Shown here: positions 1 to 64,000 of the stretch, piece after piece | Layout of the letters: each line of letters begins with the position of its first letter | Position numbering within the stretch: the first letter of the stretch is position 1 | Assembly (NCBI RefSeq): GCF_030273445.1 | Contig: NZ_CP120678.1 | Span: 969,501 to 1,033,500 of the forward strand | Direction: 5' to 3' | DNA: 64,000 bases | Source of the DNA: Selenobaculum gibii | GTDB taxonomy: Bacteria > Bacillota > Negativicutes > ICN-92133 | The notes under the pieces: generated by a model | Told to the model about the DNA's origin: nothing | Seen by the model: the letters and a program-made list of their open reading frames with translations, nothing else | The model's database searches: none | Program-made: the position numbers and the translations under genes

Positions 1-1
1 A

Positions 2-592
2 AATAATAAATCTGATTATACCAAAAAAGAAGTAACGAAAAATTATGAAATAAATGAAACGAAAGAAAAGGTTGTAGCAGCTCCTGGGTCTATTAAGCGA
101 TTGACTGTTGCAGTATTAGTGGATGAACAAGTAACACCAACGCAACAGGAAAGTTTGCAAAGAGCGGTTGCTTCGTCAATTGGTTTAAATACGGAACGAG
201 GCGATATGATTTCTGTTGAGGCTTTACCATTTAGTACAGATGCATTTGATAGACAGGCTCGCGCTGAACAGGATGCAGCAGCAAAAGAACAACAGATATT
301 CTGGTTGCAAATCGGCTTGCTTGTATTGATTTTAGGGGCAATCGCGGTATACTTCATTAATAAACGCCGTAAAGAACGTCTGGAACGAGAAGAGCAAGAA
401 CGTCTTGCTATGGAAGCATTGGCTGCGAAAGAACAAGCAGCTACGTTTATAGATACGAATATTGATAATGAACCAGAATTAAGTCCAGAAGAACAAACAA
501 AATTAAATGAACGTAAAGTAATTGAGGATATGATTAGAACGCGTCCAGAGGATGTTGCTCAAATCGTAAAAACTTGGTTGGCTGATGAATAA
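2..592 (+). CDS. fliF: Flagellar MS-ring protein FliF, C-terminal part (5' end outside window)
   Basis: FliF forms the membrane MS ring on which the rotor and export gate are built. The open frame runs in from the left edge. The visible part has the family block KNYEIN...VVAAPG...KRLTVAVLVD, then an acidic stretch, a single membrane segment (FWLQIGLLVLIL region) and a long charged cytoplasmic tail. The end, reading PEDVAQIVKTWL, is the known FliG-binding tail. A TTG near base 101 is internal, so the gene is simply cut by the window edge. It is followed 16 bases later by fliG, as in other Firmicutes fla/che operons. Confidence 0.93.
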   Translation, partial: NNKSDYTKKEVTKNYEINETKEKVVAAPGSIKRLTVAVLVDEQVTPTQQESLQRAVASSIGLNTERGDMISVEALPFSTDAFDRQARAEQDAAAKEQQIFWLQIGLLVLILGAIAVYFINKRRKERLEREEQERLAMEALAAKEQAATFIDTNIDNEPELSPEEQTKLNERKVIEDMIRTRPEDVAQIVKTWLADE

Positions 593-608
593 AAGGAGGT
601 TGTGATGA

Positions 609-1628
609 ATGGATATGTATGGCGCTAGTAAAGAGATGTCGACGAAACAAAAGGCAGCAATATTTTTCATTGCAATGGGGCCCGAATGTTCAGCCCAACT
701 ATTTAAGCATTTGCGCGAAGATGAAATAGAAAAACTTACTTTAGAAATTGCAAATCAAAGACAAGTGAGTCAAGAGGATAAAGATAAAGTAATTAGTGAG
801 TTTTATCAAATGCTAGTTGCGAAAGAATATATATCCTCTGGTGGTTTGGATTATGCAAGAGAAGTGTTGGAAAAAGCGCTTGGAACGGAAAAGGCGGTCA
901 ATATTATAAACCGCCTAACTTCCAGCTTGCAAATACGCCCTTTCGATTTTGCAAGAAAAACTGATCCAGGTCAATTGTTGAACTTTATTCAAAGTGAACA
1001 TCCGCAAACGATTGCTCTAATTATGGCGTATTTACAGCCAGAACAATCCGCAGCGATTTTATCTGGATTGCCAGCGGAACGACAAGTTGAAGTTGCAAAA
1101 AGAATTGCAACAATGGATCGTACCTCTCCAGATGTACTTAGAGATGTGGAACGTGTTTTAGAAAGAAAATTATCTTCGCTTGTATCACAAGATTTCACAG
1201 CAGCTGGGGGAATTCAATCAATCGTAGAAGTATTAAATCGTGTTGATCGGAGTACGGAGCGTACAATTATAGAAAACTTAGAAGTTGAAAATCCAGAATT
1301 GGCTGAAGAAATTAAACGGCTTATGTTTGTATTTGAAGATATTGTTATGCTTGATGATCGTTCACTACAGATGGTACTACGCGAAATCGATTCCAAAGAT
1401 TTGGCACTTGCATTAAAAGCAACATCTCCAGAGGTTGGCGAAAAAATATACAAAAATATGTCAAAACGCGCTGCGGATATGTTACGTGAAGAAATTGAGT
1501 ACATGGGACCTGTTAAAATTCGCGATGTTGAAGAATCTCAACAAAAGGTTGTTAATGTAATTAGACGCCTTGAAGAGTCTGGTGAAATTGTTGTAGCACG
1601 TGGTAAGGGAGACGAAATGATTGTCTAG
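609..1628 (+). CDS. fliG: Flagellar motor switch protein FliG
   Basis: FliG is the rotor protein that takes torque from the stator and links FliF to FliM. The product is 339 residues, normal for the family. The N-terminal part fits the FliF-binding domain; the middle domain carries the EHPQ motif (residues 130-133), and the C-terminal charged torque helix lies around residues 270-300. An AGGAGG box at 594-599 lies 9 bases before the ATG at 609. The last codons overlap the fliH start by 8 bases, which points to translational coupling. Confidence 0.97.
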   Translation: MDMYGASKEMSTKQKAAIFFIAMGPECSAQLFKHLREDEIEKLTLEIANQRQVSQEDKDKVISEFYQMLVAKEYISSGGLDYAREVLEKALGTEKAVNIINRLTSSLQIRPFDFARKTDPGQLLNFIQSEHPQTIALIMAYLQPEQSAAILSGLPAERQVEVAKRIATMDRTSPDVLRDVERVLERKLSSLVSQDFTAAGGIQSIVEVLNRVDRSTERTIIENLEVENPELAEEIKRLMFVFEDIVMLDDRSLQMVLREIDSKDLALALKATSPEVGEKIYKNMSKRAADMLREEIEYMGPVKIRDVEESQQKVVNVIRRLEESGEIVVARGKGDEMIV

Positions 1629-2415
1629 AGTGATAAAAGGTGCTGTGTTACAAGATGATAATCCAAAAGTAGTAGATATTCCGCGAATTATAGTTTCAAG
1701 TACCATGTTAAATGATGATGTGATAAGTGAAGAAGACAGAAAATTTGCTGCTGCGTGTGAAGTTTTTATGGCAGAACAACAAAAAAAAGCAGAAGTGTGT
1801 TTAAGTGATGCTCAGACGCAGGCAAGCAAGATTTTAGTAGAAGCACAGAGTAAGTATGATGGGTTTCTCAACCAAGCAAAGGTTGAAGCTGAAGAGTTAA
1901 AAACAGCAGCTAAAGAAGAGGGATATCGTTTAGGATATGATGAGGGGTATGCAACCGCTTTAGAACAAGTGAAAAAAGAAATGGAAACAGCTATTGAAGA
2001 GGCGAATATAAAAGCAAAGCGCATCATTGAAGTAGCGGAATGTGAAAAAAAAGAAACGATATTAAAGGCTGAACGCGAGATTTTAGCAATTGTTACAGCA
2101 GTAGCAGAAAAAATTATAAAAGAGAAATTTGCAGAAAATCATACACTCGTTGTTGAAGTAATAAAAAAGGCTTTAGAAAAGGTTAAAAACCAGAGAAAAA
2201 TCAATATTAGGGTTTCGATGGATGATTATGAGTTCGTATTGCAATCTAAGCTGATTTTTGAATCTATGCTTGATAGTGATTTTGAACTTTCAATTATACC
2301 TGATAAGCTTATTGATAACGGTGGGTGTATAATTGAAAGTGAGAATGGTACGGTTGATGCAAGATTGGAAACTCAATTGGATGCAATAAAAAAAGCTGTT
2401 CAGGATGTTATATAA
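1621..2415 (+). CDS. fliH: Flagellar assembly protein FliH (export ATPase regulator)
   Basis: FliH binds and restrains the FliI ATPase and guides substrates to the export gate. The 264-residue product opens with SRVIKG, typical of the family, then has a long Glu/Lys/Ala-rich coiled coil (about residues 45-150) and a C-terminal FliH/V-ATPase E-like domain ending near VDARLETQLDAIKKA. The start is a TTG overlapping the end of fliG by 8 bases; a GTG at 1630 is an alternative. The stop overlaps the fliI ATG by one base. Identity rests on position and architecture because sequence conservation in this family is low. Confidence 0.88.
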   Translation: MSRVIKGAVLQDDNPKVVDIPRIIVSSTMLNDDVISEEDRKFAAACEVFMAEQQKKAEVCLSDAQTQASKILVEAQSKYDGFLNQAKVEAEELKTAAKEEGYRLGYDEGYATALEQVKKEMETAIEEANIKAKRIIEVAECEKKETILKAEREILAIVTAVAEKIIKEKFAENHTLVVEVIKKALEKVKNQRKINIRVSMDDYEFVLQSKLIFESMLDSDFELSIIPDKLIDNGGCIIESENGTVDARLETQLDAIKKAVQDVI

Positions 2416-3731
2416 TGATGGAAATTGATTTTTCAAAATATATAAATGCAATAGATGCTTGTGAACCCATTAAGTTGAATGGGAAGATTACACAGGTTAT
2501 TGGTTTGGTTATAGAGTCTCAAGGCCCTAATGTTAGCCTTGGTGAACTCTGCTATGTATGTTCAAGATTAGATGATGTTGAGCCGATTCCAGCCGAAGTT
2601 GTTGGTTTTCGTCAAGGCAGCGTTTTATTGATGCCAATTGGTGAAATGCAAGGGATTGGTCCAGGGTGTGAAGTTATTGCTGCACAAAAAATGCTCAAGG
2701 TCAATGTCGGCAGGCAGTTACTAGGTCGAATTCTTGATGGACTTGGTAATCCTATAGATGGAAAAGGCCCGTTGATTACAGGAACAGAATATCCGTTAAA
2801 TGCAATGCCGCCACATCCATTGTCAAGACCGAGAATTCAGAAGTCTCTATCTGTAGGGGTAAGGGCTATTGATGGGGTGATTACAATGGGATGTGGGCAG
2901 CGTATTGGAATTATGGCAGGAAGTGGTGTCGGAAAAAGTACATTGCTTGGAATGATTGCCCGAAATACCGAGGCAGACATTAGCGTAATTGCTTTAGTTG
3001 GTGAACGTGGTCGTGAAGTACGAGAATTTATCGAACGTGATTTGGGGGAAGAAGGTTTGAAACGTTCGGTAGTAGTTGTCGCTACATCCGACCAACCGGC
3101 ATTGGTAAGAATAAAAGGTGCGATGACCGCTACAGCAATTGCTGAATATTTTCGTGATCAGGGCATGAATGTAATTTTAATGATGGATTCAGTTACTCGT
3201 TTTGCAATGGCACAACGTGAGGTTGGGCTGACAGTTGGAGAGCCTCCAGCTACACGTGGTTACACTCCATCTGTATTTGCAATGTTACCACGTTTGTTAG
3301 AACGTGCAGGAACGAATGACAAAGGTTCTATTACGGGCATTTATACAGTTCTTGTCGATGGTGATGATATGAATGAACCTATTGCCGATGCGGTTCGAAG
3401 TATTCTTGATGGGCATATTGTTTTATCTAGAGCTATTGCGGCGCAAAATCATTATCCAGCAATTGATATTTTAAATAGTGTAAGCAGGGTAATGTTAGAG
3501 ATTGTTGAAAAGAAACATTATCAAGCCTCACAAAAGTTGCGTTCGGCGATGGCTGTATATCGAGAGGCTGAAGATTTGATTAATATTGGTGCATATGTTG
3601 CAGGCAGTAATGAAAATATTGATAAGGCAATTCGGGTCATTGGTGAAATAAAAGCGTTTTTGCAACAAGATGTGTATGAAGTGGATACATTTGAAGAAAC
3701 GGTTGAACGTTTGTTGAAATTATCTTCATAA
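2415..3731 (+). CDS. fliI: Flagellum-specific export ATPase FliI
   Basis: FliI is the F1-beta-like ATPase that unloads substrates at the flagellar type III export gate. The 438-residue product shows a Walker A box GSGVGKST at residues 169-176, a Walker B segment LMMD at 255-258, and the GERGREVREF segment shared with rotary ATPases. The ATG at 2415 overlaps the fliH stop by one base, and a second ATG follows directly. Length and motif order match FliI and not the closely related Rho or ATP synthase beta chains, and the neighbours agree. Confidence 0.97.
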   Translation: MMEIDFSKYINAIDACEPIKLNGKITQVIGLVIESQGPNVSLGELCYVCSRLDDVEPIPAEVVGFRQGSVLLMPIGEMQGIGPGCEVIAAQKMLKVNVGRQLLGRILDGLGNPIDGKGPLITGTEYPLNAMPPHPLSRPRIQKSLSVGVRAIDGVITMGCGQRIGIMAGSGVGKSTLLGMIARNTEADISVIALVGERGREVREFIERDLGEEGLKRSVVVVATSDQPALVRIKGAMTATAIAEYFRDQGMNVILMMDSVTRFAMAQREVGLTVGEPPATRGYTPSVFAMLPRLLERAGTNDKGSITGIYTVLVDGDDMNEPIADAVRSILDGHIVLSRAIAAQNHYPAIDILNSVSRVMLEIVEKKHYQASQKLRSAMAVYREAEDLINIGAYVAGSNENIDKAIRVIGEIKAFLQQDVYEVDTFEETVERLLKLSS

Positions 3732-3749
3732 CTGTGGAGGCTTTTCTAA

Positions 3750-4196
3750 ATGAAAAAATTTAAGTTTCGTTTAACCGCAGTATTAAAAGTTGCCCAAATA
3801 AAGAAAGAACGGGCTGAAATTGCTTTTGCAGAAGCGACAAATGCCTTGATAAAGGAAAAGGAAAGCCTGAAAATTTTTGAGTTAGAGCTAGAAGCGGGTC
3901 TTAAGTCGTATGAAGAAATAGAAAATCAAAAAATTACAATTGGATTACTCACAAGTTATAATACATATTTTTTCCGTTTGCGCACGCAAATTGAACAACA
4001 AAAACATGTAATTAATGAAGCAGAAAAAAAAAGACAAGAACGGTTGGACGAATTTCAAGAAGCTTTAAATAAATTGAAAACTATTGAACAATTAAAAGAA
4101 AAACGTTTAGAAGAATTTAAAGCGGAACAATTGATAGAAGAACAGAAAGAATTAGATGAAATCGGTTTGCAGATACATGCTCGAGCGATGAGGTGA
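3750..4196 (+). CDS. fliJ: Flagellar export chaperone FliJ
   Basis: FliJ is a small coiled-coil protein of the export apparatus that sits in the FliI ring and escorts chaperones. The 148-residue product starts MKKFKFRLTAVLKVAQIKKE, a typical FliJ opening, and is almost wholly charged helix rich in Glu, Lys and Gln, fitting two antiparallel coiled-coil helices. It lies 18 bases after fliI, and the next gene begins one base after its stop. The call rests on architecture, length and the invariant position after fliI. Confidence 0.88.
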   Translation: MKKFKFRLTAVLKVAQIKKERAEIAFAEATNALIKEKESLKIFELELEAGLKSYEEIENQKITIGLLTSYNTYFFRLRTQIEQQKHVINEAEKKRQERLDEFQEALNKLKTIEQLKEKRLEEFKAEQLIEEQKELDEIGLQIHARAMR

Positions 4197-4197
4197 A

Positions 4198-4719
4198 ATG
4201 ATGAATGGAGTAAATCTTGTCTTTCAACGAATAAAAGAAATTGAAACTAGATTTGGTATTTCAGGGGCTAGTTATACTGGAGTAAAAATGAATAGCGCAA
4301 AGGCCAATGCTAGTAAATTCCACAATGAAGGTGCATTGAAATCTGAAAATGATTTTTCAGATTTGATTCGTCAGGCTGCTCATAAATATGGAGTAGATGC
4401 TAAATTAGTAGATGCGGTAGCAAAAACTGAGTCCAATTATTCTCCTACAGCAGTTTCCGAAGTTGGAGCAGTCGGGATCATGCAGTTAATGCCGGATACA
4501 GCGTCTTCCTTAGGGGTAAATAATATTTATGACCCAAAAGAAAATATTGAAGGTGGCGTTAAGTATATAAAACAACTCCTAAATACTTTTGATGGCGATG
4601 TAAAGAAAGCTGTTGCTGCATATAATGCTGGTGCACAAGCTGTAAAGAATTATAATGGAGTTCCTCCATATACAGAAACACAAAATTATGTAAGTAAAGT
4701 TTTAGATTTATATCGTTAA
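4198..4719 (+). CDS. Flagellar-operon lytic transglycosylase (SLT domain)
   Basis: This 173-residue protein carries a soluble lytic transglycosylase domain that cleaves the peptidoglycan glycan strand, presumably to let the rod or hook pass through the wall. The catalytic glutamate is in ESNY (Glu78), followed by the GIMQLMP motif (residues 93-99) and the AAYNAG motif further on. No clear signal peptide is visible; the first 50 residues look like a linker, so export through the flagellar apparatus itself is possible but is inference. It sits between fliJ and a MotE-like gene. The start is ATG at 4198, with another ATG directly after it. Confidence 0.9.
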   Translation: MMNGVNLVFQRIKEIETRFGISGASYTGVKMNSAKANASKFHNEGALKSENDFSDLIRQAAHKYGVDAKLVDAVAKTESNYSPTAVSEVGAVGIMQLMPDTASSLGVNNIYDPKENIEGGVKYIKQLLNTFDGDVKKAVAAYNAGAQAVKNYNGVPPYTETQNYVSKVLDLYR

Positions 4720-4756
4720 GATGATTTTGTATATTATTTAGAAAGTAGGTAAGCAG

Positions 4757-5392
4757 ATGGCGATTTGGCGAAAAAATAACGAACAGACAACAGAAGCAAC
4801 TAAAAAACCGAATCGTTTTTTACGCTTAATAAAAATTCTAGCTTTTATCTTATTATTTCTTTGTTTGATTATAGGGGGGTTCTTTTTAGGGGTGTATTTA
4901 CGTGTTTTTGATGTAAATGCAATGAATGAGAAACTAGAGCTATATAAATACCCTGTGATTGGACAGTACTTTGAGCAGCCCGAGAATATCGATGAAAAAG
5001 AACACAGTGATAATATTGAACTAAAGTCTAAGCCAGCAGCTAAATCAGAGGTAAAACAAGACTTGTTGAAGAATAATAATGCAAATGGTAGGACGAACCC
5101 TAACAGTGCTGTTGTCCTAACAAAAGAAGAGATTGAAAAACAAATGAAACTTCGACAGGCAGAAGAAAAAAAACGTATTTCAAAGCTAGCAAGGCTTTAT
5201 AATGAGATGAAGCCGGAAGATGCCGTTAAATTACTAGAACAACTTGATGATAATATGGTATTAGCTATTATGGGGAAAATGGAAGATGATCAGGTTGTCC
5301 AGATTTTACCGCTTTTTAATACTGCACGTGGAGCGCATTTAACGCGTATTATGTATAATGGAAAACCTCCGGTTGTTACGGAGGTAAGATGA
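4757..5392 (+). CDS. MotE-like flagellar protein with MgtE N-terminal-type domain
   Basis: The 211-residue protein has a basic cytoplasmic start, one membrane segment (about residues 25-47), a Lys/Glu-rich linker and a C-terminal domain reading MKPEDAVKLLEQLDD...DDQVVQILPLF. That pattern is the MgtE intracellular N-domain fold found in MotE/FlbB-type flagellar proteins. In other bacteria such proteins stabilise the stator or help assemble the motor. Its place between a transglycosylase and fliK fits that family. The exact role here is inferred; it is not a magnesium transporter because the transport domain is absent. Confidence 0.8.
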   Translation: MAIWRKNNEQTTEATKKPNRFLRLIKILAFILLFLCLIIGGFFLGVYLRVFDVNAMNEKLELYKYPVIGQYFEQPENIDEKEHSDNIELKSKPAAKSEVKQDLLKNNNANGRTNPNSAVVLTKEEIEKQMKLRQAEEKKRISKLARLYNEMKPEDAVKLLEQLDDNMVLAIMGKMEDDQVVQILPLFNTARGAHLTRIMYNGKPPVVTEVR

Positions 5393-5420
5393 TTTTTATG
5401 AATGAAAGGAGGTGAGAAAG

Positions 5421-6776
5421 ATGAATATGATGCTAAACATGGTGAATGTTCCAGTAAAAGAGCCTGTAAAAGGACAAGTAGCAACGAATATATCTACTGA
5501 AAAAATATCGAATCAAAATACTTCTAAAGTGTCTACCAATAGCAAAGGGAAAGATGGAAAGAATTTTAATGATGTTTTAACTAATGCGACAAATGAAAAT
5601 CAGACTGTAGAAGAAAATGCTGTTCAGGCAGGAACAAATGATGTATTAAATGCTATGGCAACAGCAGTAGTGAATCCGAAACTGACAGTAGTGGATAATC
5701 AGACTGAAACTTCGATTAATTTTGCTGAGATAAAAGAAAATGCTTTGGAAGTATCAAATGAAGTTCTTGAGAAAAATCCAAATGATGTTCTTGAGCAAAA
5801 TCTAGCTAATGATTTTGCAAGTAAATTGCAAAATATGCAATTGCAACAGTGGAGTCAAAAACAAGTAGGCGATGTGAGTAACACTATTCAGCAACCGATA
5901 GAAGCAGCTGTAGCAACTCAAGAGGTAGTGGAGTCTATTCTACCACAAATAGATCCAACACTGACTAAGTTGAAAACTGATGGTAAGAAAGATTCTTTGC
6001 AAGCGTATTCAACAGATGTAAATAAATCGGAAACTGTAGGTAAGCCATTAGTAAGTGAGAATGTCATTCCGTTAGCTGTTGAGAACTTGCAAAATACAAA
6101 TCCTACAAAAGTGGATTTACTTAAGTCAAATCAGCAACCTCAGGAAAATTTAAAAAGTAATCTAAATGTTTTATTTGTTTCTGATAATGCTAAGCAAAAG
6201 ATTAGTCAACCGTTACAAAATGTTGAGCCACAAACAACGCTGGATACTTCTACACCAATTAATCAATTTGCGGTTATGATGAATAACCGTATAGATACTA
6301 ATGTTGTTCAACAAACGAATGCCTTGAGTCAACCAGAGGAAACAGTAACTGATTATGATATTCATACACAAATTATTGACAAAGCAAAATTAATAAAAAA
6401 TAACGAAGATACACAGATGATCATTAAGCTTAAACCAGAACATCTTGGAGATTTGACGTTAAAAGTTATCGTTGAAAAAGGTGTGGTAAGTGCTTCGTTC
6501 CATAGTGAGAATGCACAGGTGAGGACAATGTTAGAATCTTCATTAATTCAACTGAAACAGGAACTGGCAAGTCAGGGGATTAAAGTTGATAATGTAAGTG
6601 TGTATGCTGGACTTGGCGACTTAATGTCTAATGGGGAACAGGCTCAATATAATCAACAGAAGTCCTCAAAGTTTAAGAATCAAAAAATTGATTTAGCTGA
6701 TTTTGAAGAAGAAGTTGATAAAGTCAATGTACCTATTTCGAAAGTTACAGATGATGGCGTAGATTATCGAATTTAA
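5421..6776 (+). CDS. fliK: Flagellar hook-length control protein FliK
   Basis: FliK is secreted during hook growth, measures hook length and switches export specificity through FlhB. The first 300 residues are low-complexity, rich in Asn, Gln, Thr, Val and Lys, as expected of the ruler part. The compact C-terminal domain carries the family pattern LKPEHLGDLTLKV followed by an amphipathic segment with LIQLKQEL. An upstream in-frame GTG at 5412 overlaps the ribosome-binding site; the ATG at 5421 has AGGAGG at 5407-5412 with 8 bases of spacing, so it is chosen (451 residues). flgD follows in the usual order. Confidence 0.9.
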   Translation: MNMMLNMVNVPVKEPVKGQVATNISTEKISNQNTSKVSTNSKGKDGKNFNDVLTNATNENQTVEENAVQAGTNDVLNAMATAVVNPKLTVVDNQTETSINFAEIKENALEVSNEVLEKNPNDVLEQNLANDFASKLQNMQLQQWSQKQVGDVSNTIQQPIEAAVATQEVVESILPQIDPTLTKLKTDGKKDSLQAYSTDVNKSETVGKPLVSENVIPLAVENLQNTNPTKVDLLKSNQQPQENLKSNLNVLFVSDNAKQKISQPLQNVEPQTTLDTSTPINQFAVMMNNRIDTNVVQQTNALSQPEETVTDYDIHTQIIDKAKLIKNNEDTQMIIKLKPEHLGDLTLKVIVEKGVVSASFHSENAQVRTMLESSLIQLKQELASQGIKVDNVSVYAGLGDLMSNGEQAQYNQQKSSKFKNQKIDLADFEEEVDKVNVPISKVTDDGVDYRI

Positions 6777-6791
6777 AGGAGGTTTATACAT

Positions 6792-7286
6792 ATGTCAGAT
6801 AGTACAACAATCGCAGATGGTACATCTTTAAACACTACAAATGGAGTAGTAAATAGTACGATAAAAAAAACAACGACAACACAGGCTGGTGGAGAGCTTG
6901 GTAAAGAATCATTTTTAAAACTTTTAGTTACACAAATGCAATATCAAGATCCATTGGACCCACAAGATAATGCTGAATATATTGCGCAATTAGCACAATT
7001 TTCTTCGTTAGAGCAAATGACAAATGTTAACTCTGCATTAGAAAAAATGAATACTTTGATAGGTAATATGGACACTTCTTTATTAGTAGGTCAAACAAGT
7101 AATTTCATTGGCAAAGAAATTGAATGGCAAAATGACAAAAAAGAAATGCAAACTGGTACAGTTACAGGAGTTAAAATTGTGGATGGACAACCATATGTTT
7201 TAGTTGGTAATATTATAGTTTCTATTTCACAAATTCATGGAATTGGTACAATGCCAACTGAAGAGGGAACAGGAGATAAATCGTAA
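6792..7286 (+). CDS. flgD: Flagellar hook assembly scaffold FlgD
   Basis: FlgD caps the growing hook and is needed for hook subunit polymerisation. The 164-residue product has the conserved core ESFLKLLVTQMQYQDPLDP and the following FSSLEQM segment, both diagnostic. The protein ends soon after a short beta domain and lacks the longer fibronectin-like C-terminus of enteric FlgD, which is common in Firmicutes. An AAAGGAGG site precedes the ATG, and the gene lies between fliK and the small flagellar-operon gene. Confidence 0.94.
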   Translation: MSDSTTIADGTSLNTTNGVVNSTIKKTTTTQAGGELGKESFLKLLVTQMQYQDPLDPQDNAEYIAQLAQFSSLEQMTNVNSALEKMNTLIGNMDTSLLVGQTSNFIGKEIEWQNDKKEMQTGTVTGVKIVDGQPYVLVGNIIVSISQIHGIGTMPTEEGTGDKS

Positions 7287-7301
7287 GAGGAGGATTAGTG
7301 A

Positions 7302-7688
7302 ATGGCTGAAAATAAAATTTATTTTCAAGCACAGCCACTCTTGCCGATTGATAATCGTCTCAAGGGAAACAATGTAACAACTCATAAAAGTGCAGGTATT
7401 AATGATTTTGATAAGCTGTTGAATGAGAAACTTGATACTTTGAAGTTTTCACAACATGCTTTAGATCGTTTGCAAAGCAGAAATTTGCAGTTAAGTGAAT
7501 CTGATTTAAAAAAGTTGAGCCAAGCTGTAGATAAAGCGGCGCAAAAGGGTGCAAAAGAATCATTGGTCATGATGAATGATATTGCGCTTGTTGTGAGTGT
7601 GAAAAATCGGACGGTTATTACAGCCATGGATGGCAATGGTGCAGAAGATAAAATAATTACAAATATTGATAGTGCAGTGATTTTATAA
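7302..7688 (+). CDS. Flagellar operon protein (TIGR02530-like)
   Basis: This 128-residue soluble protein resembles the small conserved protein encoded between flgD and flgE in Bacillus and Clostridium fla/che operons. The recognisable stretch is FSQHALDRLQSRN, then ALVVSVKNRTVITAMDG near the C-terminus. No catalytic motif or membrane segment is seen. Its biochemical role is not established; the strict position next to hook genes suggests a part in hook assembly. A good GAGGAGG box precedes the ATG. Confidence 0.82.
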   Translation: MAENKIYFQAQPLLPIDNRLKGNNVTTHKSAGINDFDKLLNEKLDTLKFSQHALDRLQSRNLQLSESDLKKLSQAVDKAAQKGAKESLVMMNDIALVVSVKNRTVITAMDGNGAEDKIITNIDSAVIL

Positions 7689-7710
7689 GCTTGGACCTTA
7701 GGAGAGTTTT

Positions 7711-7734
7711 GACTATAGAATGATTGATATAGTC
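7711..7734 (+). promoter_or_regulatory. Short hairpin in the flgE leader
   Basis: The 79-base gap before flgE contains the inverted repeat GACTATA (7711-7717) and TATAGTC (7728-7734) with a 10-base loop. It lacks a T run, so it is not a typical terminator. It may shape translation or mRNA stability of the highly expressed hook gene. This is a structural observation only. Confidence 0.35.
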
Positions 7735-7767
7735 GCACTGCAGTATCTTAGGGAAGGATGATTTATT

Positions 7768-9162
7768 ATGATGCGTTCATTATTTTCCGGTGTGTCTGGC
7801 TTAAAAAATCATCAGACGCGAATGGATGTTATTGGTAATAATATTGCCAATGTAAATACTACGGGCTTTAAAGGAAGCCGTGTAACTTTCCAAGATATTT
7901 TAAGTCAAAATATCGCTGGTGCGGCATCCGCACAAGGAAATAAAGGGGGAACAAACCCTAAACAAATTGGTCTTGGTATGGGAATGGCGTCAGTAGATAC
8001 AAATTTTGGTGACGGTTCATTGCAATCGACAGGGAAAAATACAGATCTTGCACTTTCGGGAAATGGATTCTTCATTTTGGGTGATGGTGCAAATAAAATT
8101 TATACGCGTTCGGGTGCATTTGAATTTGATTCGGATGGTAATTATACGGTACCAGGTAGTGGTTTGCTAGTGCAAGGCTGGATGGCTGATGCAAGTGGAA
8201 AGATTAATGCGGGTGGCGATGTAACTGGTATTACAATTCCAAAAGGACAGACAATGGCAGCACAAGCTACCCAAAGTATAGGGTATACGAAAAATTTATC
8301 TGCTGAAGGTAAAGCGAGTCAAACGACAACTACTACAGATACTGTAGCTGATACTACACCTGCTTCAGGGCCAACGACCACTACAAACACCCTGACAGAT
8401 GGAACGGTTATTGTAACGACAATAACTTATGATGGAACGAATAAGACAACAGAAACTAAAACAACGACTCCTCCAACCAAAGTAATTGCACCAGTTACTG
8501 TTTATGATAGTGAAGGTGTGGAACATAAAATTACAGGGGTTTTCACAAAAACTGGCGAGAATAAGTGGCAATATACTCCGGGATCTGCAACGCCATATCA
8601 AACTGATACTGGGTTTGCAATTACAGGAGGAGTCTATGACATAGAATTTAATACGGACGGTACTTTTAAATCTGTTTCTGGAACTCCGATGACTTTTCAA
8701 CCTACACAAGCAAATGCAATGACAGTAACACCGGATTTTTCAAAAATGACACAGTACTCCGGAGAATCGACAGCTACAGTAACGAGTAGAGATGGATATC
8801 CGGCGGGTGATTTAGAGAGCGTAAGTATCGATTCATCAGGAGTTATTACGGGGAAATTTAGTAATGGCTTAACAAAAAGCCTTGCACAGGTAGCAATCGC
8901 TACATTCAATAATCCTGCGGGCTTAACTAAACTTGGCTCTAATACTTTTGCAGAATCCAACAACTCTGGTGTTGTTCAGATTTCTACATCCGGCAATGGT
9001 GGTGCAGGGACGATTACTCCAAGTAATCTGGAAATGTCTAATGTTGATTTATCAGAAGAATTTAGTAGTATGATTATTACACAACGTGGTTTCCAGGCAA
9101 ATTCGAAGATTATTACAGTTTCTGATGAAATGCTTGAAACTTTAGCAAACTTAAAACGATAA
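7768..9162 (+). CDS. flgE: Flagellar hook protein FlgE
   Basis: FlgE is the structural subunit of the hook. The 464-residue product has the N-terminal rod/hook signature (SLFSGVSGLKNHQ...IGNNIANVNTTGFKGSR) and the matching C-terminal helix (SMIITQRGFQANSKIITVSDEMLE) that polymerise together. Between them lie variable surface domains. Residues 186-237 are extremely threonine-rich (26 Thr in 52 residues) and look like a low-complexity insertion in the exposed part. The ATG at 7768, directly followed by a second ATG, has an AAGGAT site 8 bases upstream. Confidence 0.95.
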   Translation: MMRSLFSGVSGLKNHQTRMDVIGNNIANVNTTGFKGSRVTFQDILSQNIAGAASAQGNKGGTNPKQIGLGMGMASVDTNFGDGSLQSTGKNTDLALSGNGFFILGDGANKIYTRSGAFEFDSDGNYTVPGSGLLVQGWMADASGKINAGGDVTGITIPKGQTMAAQATQSIGYTKNLSAEGKASQTTTTTDTVADTTPASGPTTTTNTLTDGTVIVTTITYDGTNKTTETKTTTPPTKVIAPVTVYDSEGVEHKITGVFTKTGENKWQYTPGSATPYQTDTGFAITGGVYDIEFNTDGTFKSVSGTPMTFQPTQANAMTVTPDFSKMTQYSGESTATVTSRDGYPAGDLESVSIDSSGVITGKFSNGLTKSLAQVAIATFNNPAGLTKLGSNTFAESNNSGVVQISTSGNGGAGTITPSNLEMSNVDLSEEFSSMIITQRGFQANSKIITVSDEMLETLANLKR

Positions 9163-9171
9163 TTTAAATAT

Positions 9172-9194
9172 GGAAAGGGGATTTTCCCCTTTCC
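9172..9194 (+). promoter_or_regulatory. Hairpin competing with the flbD ribosome-binding site
   Basis: GGAAAGGGG (9172-9180) and CCCCTTTCC (9186-9194) form a perfect 9-bp stem with a 5-base loop. There is no T run after it, so it is a poor terminator. The 3' arm with its preceding TT could instead pair over 9 bp with AAAGGGGAA further on, which includes the flbD Shine-Dalgarno AGGGGAAGG. The two pairings exclude each other, as in a simple translational switch. Function is inference. Confidence 0.45.
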
Positions 9195-9214
9195 TATAAA
9201 AAGGGGAAGGTATT

Positions 9215-9415
9215 GTGATTAAAGTAACACGTTTTAATTCTGACGGTGAAGGTGAAATAATTTTAAATGCGGAAATTATTGAAATGATAGAACAAACGCC
9301 GGATACTGTAATTACGCTTACAAATGGCAAGAAACTAATTGTTGAGGAAAAAATGGAAGAGGTCGTAAGAAGAGTTATGACTTATCGAAGAGCTTTAGGG
9401 GGAAATTTTCGTTAA
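9215..9415 (+). CDS. flbD: Flagellar protein FlbD
   Basis: This small 66-residue protein belongs to the FlbD family found after flgE in many Firmicutes. Its core reads IEQTPDTVITLTNGKKLIVEE, followed by a basic helix (VVRRVMTYRRAL). The function is not settled in this family. The start is a GTG at 9215 preceded by AGGGGAAGG. In Bacillus and Clostridium operons flbD is normally followed by motA and motB; here 162 non-coding bases and then fliL follow instead. Confidence 0.85.
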   Translation: MIKVTRFNSDGEGEIILNAEIIEMIEQTPDTVITLTNGKKLIVEEKMEEVVRRVMTYRRALGGNFR

Positions 9416-9490
9416 TAAAATTGAATGTCCAATGTAATCTTTTCTATAAAAAAGATACATTTTTATTATAATTACAAAAGGGCAGAAGGT

Positions 9491-9544
9491 TATACAACTT
9501 ATGAAAAGTTGTATATTACTTGATGAAAGAAATAATAATCAAGT
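9491..9544 (+). other. Tandem inverted repeats in the flbD-fliL gap
   Basis: The 162-base gap (9416-9577) holds two hairpins in a row. One is a 10-bp stem TATACAACTT/AAGTTGTATA (9491-9500 and 9506-9515). The other is a 7-bp stem ACTTGAT/ATCAAGT (9518-9524 and 9538-9544). Neither has a strong T run. They may set mRNA processing or stability, or mark a spot where motAB were lost. No open frame with a ribosome-binding site is seen here. Confidence 0.4.
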
Positions 9545-9577
9545 GATGTTTTATCCTTTACATGGAGGTGTGGATGA

Positions 9578-10063
9578 TTGGCTGAAGAAGAAAAAACAAA
9601 AGAACAACCAGCTAAAAAATTCCCTATGCTTATGGTTGTAGGGCTGGTTGTGGTAGGATTATTGTTAGCTGGAGCTGTATCGTACTTTATTGCGACAAAG
9701 GTAATGGCTGATTCTGCTACCAAAATAGAAAAGCGAGACCCAGGAATATTTTTGAAACTTGGTGACAAAGATGGAATGATTGTTAATGTTGGCGGTGTAA
9801 AGAGTGGGCGTTTTCTTAAAGTGGGTGTTGTCTTAGAGATGCGTGCACCGAAAAGTGAAAAAGCAGAAGAAGGAAAACTAAGTTCGGTTACAGAAACTAA
9901 ATTATTAGATTCCGTCTTACAATTGTTACGGTCACAAAAAATAGAGGATTTTGATCCATTAAAGCAAGAAGAGTTAAAAACACAAATAAAAAATGAAGCA
10001 AATAAAGTGCTTGGTGAGGATTGTGTTTATGAGGTTTATATTACCAGCTTTGTGTTGCAGTAA
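9578..10063 (+). CDS. fliL: Flagellar basal-body protein FliL
   Basis: FliL is a single-pass inner-membrane protein that surrounds the stator and supports torque generation. The 161-residue product has a short charged cytoplasmic start, a membrane helix (about residues 18-40) and a periplasmic domain with the usual DPGIFLKL...GGRFLKVGVVLEM-like pattern (seen as KSGRFLKVGVVLEM) and a C-terminal VYEVYITSFVLQ strand. The TTG start at 9578 is supported by GGAGG at 9564-9568 with 9 bases of spacing. fliM follows 47 bases later. Confidence 0.92.
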   Translation: MAEEEKTKEQPAKKFPMLMVVGLVVVGLLLAGAVSYFIATKVMADSATKIEKRDPGIFLKLGDKDGMIVNVGGVKSGRFLKVGVVLEMRAPKSEKAEEGKLSSVTETKLLDSVLQLLRSQKIEDFDPLKQEELKTQIKNEANKVLGEDCVYEVYITSFVLQ

Positions 10064-10110
10064 TGATATAACTGATGTTCACTTAAGCTTAAATGAAAGG
10101 AGGGTGAACA

Positions 10111-11115
10111 TTGGCCGCGTCTGATGTCTTATCGCAGTCAGAAATTGATCAGTTGTTATCAGCTTTGTCTACTGGTGTTGTTTCTGCAGAAGAAATAAAA
10201 GATGAAGAGAAACAAAAGAAAATAAAAGTATATGATTTTAAACGACCTGATAAATTTTCAAAAGACCAAATTAGAACTTTATATATGTTACATGAAAACT
10301 TTGCACGTTTATTGAATACATATTTATCTACACATCTTAGAGCTATCGTTAACGTAAATGTTGCTTCCGTTGATCAGTTGACATATGAGGAATTTGTAAG
10401 GTCTTTATCTAACCCAAGTGTTATTGGGGTATTAAACATGGAACCTTTAAAGGGAAACATTATTTTTGAAATGAATCCTAATATTGCTTTCGTTATTATA
10501 GATCGTCTTTTTGGTGGTTTAGGCGAAAGTTTGTCAAAAATAAGGGCTTTGACTGATATTGAAGAAGTAATTATTCGTAGAGTATTTAATAAAGCTTTGG
10601 AGAGCTTTAAGGAAGCATGGCATAATGTGATTGAAATAACGCCTAAATTAGAGGCGATTGAAACCAATCCGCAATTCACCCAGATTGTTCCACCTAATGA
10701 TATGGTGGTTATTATTACCTTGCAGGTGAAAATTGGTGATATAGAAGGTTTAATGAATATCTGTATTCCTTATCTTGTACTGGAGCCAGTTATGTCAAAA
10801 TTAACGACCACCTATTGGGTAGCTTCCTCAGTGGCGAAAGAAGATCATCCTGAACAGGTTAAAGTTTTACAACGGAAGATTGAAAAAACGTATGTGCCGC
10901 TTATTGTTGAACTTGGAAAAATTGATATTACTGTTCAAGAGTTTTTAGATTTGGCAGTAGGTGATGTTTTACAGCTAGATGCGAAAGTTGGCAATGAATT
11001 AAACGTAATTGTAGGTAGAAAGTCTAAGTTTTGGTGTAGACCAGGCACCTCAAGTAATAAGGTTGCTGTACAAATAGCAAGGGTAAATACAGAAGGGGAT
11101 GATGAGGATGAATGA
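10111..11115 (+). CDS. fliM: Flagellar motor switch protein FliM
   Basis: FliM is the C-ring protein that binds phosphorylated CheY and FliG to switch rotation. The 334-residue product begins with the CheY-binding peptide (LSQSEIDQLLSAL), followed by the CheC-like middle domain with the FGGLGE motif and a C-terminal SpoA/FliN-type domain (QEFLDLAVGDVLQLD). The start is a TTG at 10111 after AAGGAGGGTG. Its 3' end overlaps fliY, so the two switch proteins are translated together. Confidence 0.95.
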   Translation: MAASDVLSQSEIDQLLSALSTGVVSAEEIKDEEKQKKIKVYDFKRPDKFSKDQIRTLYMLHENFARLLNTYLSTHLRAIVNVNVASVDQLTYEEFVRSLSNPSVIGVLNMEPLKGNIIFEMNPNIAFVIIDRLFGGLGESLSKIRALTDIEEVIIRRVFNKALESFKEAWHNVIEITPKLEAIETNPQFTQIVPPNDMVVIITLQVKIGDIEGLMNICIPYLVLEPVMSKLTTTYWVASSVAKEDHPEQVKVLQRKIEKTYVPLIVELGKIDITVQEFLDLAVGDVLQLDAKVGNELNVIVGRKSKFWCRPGTSSNKVAVQIARVNTEGDDEDE

Positions 11116-12337
11116 TGGTTTTCTTTCACAAGAAGAAATAGATGCTTTGCTTAATGGTGGTGGAAGTACACCAGAATCGCAACCAGAGCCGGAAACATCT
11201 GAAAGTGTGTCTGTGGGCATTACGGAAGATATTTCAGATATGGAGAAGGATGCTTTAGGTGAAATTGGAAATATTTCCATGGGAAGTGCGGCTACGACAT
11301 TATCCGTACTTTTAGGTCGACGCGTTTCAATTACTACGCCAAGAGTTTCAGTAGATACTTTAGGGGCAATAAAAAATCATTATCCATTACCATATTTAAT
11401 TGTTCAAGTAGGTTATACCAAAGGCATTAGTGGTGATAATATTTTAGCAATTCAGGAACAAGATGCTTTAATTATTGCTGACTTGATGATGGGGGGAGAA
11501 GGAACGAATCCTCCAACAGAATTGAATGAATTGTATATGAGTGCTGTTGCAGAATGTATGAACCAAATGATGGGAGCTGTTGCTACGTCCCTATCAACTA
11601 TGTTTAGCAAAAAAATTGATATTTCTCCACCACTTGTAAACTTAATAGATTTGGCAAGCGAGACAAAAATTAGTGAGGTAGTCAATGAGAGCGAAGAAAT
11701 TGTAAAAGTCGCATTTAGAATGGAAGTTGAAGGATTAATTGATAGTGAAATCATGCAAATTCTTCCGCTTAATATTGCGAAAGAGATGGTTGATAATTTA
11801 ATGTCTGGTGGAATGCAAGCTGAAGAGACACCGGCAGCTCCAGTTGCTGAAGCAATGTCTCCACAACCCCCAGCTGCTACAGCGCCAACACAAACAGTAC
11901 CTGTTGCTGCTGCTGCGGCACCGTCTGTTGCGGCGCCTGCACCACAACCAACGCCAGTAGCTTATGCACAACAGCCAATGTATGCTGCGGCACCAATGGA
12001 AGCTAGAGTTTCACCAAATGTTCCTGTGCAGCCAGCTCAGTTTTCCCCATTAACACAATCAGCTGTACCTATAAATGATGGTAATATTGGCTTGATCTTG
12101 GATGTGCCTCTTCAGGTTACTGTTGAATTAGGAAGAACTAAGAAGTTAATAAAAGATGTTTTAGAATTATCTACAGGCTCGGTTATTGAATTAGATAGAT
12201 TGGCTGGGGAGCCTGTCGATATTTTAGTTAATGGTAAGTTGTTAGCTAAGGGAGAAGTTGTAGTTATAGATGAAAATTTTGGTGTTCGTGTTACTGATAT
12301 TGTAAGTAGCATGGAGCGTATGAGAAATTTGCAATAA
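11108..12337 (+). CDS. fliY: Flagellar switch phosphatase FliY (FliN-type C-terminus)
   Basis: FliY combines a CheY-P-binding N-terminal peptide (DGFLSQEEIDALLNGG), a CheC-type phosphatase domain, a Pro/Ala/Gln-rich linker (roughly residues 235-310) and a C-terminal FliN/SpoA domain. Both phosphatase motifs of the (D/S)x3Ex2N type are intact: DALGEIGN near the start and SAVAECMN further on. It should therefore both dephosphorylate CheY-P and build the C-ring, as in Bacillus subtilis. In-frame ATGs also occur at 11099 and 11102; 11108 is chosen because it gives the usual N-terminus. It overlaps fliM by 8 bases. Confidence 0.94.
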   Translation: MNDGFLSQEEIDALLNGGGSTPESQPEPETSESVSVGITEDISDMEKDALGEIGNISMGSAATTLSVLLGRRVSITTPRVSVDTLGAIKNHYPLPYLIVQVGYTKGISGDNILAIQEQDALIIADLMMGGEGTNPPTELNELYMSAVAECMNQMMGAVATSLSTMFSKKIDISPPLVNLIDLASETKISEVVNESEEIVKVAFRMEVEGLIDSEIMQILPLNIAKEMVDNLMSGGMQAEETPAAPVAEAMSPQPPAATAPTQTVPVAAAAAPSVAAPAPQPTPVAYAQQPMYAAAPMEARVSPNVPVQPAQFSPLTQSAVPINDGNIGLILDVPLQVTVELGRTKKLIKDVLELSTGSVIELDRLAGEPVDILVNGKLLAKGEVVVIDENFGVRVTDIVSSMERMRNLQ

Positions 12338-12378
12338 AGTTTAGTGTACGAGAATGATAATTAAGGAGAGATTAAAAT

Positions 12379-12741
12379 ATGGCGATTAGAGTTTTAGTTG
12401 TTGATGATGCGGCTTTTATGAGAATGATGGTTAAGGATATTTTATCAAAAAATGGTTATGAGATTGTTGGAGAAGCTGAAAATGGGTTAAAAGCTTTAGA
12501 AAAATATCAAGAATTGAAACCGGACTTAACTACTATGGATATTACAATGCCTGAAATGGATGGGATTAGTGCAGTTAAAGAAATCAAAAAAATTGACCCA
12601 AATGCAAAAGTTATCATGTGTAGCGCAATGGGGCAACAAGCAATGGTAATAGAAGCAATTCAGGCTGGGGCAAGAGATTTTATTGTAAAACCGTTCCAAC
12701 CTGATCGTGTTTTAGAAGCTGTTCGTAAAGCCGTAGGTTAA
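12379..12741 (+). CDS. cheY: Chemotaxis response regulator CheY
   Basis: This single receiver domain of 120 residues relays phosphate from CheA to the motor switch. It has the acidic pair at Asp9-Asp10, the phospho-acceptor Asp54 in TMDITMPEMDG, a CSAMGQ threonine/serine site and the conserved lysine in IVKPF. There is no output domain. It sits between the switch genes and the export-gate genes, the standard place in Firmicutes. A GGAGAG box precedes the ATG. Confidence 0.96.
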   Translation: MAIRVLVVDDAAFMRMMVKDILSKNGYEIVGEAENGLKALEKYQELKPDLTTMDITMPEMDGISAVKEIKKIDPNAKVIMCSAMGQQAMVIEAIQAGARDFIVKPFQPDRVLEAVRKAVG

Positions 12742-12746
12742 ATCCG

Positions 12747-13286
12747 ATGAAGAAAAAAACATATAAAATAGTTTGGCTTTTAGTAGCAGTCATGTTGTTA
12801 ACATTTGTGCATACGATTGGGTATGCAGAGACTATGCAAAGCGGCTATTTAACATATGAAGAGCCAACGACGCAATCGTCACAATCTTCATGGGTGTCGA
12901 CAATTGCCTATTTATTTAGCTTATTAGTGGTCTTTTTATTTGTTGCCGGAATGGCTTATTTTGTTTCTAAGTTAATAGGACAGAAGCTAGGGGGAGTGGG
13001 GCTTTCTAAATCAAGTAGAGTTTTAGAAAGCTTGCCACTTGGCGCAAATAAATCTTTATGTATCGTTGAAATGGCTGGTAAAGTAATGCTTATTGGAGTT
13101 TCAGATCATAATATTACTTTATTAAAAGAGATTACTGACGAAATGGAAATTGTTAAATTACGTGCCCAAGCTGAGGAATTAAAAGGGCAAAGTGATTTTA
13201 ATCATATTTTTGAAAAACAACTCATTTCTTTAGAGGAATTGTCAAGGCGAATTCCTGCTATGCTAAAAAAGAAGGATCATAAGTAA
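12747..13286 (+). CDS. fliO: Flagellar export-gate protein FliO/FliZ
   Basis: FliO helps assemble the FliP ring of the export gate. The 179-residue product has an N-terminal signal-like hydrophobic segment, a short external loop, a second membrane segment (about residues 53-75) and a cytoplasmic domain with SRVLESLPLGANKSLCIVEMAGKVMLIGV, characteristic of FliO; only parts are needed for recognition. It begins 5 bases after cheY without a clear ribosome-binding site, suggesting coupling. Confidence 0.88.
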   Translation: MKKKTYKIVWLLVAVMLLTFVHTIGYAETMQSGYLTYEEPTTQSSQSSWVSTIAYLFSLLVVFLFVAGMAYFVSKLIGQKLGGVGLSKSSRVLESLPLGANKSLCIVEMAGKVMLIGVSDHNITLLKEITDEMEIVKLRAQAEELKGQSDFNHIFEKQLISLEELSRRIPAMLKKKDHK

Positions 13287-13303
13287 GAGAAGGGGTAAAA
13301 TTT

Positions 13304-14068
13304 GTGATTAAACGCCAGAATATAAATTTTTTAATTATTGGCATATTTTTTATGTTTTTAATTGTGCCAATAGATGTTGCTATGGCTGCGCCTTTAATTC
13401 CTAATATTAATATTGGTGTTGAGTCGGCTAATAATCCACAGGAGGTAGCAACTAGCCTACAGGTTTTAGCTTTATTAACTATCCTATCTATCGCACCCTC
13501 TATTTTAATTATGACAACCTCTTTTATTCGAATCGTTGTAGTTTTATCTTTTTTGCGTAATGCATTAAGCACGCAAAATATGCCACCTAATCAGGTTGTA
13601 ATTGCTTTATCAATGTTTTTAACCTTTTTTATTATGTCACCATATATTGATGCAGCAAATCAGAGTGGTTTGCAACCTTATCTAGCGGGAACCATTACAC
13701 AAGAGCAAGCTTTGACGGAAGTGGTAAAACCGATGCGGGAATTTATGTTTAAGCAGACGAGAGAATCTGATTTGGCTTTGTTTGTGAATTTGTCACAATC
13801 ACCACGACCAGAATCACAAGATGATGTGTCTACTTTTACATTAATACCTGCATTTGTTATTAGTGAATTAAAGACAGCTTTCCAGATTGGTTTCATGATT
13901 TATATTCCGTTCATTGTTATTGATATGATTGTGGCAAGTACACTTATGTCAATGGGGATGATGATGTTACCGCCAGTTATGATTTCGTTGCCATTTAAAA
14001 TATTGTTGTTTGTTATGGTAGATGGATGGCATTTGTTGATTAAATCGCTAATTGTTAGTTTTAAATAG
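13304..14068 (+). CDS. fliP: Flagellar export-gate protein FliP
   Basis: FliP forms the pentameric core of the flagellar type III export channel. The 254-residue product has a cleavable-looking signal peptide ending near AMAAP, then the family blocks LLTILSIAPSILIMTTSFIRI and LRNALSTQNMPPNQV (only fragments quoted), and C-terminal helices with SMGMMMLPPVMISLPFK. The start is GTG at 13304 behind GAGAAGGGG. fliQ follows 14 bases later in the canonical order. Confidence 0.96.
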   Translation: MIKRQNINFLIIGIFFMFLIVPIDVAMAAPLIPNINIGVESANNPQEVATSLQVLALLTILSIAPSILIMTTSFIRIVVVLSFLRNALSTQNMPPNQVVIALSMFLTFFIMSPYIDAANQSGLQPYLAGTITQEQALTEVVKPMREFMFKQTRESDLALFVNLSQSPRPESQDDVSTFTLIPAFVISELKTAFQIGFMIYIPFIVIDMIVASTLMSMGMMMLPPVMISLPFKILLFVMVDGWHLLIKSLIVSFK

Positions 14069-14082
14069 GAGCTGGGTGAACA

Positions 14083-14352
14083 ATGTCAAATGATTTAGTA
14101 ATTCAACTGGGGCAAGAAGCCCTAATGATGGTTATGATTATATCAGCACCAATGCTTGGCTTAGGATTAATGGTTGGTATTATGGTAAGTATTTTTCAAG
14201 CTACAACGCAGATTCAAGAACAAACATTAGCCTTTATTCCCAAAATTATTGCAGTTTTCGTATCAATTCTGATTTTTGGACCTTGGATGCTTCGGATGAT
14301 GATTTCGTATATACAAAACTTATTTATTAATTTACCAGGATTTATCGGCTGA
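14083..14352 (+). CDS. fliQ: Flagellar export-gate protein FliQ
   Basis: FliQ is a small two-helix protein of the export gate. The 89-residue product has two hydrophobic segments around a conserved loop FQATTQIQEQTLAFIPKI, which is diagnostic of FliQ/SpaQ proteins. A GGAGCTGGGTG site precedes the ATG. It lies between fliP and fliR as expected. Confidence 0.96.
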   Translation: MSNDLVIQLGQEALMMVMIISAPMLGLGLMVGIMVSIFQATTQIQEQTLAFIPKIIAVFVSILIFGPWMLRMMISYIQNLFINLPGFIG

Positions 14353-14368
14353 TAGGTAGGAGAGCTTT

Positions 14369-15154
14369 TTGGATATTTTTGAAATAATACAAAATCAGAT
14401 GGGAATATTTTTATTGGTTTTAACGCGAATCAGTGGGATTTTTATTATGTCTCCTTTCTTAGGGAGCCGAAATATCCCAATGGCAATTCGTGTTGGTTGT
14501 GCTTTGGCAATATCCTTAGTTCTTTTTCCTGTACTTTCGCAAGAATCACAGTCTATTGTACTACCACAAAATTTGATTATTTATACATTGGTTATATTTT
14601 CAGAATTATTTGTAGGATGGATCATTGGATTTGTTGCATCGTTAGCTTTTTCAGCCATTCATATGGCGGGGCAGCTTTTAGATATGCAAATTGGTTTTGG
14701 GGTAGTTAACGTGTTAGATCCAACATCAGGGCAGCAAGTTCCGATTGTTGGTAGTTTTAAATATAATTTAGCAACTATTGTATTTTTAGTTTCCAATAGT
14801 CATCACATGTTACTGAGTTCGCTATTTGATAGTTTTCATTTAATTCCTGTAATGGGGGCTCATATTAAGCCAGAAATAGTAACTTTAATTGTTGACATGA
14901 TATGGGCAGTCTTTGTAATAGCAATTAAGATTAGTATACCTATTCTAGTAGCTATTATTTTAACTGATGTAGGATTAGGAATTTTAGCGAGAACGATGCC
15001 GCAAATGAATATTTTCGTTGTAGGTATACCGGCTAAGATTTTTGTCGGTCTTTTTGTATTATCTTTTGCTTTACCGTTTTATATCATATTTTTGGATGTG
15101 CTGTTTAATGAGATGTTTGGAAACATATATGTTGTTTTACGATTTATCAGTTAG
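14369..15154 (+). CDS. fliR: Flagellar export-gate protein FliR
   Basis: FliR is the single-copy export-gate subunit that plugs the FliP ring. The 261-residue product is very hydrophobic with about six membrane segments and the family motif GQLLDMQIGFG in the middle. The start is a TTG at 14369 behind TAGGAGAG. The flhB frame begins near or slightly within its 3' end. Confidence 0.94.
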   Translation: MDIFEIIQNQMGIFLLVLTRISGIFIMSPFLGSRNIPMAIRVGCALAISLVLFPVLSQESQSIVLPQNLIIYTLVIFSELFVGWIIGFVASLAFSAIHMAGQLLDMQIGFGVVNVLDPTSGQQVPIVGSFKYNLATIVFLVSNSHHMLLSSLFDSFHLIPVMGAHIKPEIVTLIVDMIWAVFVIAIKISIPILVAIILTDVGLGILARTMPQMNIFVVGIPAKIFVGLFVLSFALPFYIIFLDVLFNEMFGNIYVVLRFIS

Positions 15155-16259
15155 ACCCTCGAAGAAAAATTTGTTAGATCAAAAGGACTTTATTTTTGAT
15201 TTACAGCTTTTTAATGGGGAAAAGACAGAAGATCCTACTTCTAAACGCAAATCAGATGCAAGAAAAAAAGGTCAGGTCGGTAAGAGTCAGGAAATTAATT
15301 CAGCAGTTATTATTTTAGTTGCATTTGTAGCTTTAAAGGTTCTAGGTACTTTTATTTTTGAGCAAATATCTCAATACATGGTCTTTAATTTTTCTAATAT
15401 GCAAGATGTATTAACGATAGAAAAAGTAATGAGTATTTTTTTAGGAATGGTCGTTCTTTTAGCAAAGACAGCATTGCCAATTATGATGACGATTCTAGTT
15501 TTTGCTGTAGCGGCGAATTTGTATCAAGTTGGACTTAATTTTACTACAGAACCAATTATGCCAAAATTAGAAAAATTAGATCCTATTAGTGGCGCAAAAA
15601 GAATGTTTTCTTTACGTTCTCTGGTGGAGTTAGTAAAATCCGTTTTGAAAATTTTTATTGTTGGTTATTTTTTATGGGGATTTTTAGAAGAAGAAATAGG
15701 TCATCTGCCTAAGCTAATTTATGCTAGTTTGAATGAATCTATGGTGGTTGTTGCATCCTTGATTTTTGCTTTAGTATTAAAAATAGGTCTTGTACTTGTT
15801 ATTTTGGCTATTTTAGACTTTTTGTATCAAAAATGGCAACATAAAAAAAGCTTAAAAATGAGTAAGCAAGAAGTCAAAGATGAATTTAAGCAACAAGAAG
15901 GAGACCCGAAGATTAAAGGGAAAATCAAGCAAAAGCAGCGAGCGATTGCGATGCAGAGAATGATGCAAGAAGTACCTAAAGCAGATGTTATTATTACCAA
16001 TCCGACCCATTTTGCTGTTGCATTAAAATATGAACAAGGAATGATGGCTCCAGTCATCGTTGCAAAAGGGCAGGATTTAATTGCAAAACGCATAAAAGAT
16101 ATTGCCCGTGAGGCAAAAGTTGTTATTGTTGAAAATAAGCCTCTTGCCAGAGCATTATATGCAACTACAGAGGTAGGGGATGTAGTGCCGGAAGAGTTAT
16201 ATAAATCAGTTGCTGAAGTATTGGCTTATGTTTATAGATTAAAGAAAAAATTGTCATAA
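15129..16259 (+). CDS. flhB: Flagellar export specificity switch FlhB
   Basis: FlhB sets which substrates are exported and is switched by FliK. The product has the N-terminal block FDLQLFNGEKTEDPT followed by SDARKKGQV, four membrane segments, and the autocleavage site NPTH at residues 291-294 of this version. The start is uncertain: ATG 15129 overlaps fliR by 26 bases, whereas TTG 15171 would begin 8 residues before FDLQLF and lie after the fliR stop. The open frame extends back to 15042, but that upstream part only shadows the end of fliR. Neither start has a strong ribosome-binding site. Confidence 0.93.
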   Translation: MLFYDLSVRPSKKNLLDQKDFIFDLQLFNGEKTEDPTSKRKSDARKKGQVGKSQEINSAVIILVAFVALKVLGTFIFEQISQYMVFNFSNMQDVLTIEKVMSIFLGMVVLLAKTALPIMMTILVFAVAANLYQVGLNFTTEPIMPKLEKLDPISGAKRMFSLRSLVELVKSVLKIFIVGYFLWGFLEEEIGHLPKLIYASLNESMVVVASLIFALVLKIGLVLVILAILDFLYQKWQHKKSLKMSKQEVKDEFKQQEGDPKIKGKIKQKQRAIAMQRMMQEVPKADVIITNPTHFAVALKYEQGMMAPVIVAKGQDLIAKRIKDIAREAKVVIVENKPLARALYATTEVGDVVPEELYKSVAEVLAYVYRLKKKLS

Positions 16260-16285
16260 GATAATTTTATGGGGAGCGAAAAAAT

Positions 16286-18355
16286 TTGGCTAGTCAAACA
16301 TCGCTATCTACGATAGGGTTTTTAAAAAAATATAGTGACATTATTATTGCTCTAGCTATTATTACGATAGTTATTATGATGATTATTCCGCTTCCAACTA
16401 TTTTGTTGGATTTATTATTATGCTTGAATATAACCATGGCCTTGGTTATTGTTATGGTAGCTGTATATAATGTCGAACCATTAGATTTCTCAGTATTTCC
16501 TTCACTATTGTTAATTACAACATTGTTCCGATTAGCACTAAATGTTTCTTCAACTCGGTTAATTTTGTTGGAGGGATATGCTGGAGAGGTTATTTTATCC
16601 TTCGGTAATTTCGTTGTTGGTGGTAATGCTGTTATTGGATTTATTATCTTTGTTATTTTAATTATCATTCAATTTATTGTTATTACTAAAGGTTCCGAAC
16701 GTGTTGCTGAAGTTGCGGCTCGTTTTACGTTAGATGCTATGCCAGGCAAGCAAATGAGTATTGATGCGGATTTGAACACGGGGGCAATTTCTGATGCGGA
16801 AGCAAGCCGCAGGCGGGAAAAAATTCAAAAAGAAGCAGATTTTTATGGAGCAATGGATGGTGCAAGTAAGTTTGTTAAGGGAGATGCTATTGCTGCAATT
16901 ATCATTATTATTATCAATATTATTGGTGGATTTATCATTGGAATGGTACAGCGTAATCTTGATGTTGTTCATGCATTACAAACATACACATTGTTAACGG
17001 TAGGCGAAGGTTTGGTAAATCAAATTCCTGCACTTCTTATTTCTACAGCTACAGGTATCGTTGTAACAAGAGCTGCTTCTGATTCCGACTTAGGGCATGA
17101 TATTAGTAATCAGTTATTTAGTAATTCAAGAGTATTTTTTATTGTATCAGGAGTATTAATGCTTTTGGCAATTGTTCCAGGTTTACCAGGACTTCCATTT
17201 ATGACATTATCTATTGCATTAGGTTTGATTGGCTATAATCTACATAAAGCTGTAAAAACGACGACGGAAAAAACGCAAGTGCAGCAAGAAGAAAAGGAAA
17301 AAGAAGAAATCAGAAAACCAGAGAATATTATATCTTTACTGCAAGTGGATCCAATGGAACTGGAAATTGGTTATAGCTTGATTCCGTTGGTTGATACTGG
17401 TCAAGGTGGAGATTTATTAGAGCGGATTGTCATGATTAGGCGACAATGTGCGCTGGAAATGGGCCTGGTTGTACCGACAATTCGTATCCGTGACAACATT
17501 CAAATTAAACCCAATGCCTATATTGTAAAATTAAAAGGCATTGAAATTGCAAGGGGTGAACTATTGCTAGATCATTACCTAGCTATGAATTCTGGAACGG
17601 TTTTTGAAGAAATGTCGGGAATTGACACAGTTGAACCTGCCTTTGGATTACCAGCAATCTGGATTCCTGAATCTGATAGAGAACAAGCTGAGTTAAACGG
17701 ATACACTGTAGTCGATGCTGTTTCGGTTTTAGCTACACATATTACAGAAGTAATAAAAGCACATGCTTCTGAAATTTTAGGTAGACAAGAAACACAGAAT
17801 TTAGTTGATAGTATTAAAGATAATAATGCGAGCGTAGTGGAAGAATTAGTGCCAAATCTACTATCTATTGGTGAGATTCAAAAAGTTTTAGCAAATTTAT
17901 TGCGTGAGCGTATATCCATTCGTGACATGGTTACAATTTTGGAGGTTTTAGCAGATTATGCTAGATTGACGAAAGATCCAGAAATTTTAACGGAATATGT
18001 AAGGCATGCTCTTTCTAGACAAATTAGTAGCCAAAATGTCCAGAATAATATTTTACCTTGTGTTACAGTCAATCCGGAAACTGAAAATATTATTTCATCT
18101 GCAGTACAGCGGACTGAGCATGGGTCTTATGTATCGTTAGAACCTGAGCAAATGAAAAGATTATTAGATAGTTTAAATATTGAATTGCCAAAATTGACGA
18201 ATTTAGGATATCAACCAATTGTACTTACGAGTCCAGCAGTGAGGTTATATTTTCGAAAATTAATTGAGCGATCAATACCCGGATTAATCGTTTTATCACA
18301 TGCAGAAATAGAACAAAGTGTTGAGATACAAGTTCTAGGGGTGGTGAAGATATAG
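16286..18355 (+). CDS. flhA: Flagellar export-gate protein FlhA
   Basis: FlhA forms the nonameric export platform that uses proton flow and docks chaperone-substrate complexes. The 689-residue product has about eight membrane helices in the first 320 residues, the FHIPEP-type loop with EVAARFTLDAMPGKQM, and a large cytoplasmic domain from about residue 330. The start is a TTG at 16286 behind GGGGAG. flhF starts directly after its stop. Confidence 0.97.
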   Translation: MASQTSLSTIGFLKKYSDIIIALAIITIVIMMIIPLPTILLDLLLCLNITMALVIVMVAVYNVEPLDFSVFPSLLLITTLFRLALNVSSTRLILLEGYAGEVILSFGNFVVGGNAVIGFIIFVILIIIQFIVITKGSERVAEVAARFTLDAMPGKQMSIDADLNTGAISDAEASRRREKIQKEADFYGAMDGASKFVKGDAIAAIIIIIINIIGGFIIGMVQRNLDVVHALQTYTLLTVGEGLVNQIPALLISTATGIVVTRAASDSDLGHDISNQLFSNSRVFFIVSGVLMLLAIVPGLPGLPFMTLSIALGLIGYNLHKAVKTTTEKTQVQQEEKEKEEIRKPENIISLLQVDPMELEIGYSLIPLVDTGQGGDLLERIVMIRRQCALEMGLVVPTIRIRDNIQIKPNAYIVKLKGIEIARGELLLDHYLAMNSGTVFEEMSGIDTVEPAFGLPAIWIPESDREQAELNGYTVVDAVSVLATHITEVIKAHASEILGRQETQNLVDSIKDNNASVVEELVPNLLSIGEIQKVLANLLRERISIRDMVTILEVLADYARLTKDPEILTEYVRHALSRQISSQNVQNNILPCVTVNPETENIISSAVQRTEHGSYVSLEPEQMKRLLDSLNIELPKLTNLGYQPIVLTSPAVRLYFRKLIERSIPGLIVLSHAEIEQSVEIQVLGVVKI

Positions 18356-19531
18356 ATGCGAATAAAAGCTTTTACAGCGATGACTGTTCAAGATGCGATG
18401 AGCCAAGTGAAAAATGAATTAGGCGCGGAGGCTGTAATTTTACATACTCGAAAAGTAAAAAAAGGTGGATTTTTAGGTTTTTTTGCGAAAGAAGTTGTAG
18501 AAATTATGGCGGCAATTGAAGATGTTCAAGAAGTAGCAAAATCTAAAACAGCTGGAAATGAAAGTAGAGAACCAATTAAGAAGGAAAAAATTGTTCTTCA
18601 AAATGAAAAAACAGATAATAACATTTATATTCCAAATCAAACTTCAATTAATGCTTATAAAGCGCAAGAGTCTTTAAAAAATATAAAACTAGATGAAAAA
18701 ACATTGGAAAAAAGCGAGAAAAATACAAAATCACAGCAGGTGATAGATGATAATTTGCAGAATAATTTCAATAAAGAATCTTTATTCGACATTTTGGTCG
18801 AAAATGATGTAAACCCTAAAGTGGCTACATCTATTGTAAACGCGATTCAAAAATATGATGCAGAAGGAAAAGATTACTTACCTCTATTAGCAGATTATTT
18901 TTCAAAAAAGTTTGAGCCAACGATTCAAATTAAAGAGGGAACTGAGAAGACAAAAATTGTTGCGTTAATTGGGGCAACTGGAGTTGGAAAAACAACGACG
19001 ATTGCGAAAATTGCAGCGAGTTTCGTCTTAGAAAAGGGATGTAGTGTAGCCTTAATTACCGCTGATACATATAGAATTTCAGCGGTAGAGCAATTGAAGA
19101 CATACTCCGATATTATTGGGGTACCTCTAGAAATTGTATATTCGGCCTTAGAACTTCAGACGGCAATAACAAAACATATGGATAAGCAACTTGTTTTAAT
19201 TGATACAGCAGGAAGAAGTCAGTATAATAGCGAACAGTTAGATGAGTTGAGAAGTCTTTTAACAGCATCAGAAGATATCGAAAAACATCTCGTACTTAGT
19301 TCAACCACAAAATACAAAGATGCTGTGGATATTATAAAGCAATTTTCTCAATGCTCTCCGGACCGAGTTTTATTCACAAAAGTAGATGAGACTAGTGGAA
19401 TTGGTACTGTTATTAGTGTTTTGCATGAATTTCCAATGCACTTATCTTATTTAACAACAGGTCAGAGTGTTCCTGATGATATTATTATTGCTGATCCCCA
19501 TAAACTAGCAGAATTAGTATTGAAAGAATAG
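18356..19531 (+). CDS. flhF: SRP-type GTPase FlhF (flagellar placement)
   Basis: FlhF is a GTPase related to Ffh/FtsY that controls where and how many flagella are built. The 391-residue product has a short conserved N-terminus (MRIKAFTAMTVQDAM), a variable charged linker, and a C-terminal NG GTPase domain with P-loop GATGVGKTT (from residue 206), DTAGRS and TKVDET. The ATG is immediately after the flhA stop. Paired with flhG, as in polar and peritrichous flagellates. Confidence 0.95.
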   Translation: MRIKAFTAMTVQDAMSQVKNELGAEAVILHTRKVKKGGFLGFFAKEVVEIMAAIEDVQEVAKSKTAGNESREPIKKEKIVLQNEKTDNNIYIPNQTSINAYKAQESLKNIKLDEKTLEKSEKNTKSQQVIDDNLQNNFNKESLFDILVENDVNPKVATSIVNAIQKYDAEGKDYLPLLADYFSKKFEPTIQIKEGTEKTKIVALIGATGVGKTTTIAKIAASFVLEKGCSVALITADTYRISAVEQLKTYSDIIGVPLEIVYSALELQTAITKHMDKQLVLIDTAGRSQYNSEQLDELRSLLTASEDIEKHLVLSSTTKYKDAVDIIKQFSQCSPDRVLFTKVDETSGIGTVISVLHEFPMHLSYLTTGQSVPDDIIIADPHKLAELVLKE

Positions 19532-19540
19532 GTATAGGCA

Positions 19541-20425
19541 ATGGATCAAGCATATATGTTAAGAAAGCTAGTACAAAACAAGCAAAGTTTAAATTTAGGT
19601 GTTGAAAAAGAACCTGCTCATAAGTCTAGAGTTATTGCTGTCAGCAGTGGTAAAGGGGGAGTAGGCAAGACGAATTTGTCTGTGAATTTAGCAATTGCTT
19701 TATCGCAGATGGGATATCGTGTTCTCATCATTGATGCTGATTTGGGTATGGCAAATGTAAATATTGTTTTGGGTGCTAGTGCAAAGTATAATTTATTAAA
19801 TCTCATTAGAGATAATGTTAATGTTGAAGATATTCTTGCTGAGGGACCTTGCGGAGTAAAGTTTTTGTCTGGGGGATCTGGAATTGAAGAACTTGCGAAT
19901 TTAACAGCTTTTGATTTAGAACGAATTATATCTAAATTGAATTTATGTGAAAATTTAGCGGATATTATTTTAATTGATACTGGTGCTGGATTGAGTAAAA
20001 GTGTATTAAATTTTTTAATGGCTGCTGATGATGTTATTTTGGTTACAACTCCTGAACCTACTGCGATGACAGATGTTTACGCGATAATGAAAGCCTACAG
20101 CAATCAGCCCGATTGCTCAGAGGTAAAACTAGTTGTGAATCGAGTAACAGAGCCAAATGAGGGAATAGATGTTCAGGCAAAACTAGAAAAAACTGCATTG
20201 AGATTCTTGAATTTGAATGTTACTACATTAGGTGAAATAAAGGAAGATAGAAATTTGGTTCGCGCTGTAAAAGCGCAAAGGCCAGTTGTTTTGTCATATC
20301 CTAATTCTGATGTAGCCAAGTGTATCAAAAAGATTGCCTCTGTATTGATAAGCGACGATACAGATCAAGTAAGAACCAAAGGACTGGGAGGCTTTCTTAA
20401 AAAAGTTTTTTCGTTTTTAAGATAG
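19541..20425 (+). CDS. flhG: MinD-like ATPase FlhG (FleN/YlxH)
   Basis: FlhG is a ParA/MinD-family ATPase that stimulates FlhF and limits flagellar number. The 294-residue product carries a deviant Walker A motif SSGKGGVGKT (residues 35-44), an IDADLGMANVN switch segment, and DTGAGLS. A conserved N-terminal helix (QAYMLRKLV) matches the FlhF-activating peptide. The C-terminal end reads LKKVFSFL, a likely amphipathic membrane-targeting helix. It follows flhF by 9 bases. Confidence 0.94.
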   Translation: MDQAYMLRKLVQNKQSLNLGVEKEPAHKSRVIAVSSGKGGVGKTNLSVNLAIALSQMGYRVLIIDADLGMANVNIVLGASAKYNLLNLIRDNVNVEDILAEGPCGVKFLSGGSGIEELANLTAFDLERIISKLNLCENLADIILIDTGAGLSKSVLNFLMAADDVILVTTPEPTAMTDVYAIMKAYSNQPDCSEVKLVVNRVTEPNEGIDVQAKLEKTALRFLNLNVTTLGEIKEDRNLVRAVKAQRPVVLSYPNSDVAKCIKKIASVLISDDTDQVRTKGLGGFLKKVFSFLR

Positions 20426-20451
20426 TTTATGCTTGAAACAGGAGGGATAGC

Positions 20452-21138
20452 GTGGCAAAGATAGAGAAGGTGGAGACCAGTAAAGCTTTAAAAATTGGTC
20501 AACGTATAGAAGTTACACTTTTGCAAGATGAAAATCAGAATAGATATAGTAGTAGAATTGAAGATATTGAGGATAACAAATTAATTTTAGCTTTACCAAT
20601 GGAACAAGGATATCCAATCATTCCCATGCGGGGTAGCGTATTTGAAGCAAAGTTTGTAACAGAGGCATCGGCTTTTCGTTTTTCGGCGGTATTTATGGAA
20701 AAGCGGATGGGAGCAGTTCCTGTATGGATTACTTCATTGCCAAGGTTTGTAGAAAAATTTCAACAACGTGAATTTGTTCGTGTAGAAACTAGTGTCCCAT
20801 TGAAAGTTCAACTGCTAAATAAAGAAGATAATACATTACTTTCACCTATTACTACATATGTTCGCGATATTAGTGGCGGCGGGATGAGAATTATTTTAGA
20901 TAAAAGTTTGAAAAAAGGTGAAAAGCTTTATATAGAAATTGAGTTACCAGAGGTTGGATTATTAACAACCTATTGCGAGGTGGTAAGATCGTTTCAACCC
21001 ATTAAAGATGAAAAAATTTTTTGGATTGGCACGCGCTTTATTGACTTACCGAATATTACACGAAGTAAGTTAATTCGCTTTATTTTTAAGCGACAGAGGG
21101 AGATTATACAAAAGGCATTTATTTCTGGCAGGGGGTGA
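20452..21138 (+). CDS. ycgR: PilZ-domain c-di-GMP-binding flagellar brake protein (YcgR-like)
   Basis: YcgR-type proteins bind cyclic di-GMP and slow or bias the motor. The 228-residue product has an N-terminal YcgR-N/PilZN-like beta domain and a C-terminal PilZ domain. The c-di-GMP motifs are present: RxxxR at Arg106 and Arg110 and DxSxxG at residues 139-144. The start is a GTG at 20452 after ACAGGAGG. Its location between flhG and cheB in the operon supports a motility role. Confidence 0.88.
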   Translation: MAKIEKVETSKALKIGQRIEVTLLQDENQNRYSSRIEDIEDNKLILALPMEQGYPIIPMRGSVFEAKFVTEASAFRFSAVFMEKRMGAVPVWITSLPRFVEKFQQREFVRVETSVPLKVQLLNKEDNTLLSPITTYVRDISGGGMRIILDKSLKKGEKLYIEIELPEVGLLTTYCEVVRSFQPIKDEKIFWIGTRFIDLPNITRSKLIRFIFKRQREIIQKAFISGRG

Positions 21139-21144
21139 TAGGTT

Positions 21145-22218
21145 ATGATTAAGATTTTTATTGCAGATGATTCAGCCCTAATGAGAACTCTATTATCGGA
21201 CTTGTTTTCGAAAGAGGCAGATTTTCAGGTTATAGGAACTGCTAGTAATGGAAGAGAAGCGGTTGAGAAAATTAAAGTTCTTAAGCCAGACTTAGTAACT
21301 ATGGATATCAACATGCCAATAATGGATGGTATTGATGCACTCGAAATTATTATGAAGGAATGTCCAACATCTGTGATAATGATTAGTAGTTTAACAAAGG
21401 CTGGAGCTGATGCTACAATAAAAGCATTATCTTTAGGAGCTGTTGATTTTATACAAAAAGTTTCTGGTACGATTTTCCGAGTAGATATGATAAAACGTGA
21501 AATTTTAGATAAATGTAGAGCTGCTGTCAAAGTTAATTTTAAAAAAACAACTTTTGTTGAAAGCTTTCCAAAGCTTGAGTATCCTAAAAAAAGTTTTGCT
21601 TCTTTTAATAGCTTTCAAAAAGACTTTAAGGTGGCATCTAAAAAAATGGATGAAAAAATCATTGCTATTGGGACGTCAACGGGTGGTCCAAGGGCTTTGC
21701 AACAGGTGATAACGAAGTTACCAGAGGATTTACCTTGTGGTGTAGTAGTTGTACAACATATGCCACCCGGTTTCACAAAATCGTTAGCGGAACGTTTAAA
21801 TTCACTTTCAAAGGTTACTGTGAAAGAGGCAGAACACAATGATGTTGTTAGTCCTGGAACAATTTTCATAGCCCCGGGGAATTATCATATGACCGTCGAG
21901 AGTCAAGGCGATAAAAGAGTTATACATTTAAATCAAGATCCACCACTAGCAAGTCATAGACCTGCAGTTGATATTTTATTTTCATCTCTTGCGAAATTCG
22001 GAGATAGAGTAGTTGCGGCTATTCTTACTGGAATGGGAAGTGATGGGGCAAAAGGAATGAAGTGTATTAAAGAACATGGTGGATTTGCAATAGCAGAAGA
22101 TGAATCTACTGCAGTAGTATATGGCATGCCAAAAGCGGTTGTTGAACTTGGATTAGCTGATAGAGTTAGACCGATTGATGCAATTGCTGATGAATTAGTT
22201 CAAATCGTTAAAAAATAG
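21145..22218 (+). CDS. cheB: Chemotaxis methylesterase CheB
   Basis: CheB demethylates or deamidates chemoreceptors to reset signalling. The 357-residue product has an N-terminal receiver domain with phospho-acceptor Asp54 and a C-terminal esterase domain with the triad Ser178 (GTSTGG), His205 (QHMPPGFT) and Asp300 (GMGSDG). A GGGGGTGA box precedes the ATG. cheR is not in this window. Confidence 0.96.
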   Translation: MIKIFIADDSALMRTLLSDLFSKEADFQVIGTASNGREAVEKIKVLKPDLVTMDINMPIMDGIDALEIIMKECPTSVIMISSLTKAGADATIKALSLGAVDFIQKVSGTIFRVDMIKREILDKCRAAVKVNFKKTTFVESFPKLEYPKKSFASFNSFQKDFKVASKKMDEKIIAIGTSTGGPRALQQVITKLPEDLPCGVVVVQHMPPGFTKSLAERLNSLSKVTVKEAEHNDVVSPGTIFIAPGNYHMTVESQGDKRVIHLNQDPPLASHRPAVDILFSSLAKFGDRVVAAILTGMGSDGAKGMKCIKEHGGFAIAEDESTAVVYGMPKAVVELGLADRVRPIDAIADELVQIVKK

Positions 22219-22246
22219 CAGATATAAAATAATTGGGGGAATTAAT

Positions 22247-24295
22247 ATGGACACCAACCAGTATATGGGAATGTTTTTAGAAGAATCACGTGAACATTTA
22301 CAAACACTGAATAGCTGTCTACTTGAGTTAGAGCATAGTCCAGAAGATCCAGATGTATTAAATGAGATTTTTCGGAGTGCGCACACAATAAAAGGTATGT
22401 CAGCTACAATGGGATTTACCGAAATTGCTGAGCTGACACATGAAATGGAAAATGTTCTTGATTTACTACGTAAAAACCAATTAAAGGCAAATGAGGATAT
22501 TGTTGATACGATTTTTAAGTGTGTAGATACTTTAGAACAAATGGTGGAAAATATTTCTAGTGAGTCTGCTAACAATATTGATGTAACAGAATTAGTAGCA
22601 AAACTTGTTGCTATAGCAAAAGGTGAATCAATTCCTACTGCTCCTCCCCAAGAAGAGGCAAAAGAAAAAGAACCTGTAGTATCTGAGGTTGTAGTGGAGC
22701 TAAATGATACTGAGACAACAATTATAAAGAAGGCAATGGAATCAGGATTGCAAGTTTTTGATATAAAAGTATCCTTAAGTCCAAATTGTTTATTGAAATC
22801 TGCAAGAGTTTATATGGTGATGAATGCATTAGATGAAATTGGTGATGTTTTGAAATCAATTCCATCTTCGGAAGATTTAGAACAAGAAAATTTTGAATCA
22901 AGTTTTGAACTTATTGTTGCAACAGCAACGGAACAAGCAAGAGTACAACAACTTCTATCGTCAATTTCTGAAATTACAGAAGTTATAGTTGAATCTTTAG
23001 AGCTACCTAAATCGGAAGCGAAAGCAGTGGTGGCTGAGGATAATAAAAAAATGCAAGAAGCTTCATCAGCAAAAAGAAGTCAGGAAAAAACAAAGGCACC
23101 GATAGCGCCATCGTCGAGTGGTAGTATTGATAAAAAATTAAAGAGTGGGCAATCGGTAAGAGTTGACATCGAAAAGCTTGATTCTTTATTAAATCTTGTT
23201 GGTGAGTTAGTCATTAATAAAACTCGTTTGGAGCAAATTGGGATAACACATAGATTAACTGAATTAGTTGAAACGATTGAACAAATGGATAGAGTAACGA
23301 CTGATTTGCAATCTGTAGTGATGAAAGTCAGAATGGTTCCAGTGGGGCAAGTTTTTAATCGCTTCCCGCGGATGGTTCGAGATTTATCACGTGAATTAAA
23401 CAAGGAAATTAATTTGACTATTGAGGGTGAAGAGACTGAACTTGATAGAACAGTTATTGATGAAATTGGTGATCCTTTAGTTCATTTAATTCGAAATTCT
23501 CTTGATCATGGAATTGAACATCCGGATGAGCGTCTTGCGAAAGGTAAAGAACCGACTGGTGAGGTTCGATTGATTGCGCGTCATGAAGGGAATAACGTTA
23601 TTATCATGGTTGAAGATGATGGTAAGGGTATTAATCCGGAAATAATTAAATCTAAAGCGGTAGAAAAAGGCTTAATTACACAAGAAGATGCCGATAAAAT
23701 GGAGGATAACGAAGCAGTACGATTAGTGTTTTTAGCAGGATTTTCTACAGCTGATGTCATCACTGATGTATCTGGACGCGGCGTAGGTATGGATGTTGTA
23801 AAAAATAAAATTGAATCGCTTGGTGGATTAATTGATGTTGAAACAAAGTTGGACGAAGGAAGTAAATTTAAAATTCGCTTACCTTTAACATTAGCGATTA
23901 TCCAGGCTTTACTAGTAAAGGTACAGGAAGAAATTTATGCTATTCCTTTAGGCTCTATTGATAGTACAATTAATATAACGACAGATAATATCAAAACAAT
24001 TCAAAATAGAGAAGTTATTTTACTTCGTGGACAGATTATTCCAATTATAAGATTAAATGATGTCTTACATGTACCAAAAGTAGAGGAAAGTAACGATAAG
24101 GATTTATTTGTTGTTGTTGTACATATGGGGGATCAAAAAGCGGGGATTATTGTTGACAATTTAATTGGGCAACAAGAAATTGTAATTAAAACGCTGGGAA
24201 AATTGTTAGCTGGAATAAAAGTAATTGCTGGTGCGACGATTCTAGGAAATGGTCAAGTTGCATTAATTTTAGATGTTGGCACTTTAATGCAGTAA
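22247..24295 (+). CDS. cheA: Chemotaxis histidine kinase CheA
   Basis: CheA autophosphorylates under receptor control and passes phosphate to CheY and CheB. The 682-residue product has an HPt domain with His46 in RSAHTIKGM, a CheY-binding P2-like region, an alpha-helical dimerisation domain, the HATPase domain (NSLDHGIE, DDGKGI, SGRGVGMD) and a C-terminal CheW-like domain. A GGGGGAA site precedes the ATG. It lies between cheB and cheW. Confidence 0.97.
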   Translation: MDTNQYMGMFLEESREHLQTLNSCLLELEHSPEDPDVLNEIFRSAHTIKGMSATMGFTEIAELTHEMENVLDLLRKNQLKANEDIVDTIFKCVDTLEQMVENISSESANNIDVTELVAKLVAIAKGESIPTAPPQEEAKEKEPVVSEVVVELNDTETTIIKKAMESGLQVFDIKVSLSPNCLLKSARVYMVMNALDEIGDVLKSIPSSEDLEQENFESSFELIVATATEQARVQQLLSSISEITEVIVESLELPKSEAKAVVAEDNKKMQEASSAKRSQEKTKAPIAPSSSGSIDKKLKSGQSVRVDIEKLDSLLNLVGELVINKTRLEQIGITHRLTELVETIEQMDRVTTDLQSVVMKVRMVPVGQVFNRFPRMVRDLSRELNKEINLTIEGEETELDRTVIDEIGDPLVHLIRNSLDHGIEHPDERLAKGKEPTGEVRLIARHEGNNVIIMVEDDGKGINPEIIKSKAVEKGLITQEDADKMEDNEAVRLVFLAGFSTADVITDVSGRGVGMDVVKNKIESLGGLIDVETKLDEGSKFKIRLPLTLAIIQALLVKVQEEIYAIPLGSIDSTINITTDNIKTIQNREVILLRGQIIPIIRLNDVLHVPKVEESNDKDLFVVVVHMGDQKAGIIVDNLIGQQEIVIKTLGKLLAGIKVIAGATILGNGQVALILDVGTLMQ

Positions 24296-24311
24296 GTGAG
24301 GAGTGAGGATC

Positions 24312-24770
24312 ATGTCAGAAAAAACGTATTCTAATGATGAAGTTCAATTAGTTGCTTTTAAATTAGGGAAAGAAGAATATGGGGTTAGCATTTTGCATGT
24401 GCAAGAGATTAAACGTTTGACGGATATAACACGTGTTCCATATACTCCTGGCTTTATTAAAGGCGTTATGAATTTACGTGGTAGTGTGTTGCCAGTTATT
24501 GATTTAAAAAACCGTTTAGGTCTTTTTGAAGAACCATATTCTGAAGATACTCGTATTATCATTGTAAAAGTAGATGATATATCAATTGGAATGATTGTTG
24601 ATGCGGTAACTGAAGTATTGTCTATTGCGCCAGAACATATTGAGGAACCAGAAGCAGTTGTGGATGGCAATGGTAATAATTTTATTAGTGGAGTTGGAAA
24701 TTTGGATAATCGTTTAATTATTATGTTAAATCTTAATGAAATTATTGGTTTGACGGGAGAGACTAAGTAG
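24312..24770 (+). CDS. cheW: Chemotaxis coupling protein CheW
   Basis: CheW couples receptors to CheA. The 152-residue product is a single CheW-like beta-barrel domain with the conserved RLTDITRVPYTPGFIKGVMNLRG pattern (fragment RVPYTPGFIKGV) and PVIDLK. An upstream in-frame GTG at 24303 lies inside the GAGGAG ribosome-binding site, so ATG 24312 is preferred. cheA ends 16 bases upstream. Confidence 0.95.
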   Translation: MSEKTYSNDEVQLVAFKLGKEEYGVSILHVQEIKRLTDITRVPYTPGFIKGVMNLRGSVLPVIDLKNRLGLFEEPYSEDTRIIIVKVDDISIGMIVDAVTEVLSIAPEHIEEPEAVVDGNGNNFISGVGNLDNRLIIMLNLNEIIGLTGETK

Positions 24771-24797
24771 ATTTGTTAAATGAATGAGGTGGCAATT

Positions 24798-25415
24798 TTG
24801 TCAGATGAAATGTTAAAGCTATCGCCAATGCAATTAGATGCCCTAAGAGAAATTGGAAATGTCGGAGCAGGTAATTCTGCGACAGCTTTATCACAAATTA
24901 TTAATCGTAAAATTGATATGTCGGTTCCAGACGTTGCTATTATGCCACTAGATGAAGTTCCTGATGTAGTTGGTGGCCCTGATGTAATGGTTGTAGGGGT
25001 ATTTTTAAGAGTATATGGACTGGCTCCAGGCAGTGTTTTGTTTTTATTGCCTAAAGAAAGTGCTTTTTATCTTATTGATATGTTAATGGGGAAAGAGCGT
25101 GGGCAAACACAAAGCCTAGATTTTATGGATGAATCGGCTTTGATGGAGATTGGTAATATTTTAGCAGGAGCGTATTTAAATGCATTGTCTTATTTTACAA
25201 AATTAACTCTTTTACCGTCTATTCCAGCGTTGGCAATGGATATGGCAGGAGCTATATTGAGTGTAGTTTTAGTTCAATTAGGACAGATGGGAGATCATGC
25301 ATTGGTAATTGAGACTGAATTTTTATCAGAGGATGATGGCATCAAAGGTCACTTTTTCCTAATTCCTGATCCAGGATCACTAGATACGATTTTAGCCGCG
25401 GTAGGAGTGAAATAG
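24798..25415 (+). CDS. cheC: CheY-P phosphatase CheC
   Basis: CheC dephosphorylates CheY-P and binds CheD in receptor adaptation. Two phosphatase motifs of the (D/S)x3Ex2N type are visible: DALREIGN and SALMEIGN. An ATG at 24780 has no ribosome-binding site, while the TTG at 24798 is preceded by GAGGTGG with 6 bases of spacing and gives the usual short CheC N-terminus, so TTG is preferred (205 residues). cheD starts one base after the stop. Confidence 0.93.
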   Translation: MSDEMLKLSPMQLDALREIGNVGAGNSATALSQIINRKIDMSVPDVAIMPLDEVPDVVGGPDVMVVGVFLRVYGLAPGSVLFLLPKESAFYLIDMLMGKERGQTQSLDFMDESALMEIGNILAGAYLNALSYFTKLTLLPSIPALAMDMAGAILSVVLVQLGQMGDHALVIETEFLSEDDGIKGHFFLIPDPGSLDTILAAVGVK

Positions 25416-25416
25416 T

Positions 25417-25902
25417 ATGTCTGATTTAATTAGGGTTGGGATGGCTGATTATAAAGTTGGTCGTTCACCATCATCTTTGATTAGTTATGGTCTTGGCTCA
25501 TGCATAGGTATAGCTATTTATGATTCTGCTACTAGGGTAGGCGGATTGTCTCATATTATGTTACCTGATAGTAAACAAGCAAGGTCTAATGAAAATCCTG
25601 CTAAGTTTGCTGATACTGCACTTCCACTTATGGTTCAAGAAATGATTACATTAGGAGCTGTAAAGTCTCGTATGATAGCTAAAATAGCTGGTGGAGCTCA
25701 AATGTTTAAATTTGCGAATGCTACAGATATTATGCGAGTTGGTGAGCGGAATGCAGAGGCTGTAAAGCAAGTATTAAAAGAAATTGGAATAAAAATTATC
25801 GCTGAAGATACCGGTGGAAATTATGGTCGTACGGTAGAATTAAGGTTAGATACTGGCGTGTATCGTATAAAAACAATTGATAAAGGCGAAAAAGAGCTAT
25901 AG
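25417..25902 (+). CDS. cheD: Chemoreceptor glutamine deamidase CheD
   Basis: CheD deamidates receptor glutamines and is regulated by CheC. The 161-residue product keeps the catalytic Cys29 (GSCIGIAIYD) and His46 (GLSHIMLP), with the same 17-residue separation known for the family. A TAGGAGTG box lies inside the end of cheC just before the ATG. The C-terminal strand EDTGGNYGRTVELRLDTG fragment is also typical. Confidence 0.95.
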   Translation: MSDLIRVGMADYKVGRSPSSLISYGLGSCIGIAIYDSATRVGGLSHIMLPDSKQARSNENPAKFADTALPLMVQEMITLGAVKSRMIAKIAGGAQMFKFANATDIMRVGERNAEAVKQVLKEIGIKIIAEDTGGNYGRTVELRLDTGVYRIKTIDKGEKEL

Positions 25903-25918
25903 AAAGGGGCTTTTTGTA

Positions 25919-26284
25919 TTGAAAGTAAAGTTAGCTATAGCTCTAGCTGTAATAGCAGCTATTATTACAATTATTATGGGATTTGTGAATCATGCTAGGA
26001 TGATAGTAATATTATATCGGACTGTCATTTCAATTGCTCTTTTTGGAACATGTGGTTATATAATGGGACTTGTTTATGAGAAAAATTTATTACCATATTG
26101 TATGAAGCTGCTTAAAGAAGAAGAAGTGGGGTCTAAGCTTGACATTCAGAGTTCGCCTGATGAAGATTCTATTATAGAATCTGAGGACGAAATTGATTCA
26201 GAAAAAAACAAAGGGGCTAAGAATGACGAATTTGCACCATTTACTACGAATAATTTAAGGCGTGTAAAATCACCGGAGGAATAA
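25919..26284 (+). CDS. Small two-helix membrane protein of the fla/che operon, unknown function
   Basis: The product (121 residues from a TTG at 25919, behind GAAAGGGG) has two membrane segments (about residues 4-22 and 30-50) and a highly acidic cytoplasmic-looking tail rich in Glu, Asp and Ser ending RRVKSPEE. An upstream in-frame start at 25877 would overlap cheD and has no ribosome-binding site. I do not recognise the family. Its place between cheD and the sigma-28 gene suggests a motility-linked role, but this is context only. Confidence 0.7.
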   Translation: MKVKLAIALAVIAAIITIIMGFVNHARMIVILYRTVISIALFGTCGYIMGLVYEKNLLPYCMKLLKEEEVGSKLDIQSSPDEDSIIESEDEIDSEKNKGAKNDEFAPFTTNNLRRVKSPEE

Positions 26285-26307
26285 TTGGTAAGTGGAGGTA
26301 ATTTGTG

Positions 26308-27060
26308 ATGTCAAATAATCAAGAATATGATATTCAAGAGTTATGGATAGCTTACCAAGAAAAAAAAAGTCCTATCATTCGTGAGCATATCGTAAATCAT
26401 TATTTGTCTTTAGTTAATTTAATTGCTGGTCGAATTGCGATTAGTCTACCTGCTTATGTGGATCGTGATGATTTAATTAGCTGTGGTTTTTTCGGATTGT
26501 TAGATGCCATCGAACGTTACGATCCGGTTCGCGGTAATAAATTTGAAACATATGCCGGAGTAAGGATTAGGGGGGCTATTTTAGATTCTTTAAGAGCTAA
26601 GGATTGGTTGCCAGTTTCTCTTAGGCAAAAAATTCGTAAATATGAAAAAACTGTTGAAGAGCTTGAGGGCAAGCTAGGAAGGGCTGCAACGGATAAAGAG
26701 ATTGTAGATGCATTAAAGATATCTATACAGGATCTGAATTCTTTACTTAATCAGCTTAATATAGCAACGATTATTCCTTTGGAAACTTATGTAAAAAATG
26801 AAACTGCACAAGATAGTATTGATGGTCCAGCAAAACAATTTGAAATTAAAGAGGTACAAGAAAATTTAGCAAAAGCAATTGATAAGTTGCCAGAAAAAGA
26901 GAAGCTCGTAATTTCTTTATATTATTATGAAGAATTAACTTTAAAAGAAATCAGTCTTATTTTAAAGTTATCGGAGGCTAGAATTTCACAATTACATACG
27001 AAAGCTGTCTTTCGATTAAGAGGATATTTAGCTAGAAATAAAATGAGTTTCATAGAATAA
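26308..27060 (+). CDS. fliA: RNA polymerase sigma factor FliA/WhiG (sigma-28)
   Basis: This sigma-28-type factor directs late flagellar genes such as flagellin. The 250-residue product has region 2 (RDDLISCGFFGLLDAIERYDP), region 3 (SLRQKIRKYEK) and region 4 with a helix-turn-helix (LTLKEISLILKLSEARISQLH; only fragments are diagnostic). A GTG at 26305 directly precedes the ATG; GGAGGT sits just upstream of both. It closes the operon and is followed by a terminator. No anti-sigma flgM gene is seen nearby. Confidence 0.94.
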   Translation: MSNNQEYDIQELWIAYQEKKSPIIREHIVNHYLSLVNLIAGRIAISLPAYVDRDDLISCGFFGLLDAIERYDPVRGNKFETYAGVRIRGAILDSLRAKDWLPVSLRQKIRKYEKTVEELEGKLGRAATDKEIVDALKISIQDLNSLLNQLNIATIIPLETYVKNETAQDSIDGPAKQFEIKEVQENLAKAIDKLPEKEKLVISLYYYEELTLKEISLILKLSEARISQLHTKAVFRLRGYLARNKMSFIE

Positions 27061-27170
27061 GATAAATGGAGTTTTATAGTAACGAATTTTGTAGACTTTG
27101 CATCGATAGATGATGATAAATAAAATGGATTTTAATAAACACAATGATTTCATAATTTGCAAGAAAAATA

Positions 27171-27212
27171 CCGCTTTTAAATAAAGTTAAAATTTAAAGC
27201 GGATTATTTTTT
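27171..27212 (+). terminator. Rho-independent terminator of the fla/che operon
   Basis: CCGCTTTTAAAT and ATTTAAAGCGG form an 11-bp stem with one bulged base, followed by ATTATTTTTT. It lies 110 bases after fliA and before the DUF342 gene, so it probably ends the motility transcript. Confidence 0.75.
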
Positions 27213-27280
27213 AAAGTCATTTGTGATTATCTATTGGTGCAAATTTTAATTCGTTATATAGTTTCGGAGGAGGTATTTTC

Positions 27281-28939
27281 ATGGATGGAGAAAAGTATTC
27301 ACAGACCGAAATTGATAGTAATAATAAAAAGGGATATAATCTGGATTTTTCTGAAAATGGAGTTTTTTTACAAGTATTCCCAAGGGATAATGATGAAGTT
27401 TTATTTGAATTAAACGACATAACAAATAATCTGGAAGAACGAGGAATAAAAGAATATCCTATAGATATCATTGCAAAGGCGATGAGAGAAAGTACAGGTG
27501 AGTTAATAAAGATAGTTGAAGAAAAGAAAGCTATTGAATCATCTGATAATTTAGCAGAAAAAGATGTTCCAGCGATAAAAAAGGAACCTAAGATAACAAT
27601 TAGTGTTAGTAGAGATCGTATGGAAGCAGTATTGAAAATTGAGCGAGAAGCAAATGATCAAGAACCAACGATAGAAATGATTCAAGCTAAATTAGCAGAA
27701 AAAAATATTGTTTATGGAATTGATGAATCTGCAATTAAAGAAGCTATAGGCATAGATAGTTGCGAACTTCTTATAGCTAAAGGGCAGCGCCCTGTAAATG
27801 GCGAAAATGCACAGATTATAAAGCCTAAAAATATGGAAAACAAAGGGAAACCAGTTGAACTGGAGGATGGTAAAGTAGATTTTAAAAATTTAAATCTTTT
27901 TGTTATTGTGCATGAAGGAGATCTACTAGCCGAACGGATTCCACATACAATGGGGACTCCGGGAACGGATGTTCATGGGCAAACAGTTGCGGCAAAGCCA
28001 GGAAAGACAGCTATGCTGCCCGTAGGAAAGAATACGAAAATTGTAGATGAACATAAATTAATTTCTTTAATTGATGGACAACTAACGTTAAATGGTAATA
28101 AATTTTCTGTATTACCTACAATTGAAATAAAAGGGGATGTAGATTTATCTACTGGAAATATTGATTTTATTGGAAGTGTGATTGTTCGAGGTAGCGTACA
28201 GACAGGCTTTTCAATTAAAGCTACAGGTGATGTTGAAATTTATGGCACGATAAGCGGTGGCACGGTAGAAGGAAAAAATATCATCATAAAAGCTGGGATT
28301 CAAGGCATGCAAAGAGGATATATTAAAGCAGCGGAAGACATAAAATCAAGCTTTGCTGAAAATGCAAATTTAATTGCAGGACGTGATATTTTTATTACTG
28401 AGGCAATTTTACACTCAAATGTAAGCGCAGGAAAGCGGGTAGTAGTACAAGGGCGACGAGGAATTATTGCCGGGGGAGTCACTGTTGCAGGTGAAGAAAT
28501 TCTTGTAAAATGTGCAGGGAATCAGATGGATACGGCTACACGACTTGAGGTGGGGATTAATCCAATGCTAAAGGAAGAATATAAAAAGGTGAAGCAGGAT
28601 TTATCGAAATCTGAAAATGCGTTAGATCAAGCTCAGAAATCTTTAAATTTACTAAAAGCAATTAACCCAGCAGTTTTGTCCCCTGCGAAAAAAGAATTAT
28701 TATTAAAACTTACGAAATCACAATTTCCTCTTGCTGGTGAAGTAAAAAAATTAAAAGATAGATTAATTGAAATTGAAGATTCTTTTGAAGAGCTAAAAGT
28801 GGGAAAAGTTAAAGTTTCAGAAAAAGTTTATCCCGGAGTAAAAATTATTGTCGGATCAGTAATAAGGAATATTAATACATTAATGCAACATTGCCGTTTT
28901 TATGAAGAAGATAATGAAATAAAAATAGGTCCTTTCTAA
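27281..28939 (+). CDS. DUF342 (FapA-type) polymerising beta-solenoid protein
   Basis: The 552-residue product has a charged N-terminal region, a DUF342 core with turns such as KGDVDLSTGNIDFIGSVIVRG and repeated beta-helix strands (residues about 280-410), and a C-terminal coiled coil (about 430-510). Members often lie near flagellar genes in Firmicutes and are annotated flagellar assembly protein A, but a defined role is lacking here. GGAGGAGG precedes the ATG. It is separated from the fla/che operon by a terminator. Confidence 0.88.
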   Translation: MDGEKYSQTEIDSNNKKGYNLDFSENGVFLQVFPRDNDEVLFELNDITNNLEERGIKEYPIDIIAKAMRESTGELIKIVEEKKAIESSDNLAEKDVPAIKKEPKITISVSRDRMEAVLKIEREANDQEPTIEMIQAKLAEKNIVYGIDESAIKEAIGIDSCELLIAKGQRPVNGENAQIIKPKNMENKGKPVELEDGKVDFKNLNLFVIVHEGDLLAERIPHTMGTPGTDVHGQTVAAKPGKTAMLPVGKNTKIVDEHKLISLIDGQLTLNGNKFSVLPTIEIKGDVDLSTGNIDFIGSVIVRGSVQTGFSIKATGDVEIYGTISGGTVEGKNIIIKAGIQGMQRGYIKAAEDIKSSFAENANLIAGRDIFITEAILHSNVSAGKRVVVQGRRGIIAGGVTVAGEEILVKCAGNQMDTATRLEVGINPMLKEEYKKVKQDLSKSENALDQAQKSLNLLKAINPAVLSPAKKELLLKLTKSQFPLAGEVKKLKDRLIEIEDSFEELKVGKVKVSEKVYPGVKIIVGSVIRNINTLMQHCRFYEEDNEIKIGPF

Positions 28940-28977
28940 GTTATATGCTTATATGAAAATAAAGGACGGTGTTGGGT

Positions 28978-29301
28978 ATGAATATAAGTCCGATGGATAT
29001 GCAGGTTGTTATACCTAAAGCAACTGAAGTAGGAAAAGGACAGCAGCAACGGGAGCAGCAAGCTGTATTTCAGCAAGATTTTGGAGCCGAAAAATATCAG
29101 CAGAATGCACACAAACGTTTGAAGCAAGTTCAAAAAACCGAAGAATCTGAAAGTAAAAAAATTCATGATAATCAATCTAAAGAGGAAAAACGCAGAGGTC
29201 AGCAAAATTTTGAAGAAAAGAATAAAAAGAAAGAAAACGATGAAGAAGTAGTAATGGCAGTAGATACTTTTAGAGGTCATAATATCGATATAAAAATGTG
29301 A
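28978..29301 (+). CDS. Small charged protein of unknown function
   Basis: The 107-residue product starts MNISPMDMQVVIPKATE and then is almost entirely Gln, Lys and Glu-rich, predicted helical, with no membrane segment or known motif. The open frame reaches back to a GTG at 28969, but the ATG at 28978 with AAAGGA about 11 bases upstream fits better. It sits 38 bases after the DUF342 gene and probably shares its transcript. I do not recognise it. Confidence 0.65.
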   Translation: MNISPMDMQVVIPKATEVGKGQQQREQQAVFQQDFGAEKYQQNAHKRLKQVQKTEESESKKIHDNQSKEEKRRGQQNFEEKNKKKENDEEVVMAVDTFRGHNIDIKM

Positions 29302-29343
29302 AATGTGGCTTTATAATTTAATTCATTACTTGGAGTGGAAGTT

Positions 29344-29817
29344 ATGATTAGTGGAGTTATTTTTTTTTTGTTGATTGTATGTGGTGGAATTTTTTTGTTT
29401 TTTAAACATGCGAAAATCACAAGAAAAATTGATGCAGTGGCAGATTCTACAGATTATTTTCAATTACAATTAGAAGAGTCTGCTGAACAGATTATTTCAA
29501 AGTTGAGAAATCATGTGGAGCATTTGGAATATTTAATTCAAGAGGCCGATGAAAAGATTTTTGCGTTAGATCAACGACTGAAAAGATTTGATACTTTAAA
29601 TAGAATTCAAACGGATGTTGAAAAAAATATAATTACTGAAGAAGCAATTGAGAATTCATCTGCACTCGAAGAAAAAGTAGAACTGAATATAAGTGAGATA
29701 AATCAACAAGTTTATGATCTTATAAGTCAAGGGATAGATACTAATGAAATTGCGAAAAGAACTGGGATTGGAAAAGGTGCAGTTTTATTGATTAGTCAAA
29801 TGTATAAGAAAAAATAA
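29344..29817 (+). CDS. DUF6115-like membrane-anchored protein with C-terminal HTH
   Basis: The product (157 residues) has an N-terminal membrane helix (about residues 3-21), a coiled-coil stretch and a C-terminal helix-turn-helix-like segment (LISQGIDTNEIAKRTGIGKG). Similar small proteins occur just upstream of rpsB in related Firmicutes and are labelled DUF6115; this is from memory of the family. ATG 29344 has GGAGTGG 6 bases upstream; an upstream GTG at 29335 overlaps that site. Function unknown. Confidence 0.72.
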   Translation: MISGVIFFLLIVCGGIFLFFKHAKITRKIDAVADSTDYFQLQLEESAEQIISKLRNHVEHLEYLIQEADEKIFALDQRLKRFDTLNRIQTDVEKNIITEEAIENSSALEEKVELNISEINQQVYDLISQGIDTNEIAKRTGIGKGAVLLISQMYKKK

Positions 29818-29853
29818 TTTGGGAAAAATTTAGAATGAAGCTATAAAAATATC

Positions 29854-29882
29854 TTGTGATTTATAGAAATCTATGATAAAAT
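29854..29882 (+). promoter_or_regulatory. Sigma-A-type promoter of rpsB-tsf
   Basis: TTGTGA (29854-29859) and TAAAAT (29877-29882) are separated by 17 bases. Transcription would begin near 29889, giving a leader of about 104 bases. Confidence 0.6.
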
Positions 29883-29905
29883 ACAAAACGGTGTAAAAAA
29901 ACGCA

Positions 29906-29965
29906 CGCATTTTGATTTTGTACTGTGCCTGCTTAAGCAGGTGAAAACAAAAGATGAAAAATGCG
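29906..29965 (+). promoter_or_regulatory. Structured rpsB leader (possible S2 autoregulatory RNA)
   Basis: Three nested helices are visible: CGCATTTT/AAAATGCG (29906-29913 with 29958-29965), TTTTGT/ACAAAA (29916-29921 with 29947-29952), and CCTGC-TTAA-GCAGG (29928-29941). Ribosomal protein leaders that bind their own product are common, and S2 leaders are known in several phyla. That this one binds S2 is inference. Confidence 0.5.
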
Positions 29966-29992
29966 GAGGAAAAATAACAGGAGGTGCACCAA

Positions 29993-30706
29993 ATGGCAGT
30001 TATTTCAATGAAACAATTATTAGAAGCTGGTGTTCATTTTGGACATCAAACAAGAAGATGGAATCCTAAAATGGCTACATACATCTTCACAGAACGTAAT
30101 GGAATTTATATTATTGACTTACAAAAAACAGTAAAAAAAGTTGATGAAGCTTATAATTTCTTACGCGATGTTGCAGCCCAAGGTGAAACAATTCTTTTTG
30201 TTGGTACAAAAAAACAAGCGCAAGAAGCTGTAAAAGACGAAGCAATTAAATCTGACATGTATTATGTTAATGAAAGATGGTTAGGCGGAATGTTAACAAA
30301 CTTCCAAACTATCCAAAAACGTATTAATCGTTTAAAACAGTTGGAAACCATGGAAGAAGATGGCACTTTTGAAGTGTTAACTAAAAAAGAAGTTCTTTCT
30401 CTTCGTCATGAAATGGAAAGATTACAAAAATTCTTAGGCGGAATTAAAAACATGGATAAACTTCCAGGAGCTTTATTCGTGATTGATCCTCGCAAAGAAA
30501 GAATTGCTGTTGCGGAAGCAAAAAAACTAGGTATTCCTATTGTTGGTATTGTTGATACAAATTGTGATCCAGATGAAATTGACTATGTAATTCCTGGTAA
30601 TGATGATGCGATTCGTGCAGTTAAACTTCTTACAGCTAGAATGGCAGATGCTATTATCGAAGGTCGTCAAGGGGAGCAACTTGAAGAAGCTGCAGACGCT
30701 GAATAA
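29993..30706 (+). CDS. rpsB: 30S ribosomal protein S2
   Basis: S2 is an essential small-subunit protein. The 237-residue product begins [20 protein letters not shown], the classical N-terminus, and ends in an acidic tail. The open frame could start at a GTG at 29984, but that overlaps the AGGAGGTG ribosome-binding site; ATG 29993 is the true start. It heads the conserved rpsB-tsf-pyrH-frr order. Confidence 0.98.
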
Positions 30707-30728
30707 TAGATAAAAAAATAAATGTAAA

Positions 30729-30766
30729 TTAGGGATAGGGGAAAACTTTCCCTTATCCCTAATTTT
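30729..30766 (+). terminator. Hairpin between rpsB and tsf (partial terminator)
   Basis: Two 16-base arms, TTAGGGATAGGGGAAA and TTTCCCTTATCCCTAA, pair with a single G-T wobble and are followed by TTTT. A strong hairpin in this place could reduce read-through so that rpsB is made in excess of tsf, or protect the rpsB message. Confidence 0.65.
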
Positions 30767-30784
30767 ATAAATAGGAGGATTTTT

Positions 30785-31435
30785 ATGGCAACTATAACTG
30801 CTGCAATGGTTAAAGAATTACGTGAGATGACTGGTGCTGGAATGATGGACTGTAAAAAGGCACTGAATGAAACGGAAGGTAACATCGAGAAAGCGGTTGA
30901 TTTTTTACGTGAAAAAGGTCTAGCGGCTGCTGCAAAAAAAGCCGGTCGTGTTGCTGCTGAAGGTGTAGTTGAAGCTTACATACACGGTGGCGGAAGAATT
31001 GGTGTTATGGTTGAAGTTAACTGTGAGACAGACTTTGTCGCAAAAACAGATGATTTCAAAGCACTAGCTCGTGATATTGCAATGCAAATTGCTGCTACAA
31101 ATCCTCTATTTGTTCGTCGTGAAGAGGTTGATGAAGCGGTACTAGAACATGAACGTGAAGTATTACGTGCTCAAGCATTAAATGAAGGCAAACCAGAAAA
31201 AATCGTTGAAAAGATGATTGTTGGTCGTATTGAAAAATATTACAAAGAAATTTGTTTAATGGAACAAACTTTTATTAAAAATCCAGATCAAACAATTGCT
31301 GACTTAATCAATAGTTCTATTGCAAAAATTGGTGAAAATATTTCCATTAGAAGATTTGCTAGATACCAGCTTGGTGAAGGTATTGAGAAAAAAGAAAATG
31401 ATTTTGCTGCAGAAGTAATGGCTGCTGTAAAATAA
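30785..31435 (+). CDS. tsf: Translation elongation factor Ts
   Basis: EF-Ts is the nucleotide exchange factor of EF-Tu. The 216-residue product has the N-terminal UBA-like domain ([19 protein letters not shown]) and the [10 protein letters not shown] core motif. It is the short form usual in Firmicutes and lacks part of the C-terminal domain present in enteric EF-Ts. AGGAGG precedes the ATG, and a strong terminator follows. Confidence 0.97.
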
Positions 31436-31437
31436 TA

Positions 31438-31469
31438 AAAAAAGAGAACACCGATGTGTTCTCTTTTTT
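31438..31469 (+). terminator. Rho-independent terminator after tsf
   Basis: AAAAAGAGAACAC and GTGTTCTCTTTTTT form a 14-bp stem around CGAT with the T run included in the 3' arm. It ends the rpsB-tsf unit and separates it from pyrH. Confidence 0.85.
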
Positions 31470-31540
31470 AAAAGTCCAAAGGAATATTTATAAATTTGTC
31501 GAAATAAACATAGAATATACGTAGACTGGGGGTTTTGTAT

Positions 31541-32266
31541 TTGGAAGAGACTAAATATAAACGTGTAATTCTTAAACTAAGTGGTGAAGCACTAGCTGGT
31601 GATAAAGGGTTTGGTATTGACCCAGTTGTTGTGGATTCTATTGCACAAGAAATAAAGAAAATTCGTGAACATAATATTGATGTAGCTGTAGTTGTTGGTG
31701 GAGGAAATATTTGGCGTGGACTAGCTGGAAGCGCAAAAGGCATGGATAGAGCTACAGCGGATTATATGGGAATGCTTGCAACAGTAATGAATTCTTTAGC
31801 ATTACAAGATGCTTTAGAAAAATTTGGTGTGGACACTAGGGTGCAAAGTGCGATTGAAATGCGTCAAATGGCAGAGGTATATATTAGACGTAAAGCAATT
31901 CGCCATTTAGAAAAAGGCAGAGTTGTTATTTTTGGTGCTGGAACAGGTAATCCTTATTTTTCAACGGATACAACCGCAGCACTTCGTGCTGCTGAAATAG
32001 AAGCAGATGTTATATTAATGGCTAAGAAAAATACAGATGGAGTATATGATTCTGATCCTAAATATAATCCGGATGCAAAAAAATTCGACGCTTTAGAATA
32101 TATCGAGATTTTACAACGTGGTTTAGCGGTAATGGATTCTACAGCAACGAGTTTGTGTATGGATAATGAAATTCCGCTTATCGTATTTAATATTGATGAT
32201 CACAGTAATATTTTGAAAGTGGCATTAGGGCAAAATATTGGTACTGTTGTGGGAGGTAAACCTTAA
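31541..32266 (+). CDS. pyrH: UMP kinase
   Basis: PyrH phosphorylates UMP to UDP in pyrimidine nucleotide synthesis. The product (241 residues from TTG 31541) belongs to the amino-acid-kinase fold, with [13 protein letters not shown] at the start, [10 protein letters not shown] and [17 protein letters not shown] 31535 is also in frame, but the GGGGG site at 31528-31532 is 8 bases from 31541 and only 2 from 31535. Its stop overlaps the frr ATG by one base. Confidence 0.96.
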
Positions 32267-32823
32267 TGGTAAAAGAGATTTTTTTAGCGCAAGAAGAAAG
32301 AATGAAAAAAACGGTTGAAGCTTTAAAAAGAGAATATGCTTCAATTCGTGCTGGAAGAGCAACTCCGGCGTTATTAGATAAAGTTATGGTAGATTATTAT
32401 GGTGCGCCTACTCCGGTAAATCAAGTGGCGAATGTAAGTGTACCAGAACCACGGATGATTACGATTCAACCATGGGAAAAAACTATGCTTGGAGCAATTG
32501 AAAAAGCAATTTTAAAATCTGATTTAGGGCTTACGCCAAATAGTGATGGAACAATGATTCGCTTGTCGATTCCGCAATTGACAAATGAAAGACGGACTGA
32601 AATTGCAAAAACAATTCATAAAAAAGCCGAAGAAGCAAAAGTCGGTGTACGGAATATTCGTCGTGATGCTATTGATGCGGTGAAAAAATTGGAAAAAGAT
32701 AAATTAATTACAGAAGACGAAAGCAAAAAAGCACAAGATGATATGCAAAAAATTACGGATAAATATATTAAAGAAATTGATTCCGTAATGGCAGTAAAAG
32801 AAAAAGAAATTATGGAAGTGTAA
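32266..32823 (+). CDS. frr: Ribosome recycling factor
   Basis: RRF works with EF-G to split post-termination ribosomes. The 185-residue product is the standard length and shows [16 protein letters not shown] near the start and [14 protein letters not shown] in the long helical domain. It overlaps pyrH by one base, fitting coupled translation. Confidence 0.97.
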
Positions 32824-32828
32824 TTGTC

Positions 32829-33032
32829 GTGAACGCTGTTGCTAGGATTTTAGGTGAAGTTGAGGCAGAACTTCAGAATCTCAATATAAAATATACAGTG
32901 ATTCGTACTTATCCAACACGAGATTTCTTTTCGGTTGATGATAAAACTTTATATGTTGTCAGACAAAAGCTTCTGGATGATAATACATATGAGTTGATTG
33001 TTGCAGCAAAGATGCGAAAGGAGGTGTTGTGA
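32829..33032 (+). CDS. 67-residue protein of unknown function next to a ferredoxin gene
   Basis: The product starts from GTG 32829, 5 bases after frr, and is a small mixed alpha/beta protein (MNAVARILGEVEAELQNLNI...KTLYVVRQKLLDDN). No cysteine cluster or membrane segment is present. The ferredoxin ATG follows 2 bases after its stop, so the two are translationally coupled. I do not recognise the family; the tight coupling suggests it works with the ferredoxin or is a remnant of an older operon member. Confidence 0.7.
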   Translation: MNAVARILGEVEAELQNLNIKYTVIRTYPTRDFFSVDDKTLYVVRQKLLDDNTYELIVAAKMRKEVL

Positions 33033-33034
33033 TT

Positions 33035-33202
33035 ATGGCATATAATATTAGTGAAGAATGCATTTCCTGCGGTTCTTGTGCAGCTACTTGTCCAGTTGGT
33101 GCTATCTCCGAAGGAGATACTCAATATGTGATTTCAGAAGAATGCGTTGAATGCGGTGCCTGTGCGGCGGTTTGTCCAGTTGGAGCTATTTCAGCGCCAT
33201 GA
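33035..33202 (+). CDS. Small 2[4Fe-4S] ferredoxin
   Basis: This 55-residue protein is a classic clostridial-type ferredoxin and is too short for most gene tracks. It has two CxxCxxCxxxCP motifs: CISCGSCAATCP and CVECGACAAVCP, each followed by VGAIS. AAGGAGGTG at 33017-33025 sits 9 bases before the ATG. It lies in an operon with isoprenoid enzymes, including the [4Fe-4S] enzyme IspG downstream, for which it could supply electrons; that link is inference. A strong terminator follows it directly. Confidence 0.95.
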   Translation: MAYNISEECISCGSCAATCPVGAISEGDTQYVISEECVECGACAAVCPVGAISAP

Positions 33203-33204
33203 TA

Positions 33205-33237
33205 AAGACCCCCTCTTGCCAGAGGGGGTTTAGTCTT
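33205..33237 (+). terminator. Rho-independent terminator after the ferredoxin gene
   Basis: CCCCCTC and GAGGGGG form a GC-rich stem around TTGCCA, extended by flanking AAGAC/GTTTAGTCTT pairing. The T tract is weak but the hairpin is strong. It separates the pyrH-frr-ferredoxin unit from uppS. Confidence 0.75.
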
Positions 33238-33262
33238 ACTATATTCTTTTGGAGGTTAATTT

Positions 33263-34036
33263 ATGTGGAAAAGATGGTTTGGCAAAACGAATGAAGATGT
33301 TACCAAGCTAGAAGCATATAAAAGTATTGATTTTGATAAATTGCCTAAGCATATAGCAATTATTATGGACGGAAATGGAAGATGGGCGCAGAAGCAAGGA
33401 TTAATGAGAACGCTTGGACATCGTGCTGGTGTTGAGACGCTGAGAGAAGTAGTTAAGGCGGCTTCTGGACTTGGAATTCGGGCGCTTACTGCATATGCAT
33501 TTTCGACTGAAAATTGGAAAAGACCAGATTCGGAAGTTAAGTTTTTAATGGATTTATTCTCGGAATATCTTGATCGTGAAATAGATGAGTTACATGAAAA
33601 TAATGTGAAGATTAGATTTATTGGTAGAATAGAAGAATTGTCTGATTTGTTGCAAACTAAAATAGAAAGTGCTCAGTTGCGTACAGCAAATAATACAGGT
33701 CTTATTTTGAACTTGGCAGTAAACTATGGAAGTAGAGATGAGATTACGCGTACTGTTAAAATAATAGCGAATAAAGTAAAAAATAATGAGATAAAAATAG
33801 AGGACATTAATGAAAATTTCATTACAAATCATTTAGATACCGCGGGGATTCCAGAAGTCGATTTAGTAATTAGACCAAGTGGTGATTTGAGAATTAGTAA
33901 TTTTTTATTGTGGCAAATGGCATATGCAGAGTTTTGGTTTACTGAGATTAATTGGCCGGACTTTAAGCCGAACGATTTGTTACAAGCCGTTTTATCATAT
34001 CAAAAACGTGAACGAAGATTTGGTGGATTAAAATAG
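33263..34036 (+). CDS. uppS: Undecaprenyl diphosphate synthase
   Basis: UppS makes the C55 lipid carrier for peptidoglycan and other envelope polymers. The 257-residue product has the catalytic segment IIMDGNGRWAQ with Asp36, then GHRAG, TAYAFSTENW and the C-terminal RPSGDLRISNFLLWQ pattern (fragment RPSGDLRISN). TTTGGAGG precedes the ATG. cdsA follows. Confidence 0.97.
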   Translation: MWKRWFGKTNEDVTKLEAYKSIDFDKLPKHIAIIMDGNGRWAQKQGLMRTLGHRAGVETLREVVKAASGLGIRALTAYAFSTENWKRPDSEVKFLMDLFSEYLDREIDELHENNVKIRFIGRIEELSDLLQTKIESAQLRTANNTGLILNLAVNYGSRDEITRTVKIIANKVKNNEIKIEDINENFITNHLDTAGIPEVDLVIRPSGDLRISNFLLWQMAYAEFWFTEINWPDFKPNDLLQAVLSYQKRERRFGGLK

Positions 34037-34065
34037 ACGAGTAATATAAGTATAGTAGGTGAAGT

Positions 34066-34899
34066 ATGTTAATTCAAAGGATAATTACAGGTATTATTGG
34101 TATGCTTGCTACAATTGCTGTAGTAATGTATGGAAGTTGGGCTTTTGTATGTGCAATTACATTGTTGGCAGTGATTGCATTTTATGAGTATGGAAAAGTT
34201 TTTAATCATATAGATGTTTCTATATGGAGAACTATAGGTTTTATTTTAATTCCATTGATTATGGGATGTGCATGGCTAGGAAATGCACATGAAACTATTG
34301 GACTATTATTAGCAGGAGTGTTAATTATTTTTGCTAGAGTTGTTTTTGCACATGTTAAATTCTCCATTCCTAGTGCAGCGATTACAATCAGTGGTATTTT
34401 CTATGTTGGGTTAACTTTTTCACACTTGATTTTATTACGCTTTGCTTATAGTGATATTGTAATTTCAACTGCTTTAGGGGATATAGCTGCGGGCGCGGCT
34501 TTTATTTGGTTAGCGTTTGTTGGTACGTGGGCAAGTGATACTTTTGCTTATTTTGTTGGCTGTTCGATTGGAAAGCATAAATTATGTCCTAGTATTAGTC
34601 CTGGAAAAACAATAGAAGGGTTTTTAGGTGGCTTAATAGGAACAGTATTAGCATTAGTAGGTTTAGGGATGCTTTTTCATTTTTCACCATATCATATGGT
34701 TTTCTTAGGGGTATTATTAGCGAGTGTAGCAACGATTGGCGATTTGGTGGAGTCATGTATTAAGCGATTTACAGGGGTAAAAGATTCTGGGGATATCTTG
34801 CCTGGGCATGGTGGTGTTTTAGATCGTTTTGACAGCATTATGTTTACTGTGCCATTAGTGTATTATTACGTACATATTTTTTCAATTTTTAATCAGTAA
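34066..34899 (+). CDS. cdsA: Phosphatidate cytidylyltransferase
   Basis: CdsA makes CDP-diacylglycerol, the precursor of phospholipids. The 277-residue integral membrane product has about eight hydrophobic segments and the family signature near the C-terminus (KDSGDILPGHGGVLDRFDS), plus DTFAYFVG and PGKTIEG. A TAGGTGAAG site precedes the ATG. The stop overlaps an ATG that is not the true dxr start. Confidence 0.96.
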   Translation: MLIQRIITGIIGMLATIAVVMYGSWAFVCAITLLAVIAFYEYGKVFNHIDVSIWRTIGFILIPLIMGCAWLGNAHETIGLLLAGVLIIFARVVFAHVKFSIPSAAITISGIFYVGLTFSHLILLRFAYSDIVISTALGDIAAGAAFIWLAFVGTWASDTFAYFVGCSIGKHKLCPSISPGKTIEGFLGGLIGTVLALVGLGMLFHFSPYHMVFLGVLLASVATIGDLVESCIKRFTGVKDSGDILPGHGGVLDRFDSIMFTVPLVYYYVHIFSIFNQ

Positions 34900-34913
34900 T
34901 GAGGGGTTCTAAG

Positions 34914-36083
34914 ATGAAAAATATTGCTATTTTAGGTTCTACTGGTTCCATTGGGACCCAAACATTGGAAGTGGTAAGAGAAAATGCAGATCGATTTGCA
35001 GTAAAAGCCTTGGCCGCTTACCATAACGATCAATTATTAGAGCAACAGATTCAAGAATTTCAGCCTGAATTGGCTGTATTAGTAGATGAAGAGGCCGCAA
35101 AGCGTTTACAAGCTAGATATAAAGGAAAAACAATTATTTTATCTGGGAAAAAAGCACTGGTAAACGCTGCAATTTTAGAATCAATTGATGTTGTAGTTAC
35201 TTCTTTGGTTGGCTTTGCTGGTCTTGAGCCTACAGTAGCTGCAATTCGAGCAGGAAAAGATATTGCATTGGCAAATAAAGAGACTCTAGTAGTTGCTGGT
35301 GAAATTATTATGAATCTAGCAAAAGAATATGGTGTAGCGATTTTGCCTGTAGATAGTGAACATAGCGCGCTTTTTCAATGTTTACAAGGGGAGGAGCATG
35401 AAAAGGTCGAAAAAATTATTTTGACTTGCTCAGGTGGCCCTTTTCGTGGCAGAACACATGAGGAGCTATTGTCAGTTTCTATTGCAGATTGTTTAAATCA
35501 TCCGAATTGGGCAATGGGAAAAAAAATTACAACGGATTCAGCTACATTGGCGAATAAGGGCTTGGAAGTCATTGAGGCAAAATGGCTCTATGATGTGGAT
35601 TATGATCAAATTGAGGTAGTAGTTCATCCACAAAGTATTATTCACTCAATGATTGAATATGTTGATGGTGCGGTTATGGCACAATTGGGAGTGCCAGATA
35701 TGAAATTACCCATTCAATATGCCTTAACTTATCCGCATCGAGAAGTAATGCATTCTCCTAAACTAGATTTATTCAAAGTTGCAACATTAACTTTTGAAAA
35801 ACCGGATACTGAGACATTTGAAGCTTTAGCATTGGCTTATCGAGCAGGAAAAACAGGAGGTTCTATGCCTTGTGTATTTAATGCGGCAAATGAAATTGCA
35901 GTCAATGCATTTTTGGAAGGAAAAATATCTTTCTTATCTATTAGTAAAGTAATAAAATCTGCGATGAATAACCATACTGTTATTGCAAAACCAAATTTAG
36001 CGGATTTATATCAAATAGACGCTTGGACGAGAAATTTCGCGCAAGAGAATCTTTTAAATTTTGAAAATAATAAAAATGATTAG
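34914..36083 (+). CDS. dxr: 1-deoxy-D-xylulose 5-phosphate reductoisomerase
   Basis: Dxr makes 2-C-methyl-D-erythritol 4-phosphate in the MEP isoprenoid pathway. The product (389 residues) has the NADPH-binding GSTGSIGTQTL, the metal-binding VDSEHSALFQ, and SGGPFRG. The open frame reaches an ATG at 34899 that overlaps cdsA; ATG 34914 is chosen because GAGGGG sits 8 bases upstream and the family starts at MKNIAILG. rseP follows 22 bases later. Confidence 0.97.
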   Translation: MKNIAILGSTGSIGTQTLEVVRENADRFAVKALAAYHNDQLLEQQIQEFQPELAVLVDEEAAKRLQARYKGKTIILSGKKALVNAAILESIDVVVTSLVGFAGLEPTVAAIRAGKDIALANKETLVVAGEIIMNLAKEYGVAILPVDSEHSALFQCLQGEEHEKVEKIILTCSGGPFRGRTHEELLSVSIADCLNHPNWAMGKKITTDSATLANKGLEVIEAKWLYDVDYDQIEVVVHPQSIIHSMIEYVDGAVMAQLGVPDMKLPIQYALTYPHREVMHSPKLDLFKVATLTFEKPDTETFEALALAYRAGKTGGSMPCVFNAANEIAVNAFLEGKISFLSISKVIKSAMNNHTVIAKPNLADLYQIDAWTRNFAQENLLNFENNKND

Positions 36084-36105
36084 AATGAATGGAGGCGATT
36101 CGTAA

Positions 36106-37137
36106 TTGACTACATTAGTAGCAACTATATTTGTCTTTGGTTTATTAGTTTTATTTCATGAACTTGGACATTTTATTACTGCCAAAATGGTAGGTATGCG
36201 TGTAGAAGAATTTGCAATAGGATTTGGACCAAAACTTTTTAGCTATCAAAAAGGTGAAACTTTATATTCCCTTCGAATTATTCCTTTAGGTGGATTTAAT
36301 AAGATTGCAGGGATGGATCCGGATGAGGAAAAGGATGAACGCGCTTATACAGCGAAACCTATTTGGGCGAGAATGATTGTAATCCTAGCTGGATCGACAA
36401 TGAATTTTATTTTACCTGTATTAATATTTCTAGGTATCTTTCTTACTGCTGGAATCAATACACCTTCTCCAGAACCTATTTTTGGCGAAGTTATGGAGGG
36501 AAAAGCAGCTGCACAGGCGGGTTTAATGCAAGGTGATAGAATTATTAAAGTTGATGATAAGGATATTCATACATGGAAAGAATTTGTCTCTGTTGTTCAA
36601 GTCAGTGATGGGAAAATATTAAAAGTGCAATATGAACGTGAGGGGAATATTGGAGTAGCTAGCTTAATTCCTGTTTATGATGAACAATCTAAAAGGGCAA
36701 TTATTGGGGTGCTTTCTAAATATGATAATTACCGGCCGGGATTTGTTGAAGCTACTGGGTTAGCAATAAAGAATACAATTTCGGTGACTGTAGCGATGGT
36801 AGATGGATTAATCCAGATGGTCGCTGGAAAAATTGATGCTGAATTAGCTGGACCGATTGGTGTAGCACAAATGGCTGGTGAAGTAGCGCAGATGGGGATT
36901 ATTCCATTACTACAATTTGCTGCTTTTTTGAGCATTAATTTAGGGATTATTAATTTATTGCCAATCCCGGCTTTAGATGGTGGTCATTTTGTGACTTTAG
37001 TGATTGAAGGTGTAAGAGGAAAACCTTTGAGCCCAGAGTTGGTGCAAAAAGCGCAAATGTTTGGCTTTATGTTACTCTTAGCTTTAATGGTATTTGCGAC
37101 ATCAAAGGATATTATCAGAACAAATTGGTTTGGCTGA
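36106..37137 (+). CDS. rseP: Site-2 protease RseP
   Basis: RseP is an intramembrane zinc metalloprotease that cuts signal peptides and anti-sigma factors. The 343-residue product has the HELGH motif at residues 18-22, one PDZ domain (about residues 125-190) and the NLLPIPALDGG motif in the last third, with four membrane segments. The start is a TTG at 36106 behind GGAGGCG. It lies between dxr and ispG, the usual order. Confidence 0.96.
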   Translation: MTTLVATIFVFGLLVLFHELGHFITAKMVGMRVEEFAIGFGPKLFSYQKGETLYSLRIIPLGGFNKIAGMDPDEEKDERAYTAKPIWARMIVILAGSTMNFILPVLIFLGIFLTAGINTPSPEPIFGEVMEGKAAAQAGLMQGDRIIKVDDKDIHTWKEFVSVVQVSDGKILKVQYEREGNIGVASLIPVYDEQSKRAIIGVLSKYDNYRPGFVEATGLAIKNTISVTVAMVDGLIQMVAGKIDAELAGPIGVAQMAGEVAQMGIIPLLQFAAFLSINLGIINLLPIPALDGGHFVTLVIEGVRGKPLSPELVQKAQMFGFMLLLALMVFATSKDIIRTNWFG

Positions 37138-37166
37138 TAAGCCGTAGTAATTGAGGTGTGGATAGA

Positions 37167-38228
37167 ATGAAGCGGAAGATGACGCGGAAAATAATGATTG
37201 GCGATATTGCTATTGGTGGCGGTGCTCCAATTAGTGTTCAGTCAATGACGAATACAAAGACACAAGATGTGACTAGCAGTGTAGAGCAAATCCAAAGATT
37301 AGTTGCGGCTGGTTGTGATATTGTACGCTTAGCGATTCCCGATATGGAAGCGGCGATAGCATTAAGAAAAATAAGGGATTTAGTTGATGTTCCTTTAGTT
37401 GCGGATATTCATTTTGATTATCGTTTGGCTATTGCTGCAGTCGATAGTGGGATTGATGGACTTCGCTTAAACCCAGGAAATATTGGAGATTCTGACCGTG
37501 TTGAAGCTGTAGTCAAAGCAGCAAAAAATAGACATATTCCAATTCGAATTGGTGTAAATGCCGGTTCATTAGATAAAATTTTGTTAGCGAAGTATGGCCG
37601 TCCAACGCCTGAGGCAATGGTTGAGAGTGCCATGCAGCATATTAAAATTTTAGAAAGTCTGAATTTCTATGATACAAAAATTTCGTTAAAGGCACATGAC
37701 GTGCCTTTAACGATTGCAGCATATCAATTAATGAGTGAAAAGAGTGATTATCCACTTCACTTAGGTATTACAGAAGCTGGAACTGTTCATTCGGGGGTTA
37801 TTAAATCATCTGTTGGTATAGGGGCACTGTTAGCCCAAGGAATTGGGGATACCTTTAGAATTTCTTTAACTGGGGATCCAGTAGAAGAAGTAAAAGTAGC
37901 AAATCAAATTCTAAAATCCTTGAAGTTAAGAGAATGTGGTCCGACTTTAGTATCTTGTCCGACTTGTGGACGTTGTAATATTAACTTGGCAGAAATTGCA
38001 GGCCGAGTTGAAGATAAATTAAAAGTAATTACAAGACCCATTAGCGTAGCTGTTATGGGCTGTGTTGTAAATGGACCAGGAGAAGCACGCGAAGCTGATG
38101 TGGGGATTGCTGGCGGGAAAAAAGAAGGATTAGTGTTCCGTAAAGGTGAAATCATTCGGAAAGTGCCAGAAGAATGTCTGGTTGAAGAATTGTTTAAAGA
38201 AATAGATGCGATTTTAGAGGAGGAGTAA
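37167..38228 (+). CDS. ispG: 4-hydroxy-3-methylbut-2-en-1-yl diphosphate synthase
   Basis: IspG is the [4Fe-4S] enzyme that reduces MEcPP to HMBPP in the MEP pathway. The product (353 residues) has [10 protein letters not shown] at the start and the cluster cysteines near the C-terminus in SCPTCGRCN and [15 protein letters not shown] at 37158 overlaps the GAGGTG ribosome-binding site; ATG 37167 is the better start. It needs a ferredoxin or flavodoxin, and a ferredoxin is encoded 4 kb upstream. Confidence 0.97.
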
Positions 38229-38235
38229 GTTTTTC

Positions 38236-39939
38236 ATGCGTACTACACAATTATATGCACCTACACTTAGAGAAACACCAGCTGAGGCGGAAGTTATCAG
38301 CCATCAATTAATGCTTAGAGCTGGAATGATTAGAAAGGCTGCCGGTGGTGTTTATACATATTTGCCGTTAGCTTGGCGTGTTTTAAAGAAAATTGAAGAA
38401 ATTGTCCGTGAAGAAATGGATAATGCAGGTGGACAAGAACTTGCTATGCCAATAATGCAACCTGCGGAATTATGGCATGAAACTGGGCGTTGGGATGTTT
38501 ATGGAGATGAAATGTTCCGCTTAAAAGATCGTCACAATCGCGATTTTTGTCTAGGCCCAACTCATGAAGAAATGATTACAACGCTTGTTCGCTCGGATGT
38601 ACGCTCTTATCGTCAATTACCATTGATGTTATATCAAATCCAAAATAAATATCGTGATGAAATTCGTCCTCGCTTCGGACTTATGCGCGGACGTGAATTT
38701 ATCATGAAAGATTTATATTCTTTTGATAAAGATGAAGAAGGCTTAGATATCAGCTATAAAAAAATGTACGATGCCTATACGAATATATTTAGTCGTTGTG
38801 GACTTAATTTCCGTGCTGTAGAAGCCGATGGTGGGGCAATTGGCGGGAGTAATACGCATGAATTTATGGTCATTGCTGAATCTGGTGAGGCAGCCATCGT
38901 ATATTGTGAAGCGTGTGATTACGCTGCAAATGTGGAAAAAGCTGAATTAAAACCTATTTTGGCAGGAAAAGAAGCTGAATTACCTTTAGAAATTGTGGAT
39001 ACGCCAAATACTAAAACAATTGAAGCAGTTTCTCAGTATTTAGGTGTAGATATTAAGAAGAATATAAAAGCAGTTGCTTTCCAGAATGAAAAGGATGAAG
39101 TTATTCTTGCATTTGTCCGTGGAGATCATGAAGTAAATGATGTAAAATTACAAAATGCTGTAGGTGCTATTGTGCTTCGTATGGCAAGTGAGGAAGCAAT
39201 TTTGGCAGTTGGCGGAGTACCAGGTTTTATGAGTCCTATCGGGATTAAAGGTGCGACGATTGTAGTAGATGCAACGGTTATGGAAATGTATAATGCAGTC
39301 GCTGGTGCAAATCAAGTAGATAAACATTATAAAAATATCAATCCAAAACGTGATTTTAAAGATGTACTCGTTACAGATATTCGTTTGATTCAAGTTGGTG
39401 ATCCATGTCCGCATTGTGGCAAACCGTTAAAAACTGCGCGGGGAATTGAAGCGGGACAAGTATTTAAACTAGGAACTAAATACAGTAAAGCTTTAAAGGC
39501 GATGTATCTGGATGAAAATGGCCGTGAAAAGCCAATGGTTATGGGATGCTATGGAGTTGGTGTAAGCCGTACAATGGCAGCAGCAATTGAACAAAATTTT
39601 GATGAGCATGGTATTATTTGGCCAGCAGCAATTGCACCATATACTGTAGTTATAGTACCGATTAATACAAAAGATGCAGAGCAAATGGAAATCGCTGAAA
39701 AATTATATGAAGAATTAAAAGCCGCAAAAATAGAAGTTTTACTTGACGATCGTAAAGAACGTGCAGGTGTAAAATTTAAAGATGCAGATTTAATTGGGTA
39801 TCCATTGCGCATTACTGTTGGTCCTAAAGCTGTAAATGAAGGTACCGTAGAGATAAAAGTAAGACGTACGGGCGAAGCGTTCGACTACACACAAGATAAA
39901 TATTTAGCAAATGTACAGAGATTACTTGCAACGTTATAA
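38236..39939 (+). CDS. proS: Prolyl-tRNA synthetase (bacterial type)
   Basis: ProS charges tRNA-Pro. The 567-residue length includes the editing insertion typical of bacterial ProS between class II motifs 2 and 3. Motif 2 is around [17 protein letters not shown], the insertion spans about residues 220-400, and the anticodon-binding domain is at the C-terminus. GGAGGAG lies at the end of ispG just before. It is the last gene of this long collinear run. Confidence 0.97.
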
Positions 39940-40044
39940 TAGAATGGACGGTTGGACTTCAGCTTGTTTAGAAGCAAGATTATATATTTTTTCTAAGTTA
40001 AAGCATTTGAAGGCAAAGGATTGTCAGTAGTTATTAAAAACATT

Positions 40045-40071
40045 AAGGGACGTATATGCGTCCCTTTTTTA
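40045..40071 (+). terminator. Rho-independent terminator downstream of proS
   Basis: AAGGGACG and TGCGTCCCTT form a stem with a short TATA loop, followed by TTTTTT. It lies about 105 bases after proS. The remaining bases between proS and the next gene (39,940-40,237) hold this terminator and the next promoter and nothing else that I can see. Confidence 0.8.
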
Positions 40072-40125
40072 TTAAAGAAAAGTGGAGGATTTTTCCGTAG
40101 AATATAAAAAAATTGTTTAAATAAC

Positions 40126-40153
40126 TTGGCTTTTTTTTTATTTTGCGTATAAT
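40126..40153 (+). promoter_or_regulatory. Sigma-A-type promoter of the ACT/PFL pair
   Basis: TTGGCT (40126-40131) and a perfect TATAAT (40148-40153) are 16 bases apart. A run of nine T bases lies in the spacer. Transcription would start near 40160. Confidence 0.6.
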
Positions 40154-40237
40154 ATAATATATGACATTTTGTGCATATACAAAGTTCATAATTTACACAC
40201 TTTTATAAATAATTAAAAAAATAAGGGGAGTATGTAT

Positions 40238-40507
40238 ATGAAAATAGTTGTAACAATCGTTGGTAAAGATAGAGTTGGTATTATTGCAATGGTAAGTAAC
40301 ATTTTAGCGGAAAATAATGTAAATATTTTAAATATTAATCAAAATATTTTAGATGGTTTTTTTAATATGGTAATGATTGCTGAAATGAGTGAAAGTAAAT
40401 TAAAATTAAAAGATTTACAGCAAATACTGCGCGAAAAGGGTGAAGAAATCAATCTTGAGATTAAGGCACAACATCAGGATATTTTTAACATCATGCATAA
40501 AATCTAA
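40238..40507 (+). CDS. ACT-domain protein (UPF0237 type)
   Basis: The 89-residue product is a stand-alone ACT domain, a fold that usually binds amino acids or other small ligands. It begins MKIVVTIVGKDRVGIIAMV, with the conserved GKDRVGI turn. ATG 40232 is too close to AAGGGGAG; ATG 40238 has 7 bases of spacing. It is always paired with the following PFL-type gene in many bacteria. The ligand is unknown. Confidence 0.9.
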   Translation: MKIVVTIVGKDRVGIIAMVSNILAENNVNILNINQNILDGFFNMVMIAEMSESKLKLKDLQQILREKGEEINLEIKAQHQDIFNIMHKI

Positions 40508-40539
40508 ATCTTTTAAAATGATACATAGGGGGAAAATTT

Positions 40540-41898
40540 GTGATAACGATACATGATATATTAGAAACAAACCGAATGATTACAGAAAATAAATTAGATG
40601 TTAGAACGATTACAATGGGGATTAGTTTAAGGGATTGCGCACATCCTAACATTAAGCAATTCTGCCAGAATATCTATGATAAAATCACAACATCAGCAGA
40701 ATTTCTTGTACAAACGGGTGAAGATATTGAGGCGGAATATGGGATTCCAATCATTAATAAACGCATATCTGTAACGCCGATTGCGATTGCAGCAGAAGCG
40801 TGCCGAACGGATAGTTATGTGCCGGTTGCTGAAGCTTTAGATGCAGCGGCAAAAGAAGTTGGCGTAAATTTTATTGGTGGTTTTTCAGCTTTAGTTGAAA
40901 AAGGCTACACAAATGGCGATAGAATTTTAATTAATTCAATTCCACAGGCTTTGGCTACAACGGATCGTGTTTGTTCTTCAGTAAATCTTGGCTCAACAAA
41001 AGCTGGAATCAATATGGATTGTGTACGTGAAATGGGCGAAATTGTAAAGCGTACTGCTGAACTTACACGCGATCGTGATGCGATTGGCTGTGCTAAGCTT
41101 GTTATCTTTTCTAATGTTCCTGGTGACAATCCATTCATGGCAGGCGCTTTCCATGGCGTGAGTGAAGCAGAAAAGGTAATTAATGTTGGTGTAAGTGGTC
41201 CTGGTGTAGTAAAACGGGCGCTTGAAGATATAAAAGGGGCGGATTTTAGCCAGGTTGCTGAAACAATAAAGAAAACTGCATTTAAAATCACTCGCGTAGG
41301 ACAACTAGTAGCTCAAGAAGCATCAAAACGCCTTGGTGTTCCATTTGGGATTATCGACTTATCGCTTGCACCTACTCCAGCAGTAGGAGATAGTGTAGCA
41401 CATATTTTAGAAGAAATGGGACTTGAAAGCTGTGGAGCTCCAGGTACAACGGCTGCCTTGGCATTGCTGAATGATGCTGTGAAAAAAGGTGGGCTTATGG
41501 CCTCTTCTCACGTTGGCGGGTTAAGTGGCGCATTTATTCCTGTAAGTGAGGATGCTGGAATGATAGCAGCTGTTGAATCTGGCGCATTATCGTTAGAAAA
41601 GTTAGAAGCAATGACATGCGTTTGCTCTGTGGGTCTTGATATGATACCTGTAGCTGGTGATACTACTGCTGCGACTATTTCTGGTATTATTGCTGATGAA
41701 GCAGCAATTGGGATGATTAACAATAAAACGACGGCCGTTCGCATTATCCCAGTACCGGGGAAAAAAGTAGGCGACACAGTTGAATTTGGCGGTTTATTAG
41801 GATATTCTCCAGTAATTCCAGTTAGCAAATATAGTTCGGAAGCATTTATTGCGCGTGGTGGACGTATTCCAGCGCCTGTACGCAGCTTAACAAATTAG
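40540..41898 (+). CDS. PFL family protein (UPF0210/DUF711)
   Basis: The 452-residue cytosolic protein resembles the UPF0210 family, structurally related to glycyl-radical-like barrels but without a glycyl-radical motif. Recognisable parts are [12 protein letters not shown] near the start, [10 protein letters not shown] and the Gly/Ser-rich [14 protein letters not shown]. The start is GTG 40540 behind TAGGGGGAAA. Function is not established; the fixed ACT partner suggests regulation by a small ligand. Confidence 0.9.
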
Positions 41899-41973
41899 TA
41901 TAATCGCATAAATATGCAAAAAAAACTGGTTCTTAAAAATCGTTTGGAATTTATCTGTCATGAGGTGAATAGG

Positions 41974-42609
41974 ATGCGTGTTACTAAAAAGATAAAAGCT
42001 GAAATGATAGACATTTTGGGTGAAGTATATAAGGATGTAAAACCAGCATTGCATTATACATCTCCATTTGAACTTTTGATTGCTGTAATTTTGTCTGCAC
42101 AGTGTACAGATGTCAGGGTGAATATAACAACAGCGAGATTATTTGCCAGGGCAAATACACCACAGGCGATTTTAGCAATGGGTGTTCACGACCTTGAAGA
42201 GGAAATTCGCGATTGTGGATTATTTCGCAGTAAGGCAAAAAATATAATGGCAGCTTGTCAAAAAATTTGCGATGAATATCATGGTGAAGTTCCGCAGACA
42301 ATTGAAGAATTAATGAAGCTTCCCGGCGTTGGCCGAAAAACGGCTAATGTTGTTGTGAGTATTATTTTTGATATTCCCGCAATTGCTGTAGATACACATG
42401 TATTTCGTGTATCAAATCGCTTAAAATTGGCAGTAGGAGATAATCCTTTAACAGTTGAGCAAGGCTTGATGAAAGCGATTCCAAAGGAAAAGTGGTCGGC
42501 AGCGCATCATTGGCTCATTTGGCATGGGCGATTGGTTTGTAAATCAAGAAAGCCATTATGCGAAGAATGTCCCTTAAAAGAATTGTGTCCAAGTTTTAAG
42601 CTTGCATAA
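41974..42609 (+). CDS. nth: Endonuclease III
   Basis: Nth is a bifunctional DNA glycosylase/AP lyase that removes oxidised pyrimidines. The product (211 residues from ATG 41974, with GAGGTGA just upstream) has the helix-hairpin-helix LPGVGRKTA with catalytic Lys122, Asp140 in AVDTHVFRV, and the [4Fe-4S] cysteines 189, 196, 199 and 205 in the canonical C-x6-C-x2-C-x5-C spacing. An open extension back to 41914 lacks a ribosome-binding site. Confidence 0.97.
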   Translation: MRVTKKIKAEMIDILGEVYKDVKPALHYTSPFELLIAVILSAQCTDVRVNITTARLFARANTPQAILAMGVHDLEEEIRDCGLFRSKAKNIMAACQKICDEYHGEVPQTIEELMKLPGVGRKTANVVVSIIFDIPAIAVDTHVFRVSNRLKLAVGDNPLTVEQGLMKAIPKEKWSAAHHWLIWHGRLVCKSRKPLCEECPLKELCPSFKLA

Positions 42610-42630
42610 AAATAAATAAACAAGTATAAT
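42602..42630 (+). promoter_or_regulatory. Possible promoter before structured element copy 1
   Basis: A weak TTGCAT (42602-42607) and a perfect TATAAT (42625-42630) are 17 bases apart. Transcription would begin near 42637, just before the first hairpin of the structured element. Confidence 0.4.
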
Positions 42631-42642
42631 TATAAACAAGGC

Positions 42643-42812
42643 TGTTTCAGTGGGAGTTTTAACTCCCACTGAAATCAGACCCGTAATCCAGGGGGGGACG
42701 AGGCCTTTACTTCCGCTTAAGAATGGAGGTATTATAAGCAGAGAACCAAAATCTTTGATTTTGTGTGAATCGCTTATTTCGATAGATGACCCCGTTAGCC
42801 ATCAGATAAAAG
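42643..42812 (+). ncRNA. Conserved structured intergenic element, copy 1 (leader-like RNA or repeat)
   Basis: The region before the GNAT gene folds into several hairpins: a 14-bp stem (42645-42658 with 42661-42674), CAAAATC-TTT-GATTTTG (42747-42763), ATCG-N7-CGAT (4269-to-83 of this line, i.e. 42769-42783) and GATG-N11-CATC (42785-42803). The same order of hairpins recurs at 48,668-48,850 on the other strand with compensatory base changes. The last stem ends 69 bases before the GNAT ATG. I cannot name the family. The opposite orientation is not excluded because the stems are symmetric. Confidence 0.6.
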
Positions 42813-42872
42813 GAAGATTAAATATTCATGATGTTGATTTACTTGTTTAAAGAATTTTAAGGGGATGAGTTT

Positions 42873-43325
42873 ATGGAATATAGAAAGCCTACGTTTTCTG
42901 ATGTAGAGAAGATATATGAATTGGTTAATGCATATGCAAATGATGGTCTAATGTTGCCAAGGTCGCGCAATAGTTTATATGAGTGCTTGCGTGATATGAT
43001 TGTTGCTGAAAATGAGGGCATATTAGTTGGTGTTGGTGCACTGCACTTAATTTGGGACAAATTAGCGGAGGTGCGAACTTTAGCAGTATCGCCGCAAATG
43101 AAATGCGCTGGCATAGGAAAAAAAATTGTTGAATTATTAGTCGATGAAGGTAAAGTGCTAGGGGTAGAAACTGTTTTCACACTTACATATCAACCTGAAT
43201 TCTTTGGTAAATGCGGTTTTGAAGAAATCAGTAAAGATCAGTTACCACATAAGGTTTGGAAAGAATGTATCAATTGTCCTAAATTTCCCAATTGTGACGA
43301 AATTGCGATGATGCGAAAAATTTAA
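42873..43325 (+). CDS. GNAT N-acetyltransferase (ArgA-like)
   Basis: This 150-residue GNAT-fold protein resembles short single-domain N-acetylglutamate synthases. It has MEYRKPTFSDVEKIYELVN at the start, the acetyl-CoA segment VSPQMKCAGIGKKIVE and a C-terminal Cys-containing tail (CINCPKFPNCDEIAM) typical of the ArgA/YedL-like group. AAGGGGATGAG precedes the ATG. A role in arginine synthesis is plausible but not shown; no arg genes are adjacent. It is preceded by the structured element and followed by the T-box. Confidence 0.85.
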   Translation: MEYRKPTFSDVEKIYELVNAYANDGLMLPRSRNSLYECLRDMIVAENEGILVGVGALHLIWDKLAEVRTLAVSPQMKCAGIGKKIVELLVDEGKVLGVETVFTLTYQPEFFGKCGFEEISKDQLPHKVWKECINCPKFPNCDEIAMMRKI

Positions 43326-43334
43326 TAAATAGGG

Positions 43335-43363
43335 TTGACAAGCAAATTTTAGTTTGTTATAGT
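43335..43363 (+). promoter_or_regulatory. Sigma-A-type promoter of the aroF-tyrA T-box transcript
   Basis: A perfect TTGACA (43335-43340) and TATAGT (43358-43363) are separated by exactly 17 bases. It lies just downstream of the GNAT gene and just upstream of the T-box leader. Confidence 0.85.
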
Positions 43364-43369
43364 AACAAT

Positions 43370-43633
43370 CAATAAGCACAAAAGCATTGATCAAGAGAAG
43401 TAAATCAGAAGTATTTTTTAGAGAGCTGAGGTTTGGTGGAACTCAGTAAATTCGCTGATTGAAATACACTTGTAAGCTACAGGCTGAACACTTTTGGTAA
43501 ATAGGCTGTGTCGGAATGCCACCGTTATCATAGGCTAGAGTATGTATGTACTTGAATTGAGTGGCTTGCTTTGGCAAGCAGGGTGGTACCACGGGTAGTT
43601 TAACTCGTCCCTGATATAGGGGCGGGTTTTTTT
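43370..43633 (+). promoter_or_regulatory. T-box leader, probably tyrosine-specific
   Basis: T-box RNAs sense uncharged tRNA and decide between termination and read-through. Visible here are the Stem I elements (AGTA, GAGAGCTGAGG and GGTGGAACTCAG), the T-box core GGGTGGTACCACGG (43581-43594), and a terminator ACTCGTCCCT/AGGGGCGGGT (43603-43627) followed by seven T. In the specifier region GAAATACA (43461-43468) the codon in the usual place is TAC (43465-43467), i.e. tyrosine. This agrees with the downstream aroF and tyrA genes for tyrosine synthesis. Confidence 0.93.
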
Positions 43634-43666
43634 GTACTTAAATTTAAATTATTGGGGGAAAAAGAT

Positions 43667-44683
43667 ATGATTATTGTAATGAAACCAGGAGTTGGAAGAG
43701 AACAAATTGAACAAGTAATAAATAAGATTTCCGCAGCTGGATTACAAGTCCACTTATCTGAAGGTCATACAAGAACTATAATCGGTGTAATTGGCGATAA
43801 GAAAACGATTGCTCAATTGCAAGTTGAAGTTTTCCCAGGGGTAGAAAAAGCTGTATCTATTACAGAAAGTTATAAATTGGTTGGGCGCGAATTTAAACGC
43901 GAAGATAGCATAGTTGACATTGGCGGTGTAAAAATTGGTGGAGGACAATTAGGCGTTATGGCTGGCCCTTGTGCAGTTGAAAGTAGAGAGCAACTTCTAG
44001 AAGCTGCTACAGCAGTGAAAGTTGCAGGAGCTCATTTCTTACGGGGAGGGGCATTTAAGCCACGCACGTCTCCGTATGATTTTCAAGGTTTAGCTGAAAA
44101 AGGATTAAAAATGCTCGCTGAGGTTGGACAAGAAACTGGACTAAAAGTAGTTACAGAAATTGTTGACGTAAATGCCATTGACATGCATTGTGAATACGCT
44201 GATGTATTACAAGTTGGTGCACGCAACATGCAAAATTTCCAATTATTAAAAGTAGTTGGAAAAGCTAATAAACCAGTTTTACTAAAACGGGGTCTATCTG
44301 CGACAATTAGTGAATGGTTAAATGCAGCTGAATACATTATGGCAGAGGGAAATTACAATGTTATTCTTTGTGAACGTGGAATTCGTACTTATGAAACTTA
44401 CACAAGAAATACTTTAGATTTAGGCGCAGTAGCTATTGTAAAAGAATTATCGCATTTACCAGTTATTGTTGATCCTAGTCATGGTACTGGGCGTTGGCAA
44501 ATGGTTCGTCCAATGGCAAGAGCTGCAATTGCTGCTGGCGCGGATGGATTAATGATTGAAGTACATCCAAATCCGGAGATTGCTTTGTGCGATGGGAAGC
44601 AATCGTTAACTCCTAGCAACTTTAATGAAGTAATGAACGAGGTTGAAAAATTCGCTCAACTTATGGGGAAAAAATTAAGATGA
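43667..44683 (+). CDS. aroF: 3-deoxy-7-phosphoheptulonate synthase, type I-beta with N-terminal regulatory domain
   Basis: AroF condenses PEP and erythrose 4-phosphate, the first step of aromatic amino acid synthesis. The product (338 residues) has an N-terminal ferredoxin-like regulatory domain (about residues 1-70) and a KDO8P/DAHP synthase barrel with MAGPCAVES, RGGAFKPRTSPY and DPSHGTG. An in-frame TTG at 43652 overlaps the GGGGGA site; ATG 43667 is chosen. Its stop overlaps the tyrA ATG (ATGA), so the two are coupled. Confidence 0.96.
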   Translation: MIIVMKPGVGREQIEQVINKISAAGLQVHLSEGHTRTIIGVIGDKKTIAQLQVEVFPGVEKAVSITESYKLVGREFKREDSIVDIGGVKIGGGQLGVMAGPCAVESREQLLEAATAVKVAGAHFLRGGAFKPRTSPYDFQGLAEKGLKMLAEVGQETGLKVVTEIVDVNAIDMHCEYADVLQVGARNMQNFQLLKVVGKANKPVLLKRGLSATISEWLNAAEYIMAEGNYNVILCERGIRTYETYTRNTLDLGAVAIVKELSHLPVIVDPSHGTGRWQMVRPMARAAIAAGADGLMIEVHPNPEIALCDGKQSLTPSNFNEVMNEVEKFAQLMGKKLR

Positions 44684-45567
44684 GCGAATTAAAAATTTGC
44701 ATTGTTGGGATTGGATTAATTGGCGGCTCAATTGGATTAGCACTAAAAAAAGAATTGCGGGATAAAGTTTGTATTTCAGGTTTGGATAAAAATCGCGAAA
44801 CTTTACGTATTGCTGTCGAACGTGGTGCTGTAGATATGGCGACTAGTGATTATGCACAAGCGGTAAAAGATGCAGATATCATTTTTTTTAGTACTCCGGT
44901 ATTACAGATTGGGCCAATGGTTGAAAAGATATTGCCATTTATAAAATCAGGAGCGGTAATTACGGATACAGGAAGTACAAAACAATTTATATGGCAACAA
45001 TTAAGAAAAATTTTACCGCCTGATATTTATTATGTTGCTGGACATCCTATGGCAGGAAAAGAACATAGTGGAATAAAAGCAGCTGATGCAAATTTATTTA
45101 AAAATAAATGTTATGTGATTGTTGAGGATACCGGGGCACCACGTAAAGTTGTTCACAAGATATGTTCTATTCTGAAACTTACTGGTGCGAACATTACAAC
45201 ACTGGATATAGCTAAACATGATCGTTGCGCCTCGATTATCAGCCATGTGCCACATGTAACTGCAGCGGCGTTAGTTACGCTATTAAATCATAATAAAAAT
45301 GACATTGAGGCGAATTTAAAGCTTGCGGGTGGTGGATTTAAGGATACAACGCGAATTGCCTCTTCTAATGCGGATATGTGGGCGGATATTTGTATGTCAA
45401 ATCCAGAAGCAATTATGGCTCATTTAGAAGAGTTAAAAGAAATCATTGATACGGTGATTATTGATATAAAGAATAAAAATAGAGAAAACATTTATGATTA
45501 TTTTTATGAGGCAAAAGAGCGACGAGATAAGATTCTTGATAAAACGCATAATTTATTTGAAATTTAA
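44680..45567 (+). CDS. tyrA: Prephenate dehydrogenase
   Basis: TyrA oxidatively decarboxylates prephenate to 4-hydroxyphenylpyruvate, the tyrosine branch. The 295-residue product has the NAD-binding GIGLIGGSIGLAL at the start, DTGSTKQ, GHPMAGKEHSG and SHVPHV. No chorismate mutase or ACT domain is fused. It overlaps aroF by four bases, and both lie behind the tyrosine T-box. Confidence 0.96.
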   Translation: MSELKICIVGIGLIGGSIGLALKKELRDKVCISGLDKNRETLRIAVERGAVDMATSDYAQAVKDADIIFFSTPVLQIGPMVEKILPFIKSGAVITDTGSTKQFIWQQLRKILPPDIYYVAGHPMAGKEHSGIKAADANLFKNKCYVIVEDTGAPRKVVHKICSILKLTGANITTLDIAKHDRCASIISHVPHVTAAALVTLLNHNKNDIEANLKLAGGGFKDTTRIASSNADMWADICMSNPEAIMAHLEELKEIIDTVIIDIKNKNRENIYDYFYEAKERRDKILDKTHNLFEI

Positions 45568-45605
45568 AAAATACTGCTTGACCATTATGGTCAAGCAGTA
45601 TTTTT
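45567..45605 (+). terminator. Strong terminator after tyrA
   Basis: AAAATACTGCTTGACC and GGTCAAGCAGTATTTT pair perfectly over 16 bp around ATTAT and end in a T run. The flanking A run means it could also work in the opposite direction. Confidence 0.9.
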
Positions 45606-45618
45606 GCATTTATTATAT

Positions 45619-45653
45619 AAAAAGACGAAGGCATGCTATACCTTCGTCCTTTT
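45619..45653 (-). terminator. Terminator of the fba gene
   Basis: GACGAAGG (45624-45631) and CCTTCGTC (45641-45648) form an 8-bp stem. Read on the minus strand it is followed by TTTTTAT, directly after the fba stop codon. Confidence 0.85.
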
Positions 45654-45657
45654 TGTA

Positions 45658-46593
45658 TTAAGCTTTGCCGTCGCAGCCTAAAACATGAACTAATTTATGT
45701 TTTACTACATCTTTAATATTTTCTCTCGCTGGTTTTAAATATTGTCTAGGATCGAAATGTTCAGGATGTAAAGCTAGGTATTCTCTGACTCCAGCAGTCA
45801 TTGCTAAACGCAAATCGGAATCAATGTTGATTTTACAAACTGCCATCTTCGAAGCTTCACGTAACATATCTTCTGGAATGCCAATTGCATTATCAAGATT
45901 TCCACCATATTTATTAATGATATCAACATATTTAGGAACAACAGAAGAAGCACCATGTAAAACAATTGGAAAATTAGGCAAACGCTTTTCTACTTCTTTT
46001 AAAATATCAAAACGTAGCTGTGGTTTTTGTCCAGGTTTAAATTTAAAAGCACCATGGCTTGTTCCGATAGCAATAGCAAGAGAATCAACACCTGTTTTTG
46101 AAACGAACTCTTCAACTTGATCCGGTTGCGTGTAAGAAGCATTTTCTGCAGATACATTTACGTCATCTTCAATACCTGCAAGCTGTCCTAATTCCCCTTC
46201 AACAACGACACCTTTGCTATGTGCATAGTCAACTACACGTTTTGTTAACTCGATATTATCTTCAAAACTATGGTGAGATCCATCAATCATAACGGAAGTA
46301 AATCCGCCATCAATACAAGATTTGCAAATCTCAAAATCAGCGCCATGATCTAAATGTAGACATATTGGAAGACCACTATCTTCAATAGCAGCTTCAACTA
46401 ATTTTGTTAAGTAAACATGATTTGCATATTTACGAGCACCAGCGGAAACTTGCAAAATAAGAGGTGCTTGTACTTCTTTAGCAGCAGATACAATCCCTTG
46501 AATGATCTCCATATTATTAACATTAAATGCACCAATCGCATAATGGCCTTCGTAAGCTTTTTTAAACATTTCCGTAGATGTAACTAATGGCAT
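45658..46593 (-). CDS. fba: Class II fructose-bisphosphate aldolase
   Basis: This zinc-dependent aldolase interconverts fructose 1,6-bisphosphate with two triose phosphates in glycolysis and gluconeogenesis. The 311-residue product has the catalytic Asp82 and zinc ligand His83 in HLDHG, then EGELGQLAG, GTSHGAFKF and VLHGASS, in the family order. AGGAGG sits 7-8 bases before the ATG on the minus strand. It is monocistronic, with its own terminator. The 262-base gap upstream (46,594-46,855) is very AT-rich and holds its promoter but no gene that I can see. Confidence 0.97.
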   Translation of the reverse strand: MPLVTSTEMFKKAYEGHYAIGAFNVNNMEIIQGIVSAAKEVQAPLILQVSAGARKYANHVYLTKLVEAAIEDSGLPICLHLDHGADFEICKSCIDGGFTSVMIDGSHHSFEDNIELTKRVVDYAHSKGVVVEGELGQLAGIEDDVNVSAENASYTQPDQVEEFVSKTGVDSLAIAIGTSHGAFKFKPGQKPQLRFDILKEVEKRLPNFPIVLHGASSVVPKYVDIINKYGGNLDNAIGIPEDMLREASKMAVCKINIDSDLRLAMTAGVREYLALHPEHFDPRQYLKPARENIKDVVKHKLVHVLGCDGKA

Positions 46594-46635
46594 AATATTA
46601 CCTCCTGAATTTAGTTTTATTTTCTTTACGTAGTA

Positions 46636-46644
46636 ATTATACCA
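46636..46644 (-). promoter_or_regulatory. Extended -10 promoter of fba
   Basis: On the minus strand the sequence TGGTATAAT (46644 down to 46636) is an extended -10 box (TGnTATAAT). No good -35 box is seen, which is usual with extended -10 promoters. Confidence 0.5.
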
Positions 46645-46855
46645 TAACTTATAGGTAATGGTAGTAAAAATTTTTTATTTATTTAAAAATTTTTATAAGA
46701 TGTGAAGATTTATTTAACTTTTAAGGAAAAGTTTTTATTTTACAAAAGAAAAATAAAAAGTATAGATGTAAAAATACATTGAAAAATAAAGATTGTAGGC
46801 AATAAAAAATTTAAAAGCTTTAAAATAATTGAATTATATTTTATTAGCAGATTGT

Positions 46856-47746
46856 CTACAGAGTTTTTAGCTGTATGAGTAATTTTTCTATATCATTTGG
46901 TAGTGGACTATTAAAGCTTAAGGTTTGTTTAGTAACTGGATGAGTAAAAGTTAAATTAAAAGCGTGCAAGGCTTGACGCTGTAATAAAGATATGTCCCCC
47001 CCATATAAATCATCACCAATAATAGGATGCCCTAAATATGATAAATGTACTCGAATTTGATGGGTTCTACCAGTTTTTAATGATAATTTTATTTGACAAG
47101 CATTAAGATACCTTTCGACTACTTGGTAATGCGTAATTGCTTCTTGCCCAGAAGAAGAAACAATACGTTCAATAATACTATTAGGATGCCTAGCAATTGG
47201 CAGATTTATAATTCCATTTTCATTAGCAATATTTCCTTGTATAATTGCGATATAATTACGTGCAAGCAATTTGTTTTCTAGCGCATGAGAAAATTGATGC
47301 TGAATATGTGGATATTTGGCGATAAGAACGAGACCAGACGTATTTTTATCAAGCCTGTGCACTGGATGATAATTTAATGATAAGTTATTTTTTTGATAAT
47401 GGAATAATACTGCATTGGCTAACGTATGATGATGTTCTTTAGTCGTTGGATGAACAAGCATATTTGCAGGTTTATTAATCACTAATAAATATTCATCCTC
47501 AAAAATAATGTCTATAGGAATAGGCATTGGTTGCATAGAATTCTTCTTTTTTAAACATAATTCATACGTTATGATATCTTTTGGATAAATGACAGCTCGT
47601 CCAGGACTGGTTATGATTCCATTAATTTTTAAAGAATCACTCTGTTTTATTTTACGCCAGCCGGTCAAAGATATTCCACAAATTTTCCTTAAAAAATCTT
47701 TCAGCGGTTGAGCGGGTGTATTTTCGGGTACAATAAATGTAGTCAT
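46856..47746 (-). CDS. RluA-family pseudouridine synthase
   Basis: The enzyme isomerises uridine to pseudouridine in rRNA or tRNA. The product (296 residues) has an N-terminal S4-like part (GISLTGWRKIKQSDSLKING) and the catalytic motif HRLDKNTSG with Asp133. The open frame extends to 47824, but ATG 47746 with AAGGAG just upstream is the proper start. The RNA target (RluC/RluD/YjbO-like) cannot be told from sequence alone. Confidence 0.93.
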   Translation of the reverse strand: MTTFIVPENTPAQPLKDFLRKICGISLTGWRKIKQSDSLKINGIITSPGRAVIYPKDIITYELCLKKKNSMQPMPIPIDIIFEDEYLLVINKPANMLVHPTTKEHHHTLANAVLFHYQKNNLSLNYHPVHRLDKNTSGLVLIAKYPHIQHQFSHALENKLLARNYIAIIQGNIANENGIINLPIARHPNSIIERIVSSSGQEAITHYQVVERYLNACQIKLSLKTGRTHQIRVHLSYLGHPIIGDDLYGGDISLLQRQALHAFNLTFTHPVTKQTLSFNSPLPNDIEKLLIQLKTL

Positions 47747-47835
47747 GAAAACTCCTTCTTTTTTAGATATGAATGTATTATAATATATAGATTCAAAAAT
47801 TAATAGGGAATGAAATATTATCATTCCCTTGCTGA

Positions 47836-48300
47836 TTAAATTAGATTATGAATGATTGTAATTGTAGTTACTAGGTAATCACGCTCAATTGGTGCTGCAA
47901 GAGAAAGAAAATCTTTTGCAGGATTATTTTGATTAGAAAATACATACTCCATACGACGATGTCTTTTAATAAGACTTGTAGTTAGAGCTAAAAGAAGAAC
48001 CCTTTTCACTTGGTATTCTTTTTCTTGATTAGATTCTGTATTACGAGCGTTTAGACCAACTTTTAATAAAGAGTCTTTTAAATCATTGTCATGCATTGAT
48101 AAAAGATGTAATGTATCTAAATAGAACTGCCAATGATTTTGGGCCATATAGTCTAATTGATCCCGAATTTCATCATTAGAAAGCTGGGCAGATTCTAAAG
48201 AAATTTTCATTAATTCTAGTTGTTCAATACATTCATCATGTAAGTATTTTACATGAGCATAGTCAATCGCTGCTGCTTTGCGAGGGCGAAATACACTCAA
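47836..48300 (-). CDS. Helical protein of unknown function
   Basis: The product (154 residues) is mostly alpha-helical and rich in His, Leu, Glu and Asn, without membrane segments. It begins MSVFRPRKAAAIDYAHV. The open frame has a GTG at 48309, but that overlaps the AGGAGG site; the TTG at 48300 has 8 bases of spacing and is preferred. It lies just after a Cys-rich gene, probably in the same transcript. I do not recognise it. Confidence 0.68.
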   Translation of the reverse strand: MSVFRPRKAAAIDYAHVKYLHDECIEQLELMKISLESAQLSNDEIRDQLDYMAQNHWQFYLDTLHLLSMHDNDLKDSLLKVGLNARNTESNQEKEYQVKRVLLLALTTSLIKRHRRMEYVFSNQNNPAKDFLSLAAPIERDYLVTTITIIHNLI

Positions 48301-48312
48301 CTTATTCACCTC

Positions 48313-48627
48313 CTATTGATCTAAAGCAAGAAAACGAATCTTACAAATAGGGACATACATAGAAATTGGTTTACGTTTTAGGCAAATATTCACAATGATA
48401 AAATCGCAGCCAACGTAGCAAAGCGAGCCGCATAAAGTCTCTTTACCGCAAACTCTTGCGTCTACTGAGAAAATAATTTTATTTCCGAGCATGCCTAGTA
48501 ATCGATCTTTAAAAGATGCATCTGGCATTGCATATAATCTCGGATCATAATGATTACAGTCTTGCATATCTTTACATGAATCACTAGAATCGTTGTTTTT
48601 ATACCAATGAGGATAATGACAATCCAT
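48313..48627 (-). CDS. Cysteine-rich small protein of unknown function
   Basis: The 104-residue product has nine cysteines, several His, and a C-terminal part that reads like a small beta domain (IIFSVDARVCGKETLCGSLCYVG...IIVNICLKRKPISMYVPICKIRFL; fragments only). Such Cys-rich proteins can be coat or metal-binding proteins, but I cannot assign it. AAGGAGG precedes the ATG. Structured element copy 2 lies about 41 bases upstream of the start on the same strand. Confidence 0.68.
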   Translation of the reverse strand: MDCHYPHWYKNNDSSDSCKDMQDCNHYDPRLYAMPDASFKDRLLGMLGNKIIFSVDARVCGKETLCGSLCYVGCDFIIVNICLKRKPISMYVPICKIRFLALDQ

Positions 48628-48667
48628 AGGATAACAAGCCTCCTTTTTAACGCTAAAATATGTTTAT

Positions 48668-48850
48668 TATTTATCCGATACTAATCCGCTCATCTGACGA
48701 AATATACGTCACACAAAATCGGAGATTTTGGTTCGTGGCTTTTAGGCTTCCACATTTTACATATGGGAATTATAACCATAGGACCAGGTGAACGGTTAAG
48801 TTACTGGATAAGGGCGGCTAAGACTCAGAGGGAGTAAAACTCCATCTGAA
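48668..48850 (-). ncRNA. Conserved structured intergenic element, copy 2 (leader-like RNA or repeat)
   Basis: On the minus strand this region repeats the hairpin order of copy 1: a 10-bp stem with one mismatch (48848-48839 with 48835-48826), CAAAATC-TCC-GATTTTG (48730-48714), GACG-N7-CGTC (48710-48696) and GATG/TATC (48694-48677). Blocks such as TTATCCAG and GAACCAAAATC match copy 1. Stem changes between copies are compensatory. The 441-base gap 48,628-49,068 holds this element, then an AT-rich stretch with a weak 32-codon frame (48,893-48,991) and the next promoter. Confidence 0.6.
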
Positions 48851-49011
48851 TCAAGTCTTAATTTACCGTATCCTATGAATTTGGAGGTAAGAGTGATACA
48901 AAATCTTATGAATTTTCACATAGTTACTTTATTGTTTTGTATTGAATTTGACGTGAGAAGTTTAATATATTTTTTAATATATGATTTTTAGCGTACTTTA
49001 AAAATAAAATA

Positions 49012-49020
49012 TGATATAAT
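49012..49020 (+). promoter_or_regulatory. Extended -10 promoter before the small membrane protein gene
   Basis: TGATATAAT (49012-49020) is an extended -10 box. The -35 region is not convincing. It would start a transcript covering the membrane protein gene and yajQ. Confidence 0.45.
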
Positions 49021-49068
49021 GCATTATATAAATAGATTACATAATAAAGGAGGATTTTTGTACTAAAA

Positions 49069-49329
49069 ATGGAAATTAGCCCTAATCTATATGCACTTTT
49101 CGCAGGTTTTCTAGTTTGGTTTTGTATTGCGCCAAAGGCTAGATGTAAAAATTATGGAAACCTGTTTGCCGCGTATACAATGACGATGGCATTAACCCTT
49201 GTGGGAACAGCCGATTTAATTATCATAAAACCGATAGCGTTCTTTTTTACTGTAGGTGGTGTGTTCGCTTTTTTCTATGTTTTGTTTACACGCACAATAC
49301 AGATTATTATAAAAATAGGAAATGAATAA
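49069..49329 (+). CDS. Small membrane protein of unknown function
   Basis: The 86-residue product has two or three hydrophobic segments (about residues 5-20, 35-52 and 58-80). The AGGAGG box at 49048-49053 is 15 bases from the ATG, longer than usual, but no other in-frame start is available. It precedes yajQ by 11 bases and is probably cotranscribed. I do not recognise the family. Confidence 0.65.
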
Positions 49330-49340
49330 GGAGGCTTATT

Positions 49341-49832
49341 ATGGCAAAGGACTCATCTTTTGATATTGTATCAGAAACAGATATGCAAGAAGTTAATAAT
49401 GCGATTAGTCAAGCGATGAAAGAAATCGGACAAAGATTTGATTTTCGAAACAGTAAATCGGATATCACTTTAGAAGGTAATGACCTTAAAGTGATATCCG
49501 ATGATGAATTTAAGCTGGAGAATGTACTCGATATTTTCCGCTCAAAAGCGATTAAACGCAATGTGTCAGTTAAGTGTTTTGATTACGGGAAAGTAGAACC
49601 AGCGGCAAAAGGGACTGTTCGCCAAATGATAAAGATAAAAAGCGGCATCAGCAAGGAAAATGCAAAAAAAATCATCAATCTGATTAAAGAGTCGAAACTC
49701 AAAGTGCAAGCGCAGATTCAAGATGATCAAGTCCGTGTATCAGGGAAGAATAAAGATGATTTACAGCAAGTCATTGCAAAATTAAGACAAGCTGATTTAG
49801 AGATTGATCTTCAATTTATTAATTTTAGATAA
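49341..49832 (+). CDS. yajQ: YajQ family nucleotide-binding protein
   Basis: YajQ-family proteins (UPF0234) bind nucleotides; some bind cyclic di-GMP. The 163-residue product is the usual length and opens [18 protein letters not shown], with two ferredoxin-like halves and [14 protein letters not shown] in the middle, ending [15 protein letters not shown] precedes the ATG. A near-perfect 42-base inverted repeat lies inside the gene at 49459-49500. Confidence 0.95.
49459..49500. repeat. Inverted repeat inside yajQ
   Basis: CGGATATCACTTT (49459-49471) is repeated inverted as AAAGTGATATCCG (49488-49500); an inner AAGGT/ACCTT pair extends the stem past a 2-base bulge. It encodes ordinary YajQ residues. 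Such a long perfect stem inside a coding region is uncommon and may affect mRNA folding. Confidence 0.8.
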
Positions 49833-49843
49833 AGAGTGAAAAA

Positions 49844-49878
49844 GCGAAAGAATTCATAACGAGATTCTTTCGCTTTTT
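49844..49878. terminator. Bidirectional terminator between yajQ and the exporter operon
   Basis: GCGAAAGAAT and ATTCTTTCGC pair over 10 bp, followed by TTTTTT on the + strand and preceded by AAAAA, so it can stop both yajQ and the convergent permease gene. Confidence 0.85.
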
Positions 49879-49879
49879 T

Positions 49880-51013
49880 CTATGCTTGAGCGAGTGTTTT
49901 TTTGTATTGGAATAAACCAATACAGGTGCAGATAAGGCAAATTAAGTTTAAGACTAATACATCATTCCATGTATTGGGGGAAGTACCTGTTAGGATGATT
50001 TCACGGCAAGTACTAGATAAATACGTAATCGGAAATAGGTAGGAAAGAAGTTTGCTAACTAGACTCATGGATTGATAGGGCCATATATACCCTGATAAGA
50101 TAAAGGCGGGAACAGTATAGATAATAGAGCATCTAGTGAAATTTAATTCGCTTTTTATAAAGGAGGATAGCAGAAGTGTAAATGCGATTGCCGCACAAGT
50201 AAAGGCAACGCCCAATGCACTTAATTCAATGAAAGAAAATAAGTTTGGTAAGTTAAAATAATGAATTGCTGTATAGATTGTAAGTGCGAAAGCAAAAATG
50301 GAACTAAGAAAATATGGCGTTAACTTTGCGGAAAAGTGATAGAGAAGACTGCGATAACGATTGTCAGGAATATTAAGCGGCTGTGCGAGAAAAGATGCCC
50401 CAGTAGAAAGAAATATTCCCTGTTGAAATGCTGCCATTGCAAGACCGATTAGAAAGAAATACAGATAACTTTCATTTTGATTATGCAGTACGCGGTATTG
50501 CAATTGAACAGGCATAACTTTACCAAGGGTATTAGTAGGTGCTGTTAAATTTGCATTTAATAATTGGGCGGATACATTTGCCGTTGTGTTCGCGATGATT
50601 GGCTGAATTGTTGTTAAAAGTGTATTTGTGCTAATAAGATTACTACCGTCAACCGTTAACAGGATTTTGGAACTGATGCCAGTTTTAATTTGCTGCGAAA
50701 AATTTTGTGGGATATAGACTGTAGCCATAGTTATATTTTGATTAAATAAATCTTGCGTTCTAAATTCATTATTTGTAACAGCTACAAGATTTAATCGTTC
50801 ACTATCGGATAATTGCTGAATGATTGCACGACTCAGCGGAGTTTGGTCTTCATCACATATAGCGATAGGAATGTGATTTACAATTTGGGGACTGTATAAG
50901 AGTCCAAATAAAAATAAATAAGCGATCGGTGCTCCAATGATAAAAATGATTCGCCGCGGATCTTTTTTTATCAATAGAGTACATTCTTGCATAAAAATTT
51001 GCCACCAAGTCAT
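49880..51013 (-). CDS. ABC-2 type exporter permease (YhhJ/YbhR-like), second of pair
   Basis: The 377-residue membrane protein has one N-terminal helix (about residues 22-40), a large external domain (about 45-175) and five C-terminal helices, the standard plan of ABC-2 drug or lipid exporter permeases. Landmarks are IPIAICDEDQTPLSRAI and SGYIWPYQSM. Its ATG overlaps the end of the first permease by four bases. No ATP-binding subunit is encoded in the cassette, so it must use one from elsewhere. Confidence 0.9.
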   Translation of the reverse strand: MTWWQIFMQECTLLIKKDPRRIIFIIGAPIAYLFLFGLLYSPQIVNHIPIAICDEDQTPLSRAIIQQLSDSERLNLVAVTNNEFRTQDLFNQNITMATVYIPQNFSQQIKTGISSKILLTVDGSNLISTNTLLTTIQPIIANTTANVSAQLLNANLTAPTNTLGKVMPVQLQYRVLHNQNESYLYFFLIGLAMAAFQQGIFLSTGASFLAQPLNIPDNRYRSLLYHFSAKLTPYFLSSIFAFALTIYTAIHYFNLPNLFSFIELSALGVAFTCAAIAFTLLLSSFIKSELNFTRCSIIYTVPAFILSGYIWPYQSMSLVSKLLSYLFPITYLSSTCREIILTGTSPNTWNDVLVLNLICLICTCIGLFQYKKTLAQA

Positions 51014-52146
51014 GAAGTGACCTCCTTCCTTTTTATCATCGTGAGACGTATTTTCAAAATAATGAAAGCAAGAATAAAAAATATCGCTGCCATGATATAA
51101 AGTGCGATCACATTATACAATAAATTACTGCTTGAGCCTGCTAAAATTAATTTGCGAAGCTCATCACCGGTATAATAGAGCGGCATTGCTTTTGCGAGAA
51201 GTAGACTGGTGTCATTCATCGCGTAGGATGGCCAACTTAATCCACTAAATAAAAGACCAGGCATGATATATAGCAACGGTGTTTGTAAGGCATTCACTGC
51301 ATTTGGGCTGATTGCGGAAAAGAATGAACTAATTGCGATAAGTGCAAGACAAAAAGCACTACCTAATAGTATGATATCGAAGGGATTTGCGATGCAATGC
51401 ACATTGTAAAATATATGTGCTAAATAAGGTAATGATAAAAATATCAGAATGGAACAAAGCCAATAAGGGAGAATCATTTTGCGAAAAGAGTTTTTCAAAA
51501 TAAATGAAATTTTATTTTTATTATGCAAATAAGGCATAAAAATTGGAGTTAGTAAAATGATAAGCGCGATCTGTAGACCGTTTAAGCCCAAACCAAGCAA
51601 CATGAAATTATTGTAACTTATTTCGGGATTATTGATAATGCGGACACTAAGTGTAAGAGGCGCAACAGTGTGAAGGGATTGCGTAGGGAGTTGATTCCCT
51701 GCTTCAAGTAGTTTTTGTCCTGCCGCTGCGCTAAAAGTTTGCATAATTTGCCCCATAGATGACATAACAGCATTGTGAAACATCAAATTAGAAGCATCGG
51801 TAATTACCATAACCGAAGGTGATTTCCCATTTTTTAAATCTTGACTGAATCCTGTAGGAATTTCTACTGCTAATAAAGCATCGCCCGAGGCAAGAATCTC
51901 ATTCATTGTTGCTTCATTTTGTGCGTATGCAACAATCTTATATTTTTCTACATCGTTTATGCAGTTGATTAACACACGACTATTGCTAGATTGATCCTGA
52001 TCGTAGATAACAGTTGGGATATGTTCAACTACTTCGCTTTTATACGTTGAACCAAATAGTAATAAATAAACAATCGGCACCAACCAAAGGAATAATAAAG
52101 ATTTTTTGTTATTTTCATAAAAAGCTAAAATGTTAATTATTCTCAC
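51010..52146 (-). CDS. ABC-2 type exporter permease, first of pair
   Basis: The 378-residue product has the same layout as its neighbour: an N-terminal helix, an external domain with IPTVIYDQDQSSNSRVL, and five C-terminal helices with SGLSWPSYAM. The start is a GTG at 52146, overlapping the adaptor gene by 14 bases. The two permeases probably form a heterodimer, as YbhS and YbhR do in enteric bacteria. Confidence 0.9.
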   Translation of the reverse strand: MRIINILAFYENNKKSLLFLWLVPIVYLLLFGSTYKSEVVEHIPTVIYDQDQSSNSRVLINCINDVEKYKIVAYAQNEATMNEILASGDALLAVEIPTGFSQDLKNGKSPSVMVITDASNLMFHNAVMSSMGQIMQTFSAAAGQKLLEAGNQLPTQSLHTVAPLTLSVRIINNPEISYNNFMLLGLGLNGLQIALIILLTPIFMPYLHNKNKISFILKNSFRKMILPYWLCSILIFLSLPYLAHIFYNVHCIANPFDIILLGSAFCLALIAISSFFSAISPNAVNALQTPLLYIMPGLLFSGLSWPSYAMNDTSLLLAKAMPLYYTGDELRKLILAGSSSNLLYNVIALYIMAAIFFILAFIILKIRLTMIKRKEVTS

Positions 52147-53155
52147 TTCCTGCTAATTTGAATCGCATCCCTGGGCGGATATCTGGGGAGTTTACTTGAA
52201 TTTTTACATTAAAGGTTACAATATCGGTATTATTTCTTTCATCAGAACCACGATACGTTGCAAATTCCGGCTTTTTACTAATATCAACGATGGTTCCATT
52301 GATTTTTAAATCTTCATTACGTCCAATTAAAGAAATGCTTTGATTTAGTTTATAACGATTTAATTCTGTTTCGGGAACTTTAATATTTACCCAATTGTCC
52401 AGTGGATCTTGAATAGCAACAACTGGCATGCCTTGAGAGATAATTGAACCTTCTTCAATGTATTTTGCCGTGATAATTCCACTAAACGGTGCTTTGATTT
52501 CAGTTTCATCTAAAGCAATTTTTATTTGCTCAATCGCAGCATTTGCTTGTTCAATTTTACTGGCAATATTTTTTTCATTAGCAGTATCAACATCGACTTG
52601 TAAAAGACGTGCTTTGGCCGCAGCTAAGGCTGTTTCGGCTTGTTTATAATTAGATTGTGCTACTTGATATTTCGTTTGATAAGAATCAAATACTTGTTGA
52701 GAAACTGCACCAGAGCTTAATAATTCTTGGAAACGTAAAAAATCGTTTTCTGCCATCGTTAAGTCCGCGCTTGCTTTACTTAACCCTGCGATTGCAGTAT
52801 CTACATTAGAATTTGATACTGCATCATTTAACTTTGTAACAGTGGATGCTTGGTTTTGTTGCGCTTGAATTGCTGCGATATTAGCGAGATTTTGATTTAA
52901 TTGTGCTTCTAAATCGCGTGTATCTATTCTGGCAATGACTTGCCCTTTTTCAACAGTATCGCCTTCCTTAACATATAGAGAAACTACACGACCAGGGATT
53001 TTGGAAGTTAAATCGATTTCTTTAGCTTCACTGCGGCCCCATTCTACATTTTGTGCATTACTAGAGGTTGAGCAACCTGAAGTAAAAATTGATAACGAGA
53101 AAAGAAATAAAATAGGGAAGATATAAATATTTTTTTTAGATAGATTTATAAACAT
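52133..53155 (-). CDS. HlyD-family periplasmic adaptor lipoprotein
   Basis: Adaptors of this type link an inner-membrane exporter to an outer-membrane channel. The product (340 residues) has a lipoprotein signal with the lipobox FTSGC, a biotinyl-lipoyl domain (GRVVSLYVKEGDTVEKGQVIARID fragment), a long coiled coil and a beta-barrel region. The frame extends to 53236, but ATG 53155 with AGGAGG is the proper start. A GGTAC-N16-GTACC operator lies about 31-56 bases upstream. Confidence 0.92.
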   Translation of the reverse strand: MFINLSKKNIYIFPILFLFSLSIFTSGCSTSSNAQNVEWGRSEAKEIDLTSKIPGRVVSLYVKEGDTVEKGQVIARIDTRDLEAQLNQNLANIAAIQAQQNQASTVTKLNDAVSNSNVDTAIAGLSKASADLTMAENDFLRFQELLSSGAVSQQVFDSYQTKYQVAQSNYKQAETALAAAKARLLQVDVDTANEKNIASKIEQANAAIEQIKIALDETEIKAPFSGIITAKYIEEGSIISQGMPVVAIQDPLDNWVNIKVPETELNRYKLNQSISLIGRNEDLKINGTIVDISKKPEFATYRGSDERNNTDIVTFNVKIQVNSPDIRPGMRFKLAGSENN

Positions 53156-53185
53156 GTGTAAATTTCCTCCTAATATTAAACTGCT

Positions 53186-53211
53186 GGTACCAAAAAAATA
53201 TTTTAAGTACC
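53186..53211. promoter_or_regulatory. Operator before the exporter operon (GGTAC-N16-GTACC)
   Basis: GGTAC (53186-53190) and GTACC (53207-53211) flank a 16-base A/T-rich spacer. The same half-sites with the same spacing occur before tetR. It is probably the binding site of the TetR-family repressor encoded next door. Confidence 0.75.
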
Positions 53212-53223
53212 AAGATGGCAAAT

Positions 53224-53260
53224 AAAAATACAACAAATGCTTAAAATTGTTGTATTTTTA
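53224..53260 (-). terminator. Terminator after tetR
   Basis: AAATACAACAA and TTGTTGTATTT form an 11-bp stem with a 10-base loop and a T run on the minus strand, directly after the tetR stop. It lies close to the exporter promoter. Confidence 0.75.
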
Positions 53261-53263
53261 TTA

Positions 53264-53824
53264 TTATTTTTTGTTACCTGTTAATAATCCATGAATCAAA
53301 ATATCTAACATTGCATTGATAGCATCTTTATAAGTAAGATTATTAGAGTTTAAGAATCGATAGGTGGTAAAAGCATCAAAAGAAGTTTTTAAAATTTCTT
53401 GTAAAACATAAATGTTAATATTTCGAATGATCCCAGCATCAATTCCGACTTTTAATACTTTTTCAATACGCTCCATACGAATTTTTCGCGAAAGTTCTAC
53501 TTTTTTCCATTGCTCAGGAAACGCTGTTTTTAAATCTTCATAAATGTGTTTATCAAAAGTTTCTGCTTCATATGGAAGGATGCTAAGTAATGCTTTAAGT
53601 TTATCGATGATAGGCATTTGGGTTTGATAAATTTCCTCTTCTTGTTTTTCTAAATTAGATAATAATATAGTCAAAATAGAATCAATCAAGTCTTGTTTTG
53701 ATGGAAAATTTTCATATAAAGAACGTTTGCTGATTTTTAAGCGTTTGGCCAAATCATTCATTGTAAACTTTAATCCATGAATATTTACTTCTTCCATAGT
53801 CGCAGCCATAATCCGCTCTTTCAT
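53264..53824 (-). CDS. TetR-family transcriptional repressor
   Basis: The 186-residue product has an N-terminal helix-turn-helix (FTMNDLAKRLKISKRSLYENFPSK; fragment) and a C-terminal ligand-binding helical domain. It lies directly upstream of the exporter genes on the same strand, with matched operators before itself and before the adaptor gene, so it very likely represses both. The inducer is unknown. GGAGG precedes the ATG. Confidence 0.93.
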   Translation of the reverse strand: MKERIMAATMEEVNIHGLKFTMNDLAKRLKISKRSLYENFPSKQDLIDSILTILLSNLEKQEEEIYQTQMPIIDKLKALLSILPYEAETFDKHIYEDLKTAFPEQWKKVELSRKIRMERIEKVLKVGIDAGIIRNINIYVLQEILKTSFDAFTTYRFLNSNNLTYKDAINAMLDILIHGLLTGNKK

Positions 53825-53842
53825 TGCTTCACCTCCACTAAC

Positions 53843-53868
53843 GGTACTAAAAAAAACATTTCGGTACC
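53843..53868. promoter_or_regulatory. Operator of tetR (GGTAC-N16-GTACC)
   Basis: GGTAC (53843-53847) and GTACC (53864-53868) have the same 16-base spacing as the exporter operator. The match extends outward as CTAA(C/T)GGTAC on both arms. It begins 4 bases after the tetR -10 box and covers the expected transcription start, consistent with steric autorepression. Confidence 0.8.
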
Positions 53869-53871
53869 ATT

Positions 53872-53900
53872 AGTATAATTTCCTGATAAGAAAATGTCAA
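53872..53900 (-). promoter_or_regulatory. Sigma-A-type promoter of tetR
   Basis: On the minus strand a perfect TTGACA (53900-53895) and TATACT (53877-53872) are 17 bases apart. The operator follows immediately downstream. Confidence 0.85.
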
Positions 53901-53913
53901 TGATAAAATATAG

Positions 53914-53942
53914 TTGTTTAGTATTTCTTATCTATGTATAAT
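53914..53942 (+). promoter_or_regulatory. Promoter of cobO
   Basis: TTGTTT (53914-53919) and a perfect TATAAT (53937-53942) are 17 bases apart, just upstream of cobO and divergent from tetR. Confidence 0.6.
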
Positions 53943-53976
53943 TGAGTGCAAAGTAATTTGTAAGGAGGATGAATAA

Positions 53977-54513
53977 ATGAACAAGAAAAAACAAGGGCTA
54001 CTTATTGTTCATACGGGAAATGGAAAAGGGAAAACGACAGCTGCGCTTGGGTTAGCAGTCCGTGCCTGGGGACAAGGTCTGAAAATATTAATTTTACAAT
54101 TTATCAAAGGCAATTGGAAATATGGAGAATTAAAAGCTTTAGAAAAATTTGCTCCTAATCTTATGATTGAACAGGCGGGAGAAGGTTTTGTAAAACAAGC
54201 AGAAGGTGAAGAAAAATCAAAGCATATAGAAGTTGCACAAAATACTTTTTGGCGAGCTAAAAAAGAAGTTGTATCAGCAGAGTGGGATATGGTTATTCTT
54301 GATGAATTAAATTATGCTGTTAAATTTGGTTTGATTGAAAAAGAAGCTGTATTAGAATTAGTAAAAACGAAGCCGGAAAGTTTACACTTAGTAATTACAG
54401 GTCGAGATGCAATACCTGAATTAATTGAAGTGGCTGATTTGGTAACTGAAATGAAGGAAGTGAAACATCCATATAAGAAAGGAATAAAAGCGCAACGCGG
54501 GGTTGAATTTTAA
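53977..54513 (+). CDS. cobO: Cob(I)alamin adenosyltransferase (CobO/BtuR type)
   Basis: CobO adds the adenosyl group to cobalamin or corrinoid to make coenzyme B12. The 178-residue product has the P-loop GNGKGKTT at residues 14-21, Walker-B-like VILDELNYA and the C-terminal HPYKKGIKAQRGVEF. AAGGAGG precedes the ATG. No cobalamin riboswitch or other B12 genes are seen next to it. Confidence 0.95.
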   Translation: MNKKKQGLLIVHTGNGKGKTTAALGLAVRAWGQGLKILILQFIKGNWKYGELKALEKFAPNLMIEQAGEGFVKQAEGEEKSKHIEVAQNTFWRAKKEVVSAEWDMVILDELNYAVKFGLIEKEAVLELVKTKPESLHLVITGRDAIPELIEVADLVTEMKEVKHPYKKGIKAQRGVEF

Positions 54514-54588
54514 TCAGCTTGCTATAGTTTTATCTTATAATATGGTATCATAGTAAAGTATGTATTTTTAAGGAGGGGATAACTGTAT

Positions 54589-55941
54589 ATGGAAAATGTA
54601 CCTGAAGAGAAGATGAAAAGGGGACTAAAGAATCGTCATATGCAGATGATTGCTTTAGGCGGGGCAATTGGCACTGGACTTTTTTATGGTTCGGCTTCGA
54701 CGATTCAACTTGCTGGCCCGGCAATCGCATTGTCATATTTTATTGGCGGAACGATTATTTTCTTTATTATGCGAATGCTTGGGGAAATGGCTGTAGACAA
54801 TCCTGTCTCAGGCTCATTTAGTTTTTATGCAAAAAGCTATTGGCACGAATTTATAGGTTTTTTGTCTGGATGGAATTATTGGTTTAATTATGTAGTGGTG
54901 AGTATGGCAGAGTTAACCGCCGTTGGAATTTATATGAATTATTGGTACCCGGATATTCCGCAGTGGGTATCTGCTTTAGCTTGTTTAATTATTATTACTT
55001 TGATTAATTTGATTAATGTAAGAATGTACGGTGAGTTTGAATTTTTTACAGCAATTATTAAAGTTGTTGCAATTATTGGTATGATTATTTTTGGTACATA
55101 CTTAATTTTTACGCAGATGGGAGCCTTTCCAGATTGTTTTGCTAACCTATGGCAACATGGTGGTTTTATGCCGAATGGTATTTGGGGCTTAGCATTATCT
55201 TTAGTTATTGTTATGTTTTCTTTTGGGGGAATTGAGCTTATTGGGATTACAGCGGGTGAAGCAGATAACCCTAATAAAACAATTCCGAAAGCAATTAATC
55301 AGGTAATTTGGCGTGTACTTATTTTTTATATTGGTACTTTAGTTGTGTTAATGACATTATATCCATGGAATGAAGTTGGATTAGAAGCAAGTCCGTTTGT
55401 ACAGATATTTTCTAATATCGGGATTCCAGCAGCAGCAAACTTATTGAATATCGTTGTTTTAACAGCGGCATTATCTGTGTATAATAGTGCAATTTATAGT
55501 AATTCTCGGATGCTTTATGGTTTGGCAAAACAAGGGGATGCGCCGAAAATTTTTACGAGGTTAGCAAAAAATGGTGTACCTTATATAGGAATTTTCGTCT
55601 CTTCAGGAATTACATTAATTGTAGTTGCGCTTAATTATTTTATTCCAGGAAAAGTCTTTATGTATTTGATTTCAATTGCTGTTGCAGCAGTTGTTGTTAG
55701 CTGGGTGATTATTACGATAACACATTTAAAATTCCGTAAGTTAAAAATAAGAGAGAATCAAGTGGAACAGTTACATTTTAAATCTATAGGGTATCCGTAT
55801 ATCAATTATCTTTGTTTGGCATTTTTAATTATGATTGTCTTACTTATGACACAAATTGAAGATATGCAGCTCGCCGTGGGAATATTGCCGATTTGGATTG
55901 GCTGTTTATGGATTGGTTATAAAATAAGGAAGAATAAATAG
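54589..55941 (+). CDS. Amino-acid permease (AAT family, APC superfamily)
   Basis: The 450-residue product has about twelve membrane helices. The first helix carries the family motif IALGGAIGTGLFYGSA, and GEMAVDNPVSGSFSFYA follows. Proton-linked uptake of an amino acid is expected, but the substrate cannot be told from sequence. AAGGAGGGG lies about 10 bases before the ATG. It is monocistronic with a strong terminator. Confidence 0.93.
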   Translation: MENVPEEKMKRGLKNRHMQMIALGGAIGTGLFYGSASTIQLAGPAIALSYFIGGTIIFFIMRMLGEMAVDNPVSGSFSFYAKSYWHEFIGFLSGWNYWFNYVVVSMAELTAVGIYMNYWYPDIPQWVSALACLIIITLINLINVRMYGEFEFFTAIIKVVAIIGMIIFGTYLIFTQMGAFPDCFANLWQHGGFMPNGIWGLALSLVIVMFSFGGIELIGITAGEADNPNKTIPKAINQVIWRVLIFYIGTLVVLMTLYPWNEVGLEASPFVQIFSNIGIPAAANLLNIVVLTAALSVYNSAIYSNSRMLYGLAKQGDAPKIFTRLAKNGVPYIGIFVSSGITLIVVALNYFIPGKVFMYLISIAVAAVVVSWVIITITHLKFRKLKIRENQVEQLHFKSIGYPYINYLCLAFLIMIVLLMTQIEDMQLAVGILPIWIGCLWIGYKIRKNK

Positions 55942-55946
55942 AAATT

Positions 55947-55988
55947 ACCCCCGATTTTATTTCACCTAAAAAATCGGGGGTGATTTTT
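55947..55988 (+). terminator. Terminator after the amino-acid permease gene
   Basis: ACCCCCGATTTT and AAAATCGGGGGT pair over 12 bp and are followed by GATTTTTT. It directly follows the permease stop. Confidence 0.88.
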
Positions 55989-56146
55989 TATTTTTAAAAG
56001 AAAAAAATGGATAAAATGTAAGAAACGGATTTTTATCAGAATTATTGAAGTTGTTATTGTATATACATTTTTATTAATAATCGAAGAAATAGTGAATGTA
56101 GCTCCACAAAAGTATGAATTCATGGAGGAGGAACACAACGGGGACG

Positions 56147-56388
56147 AGTATACGGAATAATATATTAGCTGTATCAATTGTTAATATTTTAAATTGAAAT
56201 GATGCACTAAGAGCCAGATGCGCAATGAGAATTTAACAGATGCGGAAAGTACAATTCGTGGTGCAGACATGGCAAAAGAAATTGTGGAATATACGAGGTA
56301 TCAACTCTTAACACAAGCTGCGTAGGCTATGTTAGCACAATCAAATCATAAAGATGATTTCATTTTAGATATGTTAAAAGGATTATAG
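56147..56388 (+). pseudogene. Decayed flagellin fragment
   Basis: From 56218 the frame reads MRNENLTDAESTIRGADMAK then EIVEYTRYQLLTQAA, a stop (TAG, 56323-56325), and AMLAQSN. This is clearly the conserved C-terminal helix of flagellin, and the stop replaces the glutamine codon CAG normally found in QAAQAMLAQ. Just before it, IRNNILAVSIVNILN (56150-56194) resembles a flagellin N-terminus, so the central part may have been deleted; this second match is weaker. There is no ribosome-binding site or full open frame. The rest of the 573-base gap (55,942-56,514) holds two terminators and AT-rich sequence. Confidence 0.78.
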
Positions 56389-56466
56389 TCGAATATTTCA
56401 TAAAGTAAATAAATCTAATAATAAAGGATATATAAATAAATATAGATTTCCCGAGTTTTAGACAAA

Positions 56467-56511
56467 TAAAAAGGACTGTTATAAGTGTACTTGCTTATAA
56501 TAGTCCTTTTA
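56467..56511 (-). terminator. Terminator after hydG
   Basis: AAAAGGACT and AGTCCTTTT pair, with an inner TTATAAG/CTTATAA stem, giving a long hairpin with a T run on the minus strand just after the hydG stop. Confidence 0.8.
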
Positions 56512-56514
56512 TTA

Positions 56515-57942
56515 TTAGAAAAATAAATCTCGAATTCCCTCTTCGATTAATTGGAGGCGTTCGATTGTCGTTTGGCGAATCTTTTCGTTTTCTATTGTTT
56601 TGATTTGATCGTTAATCAACTCTTCACCGATTTTTTTTGTTTCCTCATTGGCATAGTCAAGAAGATATTCTTTAAAGGTTAAAAGAGCATTTGGTAAGCA
56701 AACATTTTGTATTTCACCAGTTTTAGCAAGACTCATAAAGCGGTCGCCAGTGCGACCTTGGCGGTAGCAAGCAGTACAGTAGCTCGGTACGTACCCTTTT
56801 TTACAAAGCATTTGAATAATTTCATCAGGTGAACGCAGATCACTGGTCTCAAATTGCATACTGTTTTGATGATCAGGATGGTCGCTATAAGTTTCTTTAT
56901 ATGCACCAACACCTGTACCAGAAGCAGCGCTAATTTGTGAAATTCCATAATCAATAAGAGTATCTCGATAGTCTGGATCTTCGCGTGTTGATAAAATCAT
57001 TCCTGTATATGGAACCGCCATGCGGATGATTGCAATGATTTTTGCAAAATCTTCATCACTTACGAGATGTGGCATAGTCGATAAATCGACATCTGATGCT
57101 GGACGAATGCGTGGCACGGAAATTGTATGTGGTCCAACACCGAATTCTTTTTCTAAATGCTCGGCGTGTAGAAACATTGCTACAGTATCGTATTTAAAAT
57201 CATATAATCCATATAATGTACCAATGCCAACATCATCAATGCCGCCTTTCATTGCTCTATCCATTGCCGTTGTGTGCCAGTTGTAATCGTGTTTTGGCCC
57301 CGATGGATGAAGGCGGGCATACGTTTCGCGATGATAAGTTTCTTGGAAGAGAATATAAGTGCCGATGCCGGCAGCTTTTAATTTTGCATAATCCTCAATT
57401 GTAGTAGCGGCAATATTTACATTGGCACGTCGAATACTGCCGTTGTCAAATTTTAAACTATAAATTTGTTTTAATACATCGGTTACATATTCAATTGGGC
57501 AATTGACAGGATCTTCACCTGCTTCTACAGCTAAACGCTTATGTCCCAAAGCTTCAAGGATTTTGACTTCTTGTGCGACATCTTCCATGCTTAGACGGCG
57601 GCGAAGCTGTTTCTCGTTTGATGCGCAATAGCCACAATAGACACAGTTGTTTACACAATAGCTGGAAATATATAAAGGTGCAAAGAGGACAATTCGTTTT
57701 CCATAAATAGCTTCTTTAATTTCTGCAGCTGTGGAAAACATCTTCTGTATTAATTCTTGATTTTCTACTTGTAATAAGATTGCTACTTCGGCGGAAGTTA
57801 ATCCGTGTTTTGTTCTGGCTTTCTCAATAATTTGTTTTACGAGACTTGCATCAGAAGCTTTGCTTTTCCCATCAGCAAGCAACTGAAAAATTAACTGGTC
57901 ATCAATAAATGCATCACTGGTTCTTTGCGTGTTATCAATCAT
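56515..57942 (-). CDS. hydG: [FeFe]-hydrogenase maturase HydG
   Basis: HydG is a radical SAM enzyme that splits tyrosine to give the CO and CN ligands of the [FeFe]-hydrogenase H-cluster. The product (475 residues from ATG 57942, with AAGGAGGG upstream) has the radical SAM motif Cys96-x3-Cys100-x2-Cys103 and the HydG-specific C-terminal cluster Cys389-x2-Cys392-x22-Cys415, which separates it from ThiH. The hydrogenase and HydE/HydF are not in this window. It overlaps the TM1266-type gene by 8 bases. Confidence 0.96.
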   Translation of the reverse strand: MIDNTQRTSDAFIDDQLIFQLLADGKSKASDASLVKQIIEKARTKHGLTSAEVAILLQVENQELIQKMFSTAAEIKEAIYGKRIVLFAPLYISSYCVNNCVYCGYCASNEKQLRRRLSMEDVAQEVKILEALGHKRLAVEAGEDPVNCPIEYVTDVLKQIYSLKFDNGSIRRANVNIAATTIEDYAKLKAAGIGTYILFQETYHRETYARLHPSGPKHDYNWHTTAMDRAMKGGIDDVGIGTLYGLYDFKYDTVAMFLHAEHLEKEFGVGPHTISVPRIRPASDVDLSTMPHLVSDEDFAKIIAIIRMAVPYTGMILSTREDPDYRDTLIDYGISQISAASGTGVGAYKETYSDHPDHQNSMQFETSDLRSPDEIIQMLCKKGYVPSYCTACYRQGRTGDRFMSLAKTGEIQNVCLPNALLTFKEYLLDYANEETKKIGEELINDQIKTIENEKIRQTTIERLQLIEEGIRDLFF

Positions 57943-58210
57943 TTGATAATCCCTCCTTGAAATGTTGTTTCTTGGTGAGGGCAGACTTGACTGTGACACC
58001 GGAGAGATTTCCTAGTTTCCCAGTAAAGGCACCTACTTCATCGGTAGTTCCCTCAATGATGAGAGCGATTAAGCCTATTTTTTCTTCGTGTTTTGGAACC
58101 CCTATCCGGCCAATAATTAAATAGCTGTATTGGCTAATAATTTGATTGACATCATATGCAGTTTCGTTAGGGTTTTCAAGTACGATTCCTATGACTCCAA
58201 ATCTTTTCAT
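57935..58210 (-). CDS. Iron-only hydrogenase system regulator, TM1266 family
   Basis: The 91-residue product is a small ACT/NikR-like ferredoxin-fold protein, opening MKRFGVIGIVLENP and containing RIGVPKHEEKIGLIALIIEGT (fragments). The family is known for its link to hydrogenase maturation genes. The open frame reaches 58342, but ATG 58210 with AGGAGGC fits the family length. It lies directly upstream of and overlaps hydG. Function in regulation is inferred from the family. Confidence 0.92.
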   Translation of the reverse strand: MKRFGVIGIVLENPNETAYDVNQIISQYSYLIIGRIGVPKHEEKIGLIALIIEGTTDEVGAFTGKLGNLSGVTVKSALTKKQHFKEGLSND

Positions 58211-58322
58211 AGTGCCTCCTAAAATCTTTCCTAATGCGCAGGTTGTATACCCTTGCGTCAGAATGCTAAACAAATCCTTAAAACGATAACTATTATTGCT
58301 GAATAATTGTCGTTTATCAGAT
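58211..58322 (-). promoter_or_regulatory. Structured leader of the TM1266-hydG operon
   Basis: Between the predicted start site and ATG 58210 lie about 112 bases with two hairpins. One is AAACGA/TCGTTT with an inner ATTATT/AATAAT (58281-58315). The other is CGCAGG/CCTTGCG (58238-58258) with a one-base bulge, just before the ribosome-binding region. A long folded leader suggests RNA-level control. I do not match it to a known riboswitch. Confidence 0.45.
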
Positions 58323-58328
58323 ACCTTT

Positions 58329-58357
58329 ATTATACAGCACAAAAAAAAATTTGTTAA
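58329..58357 (-). promoter_or_regulatory. Sigma-A-type promoter of TM1266-hydG
   Basis: On the minus strand TTAACA (58357-58352) and a perfect TATAAT (58334-58329) are 17 bases apart, with nine consecutive T in the spacer. Confidence 0.8.
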
Positions 58358-58552
58358 GTTAAAGAAGTAGGCGATTATATTTTATGGAGTGGCAGGATTA
58401 TAAAAATTTATAGAGAAATATAAAATGTTAAACGATTGTAATGTTGTAAACTGATAGTGAACTATTCTTTTTAGAGAGTAGTTAAAATTGCAATGGTTGT
58501 TAAGTAATTCTTACAATTCGTGAGATAGAACATATAGAATAGGAGATAATTT

Positions 58553-60205
58553 ATGAAAAGTGATGCAGTAAAAAAAGGGTCAACACGGTCGGCGCACCGG
58601 TCGTTATTCTATGCAATGGGATATGGTCCGGAAGATCTAAATAAACCATTAATTGGTGTAGTGAATTCTTTTAATGAAATTATTCCTGGACATATTCATT
58701 TGAGAACAATTGCTGAAGCGGTGAAACTTGGTGTTGCAGCAGCAGGCGGAACACCGATAGAATTTCCGGCGATAGGTGTTTGCGATGGGATTGCAATGGG
58801 ACATGAAGGGATGAAATATTCTTTGGCAAGTCGTGAGTTAATTGCTGATTCAATAGAGGCTGTAGCAAAAGCACATGCATTTGATGGTTTAGTATTGATT
58901 CCGAACTGCGATAAAGTTGTACCAGGAATGATTATGGCAGCAGCTAGACTTAATATTCCTTGTATAGTTGTTAGTGGTGGTCCAATGTTAGCCGGACGTT
59001 ATCAAGGAAAAGATGCAAGTGTAAGCAATGCGTTTGAAGCGGCAGGGAAATTTGAAGCTGGAAAAATGAGTGAAGATGAACTTGCTGATTTAGAAAAAAG
59101 TGTTTGTCCCGGATGTGGATCTTGTGCTGGATTATTTACAGCAAATACAATGAACTCATTAACTGAAGCACTTGGGTTAGGGCTTCCTGGCAATGGAACA
59201 ATTCCAGCGGCATATTTTGGACAACGTAGAATGCTTGCGAAAAAAGCTGGAGAAACAATTCTTCATTTAGTAAAAGAAGATATAAAACCTAAAGATATAT
59301 TAACAAAAAAAGCATTTGAAAATGCCATTGCAGTTGATATGGGGATTGGTGGCTCTTCCAATACGGTACTTCATCTAACAGCGATTGCACATGAAGCGGG
59401 AATAGATCTTCCATTATCTTTATTTGATGAAATCAGCGCTAAAACACCTTATATTACTAAATTAAGTCCTGGTGGAACGCATCATATGCAGGATTTGAAT
59501 GAGGCAGGTGGAATTAATGCTGTTTTAAAAGAGTTATCAAAACGCAATATTATTCATTTAGATGCACTTACAGTTACGGGAACAATGGAAGAAAGAATAA
59601 AATATGCAGAAATTGTTCGTCAAGATGTCATTAAAACAGTAGAAGCACCGTATCGTAATAAAGGTGGTATTGCAATTTTACAAGGGAATCTTGCACCGGA
59701 TTGTGCTGTAGTAAAAGAAAGTGCTGTTACAGAAGATATGTTAGTGTATCAAGGAACTGCAAAATGTTTTGATTCGGAAGAAGCGGCAATTGATGCAATT
59801 GTCGGTGGGAAAATTAAAGACGGAGATGTCGTTGTAATTCGTTATGAAGGACCACAAGGTGGCCCAGGGATGAGAGAAATGCTAAATCCAACTGCTGTAA
59901 TTACAGGAATGGGATTGAAGGTTGCCTTGATTACAGATGGTCGCTTTAGTGGTGCTACACGTGGTGCCTGCATAGGGCACGTATCTCCAGAAGCGATGGT
60001 TGGTGGACCAATTGCGCTTATACAAGATGGAGATAAAATAGATATTGATATTCCAAATCGCAAATTAAATTTAATAGTTAGTGATGAGGTCATGGCAAAA
60101 CGTAAAGCAGCTTGGGTACAACCTCCACGTAAAATTACAAAAGGCTATTTATCACGTTATGCACGTCTTGCAGGTTCTGCTAGCATTGGTGCAGTTTTAG
60201 AATAG
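58553..60205 (+). CDS. ilvD: Dihydroxy-acid dehydratase
   Basis: IlvD dehydrates dihydroxy-acids in valine, isoleucine and leucine synthesis and carries an Fe-S cluster. The 550-residue product has cysteines in [18 protein letters not shown] (Cys119) and CPGCGSC (195-201), and the family motifs [19 protein letters not shown] (fragment) near the C-terminus. TAGGAG precedes the ATG. It stands alone here; other ilv genes are not adjacent, and no clear leader peptide or T-box is seen upstream. Confidence 0.97.
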
Positions 60206-60216
60206 ATTTAATCAAT

Positions 60217-60255
60217 AAAGAGCATTGTGAATTTAAATTTTGCAATGCTCTTTTT
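60217..60255 (+). terminator. Terminator after ilvD
   Basis: AAAGAGCATTG and CAATGCTCTTT pair over 11 bp with a 15-base loop, followed by a T run. Confidence 0.85.
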
Positions 60256-60279
60256 ATTTATATCTTAAATAATTAGTAT

Positions 60280-60308
60280 TTGTCAGCTGAAAAAAAATAA
60301 GGTAGAAT
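60280..60308 (+). promoter_or_regulatory. Promoter of the phosphohexomutase gene
   Basis: TTGTCA (60280-60285) and TAGAAT (60303-60308) are separated by 17 bases, about 60 bases before the start codon. Confidence 0.7.
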
Positions 60309-60369
60309 TTAAAGGGTTATTTGAGAGGAAGTTTGTAATATTTATATATTGAAATTAGGTTGGTGAAGA

Positions 60370-61896
60370 ATGATGAGAGAAATATGGTCAGATTTACAAA
60401 ATGGTACAGATATTCGTGGGATTGCAATTGAAGCACCAGGAAAAACAGTGAATTTAACGTCAGAAAAGGCAAAATATATCGCAATAGGTTTTGTGCATTG
60501 GATAAGCAAAACAAGCAAAAAAGAAATTGGTCAATTGAAGATTGCAGTAGGTATGGATTCAAGATTATCAGGTCCGGAAATTAAAGCTGCATTTATTGAA
60601 GGTGTAAAGAGTCAAGGATGTACAATTTATGATTGTCATATGGCAACAACACCTGCAATGTTTATGAGTACAGTTATGGATGCATATCAATGTGATGGTT
60701 CAGTTATGATTACAGCAAGTCATTTGCCATATTATTACAATGGATTAAAGTTTTTCACAAAAGATGGTGGCTGTGAAAAAGAAGATATTAAAGCAATTCT
60801 TGAATTGGCTTCAAAAACAGAAGTTGGTGAAAAAACTGAGAAGGCTGTAGTAAAAAGTGTGAATTTAATTGGTGATTATGCAAATTTACTTGTGAATATT
60901 ATTCGGAAAGGTGTAAATTCTAAAACCAATTATGATCGGCCTTTAACTGGATGTAAAATTATTGTAGATGCAGGGAATGGTGCCGGAGGATTTTTTGCGG
61001 CTCAAGTTTTAGAAAAGCTAGGGGCAAACACAGAAGGAAGTCAATTTTTAGATCCTGATGGGAATTTTCCAAACCACGTACCAAATCCAGAGAATAATGA
61101 AGCTATTGAATCAATCAAAAAAGCGGTATTAGATACTAAAGCTGATTTAGGGATTATTTTTGATACGGATGTAGATAGGGCAGCAGTAGTAAGTTCTGAT
61201 GGTGTAGAAGTTAATAAAAATGCTCTTATAGCGCTTATTTCCTCTATTATATTAGAAGAACATCCAAAATCTACAATTGTTACAGATTCGGTTACTTCTA
61301 TTGGTTTAGCTGAGTTTATTGATAGTTTAGGCGGCATACATCATCGCTTTAAACGCGGTTACAAAAATGTTATTAATGAATCAAAAAGATTGAATCAAGA
61401 AGGGATTGCATCTTATTTAGCGATTGAAACCTCTGGACATGCAGCGTTAAAAGAAAATTATTTTCTAGATGATGGTGCTTATTTAATTGCAAAAATTTTA
61501 ATTAAAATGGCATTATTAAATGAAGCAGGCAAATCTATTCAAAGTCTAATTACGAAACTAAAAACTCCGGTCGAAAGTTTGGATTTTAGAATTGGTATCA
61601 AAAAGACAGAGTTTAAACCTTATGGATTTATGGTTCTAGATGAATTAGCTACTTTTGTTACAAAGGTAGAAGGATGGAGTTTAGTACCCAATAATTATGA
61701 AGGTGTAAGAGTTAATGTAGGTGAAAATTGTGGTGATGGTTGGTTCTTGCTTCGTATGTCATTGCATGAACCTGTACTGGCGTTAAATGTAGAATCTGAC
61801 GTAGCTGGGGGTATTCAAATGATAGTTAACAAATTAAGTGAATTTTTAGAGCAATATAAAGAACTGGATATAGATTCGATTAATAAAATAGGTTAG
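60370..61896 (+). CDS. Phosphomannomutase/phosphoglucomutase
   Basis: Members of the alpha-D-phosphohexomutase family interconvert 1- and 6-phosphate sugars for envelope and polysaccharide synthesis. The 508-residue product has the catalytic serine in ITASHLPYYYNG (Ser117), the metal-binding DTDVDRA, and the sugar-binding ETSGH segment. Two ATGs lie in tandem at 60370. Substrate preference (mannose, glucose or other) cannot be told from sequence. Confidence 0.93.
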   Translation: MMREIWSDLQNGTDIRGIAIEAPGKTVNLTSEKAKYIAIGFVHWISKTSKKEIGQLKIAVGMDSRLSGPEIKAAFIEGVKSQGCTIYDCHMATTPAMFMSTVMDAYQCDGSVMITASHLPYYYNGLKFFTKDGGCEKEDIKAILELASKTEVGEKTEKAVVKSVNLIGDYANLLVNIIRKGVNSKTNYDRPLTGCKIIVDAGNGAGGFFAAQVLEKLGANTEGSQFLDPDGNFPNHVPNPENNEAIESIKKAVLDTKADLGIIFDTDVDRAAVVSSDGVEVNKNALIALISSIILEEHPKSTIVTDSVTSIGLAEFIDSLGGIHHRFKRGYKNVINESKRLNQEGIASYLAIETSGHAALKENYFLDDGAYLIAKILIKMALLNEAGKSIQSLITKLKTPVESLDFRIGIKKTEFKPYGFMVLDELATFVTKVEGWSLVPNNYEGVRVNVGENCGDGWFLLRMSLHEPVLALNVESDVAGGIQMIVNKLSEFLEQYKELDIDSINKIG

Positions 61897-61897
61897 G

Positions 61898-61938
61898 AAA
61901 ATAAGTTGAAGATTTTGAAAATCTTCAACTTATTTTTC
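61898..61938 (+). terminator. Terminator after the phosphohexomutase gene
   Basis: AAAATAAGTTGAAGATTTT and AAAATCTTCAACTTATTTT are perfect 19-base arms separated by one base, with a final TT run. It overlaps the stop codon region and may act in both directions. Confidence 0.88.
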
Positions 61939-62049
61939 TTATAATTGCATATTGTTAAAATATGTGATAGGATTTTATCTGACTTTGTGGAATGATATAT
62001 ATTTAACGGATTAAAGAATTTATTCATTATTTTTATAGAGGTGTAGGAA

Positions 62050-62508
62050 ATGCATATTGTACTAATTGAACCAGAAATACCAGGAAATACGGGGAATATT
62101 GCAAGGTTATGTGCAGCTACAGGATGTGAGCTTCACTTGGTCAAACCACTTGGATTTTCTGTAGACGACAAATATCTAAAAAGAGCAGGATTAGACTATT
62201 GGAATTTGGTGAAAATTCATTATCATGAAAATTTCGCTGAAGTGCAGGGAAAATATCCTGAAGCAACGTTTTATTACAATACAACAAAGGCAAAAAAAGC
62301 ATATAGTGAAATAAGTTTTCAAGTGAATGATTTTTTAGTTTTTGGCAAGGAAACAGCAGGAATTCCTGAAGATATTTTAAAGGCAAATTGGGAAAACTGT
62401 ATTCGAATACCGATGATTCATGATGCAAGATCACTTAATCTTTCTAATTCAGTGGCAATTGTTGCATATGAGGCATTAAAACAATGTGGCTTCAAAGAAT
62501 TATGTTAA
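62050..62508 (+). CDS. trmL: tRNA (cytidine(34)-2'-O)-methyltransferase TrmL
   Basis: TrmL methylates the wobble ribose of certain tRNA-Leu. The 152-residue SPOUT-fold protein has MHIVLIEPEIPGNTGNIARLC at the start, GKETAGIP and RSLNLSNSVAIVAYEAL near the C-terminal knot (fragments). The length is standard. It is not part of an obvious operon. Confidence 0.95.
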   Translation: MHIVLIEPEIPGNTGNIARLCAATGCELHLVKPLGFSVDDKYLKRAGLDYWNLVKIHYHENFAEVQGKYPEATFYYNTTKAKKAYSEISFQVNDFLVFGKETAGIPEDILKANWENCIRIPMIHDARSLNLSNSVAIVAYEALKQCGFKELC

Positions 62509-62539
62509 TTTTATAATAACATAGCTAAACAAATTCTAT

Positions 62540-62568
62540 TTGCAATAAAATTAGCATAAAGATACGAT
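62540..62568 (+). promoter_or_regulatory. Possible promoter of murB
   Basis: TTGCAA (62540-62545) and TACGAT (62563-62568) are 17 bases apart, about 50 bases before the murB start. Confidence 0.4.
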
Positions 62569-62616
62569 AATATAAAGTGTAAAACATAAAATAAAAAGAG
62601 AAGGAATGAATTTATT

Positions 62617-63534
62617 TTGCACAAAGAAAATGAATTTATTTTAGCAATACAGAAGGTTTTAGAGCCTAAACAAATTTTGCTTAATGAACCAATGAAATAT
62701 CATACGACTTTTAAAATTGGTGGACCGGCAGATTATTTGTTATTACCTGCATCACTTGATGAATTAACTGAAGTTTTGGCAGCTGTTAAATCATATGATA
62801 TGCCGCTTACGATTTTAGGAAATGGTTCTAATGTATTAGTTCTTGATCGTGGAATTCGTGGTGTTGTAATAAAGTTTGATAAAAGTTTTGCTTACTTAAA
62901 ACAAAAAGAAGATAGCGTGGTTGCTGGAGCGGGAGCCCTCCTTAAAGATGTTTCAAAATTTGCGGCGAGATGCGGGTTAACTGGAATGGAGTTTGCCGTA
63001 GGAATTCCTGGAAGTATTGGTGGGGCAGTTTTTATGAATGCTGGTGCTTATGATGGAGAAATTAGTCATATTGTTTCTGCGGTTACAGCCGTAAGCCGCG
63101 ATGGAGAAGTAAAAAGATTTGAGCGTAAGGAATTGGACTTTGGGTATCGTCATAGTGTTTTCCAAGAAAATGGCGATATTATTTGTGAAATAGAATTATC
63201 TTTAATGTCAGGAATTCATACAGAAATTCATGATAAAATGGGCGATTTAACACAAAGACGTGAAAGTAGGCAACCGCTTGAAATGCCGAGTGCTGGTAGT
63301 ACCTTTAAGCGCCCAGTTGGCCATTTTGCAGGGACATTAATAGAGCAAAGTGGATTAAAAGGGTTTAGAATAGGCGGTGCGCAGGTATCTCCGAAACACG
63401 CGGGGTTTGTTATTAATGCAGGAGATGCAAAAGCACAAGATGTTCTTGACTTAATCAATGAAGTACAGAGATTAGTTTATGAAAAACATGGTGTGAAATT
63501 GTATCCAGAGGTGCGGACGTTAGGGGAAAAATAA
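62617..63534 (+). CDS. murB: UDP-N-acetylenolpyruvoylglucosamine reductase
   Basis: MurB reduces enolpyruvyl-UDP-GlcNAc to UDP-MurNAc in peptidoglycan synthesis. The 305-residue flavoprotein has the FAD-binding GNGSNVLVLDRG and PGSIGGAVFMNAGAYDGE segments, the catalytic SAGSTFKRP and the C-terminal HGVKLYPEVRTLG. The start is a TTG at 62617, with AAGGA about 11 bases upstream; an ATG at 62606 is out of frame. Confidence 0.96.
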   Translation: MHKENEFILAIQKVLEPKQILLNEPMKYHTTFKIGGPADYLLLPASLDELTEVLAAVKSYDMPLTILGNGSNVLVLDRGIRGVVIKFDKSFAYLKQKEDSVVAGAGALLKDVSKFAARCGLTGMEFAVGIPGSIGGAVFMNAGAYDGEISHIVSAVTAVSRDGEVKRFERKELDFGYRHSVFQENGDIICEIELSLMSGIHTEIHDKMGDLTQRRESRQPLEMPSAGSTFKRPVGHFAGTLIEQSGLKGFRIGGAQVSPKHAGFVINAGDAKAQDVLDLINEVQRLVYEKHGVKLYPEVRTLGEK

Positions 63535-63576
63535 ATAGATTTATAAAGTATTATATTTAAGATGGTGTTTGTTTAT

Positions 63577-63647
63577 AAAATGATTTTATTCTGGATACGG
63601 CTGTATGAGTTATAGCTATAATCTGAGAATGAAATCATTTTTTATTT
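63577..63647 (+). terminator. Three-way-junction hairpin after murB, terminator-like
   Basis: Outer arms AAAATGATTTTATTCT (63577-63592) and AGAATGAAATCATTTT (63626-63641) pair over 16 bp with one G-T wobble and are followed by a T run. Between them are two small hairpins, ATAC-GGCT-GTAT and TTAT-AGCT-ATAA. It is probably the murB terminator with an unusual branched form. The rest of the 228-base gap is AT-rich. Confidence 0.6.
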
Positions 63648-63762
63648 TAGATAGGGTTTAAATGGCAGACAATATAATGGCGAAAAAAGGGGGAATATAG
63701 TATAATAAATTACAAGAAAGAGTAGGTTAGTTATCACTTCTTAGAGAAAGAAGGTCAATGTT

Positions 63763-64000
63763 ATGAAACTACAATTTTTAGGTGCCGCGCAAGTGGTTAC
63801 AGGTTCATCTTTTTTGTTAGAAGTTGCAAATCGAAAAATATTGATTGATTGTGGGATGTTTCAAGGAGCTAAGGCAGTTAGAGCTTTGAATTATCGAGAT
63901 TTTCTTTATGACCCTGGTAGTATTGATTGTGTATTGTTAACGCATGCGCATATTGATCATTGTGGGTTAATACCGAAGCTTTGCAAACAAGGATTTAAAG
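63763..64000 (+). CDS. Metallo-beta-lactamase-fold protein (beta-CASP RNase-like), N-terminal part
   Basis: The gene runs off the right edge; 79 residues are visible. It starts [20 protein letters not shown] and contains the zinc-binding motif [15 protein letters not shown] (HxHxDH), as in CPSF-like/RNase-type MBL proteins. AAGAAGG lies upstream of the ATG. The beta-CASP domain would be beyond the window, so the exact subfamily is not certain. Confidence 0.88.

Follow-up and report, generated by a model that had tools for sequence, protein, structure and literature searches.

An intergenic hairpin element of Selenobaculum gibii is very probably one copy of a non-coding mobile DNA repeat

The 2004 paper on bcr1 reportedly noted TTTAT in flanking position. 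The bcr1 repeat is non-coding, structured, mobile, and mostly chromosomal, with a length of ~150 bp, an association with TTTAT, tens to more than 100 copies, and an unknown enzyme (PMC6542083, PMC2267715). Genome-wide RNA surveys mention unnamed mobile or repeat candidates in Clostridia and Negativicutes, and our search of the open literature found no account of the repeat described here, which we call E. Likened by described features, the TTTAT-flanked bcr1-like miniature repeats appear to be the closest known kind to E.

Two copies of E lie in the window, the whole stretch of 64,000 nucleotides from Selenobaculum gibii that was analysed. The original prediction of two related intergenic regions ~6 kb apart on opposite strands, with common hairpins and sequence blocks, was borne out, as a single covariance model (R1, built from 16 E cores with module H left out) matches both: copy 1 at 42630-42810 (54.9 bits, E 5e-9) and copy 2 (69.1 bits, E 7e-12). 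The borders of copy 1 had been set at 42643-42812; they are in fact 42632-42810, the first 11 bases having been missed. Copies 1 and 2 have 36-nt arms that are 83% complementary, and the sequence AAGCNNNGAACCNAAATC has only 2 exact matches in the window. The features of the two copies are as follows.

42632..42810, + strand: E copy 1 (179 bp, subfamily A), which contains module H, between nth and the GNAT gene
42632..42636, + strand: 5' boundary pentamer ATAAA of copy 1; almost every copy begins with this pentamer, and empty sites have it once
42645..42674, + strand: HP1, the 5' hairpin TTTCAGTGGGAG-TTTTAA-CTCCCACTGAAA, helix 1 of the family consensus
42684..42705, + strand: 5' arm of the HP2 closing helix (TAATCCAGGG...GAGGCC), consensus helices 2-4
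42706..42734, + strand: inner hairpin of HP2 (TTTACTTCCGCTT...GGAGGTATTA), consensus helices 5-6
42735..42787, + strand: module H, a hairpin unit distinct from E and inserted into it (TAAGCAGAGAACCAAAATC-TTT-GATTTTGTGTGAATCGCTTA and a tail)
42788..42805, + strand: 3' arm of the HP2 closing helix (GACCCCGTTAGCCATCAG), from the covariance model
42806..42810, + strand: 3' boundary pentamer ATAAA of copy 1 (TTTAT on the other strand), the probable target sequence
48670..48866, - strand: E copy 2, subfamily B, 197 bp, with module H
48724..48741, - strand: start of module H in copy 2 (AAGCCACGAACCAAAATC), from a sequence match

Elsewhere in the window, a T-box leader (Rfam RF00230, 134 bits) was found at 43378-43615, ahead of a DAHP-synthase-like gene. 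A perfect 19-bp inverted repeat (AAAAATACTGCTTGACCAT / ATGGTCAAGCAGTATTTTT) at 45567-45605, between convergent genes, is probably a two-way terminator.

E is far more abundant than the two copies originally counted. Searches with each window copy located full or partial copies at ~45 distinct places in the 2.68 Mb genome, which is a single contig. These copies are dispersed, have no coding capacity, and form two subfamilies, A (ATAAACAAGGCTG...) and B (ATAAAGTAGACTTG...), that have the same 3' end, CATCGGATAAA. The two ends of the element, ATAAAG/CAAGG... and ...CATCGGATAAA, are not inverted repeats of each other. Many copies are internal-deletion derivatives in which both ends and the 5' hairpin are retained, and the minimal derivatives (L021, L024, and L056) consist of ATAAA-HP1-CATCGGATAAA alone. 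Placement was intergenic for 28 of 30 copies, beside unrelated genes, and no common regulon was visible among the genes next to these 30 copies. Single copies could possibly act in mRNA stability or termination.

The search of relatives by covariance model, proposed together with the original prediction, covered 200 genomes from the same class: 46 of them, belonging to 27 of 82 genera, contain E, and one (G141) has it at 110 places. Another class genome, G085, appears to be that of Sporomusa termitida, a species of Negativicutes, because its RAYT match has the same coordinate as one in plasmid NZ_CP036260; by inference, this agrees with the original placement in Negativicutes. E was also present in 12 of the 16 named genomes examined. 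The Clostridium genomes among them carry from 14 to at least 150 copies by the same model; they include C. magnum (at least 150), C. sp. OS1-26 (67), and C. carboxidivorans (35). Collections of phages and plasmids showed no sequence similarity to E.

The clearest view of movement comes from two congeners in the same class, G005 and G037, rather than from copy 1 itself. Most of the G005 copies examined differ from their consensus by 0-2 mismatches. With E removed, the flanks of G005 copies match G037 in one piece at several loci. At the G037 empty sites for three of them (L200, L188, and L385) there is one pentamer (ATAAA; ATCAA at L188), against ATAAA-element-ATAAA at the occupied sites, for example GGTATA-ATAAA-ATAGATC empty and GGTATA-ATAAA-[E]-ATAAA-GTAGATC occupied. 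Two further loci, L381 and L379, are also free of the element in G037 but less cleanly, with small extra gaps, and L379 is ambiguous. A single ATAAA in the empty site becomes ATAAA-element-ATAAA in the occupied one, and therefore E moves. Insertion in this relative is precise and at ATAAA sites. In tandem copies, neighbouring E units have one ATAAA (L336) or ACAAA (L364) in common.

Copy 1 is, with high confidence, one copy of a non-coding, non-autonomous mobile hairpin DNA repeat. The option of a structured or mobile repeat, one of several originally offered, is the one that agrees with the dispersed copies, the internal-deletion derivatives, the precise empty sites in a congener, and the mixed gene contexts. 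E is bounded on each side by ATAAA, which reads TTTAT on the opposite strand, and has neither a transposase gene nor terminal inverted repeats; copy 1 is probably a decayed or dormant example of it. We infer that E relies on an enzyme from outside the element, which would recognise its hairpins and ends and place it beside ATAAA. Pairing would persist because only hairpin-forming copies are mobilised, with most copies drifting afterwards.

The end pentamers bear on how such an enzyme might act. Where a regular expression was used to collect them, only matches that contain the E core were counted. Across 15 G005 copies, the 5' pentamer was always ATAAA, while the 3' pentamer varied (ATAAT twice, ACAAA once). 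In G178, likewise, the 5' pentamer is nearly fixed and the 3' free. C. magnum copies have ATGAA on the 5' side, where the search pattern begins 3 bases inside the pentamer (the 5' column reads xxxAT, then GAA), and mostly ATAAA on the 3' side. By sequence, the 3' pentamer thus resembles a target and the 5' pentamer a part of the element, an asymmetry that argues against a plain 5-bp target duplication. One locus, L319, has matching deviant pentamers on both sides (ATTAA/ATTAA), which would point the opposite way, towards target duplication.

One specific form of the mobile-repeat explanation is that E is a palindrome-associated element (PATE), moved as single-stranded DNA by a Y1 transposase of IS200/IS605 type. 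On this reading, TTTAT would serve as target on one side, and on the other side E would be cleaved at a site of its own, TTTAT/TTCAT. We regard this as a tentative option. It fits the subterminal hairpins, the lack of terminal inverted repeats, the fixed pentamer beside one end, and the asymmetry of the pentamers in the young G005 copies and in C. magnum (ATGAA/ATAAA), and Y1 proteins co-occur with E in 42 of the 46 genomes. However, the R1 model placed no E within ~1.5 kb of 48 Y1 loci, and neither a Y1 gene nor any other mobilising enzyme or parent insertion sequence with E-type ends was found among these loci. Four E genomes have no Y1 match at all, including G178 with its 20 copies, and genomes with an IS200-type Y1 and no RAYT are not clearly enriched in E (6/70, versus 4/84 for genomes without any Y1). 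The matched pentamers of L319 are also at odds with a PATE. Finally, a lagging-strand preference has been described for IS608 and ISDra2 (PMC6006769); E copies were not biased in orientation between the genome halves of G005, C. sp. OS1-26, or the S. gibii genome, and no strong bias emerged wherever the origin was placed. In its own genome, a broken IS200-type TnpA in two frames (L061/L064, C1:1901467-1901783) adjoins an E remnant. This relic was considered as an autonomous partner and rejected, as its ends differ from those of E.

A second specific form, which we consider improbable, is that E is the equivalent of a REPIN, moved by RAYT-like proteins (TnpA-REP, subclass 2.1). RAYT-like proteins occur in 36 of the 46 E genomes and in 10 of the 154 others (odds ratio 52). 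At the level of families the association is weak (p 0.007-0.06) and may follow genome size and lineage, because E and RAYT-like genes are each frequent among the larger genomes sampled. Ten E genomes lack RAYT-like genes, including G190, which has 25 copies with a median identity of 95% among the nine compared. No RAYT gene flanked by E was found in the ~1.5 kb flanks of the 48 Y1 loci. At least some RAYT-like genes are instead flanked by inverted repeats of GGGGACG type that are unrelated to E; such flanking repeats have been described for TnpA-REP subclass 2.1 (PMC6006769). RAYT-like genes were rejected as the mobiliser of E on account of these inverted repeats of their own. In the S. gibii genome, a RAYT-like gene lies between GGGGGACGTTCCTTTTTTGTCA inverted repeats (L463, ~9546-10280) as a TIRYT-type element.

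Pairing within E is well conserved. The consensus comprises the 5' hairpin HP1 and a long branched HP2 closed by TATCC...GGATA, with a core of ~130 bp. Among 16 diverse sequences, 93.4% of paired cells can pair, compared with 28-44% when the alignment is slid, and double changes were seen in 24 of 40 pairs versus 9.6 in shuffles, so the original observation that stems change together is upheld. The three compensatory hairpins on which it had been based fared unevenly. The change from CAGT/ACTG to CAGA/TCTG falls inside the consensus helix HP1, which has compensatory changes in 10 of 18 pairs of the family consensus and is kept even in the shortest deletion derivatives. The other two are outside the consensus. 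Judged by eye, the stem that changes from ATCG/CGAT to GACG/CGTC forms in only ~5 of the 15 own-genome copies inspected, and ATCGCTT pairs there with AAGCNGA instead, while the 3' side of the GATG/CATC hairpin pairs with the middle of the element and closes HP2.

Such covariation, along with the mostly intergenic placement, could also be expected of a stand-alone structured RNA family that has multiplied and whose RNA is the functional form, a reading we judge very unlikely. In the E stems of 98 distinct sequences, G-U cells are no commoner than A-C cells (122 vs 128). As a control, the acceptor and T stems of tRNAs at these loci gave 51 G-U and 2 A-C; ARAGORN and the filter favour standard pairs, which skews the control towards G-U. 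Since G-U is about equal to A-C and fold stability is alike on both strands, pairing in E is kept as palindromic DNA, and its mismatches resemble strand-blind decay. Rfam gave no match to E, only chance matches at gathering and permissive thresholds, so that check did not return a described RNA family. The deletion derivatives and empty sites, moreover, show mobile DNA, and neither a promoter nor a terminator at copy 1 rises above chance. The TATAAT noted ahead of copy 1 is present, but it has no -35 partner, and promoter-like matches there are not above chance. The equal G-U and A-C counts, the unrelated neighbour genes in all orientations, and the missing Rfam match fit a mobile DNA repeat rather than a strand-specific RNA. 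The candidate unnamed RNA family finds no support as a functional RNA: its structure covaries, but with no strand preference and no Rfam match. With ~45 copies in the own genome and others scattered over hundreds of places in genomes of Negativicutes and Clostridium, a mobile DNA hairpin accounts for the matched base changes.

That E acts as a cis-regulatory leader RNA of the gene behind it, as a riboswitch or by binding a protein, is extremely unlikely, since the covariation, the strong plus-strand folding of the window copies (z -4.8 and -4.4), and their position 62 nt and 42 nt upstream of co-directional gene starts are countered by a minus-strand fold of similar stability, strand-symmetric mismatches, the lack of an Rfam match, and scattered placement without the consistent downstream gene set that had been looked for (of 29 scorable own-genome copies, 18 have a co-directional downstream gene and 11 an opposed one). 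The originally noted placement ahead of a gene start is therefore not general among the copies.

The mobile repeat E is itself a host to other modules. Module H, AAGC.G.GAACCAAAATC-nnn-GATTTTGTGTGA.TCGCTT, makes up most of the blocks that were first recognised as common to copies 1 and 2. Its own stem covaries, with AAGC/GCTT and AAGT/ACTT in 54 and 17 of 74, respectively. Many own-genome E copies carry H inside HP2, and other E copies (L005, L014, and L017) are without it. In the own genome, H is positioned after the GGGAGTATTA strand, and in C. magnum it is in the apical loop of HP2; these differing positions indicate separate acquisition. H also occurs alone, in tandem, right after stop codons, and beside tRNA 5' fragments. 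At five loci (L085, L127, L152, L164, and L151), it starts exactly at an apparent TAA stop codon, in the same gene in L127, L152, and L164. At three others (L074 ~560-690, L129 ~4690-4900, and L145), it directly follows a tRNA 5' fragment that ends in the D loop, with another copy of the tRNA downstream, and in L129 the unit is in tandem. In Alkaliphilus sp. NORP52, a HEARO RNA match (L070:2895-3243, 114 bits) encloses two tandem H hairpins on the opposite strand and is 138 nt longer than the 211-nt model.

Other nested arrangements were observed. In C. magnum, another module (CGTCTACGACCCGGGGCTTTGCCCGTTAAATGCC...) is inserted in the HP1 loop of E (L126, L150, and L154), and in the genus of G005 a different insert of ~100 nt (GTGAGCCTTGGATTCG...CTGTTAACGAGATG) is present in the HP2 loop (L175, L185, and L236). 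A sister repeat family of C. magnum (TTGAAGCAAGATCTTAATTCAG...GTTAGTCAGG; L073, L115, L126, L130, L141, L142, and L147) has a similar two-hairpin layout with H in the loop, and a longer repeat of C. uliginosum (GGCACAT...AACAAGTC...GACTTGTTATT; L069, L093, L102, and L119) encloses H. It is conceivable, though we consider it doubtful, that H is an independent mobile hairpin of ~45-75 bp that favours structured sites (E loops, tRNA 5' fragments, HEARO RNA, other repeat families, and H itself) and spreads across Clostridia, Negativicutes, and Synergistes. If true, this would amount to nested 'repeats of repeats' in bacteria, driven by an undescribed hairpin-targeting recombination system.

These results close the candidate 'new RNA family'. 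What takes its place is a specific test case: a TTTAT-flanked hairpin element, abundant and recently mobile, that Negativicutes and Clostridium have in common. E would be a strong false positive in covariance-based RNA screens of Negativicutes and Clostridium genomes, and the count of G-U versus A-C cells tells a mobile DNA hairpin from a functional RNA at no cost. The recent burst of E in G005 relative to G037 could help to trace the enzyme behind such repeats, which is sought for bcr1 as well.

Like bcr1, E is non-coding, structured, TTTAT-associated, present in many copies, and mobile without a known enzyme. The TTTAT at both ends of bcr1 also has its counterpart, as ATAAA stands at both ends of most E copies and once in empty sites. 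Unlike E, bcr1 is reported to be restricted to the B. cereus group, and E has two hairpins and nested modules. PATEs and other IS200-IS605-derived elements resemble E in their subterminal hairpins, absence of terminal inverted repeats, and fixed short target beside one end; E differs in that no related transposase-bearing element was found and no strand bias between genome halves was observed. REPINs and REP sequences with RAYT transposases are, similarly, palindrome pairs mobilised in trans with many intergenic copies, but no RAYT adjoins E, and the RAYT-like genes present have other inverted repeats. By description, E is also like MITEs and the modular BOX and RUP repeats of pneumococcus, which are small, non-coding, intergenic, and modular, with deletion derivatives, yet it lacks terminal inverted repeats, and the search for a parent insertion sequence found none. 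We have filed E as a 'miniature mobile hairpin repeat', set apart from the bcr1, MITE, PATE, and REPIN families.

Follow-up and report, generated by a model that had tools for sequence, protein, structure and literature searches.

The tetR-hlyD-permease cluster and its paired palindromic sites

The window analysed here is a stretch of 64,000 nucleotides from Selenobaculum gibii, and it contains an export operon read on the minus strand in the order tetR, HlyD lipoprotein and two ABC-2 permeases (contig about 1,019,000-1,023,000; Table 1). The first gene encodes P0001, a TetR-family regulator with an N-terminal TetR_N helix-turn-helix (PF00440, 38.3 bits against a cut-off of 24). Its AlphaFold2 model (mean pLDDT 86.5) shows the family's all-helical fold, matches TetR-family PDB structures over residues 1-184, with Z up to 17.1, and places the recognition helix at residues 33-39, KRSLYEN, including Arg34. 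The hlyD product, read from the ATG at 53155, has a lipoprotein-like signal; judging by the ribosome-binding site and the relatives, this ATG and not the mechanically called TTG at 53236 is most likely the start of the adaptor gene. From 816,821 to 1,108,936 of the contig no PF00005 match over the cut-off, as expected of an ATP-binding subunit, was found. At two orthologue loci (L035 and L036) a gene lies beyond the permeases on the opposite strand.

Table 1. Features of the export operon and its control region (positions within the window)
Feature	Position	Strand	Sequence or domain	Remark
Predicted operator 2	53843..53868	.	GGTACTAAAAAAAACATTTCGGTACC	precedes tetR; overlaps expected transcription start
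Predicted operator 1	53186..53211	.	GGTACCAAAAAAATATTTTAAGTACC	precedes hlyD
Sigma-70-type promoter of tetR	53872..53900	-	TTGACA-17-TATACT	
tetR	53264..53824	-	Pfam TetR_N	TetR-family regulator P0001, 186 aa
Inverted repeat	53224..53259	.		between tetR and hlyD; read by eye
hlyD	52133..53155	-	HlyD_3, HlyD_D23	membrane-fusion protein, 340 aa from ATG 53155
ABC-2 permease 1	51010..52146	-	ABC2_membrane_3	below cut-off to permease part of RbbA
ABC-2 permease 2	49880..51013	-	ABC2_membrane_3	below cut-off to permease part of RbbA

An earlier note on this DNA had pointed to a GGTAC-N16-GTACC site before each of tetR and hlyD, and when the letters were re-checked both sites proved exact. They lie 657 bp apart, each preceding a gene of the one cluster. 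The tetR promoter that the same note described as perfect is the sole exact match to TTGACA-17-TATACT in the window (0.03 expected); operator 2 begins past a gap of three bases, so the wording that it starts 4 bases after the promoter is correct. Many homologues also show, on inspection by eye, a TTGACA-like element ahead of the operator. At operator 1 the promoter scan detected none. On sequence evidence, a palindromic operator at the regulator's own and at neighbouring promoters, which is a TetR-family trait, appears to be present. The inverted repeat between tetR and hlyD is a possible bidirectional terminator and is absent from the list of the terminator scan. Moreover, at four related loci (L005, L009, L011 and L014) a strong hairpin, pairing at 15, 13, 14 and 16 of 16 positions, respectively, was seen between tetR and hlyD directly before the operator array, and it is possibly the terminator of tetR.

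The exact pattern is nearly unique. In the whole genome (one contig of 2,679,003 bases) GGTAC-N16-GTACC occurs three times, twice as the operators and once inside the reading frame of leucyl-tRNA synthetase (leuS, named by eye from the translation); the reversed control pattern occurs 0 times, and a first-order Markov model predicts 0.006 copies per 64 kb and 0.23 per genome. No further exact copy therefore lies outside coding sequence, and the description of the circuit as self-contained holds only for exact GGTAC-N16-GTACC sites, degenerate ones being a separate matter. The spacers were also said to be A-rich, which is true of both sites (AT 0.94 and 0.81, against 0.647 in the window overall) but is not conserved in relatives. 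The two GTAC half-sites of each 26-bp operator are separated by 20 bp, close to two turns of the helix; the inner third half-site seen in relatives is weak or missing. Since GTAC is itself a palindrome, inverted and direct half-sites are indistinguishable.

Without its flanks, GTAC-N16-GTAC is found 13 times in the genome versus 8 for the reversed control: two are the operators, two look intergenic and nine lie in open frames, one of which (L076) is only 378 bases long. The two intergenic-looking ones lie in a near-identical promoter element with GTGTACA-type half-sites that is present twice in this genome (L070 and L071, around 1480-1570, contig ~120,761 and ~124,311). One copy precedes an ABC-exporter operon and the other an acetolactate synthase gene, both named by eye from translations, and these sites probably belong to another regulator.

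Half-site arrays beside orthologues and matching sites beside distant homologues

Among 150 relatives, ten regulators with 46-51% identity were taken as orthologues, and class-wide 11 of 380 genomes, our own included, gave a match at E 1e-40; the named relatives, Anaerospora, Lucifera, Sporomusaceae and Megasphaera, point to class Negativicutes. All ten orthologues, as well as the more distant regulator L024 (41%), adjoin hlyD and permease genes, and the HlyD orthologues beside the regulator are 40-63% identical over 11 loci. The ten tetR-hlyD-permease clusters contain the same half-sites as the window; the motif is thus present beside orthologues, where the earlier note had suggested looking, and beside distant homologues as well.

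Nine of the ten orthologue clusters carry arrays before hlyD with a period near 10 bp and at least 3 GTAC or ATAC units. Across 11 loci, with the window's among them, spacings of 10, 20 and 30 from GTAC to GTAC were counted 8, 9 and 5 times, where first-order Markov samples give 0.04, 0.01 and 0.03, and distances one base off these values are likewise present. Given these arrays, the window's site can be viewed as a phased array that has just two units. Before tetR, GTAC-N17-GTAC stands in place of the N16 form in 7 of the 10 orthologues, and an inner third half-site was read by eye. A uniform operator scheme is contradicted by two loci: L012 carries GGTACCAGAAAAAATATTATAGTACC before hlyD, in the same place as operator 1, but has no operator before its tetR; at L024 one array precedes the whole operon.

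Upstream of TetR homologues, an exact GTAC-N16-GTAC was found in 33 of 77 regions, against a first-order Markov null with a mean of 0.075 and a maximum of 2 in 1000 draws. These regions comprise 71 of 87 homologue places, the 16 weakest being left out, together with 6 named loci, among which L040 duplicates L099. The spacing seen most often is N16 (33 pairs), followed by N17 with 8. Of the 44 regions without an exact N16 site, some have N17 or one mismatch, and others have another class of operator or none. A homologue from Paenibacillus (L037) carries GGTACCGAAAAAACTTTTGTGGTACC, and more distant homologues, with many records of Lachnospiraceae and Erysipelotrichaceae among them, carry GAAAC-N16-GTTTC in the same 26-bp frame, in which the half-sites of other lineages are GAAAC, AAAAC or GAAAA. 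Upstream of tetR at L111, L118, L119 and L232, hybrid-looking operators that combine a GTAC half with a GTTT half were noticed by eye. No relatives were found on viral contigs.

Residue 34 and the outermost operator base

Residue-base correlation of the kind pursued here has reportedly been used in protein-motif co-evolution studies of other families, LacI and IclR. Our first set comprised 197 unique regulators from 200 hits, repeated loci being excluded, and 75 of these had exact sites of a single class (41 GTAC, 34 GAAAC). In these 75, residue 34 holds the full mutual information on the outer base of GTAC-core operators (0.979 of 0.979; best other printed column 0.777), and residues 34 and 38 alone among the printed columns hold it for GTAC versus GAAAC. 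The sample was then enlarged to the 137 of 271 regulators (197 + 74) that have exact sites of a single class. Among 56 GTAC-core operators, G..C is outermost for 20 of 20 Arg34 regulators and for 0 of 36 others, and residue 34 is the sole column of 186 with full information on this base (0.940; next 0.633).

On trees built without the helix columns, residue 34 and the outer base each change 6 times. The independent pairs on supported branches are all concordant, 5 of 5 (p 0.0625) and 4 of 4 (p 0.125), their number being too small for significance to be reached. Near sisters differ accordingly: L126 and L248 (Arg, GGTAC) from L275 (Gly, AGTAC), and L124 (Arg, GGTAC) from L221 (His, AGTAC); the window's own regulator, with Arg34, is nested in a Ser/Thr clade. 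The covariation suggests that P0001 itself reads the two sites, and the claim of repressor specificity that had been drawn from the two sites alone gains support from it.

A broader recognition code did not hold. It was fixed before the held-out searches as R34 (with E/D38) for GGTAC..GTACC, S/T34 for WGTAC..GTACW and K34 for GAAAC..GTTTC. The held-out set had 74 new unique regulators, two of which, with Gly or His, received no prediction, and the code agreed with 7 of the other 72; as a general rule it is rejected. Strict matches were 3 of 37 for R34 (3 of the 34 with E/D38), 2 of 3 for S/T34 (all Ser) and 2 of 32 for K34. Two R34 regulators (L249 and L277) have GAAAC..GTTTC operators, 24 with Arg34 and Glu38 (the class of G444) carry AAAAC..GTTTT with A..T outside, and 19 with Lys34 carry GAAAAT..ATTTTC. 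Residues 34 and 38 thus fail as a full separator of GTAC from GAAAC, and Arg34 alone, in view of the 24 regulators with AAAAC..GTTTT, fixes neither the half-site nor the outer base. Examples in the 26-bp frame, in the class of G444, are AAAACT..AGTTTT at L260, L261 and L262 and GAAAAT..ATTTTC at L226, L227 and L230. Among Arg34 regulators the eight best columns all separate GTAC from AAAC fully, so that the responsible column is indistinguishable and the split follows phylogeny. What stands is a rule for residue 34 that is conditional on a GTAC core, was recognised after the fact and fails outside that core; in the new set G..C is found in 3 of 3 Arg34 regulators and 0 of 5 others.

The proposed circuit and its relation to known systems

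We consider it very probable that the two sites are the operators of the adjacent, autoregulated TetR efflux repressor. At operator 2 the repressor would cover the point where its own transcript begins, limiting its own synthesis, and at operator 1 it would shut off the hlyD-permease-permease export operon, whose promoter is presumed to lie before hlyD. A small molecule, presumably a substrate of the pump, would release it. Two dimers would most likely bind each 26-bp operator, and each dimer would use an outer GTAC together with a weaker half-site roughly 11 bp further in. Arg34, in the first part of the recognition helix, would read the outermost G of GGTAC. Lys33/Arg34 of P0001 align by eye, over a shared SK motif, with Lys44/Gly45 of DarR and Lys43/Gly44 of CprB. 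In the excerpts of the respective papers, the DarR residues contact half-site bases, with K44A and G45V each essentially abolishing binding (PMC10636190), and the CprB residues contact bases as well (PMC4150764).

Two dimers per operator are plausible: published lengths are 22-32 bp for operators of dimer-of-dimers TetR regulators and 15-17 bp for single-dimer ones (PMC4150764, excerpt), and 26 bp belongs to the longer class. Conservation puts the apparent length of the operator at 26 bp, beyond the approximately 20 bp that marks the QacR type. The recognition helices of a dimer are 38.2 Å apart on DNA in CprB (PMC4150764, excerpt) and 39 Å in DarR (PMC10636190, excerpt), and with GTACs 20 bp apart and, in relatives, a further half-site inside at 9 or 11 bp from an outer one, a separation of ~38 Å would suit two overlapping dimers. 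Alternatively, one dimer per operator may reach both GTACs with its helices or use one half-site, an unlikely but serious reading. The two-fold symmetry, with no more than two strong half-sites in each of the window's operators, would fit it, DarR tolerates a poor half-site (PMC10636190, excerpt), and the four half-sites of CprB offer it differing bases (PMC4150764, excerpt). Yet 38-39 Å is roughly one helical turn and 20 bp nearly double that, the published size ranges speak against it, and many relatives have the third, inner half-site or arrays of 3-5 units.

Somewhat less likely is that the repressor also acts on genes elsewhere by way of degenerate or TGTACA-flanked sites, such as the two intergenic-looking GTAC-N16-GTAC before the acetolactate synthase gene and the ABC-exporter operon; these have outer T and A, which 0 of 20 GTAC-core Arg34 regulators use. 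We regard as improbable a different regulator that controls both promoters by coincidence: GTAC is a short palindrome usable by other factors and binding by P0001 is a prediction, but the sites accompany this type of TetR gene in different genomes and in different kinds of operon, and no other column covaries with their outer base as strongly as the P0001 helix residue does. An origin without regulatory role, as chance palindromes or KpnI-like (GGTACC) sequence, which the unflanked counts alone might allow, is scarcely credible, as the flanked pattern is seen three times against 0.23 expected, twice in one cluster, and conservation upstream of homologues led to the rejection of a chance origin.

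The preferred reading, a repressor acting on its own gene and on the adjoining export operon, has counterparts in several known systems. We take the half-site of QacR from S. aureus to differ from the GGTAC half-site of the window's operators. QacR is also absent from the 14 PDB sequences matched by P0001 at E 0.01, yet shares the TetR-family fold (1jt0_A, a QacR-DNA complex, Z 14.9 to the P0001 model). Like the regulator proposed here it is an efflux repressor, with a long operator of 28 bp bound by two dimers (PMC4150764, excerpt). DarR of mycobacteria and Rhodococcus has two overlapping dimer sites and a Lys-Gly pair that matches Lys33-Arg34 (PMC10636190, excerpt), but it binds c-di-AMP, has Gly at the variable position and uses a shorter, 20-bp operator of overlapping palindromes. 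CprB of Streptomyces coelicolor binds a long element, as a dimer of dimers on 22 bp (PMC4150764, excerpt), but is of the gamma-butyrolactone receptor type and recognises another DNA element. The gene arrangement resembles CecR (YbiH)-ybhGFSR of E. coli, with a TetR regulator, a membrane-fusion adaptor and two membrane components (PMC7190983, excerpt); the window has the corresponding TetR, HlyD adaptor and two ABC-2 permeases, whereas the ATP-binding gene, ybhF in the E. coli operon, has none nearby to match it.

A TetR regulator adjoining a pump under its control is a known kind of circuit. New, and all computational, are the assignment of the operator, the extent to which it recurs and the pairing of residue with base. 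In the open-licence literature we found no TetR operator of this sequence, no report of TetR with HlyD in Negativicutes and no characterised member of this TetR subfamily, and in the excerpt of PMC7480387 GTAC is present only in a primer.

On the wider scale we propose, tentatively and with slightly less than even confidence, a widespread TetR subfamily of Bacillota with a constant 26-bp frame and swapped half-sites (GGTAC, AGTAC, GAAAC, AAAAC, GAAAA), in whose GTAC class residue 34 would read the outermost base, while orthologues would tune repression by 2 to 5 helically phased units. TetR operators are usually hard to predict from protein sequence. The present analysis provides a TetR subfamily with an operator that has good support, together with a pairing of Arg34 and the outer G that is testable by single substitutions; if the wider proposal is true, the subfamily would lend itself, as a natural data set, to work on how TetR regulators recognise DNA by a code.
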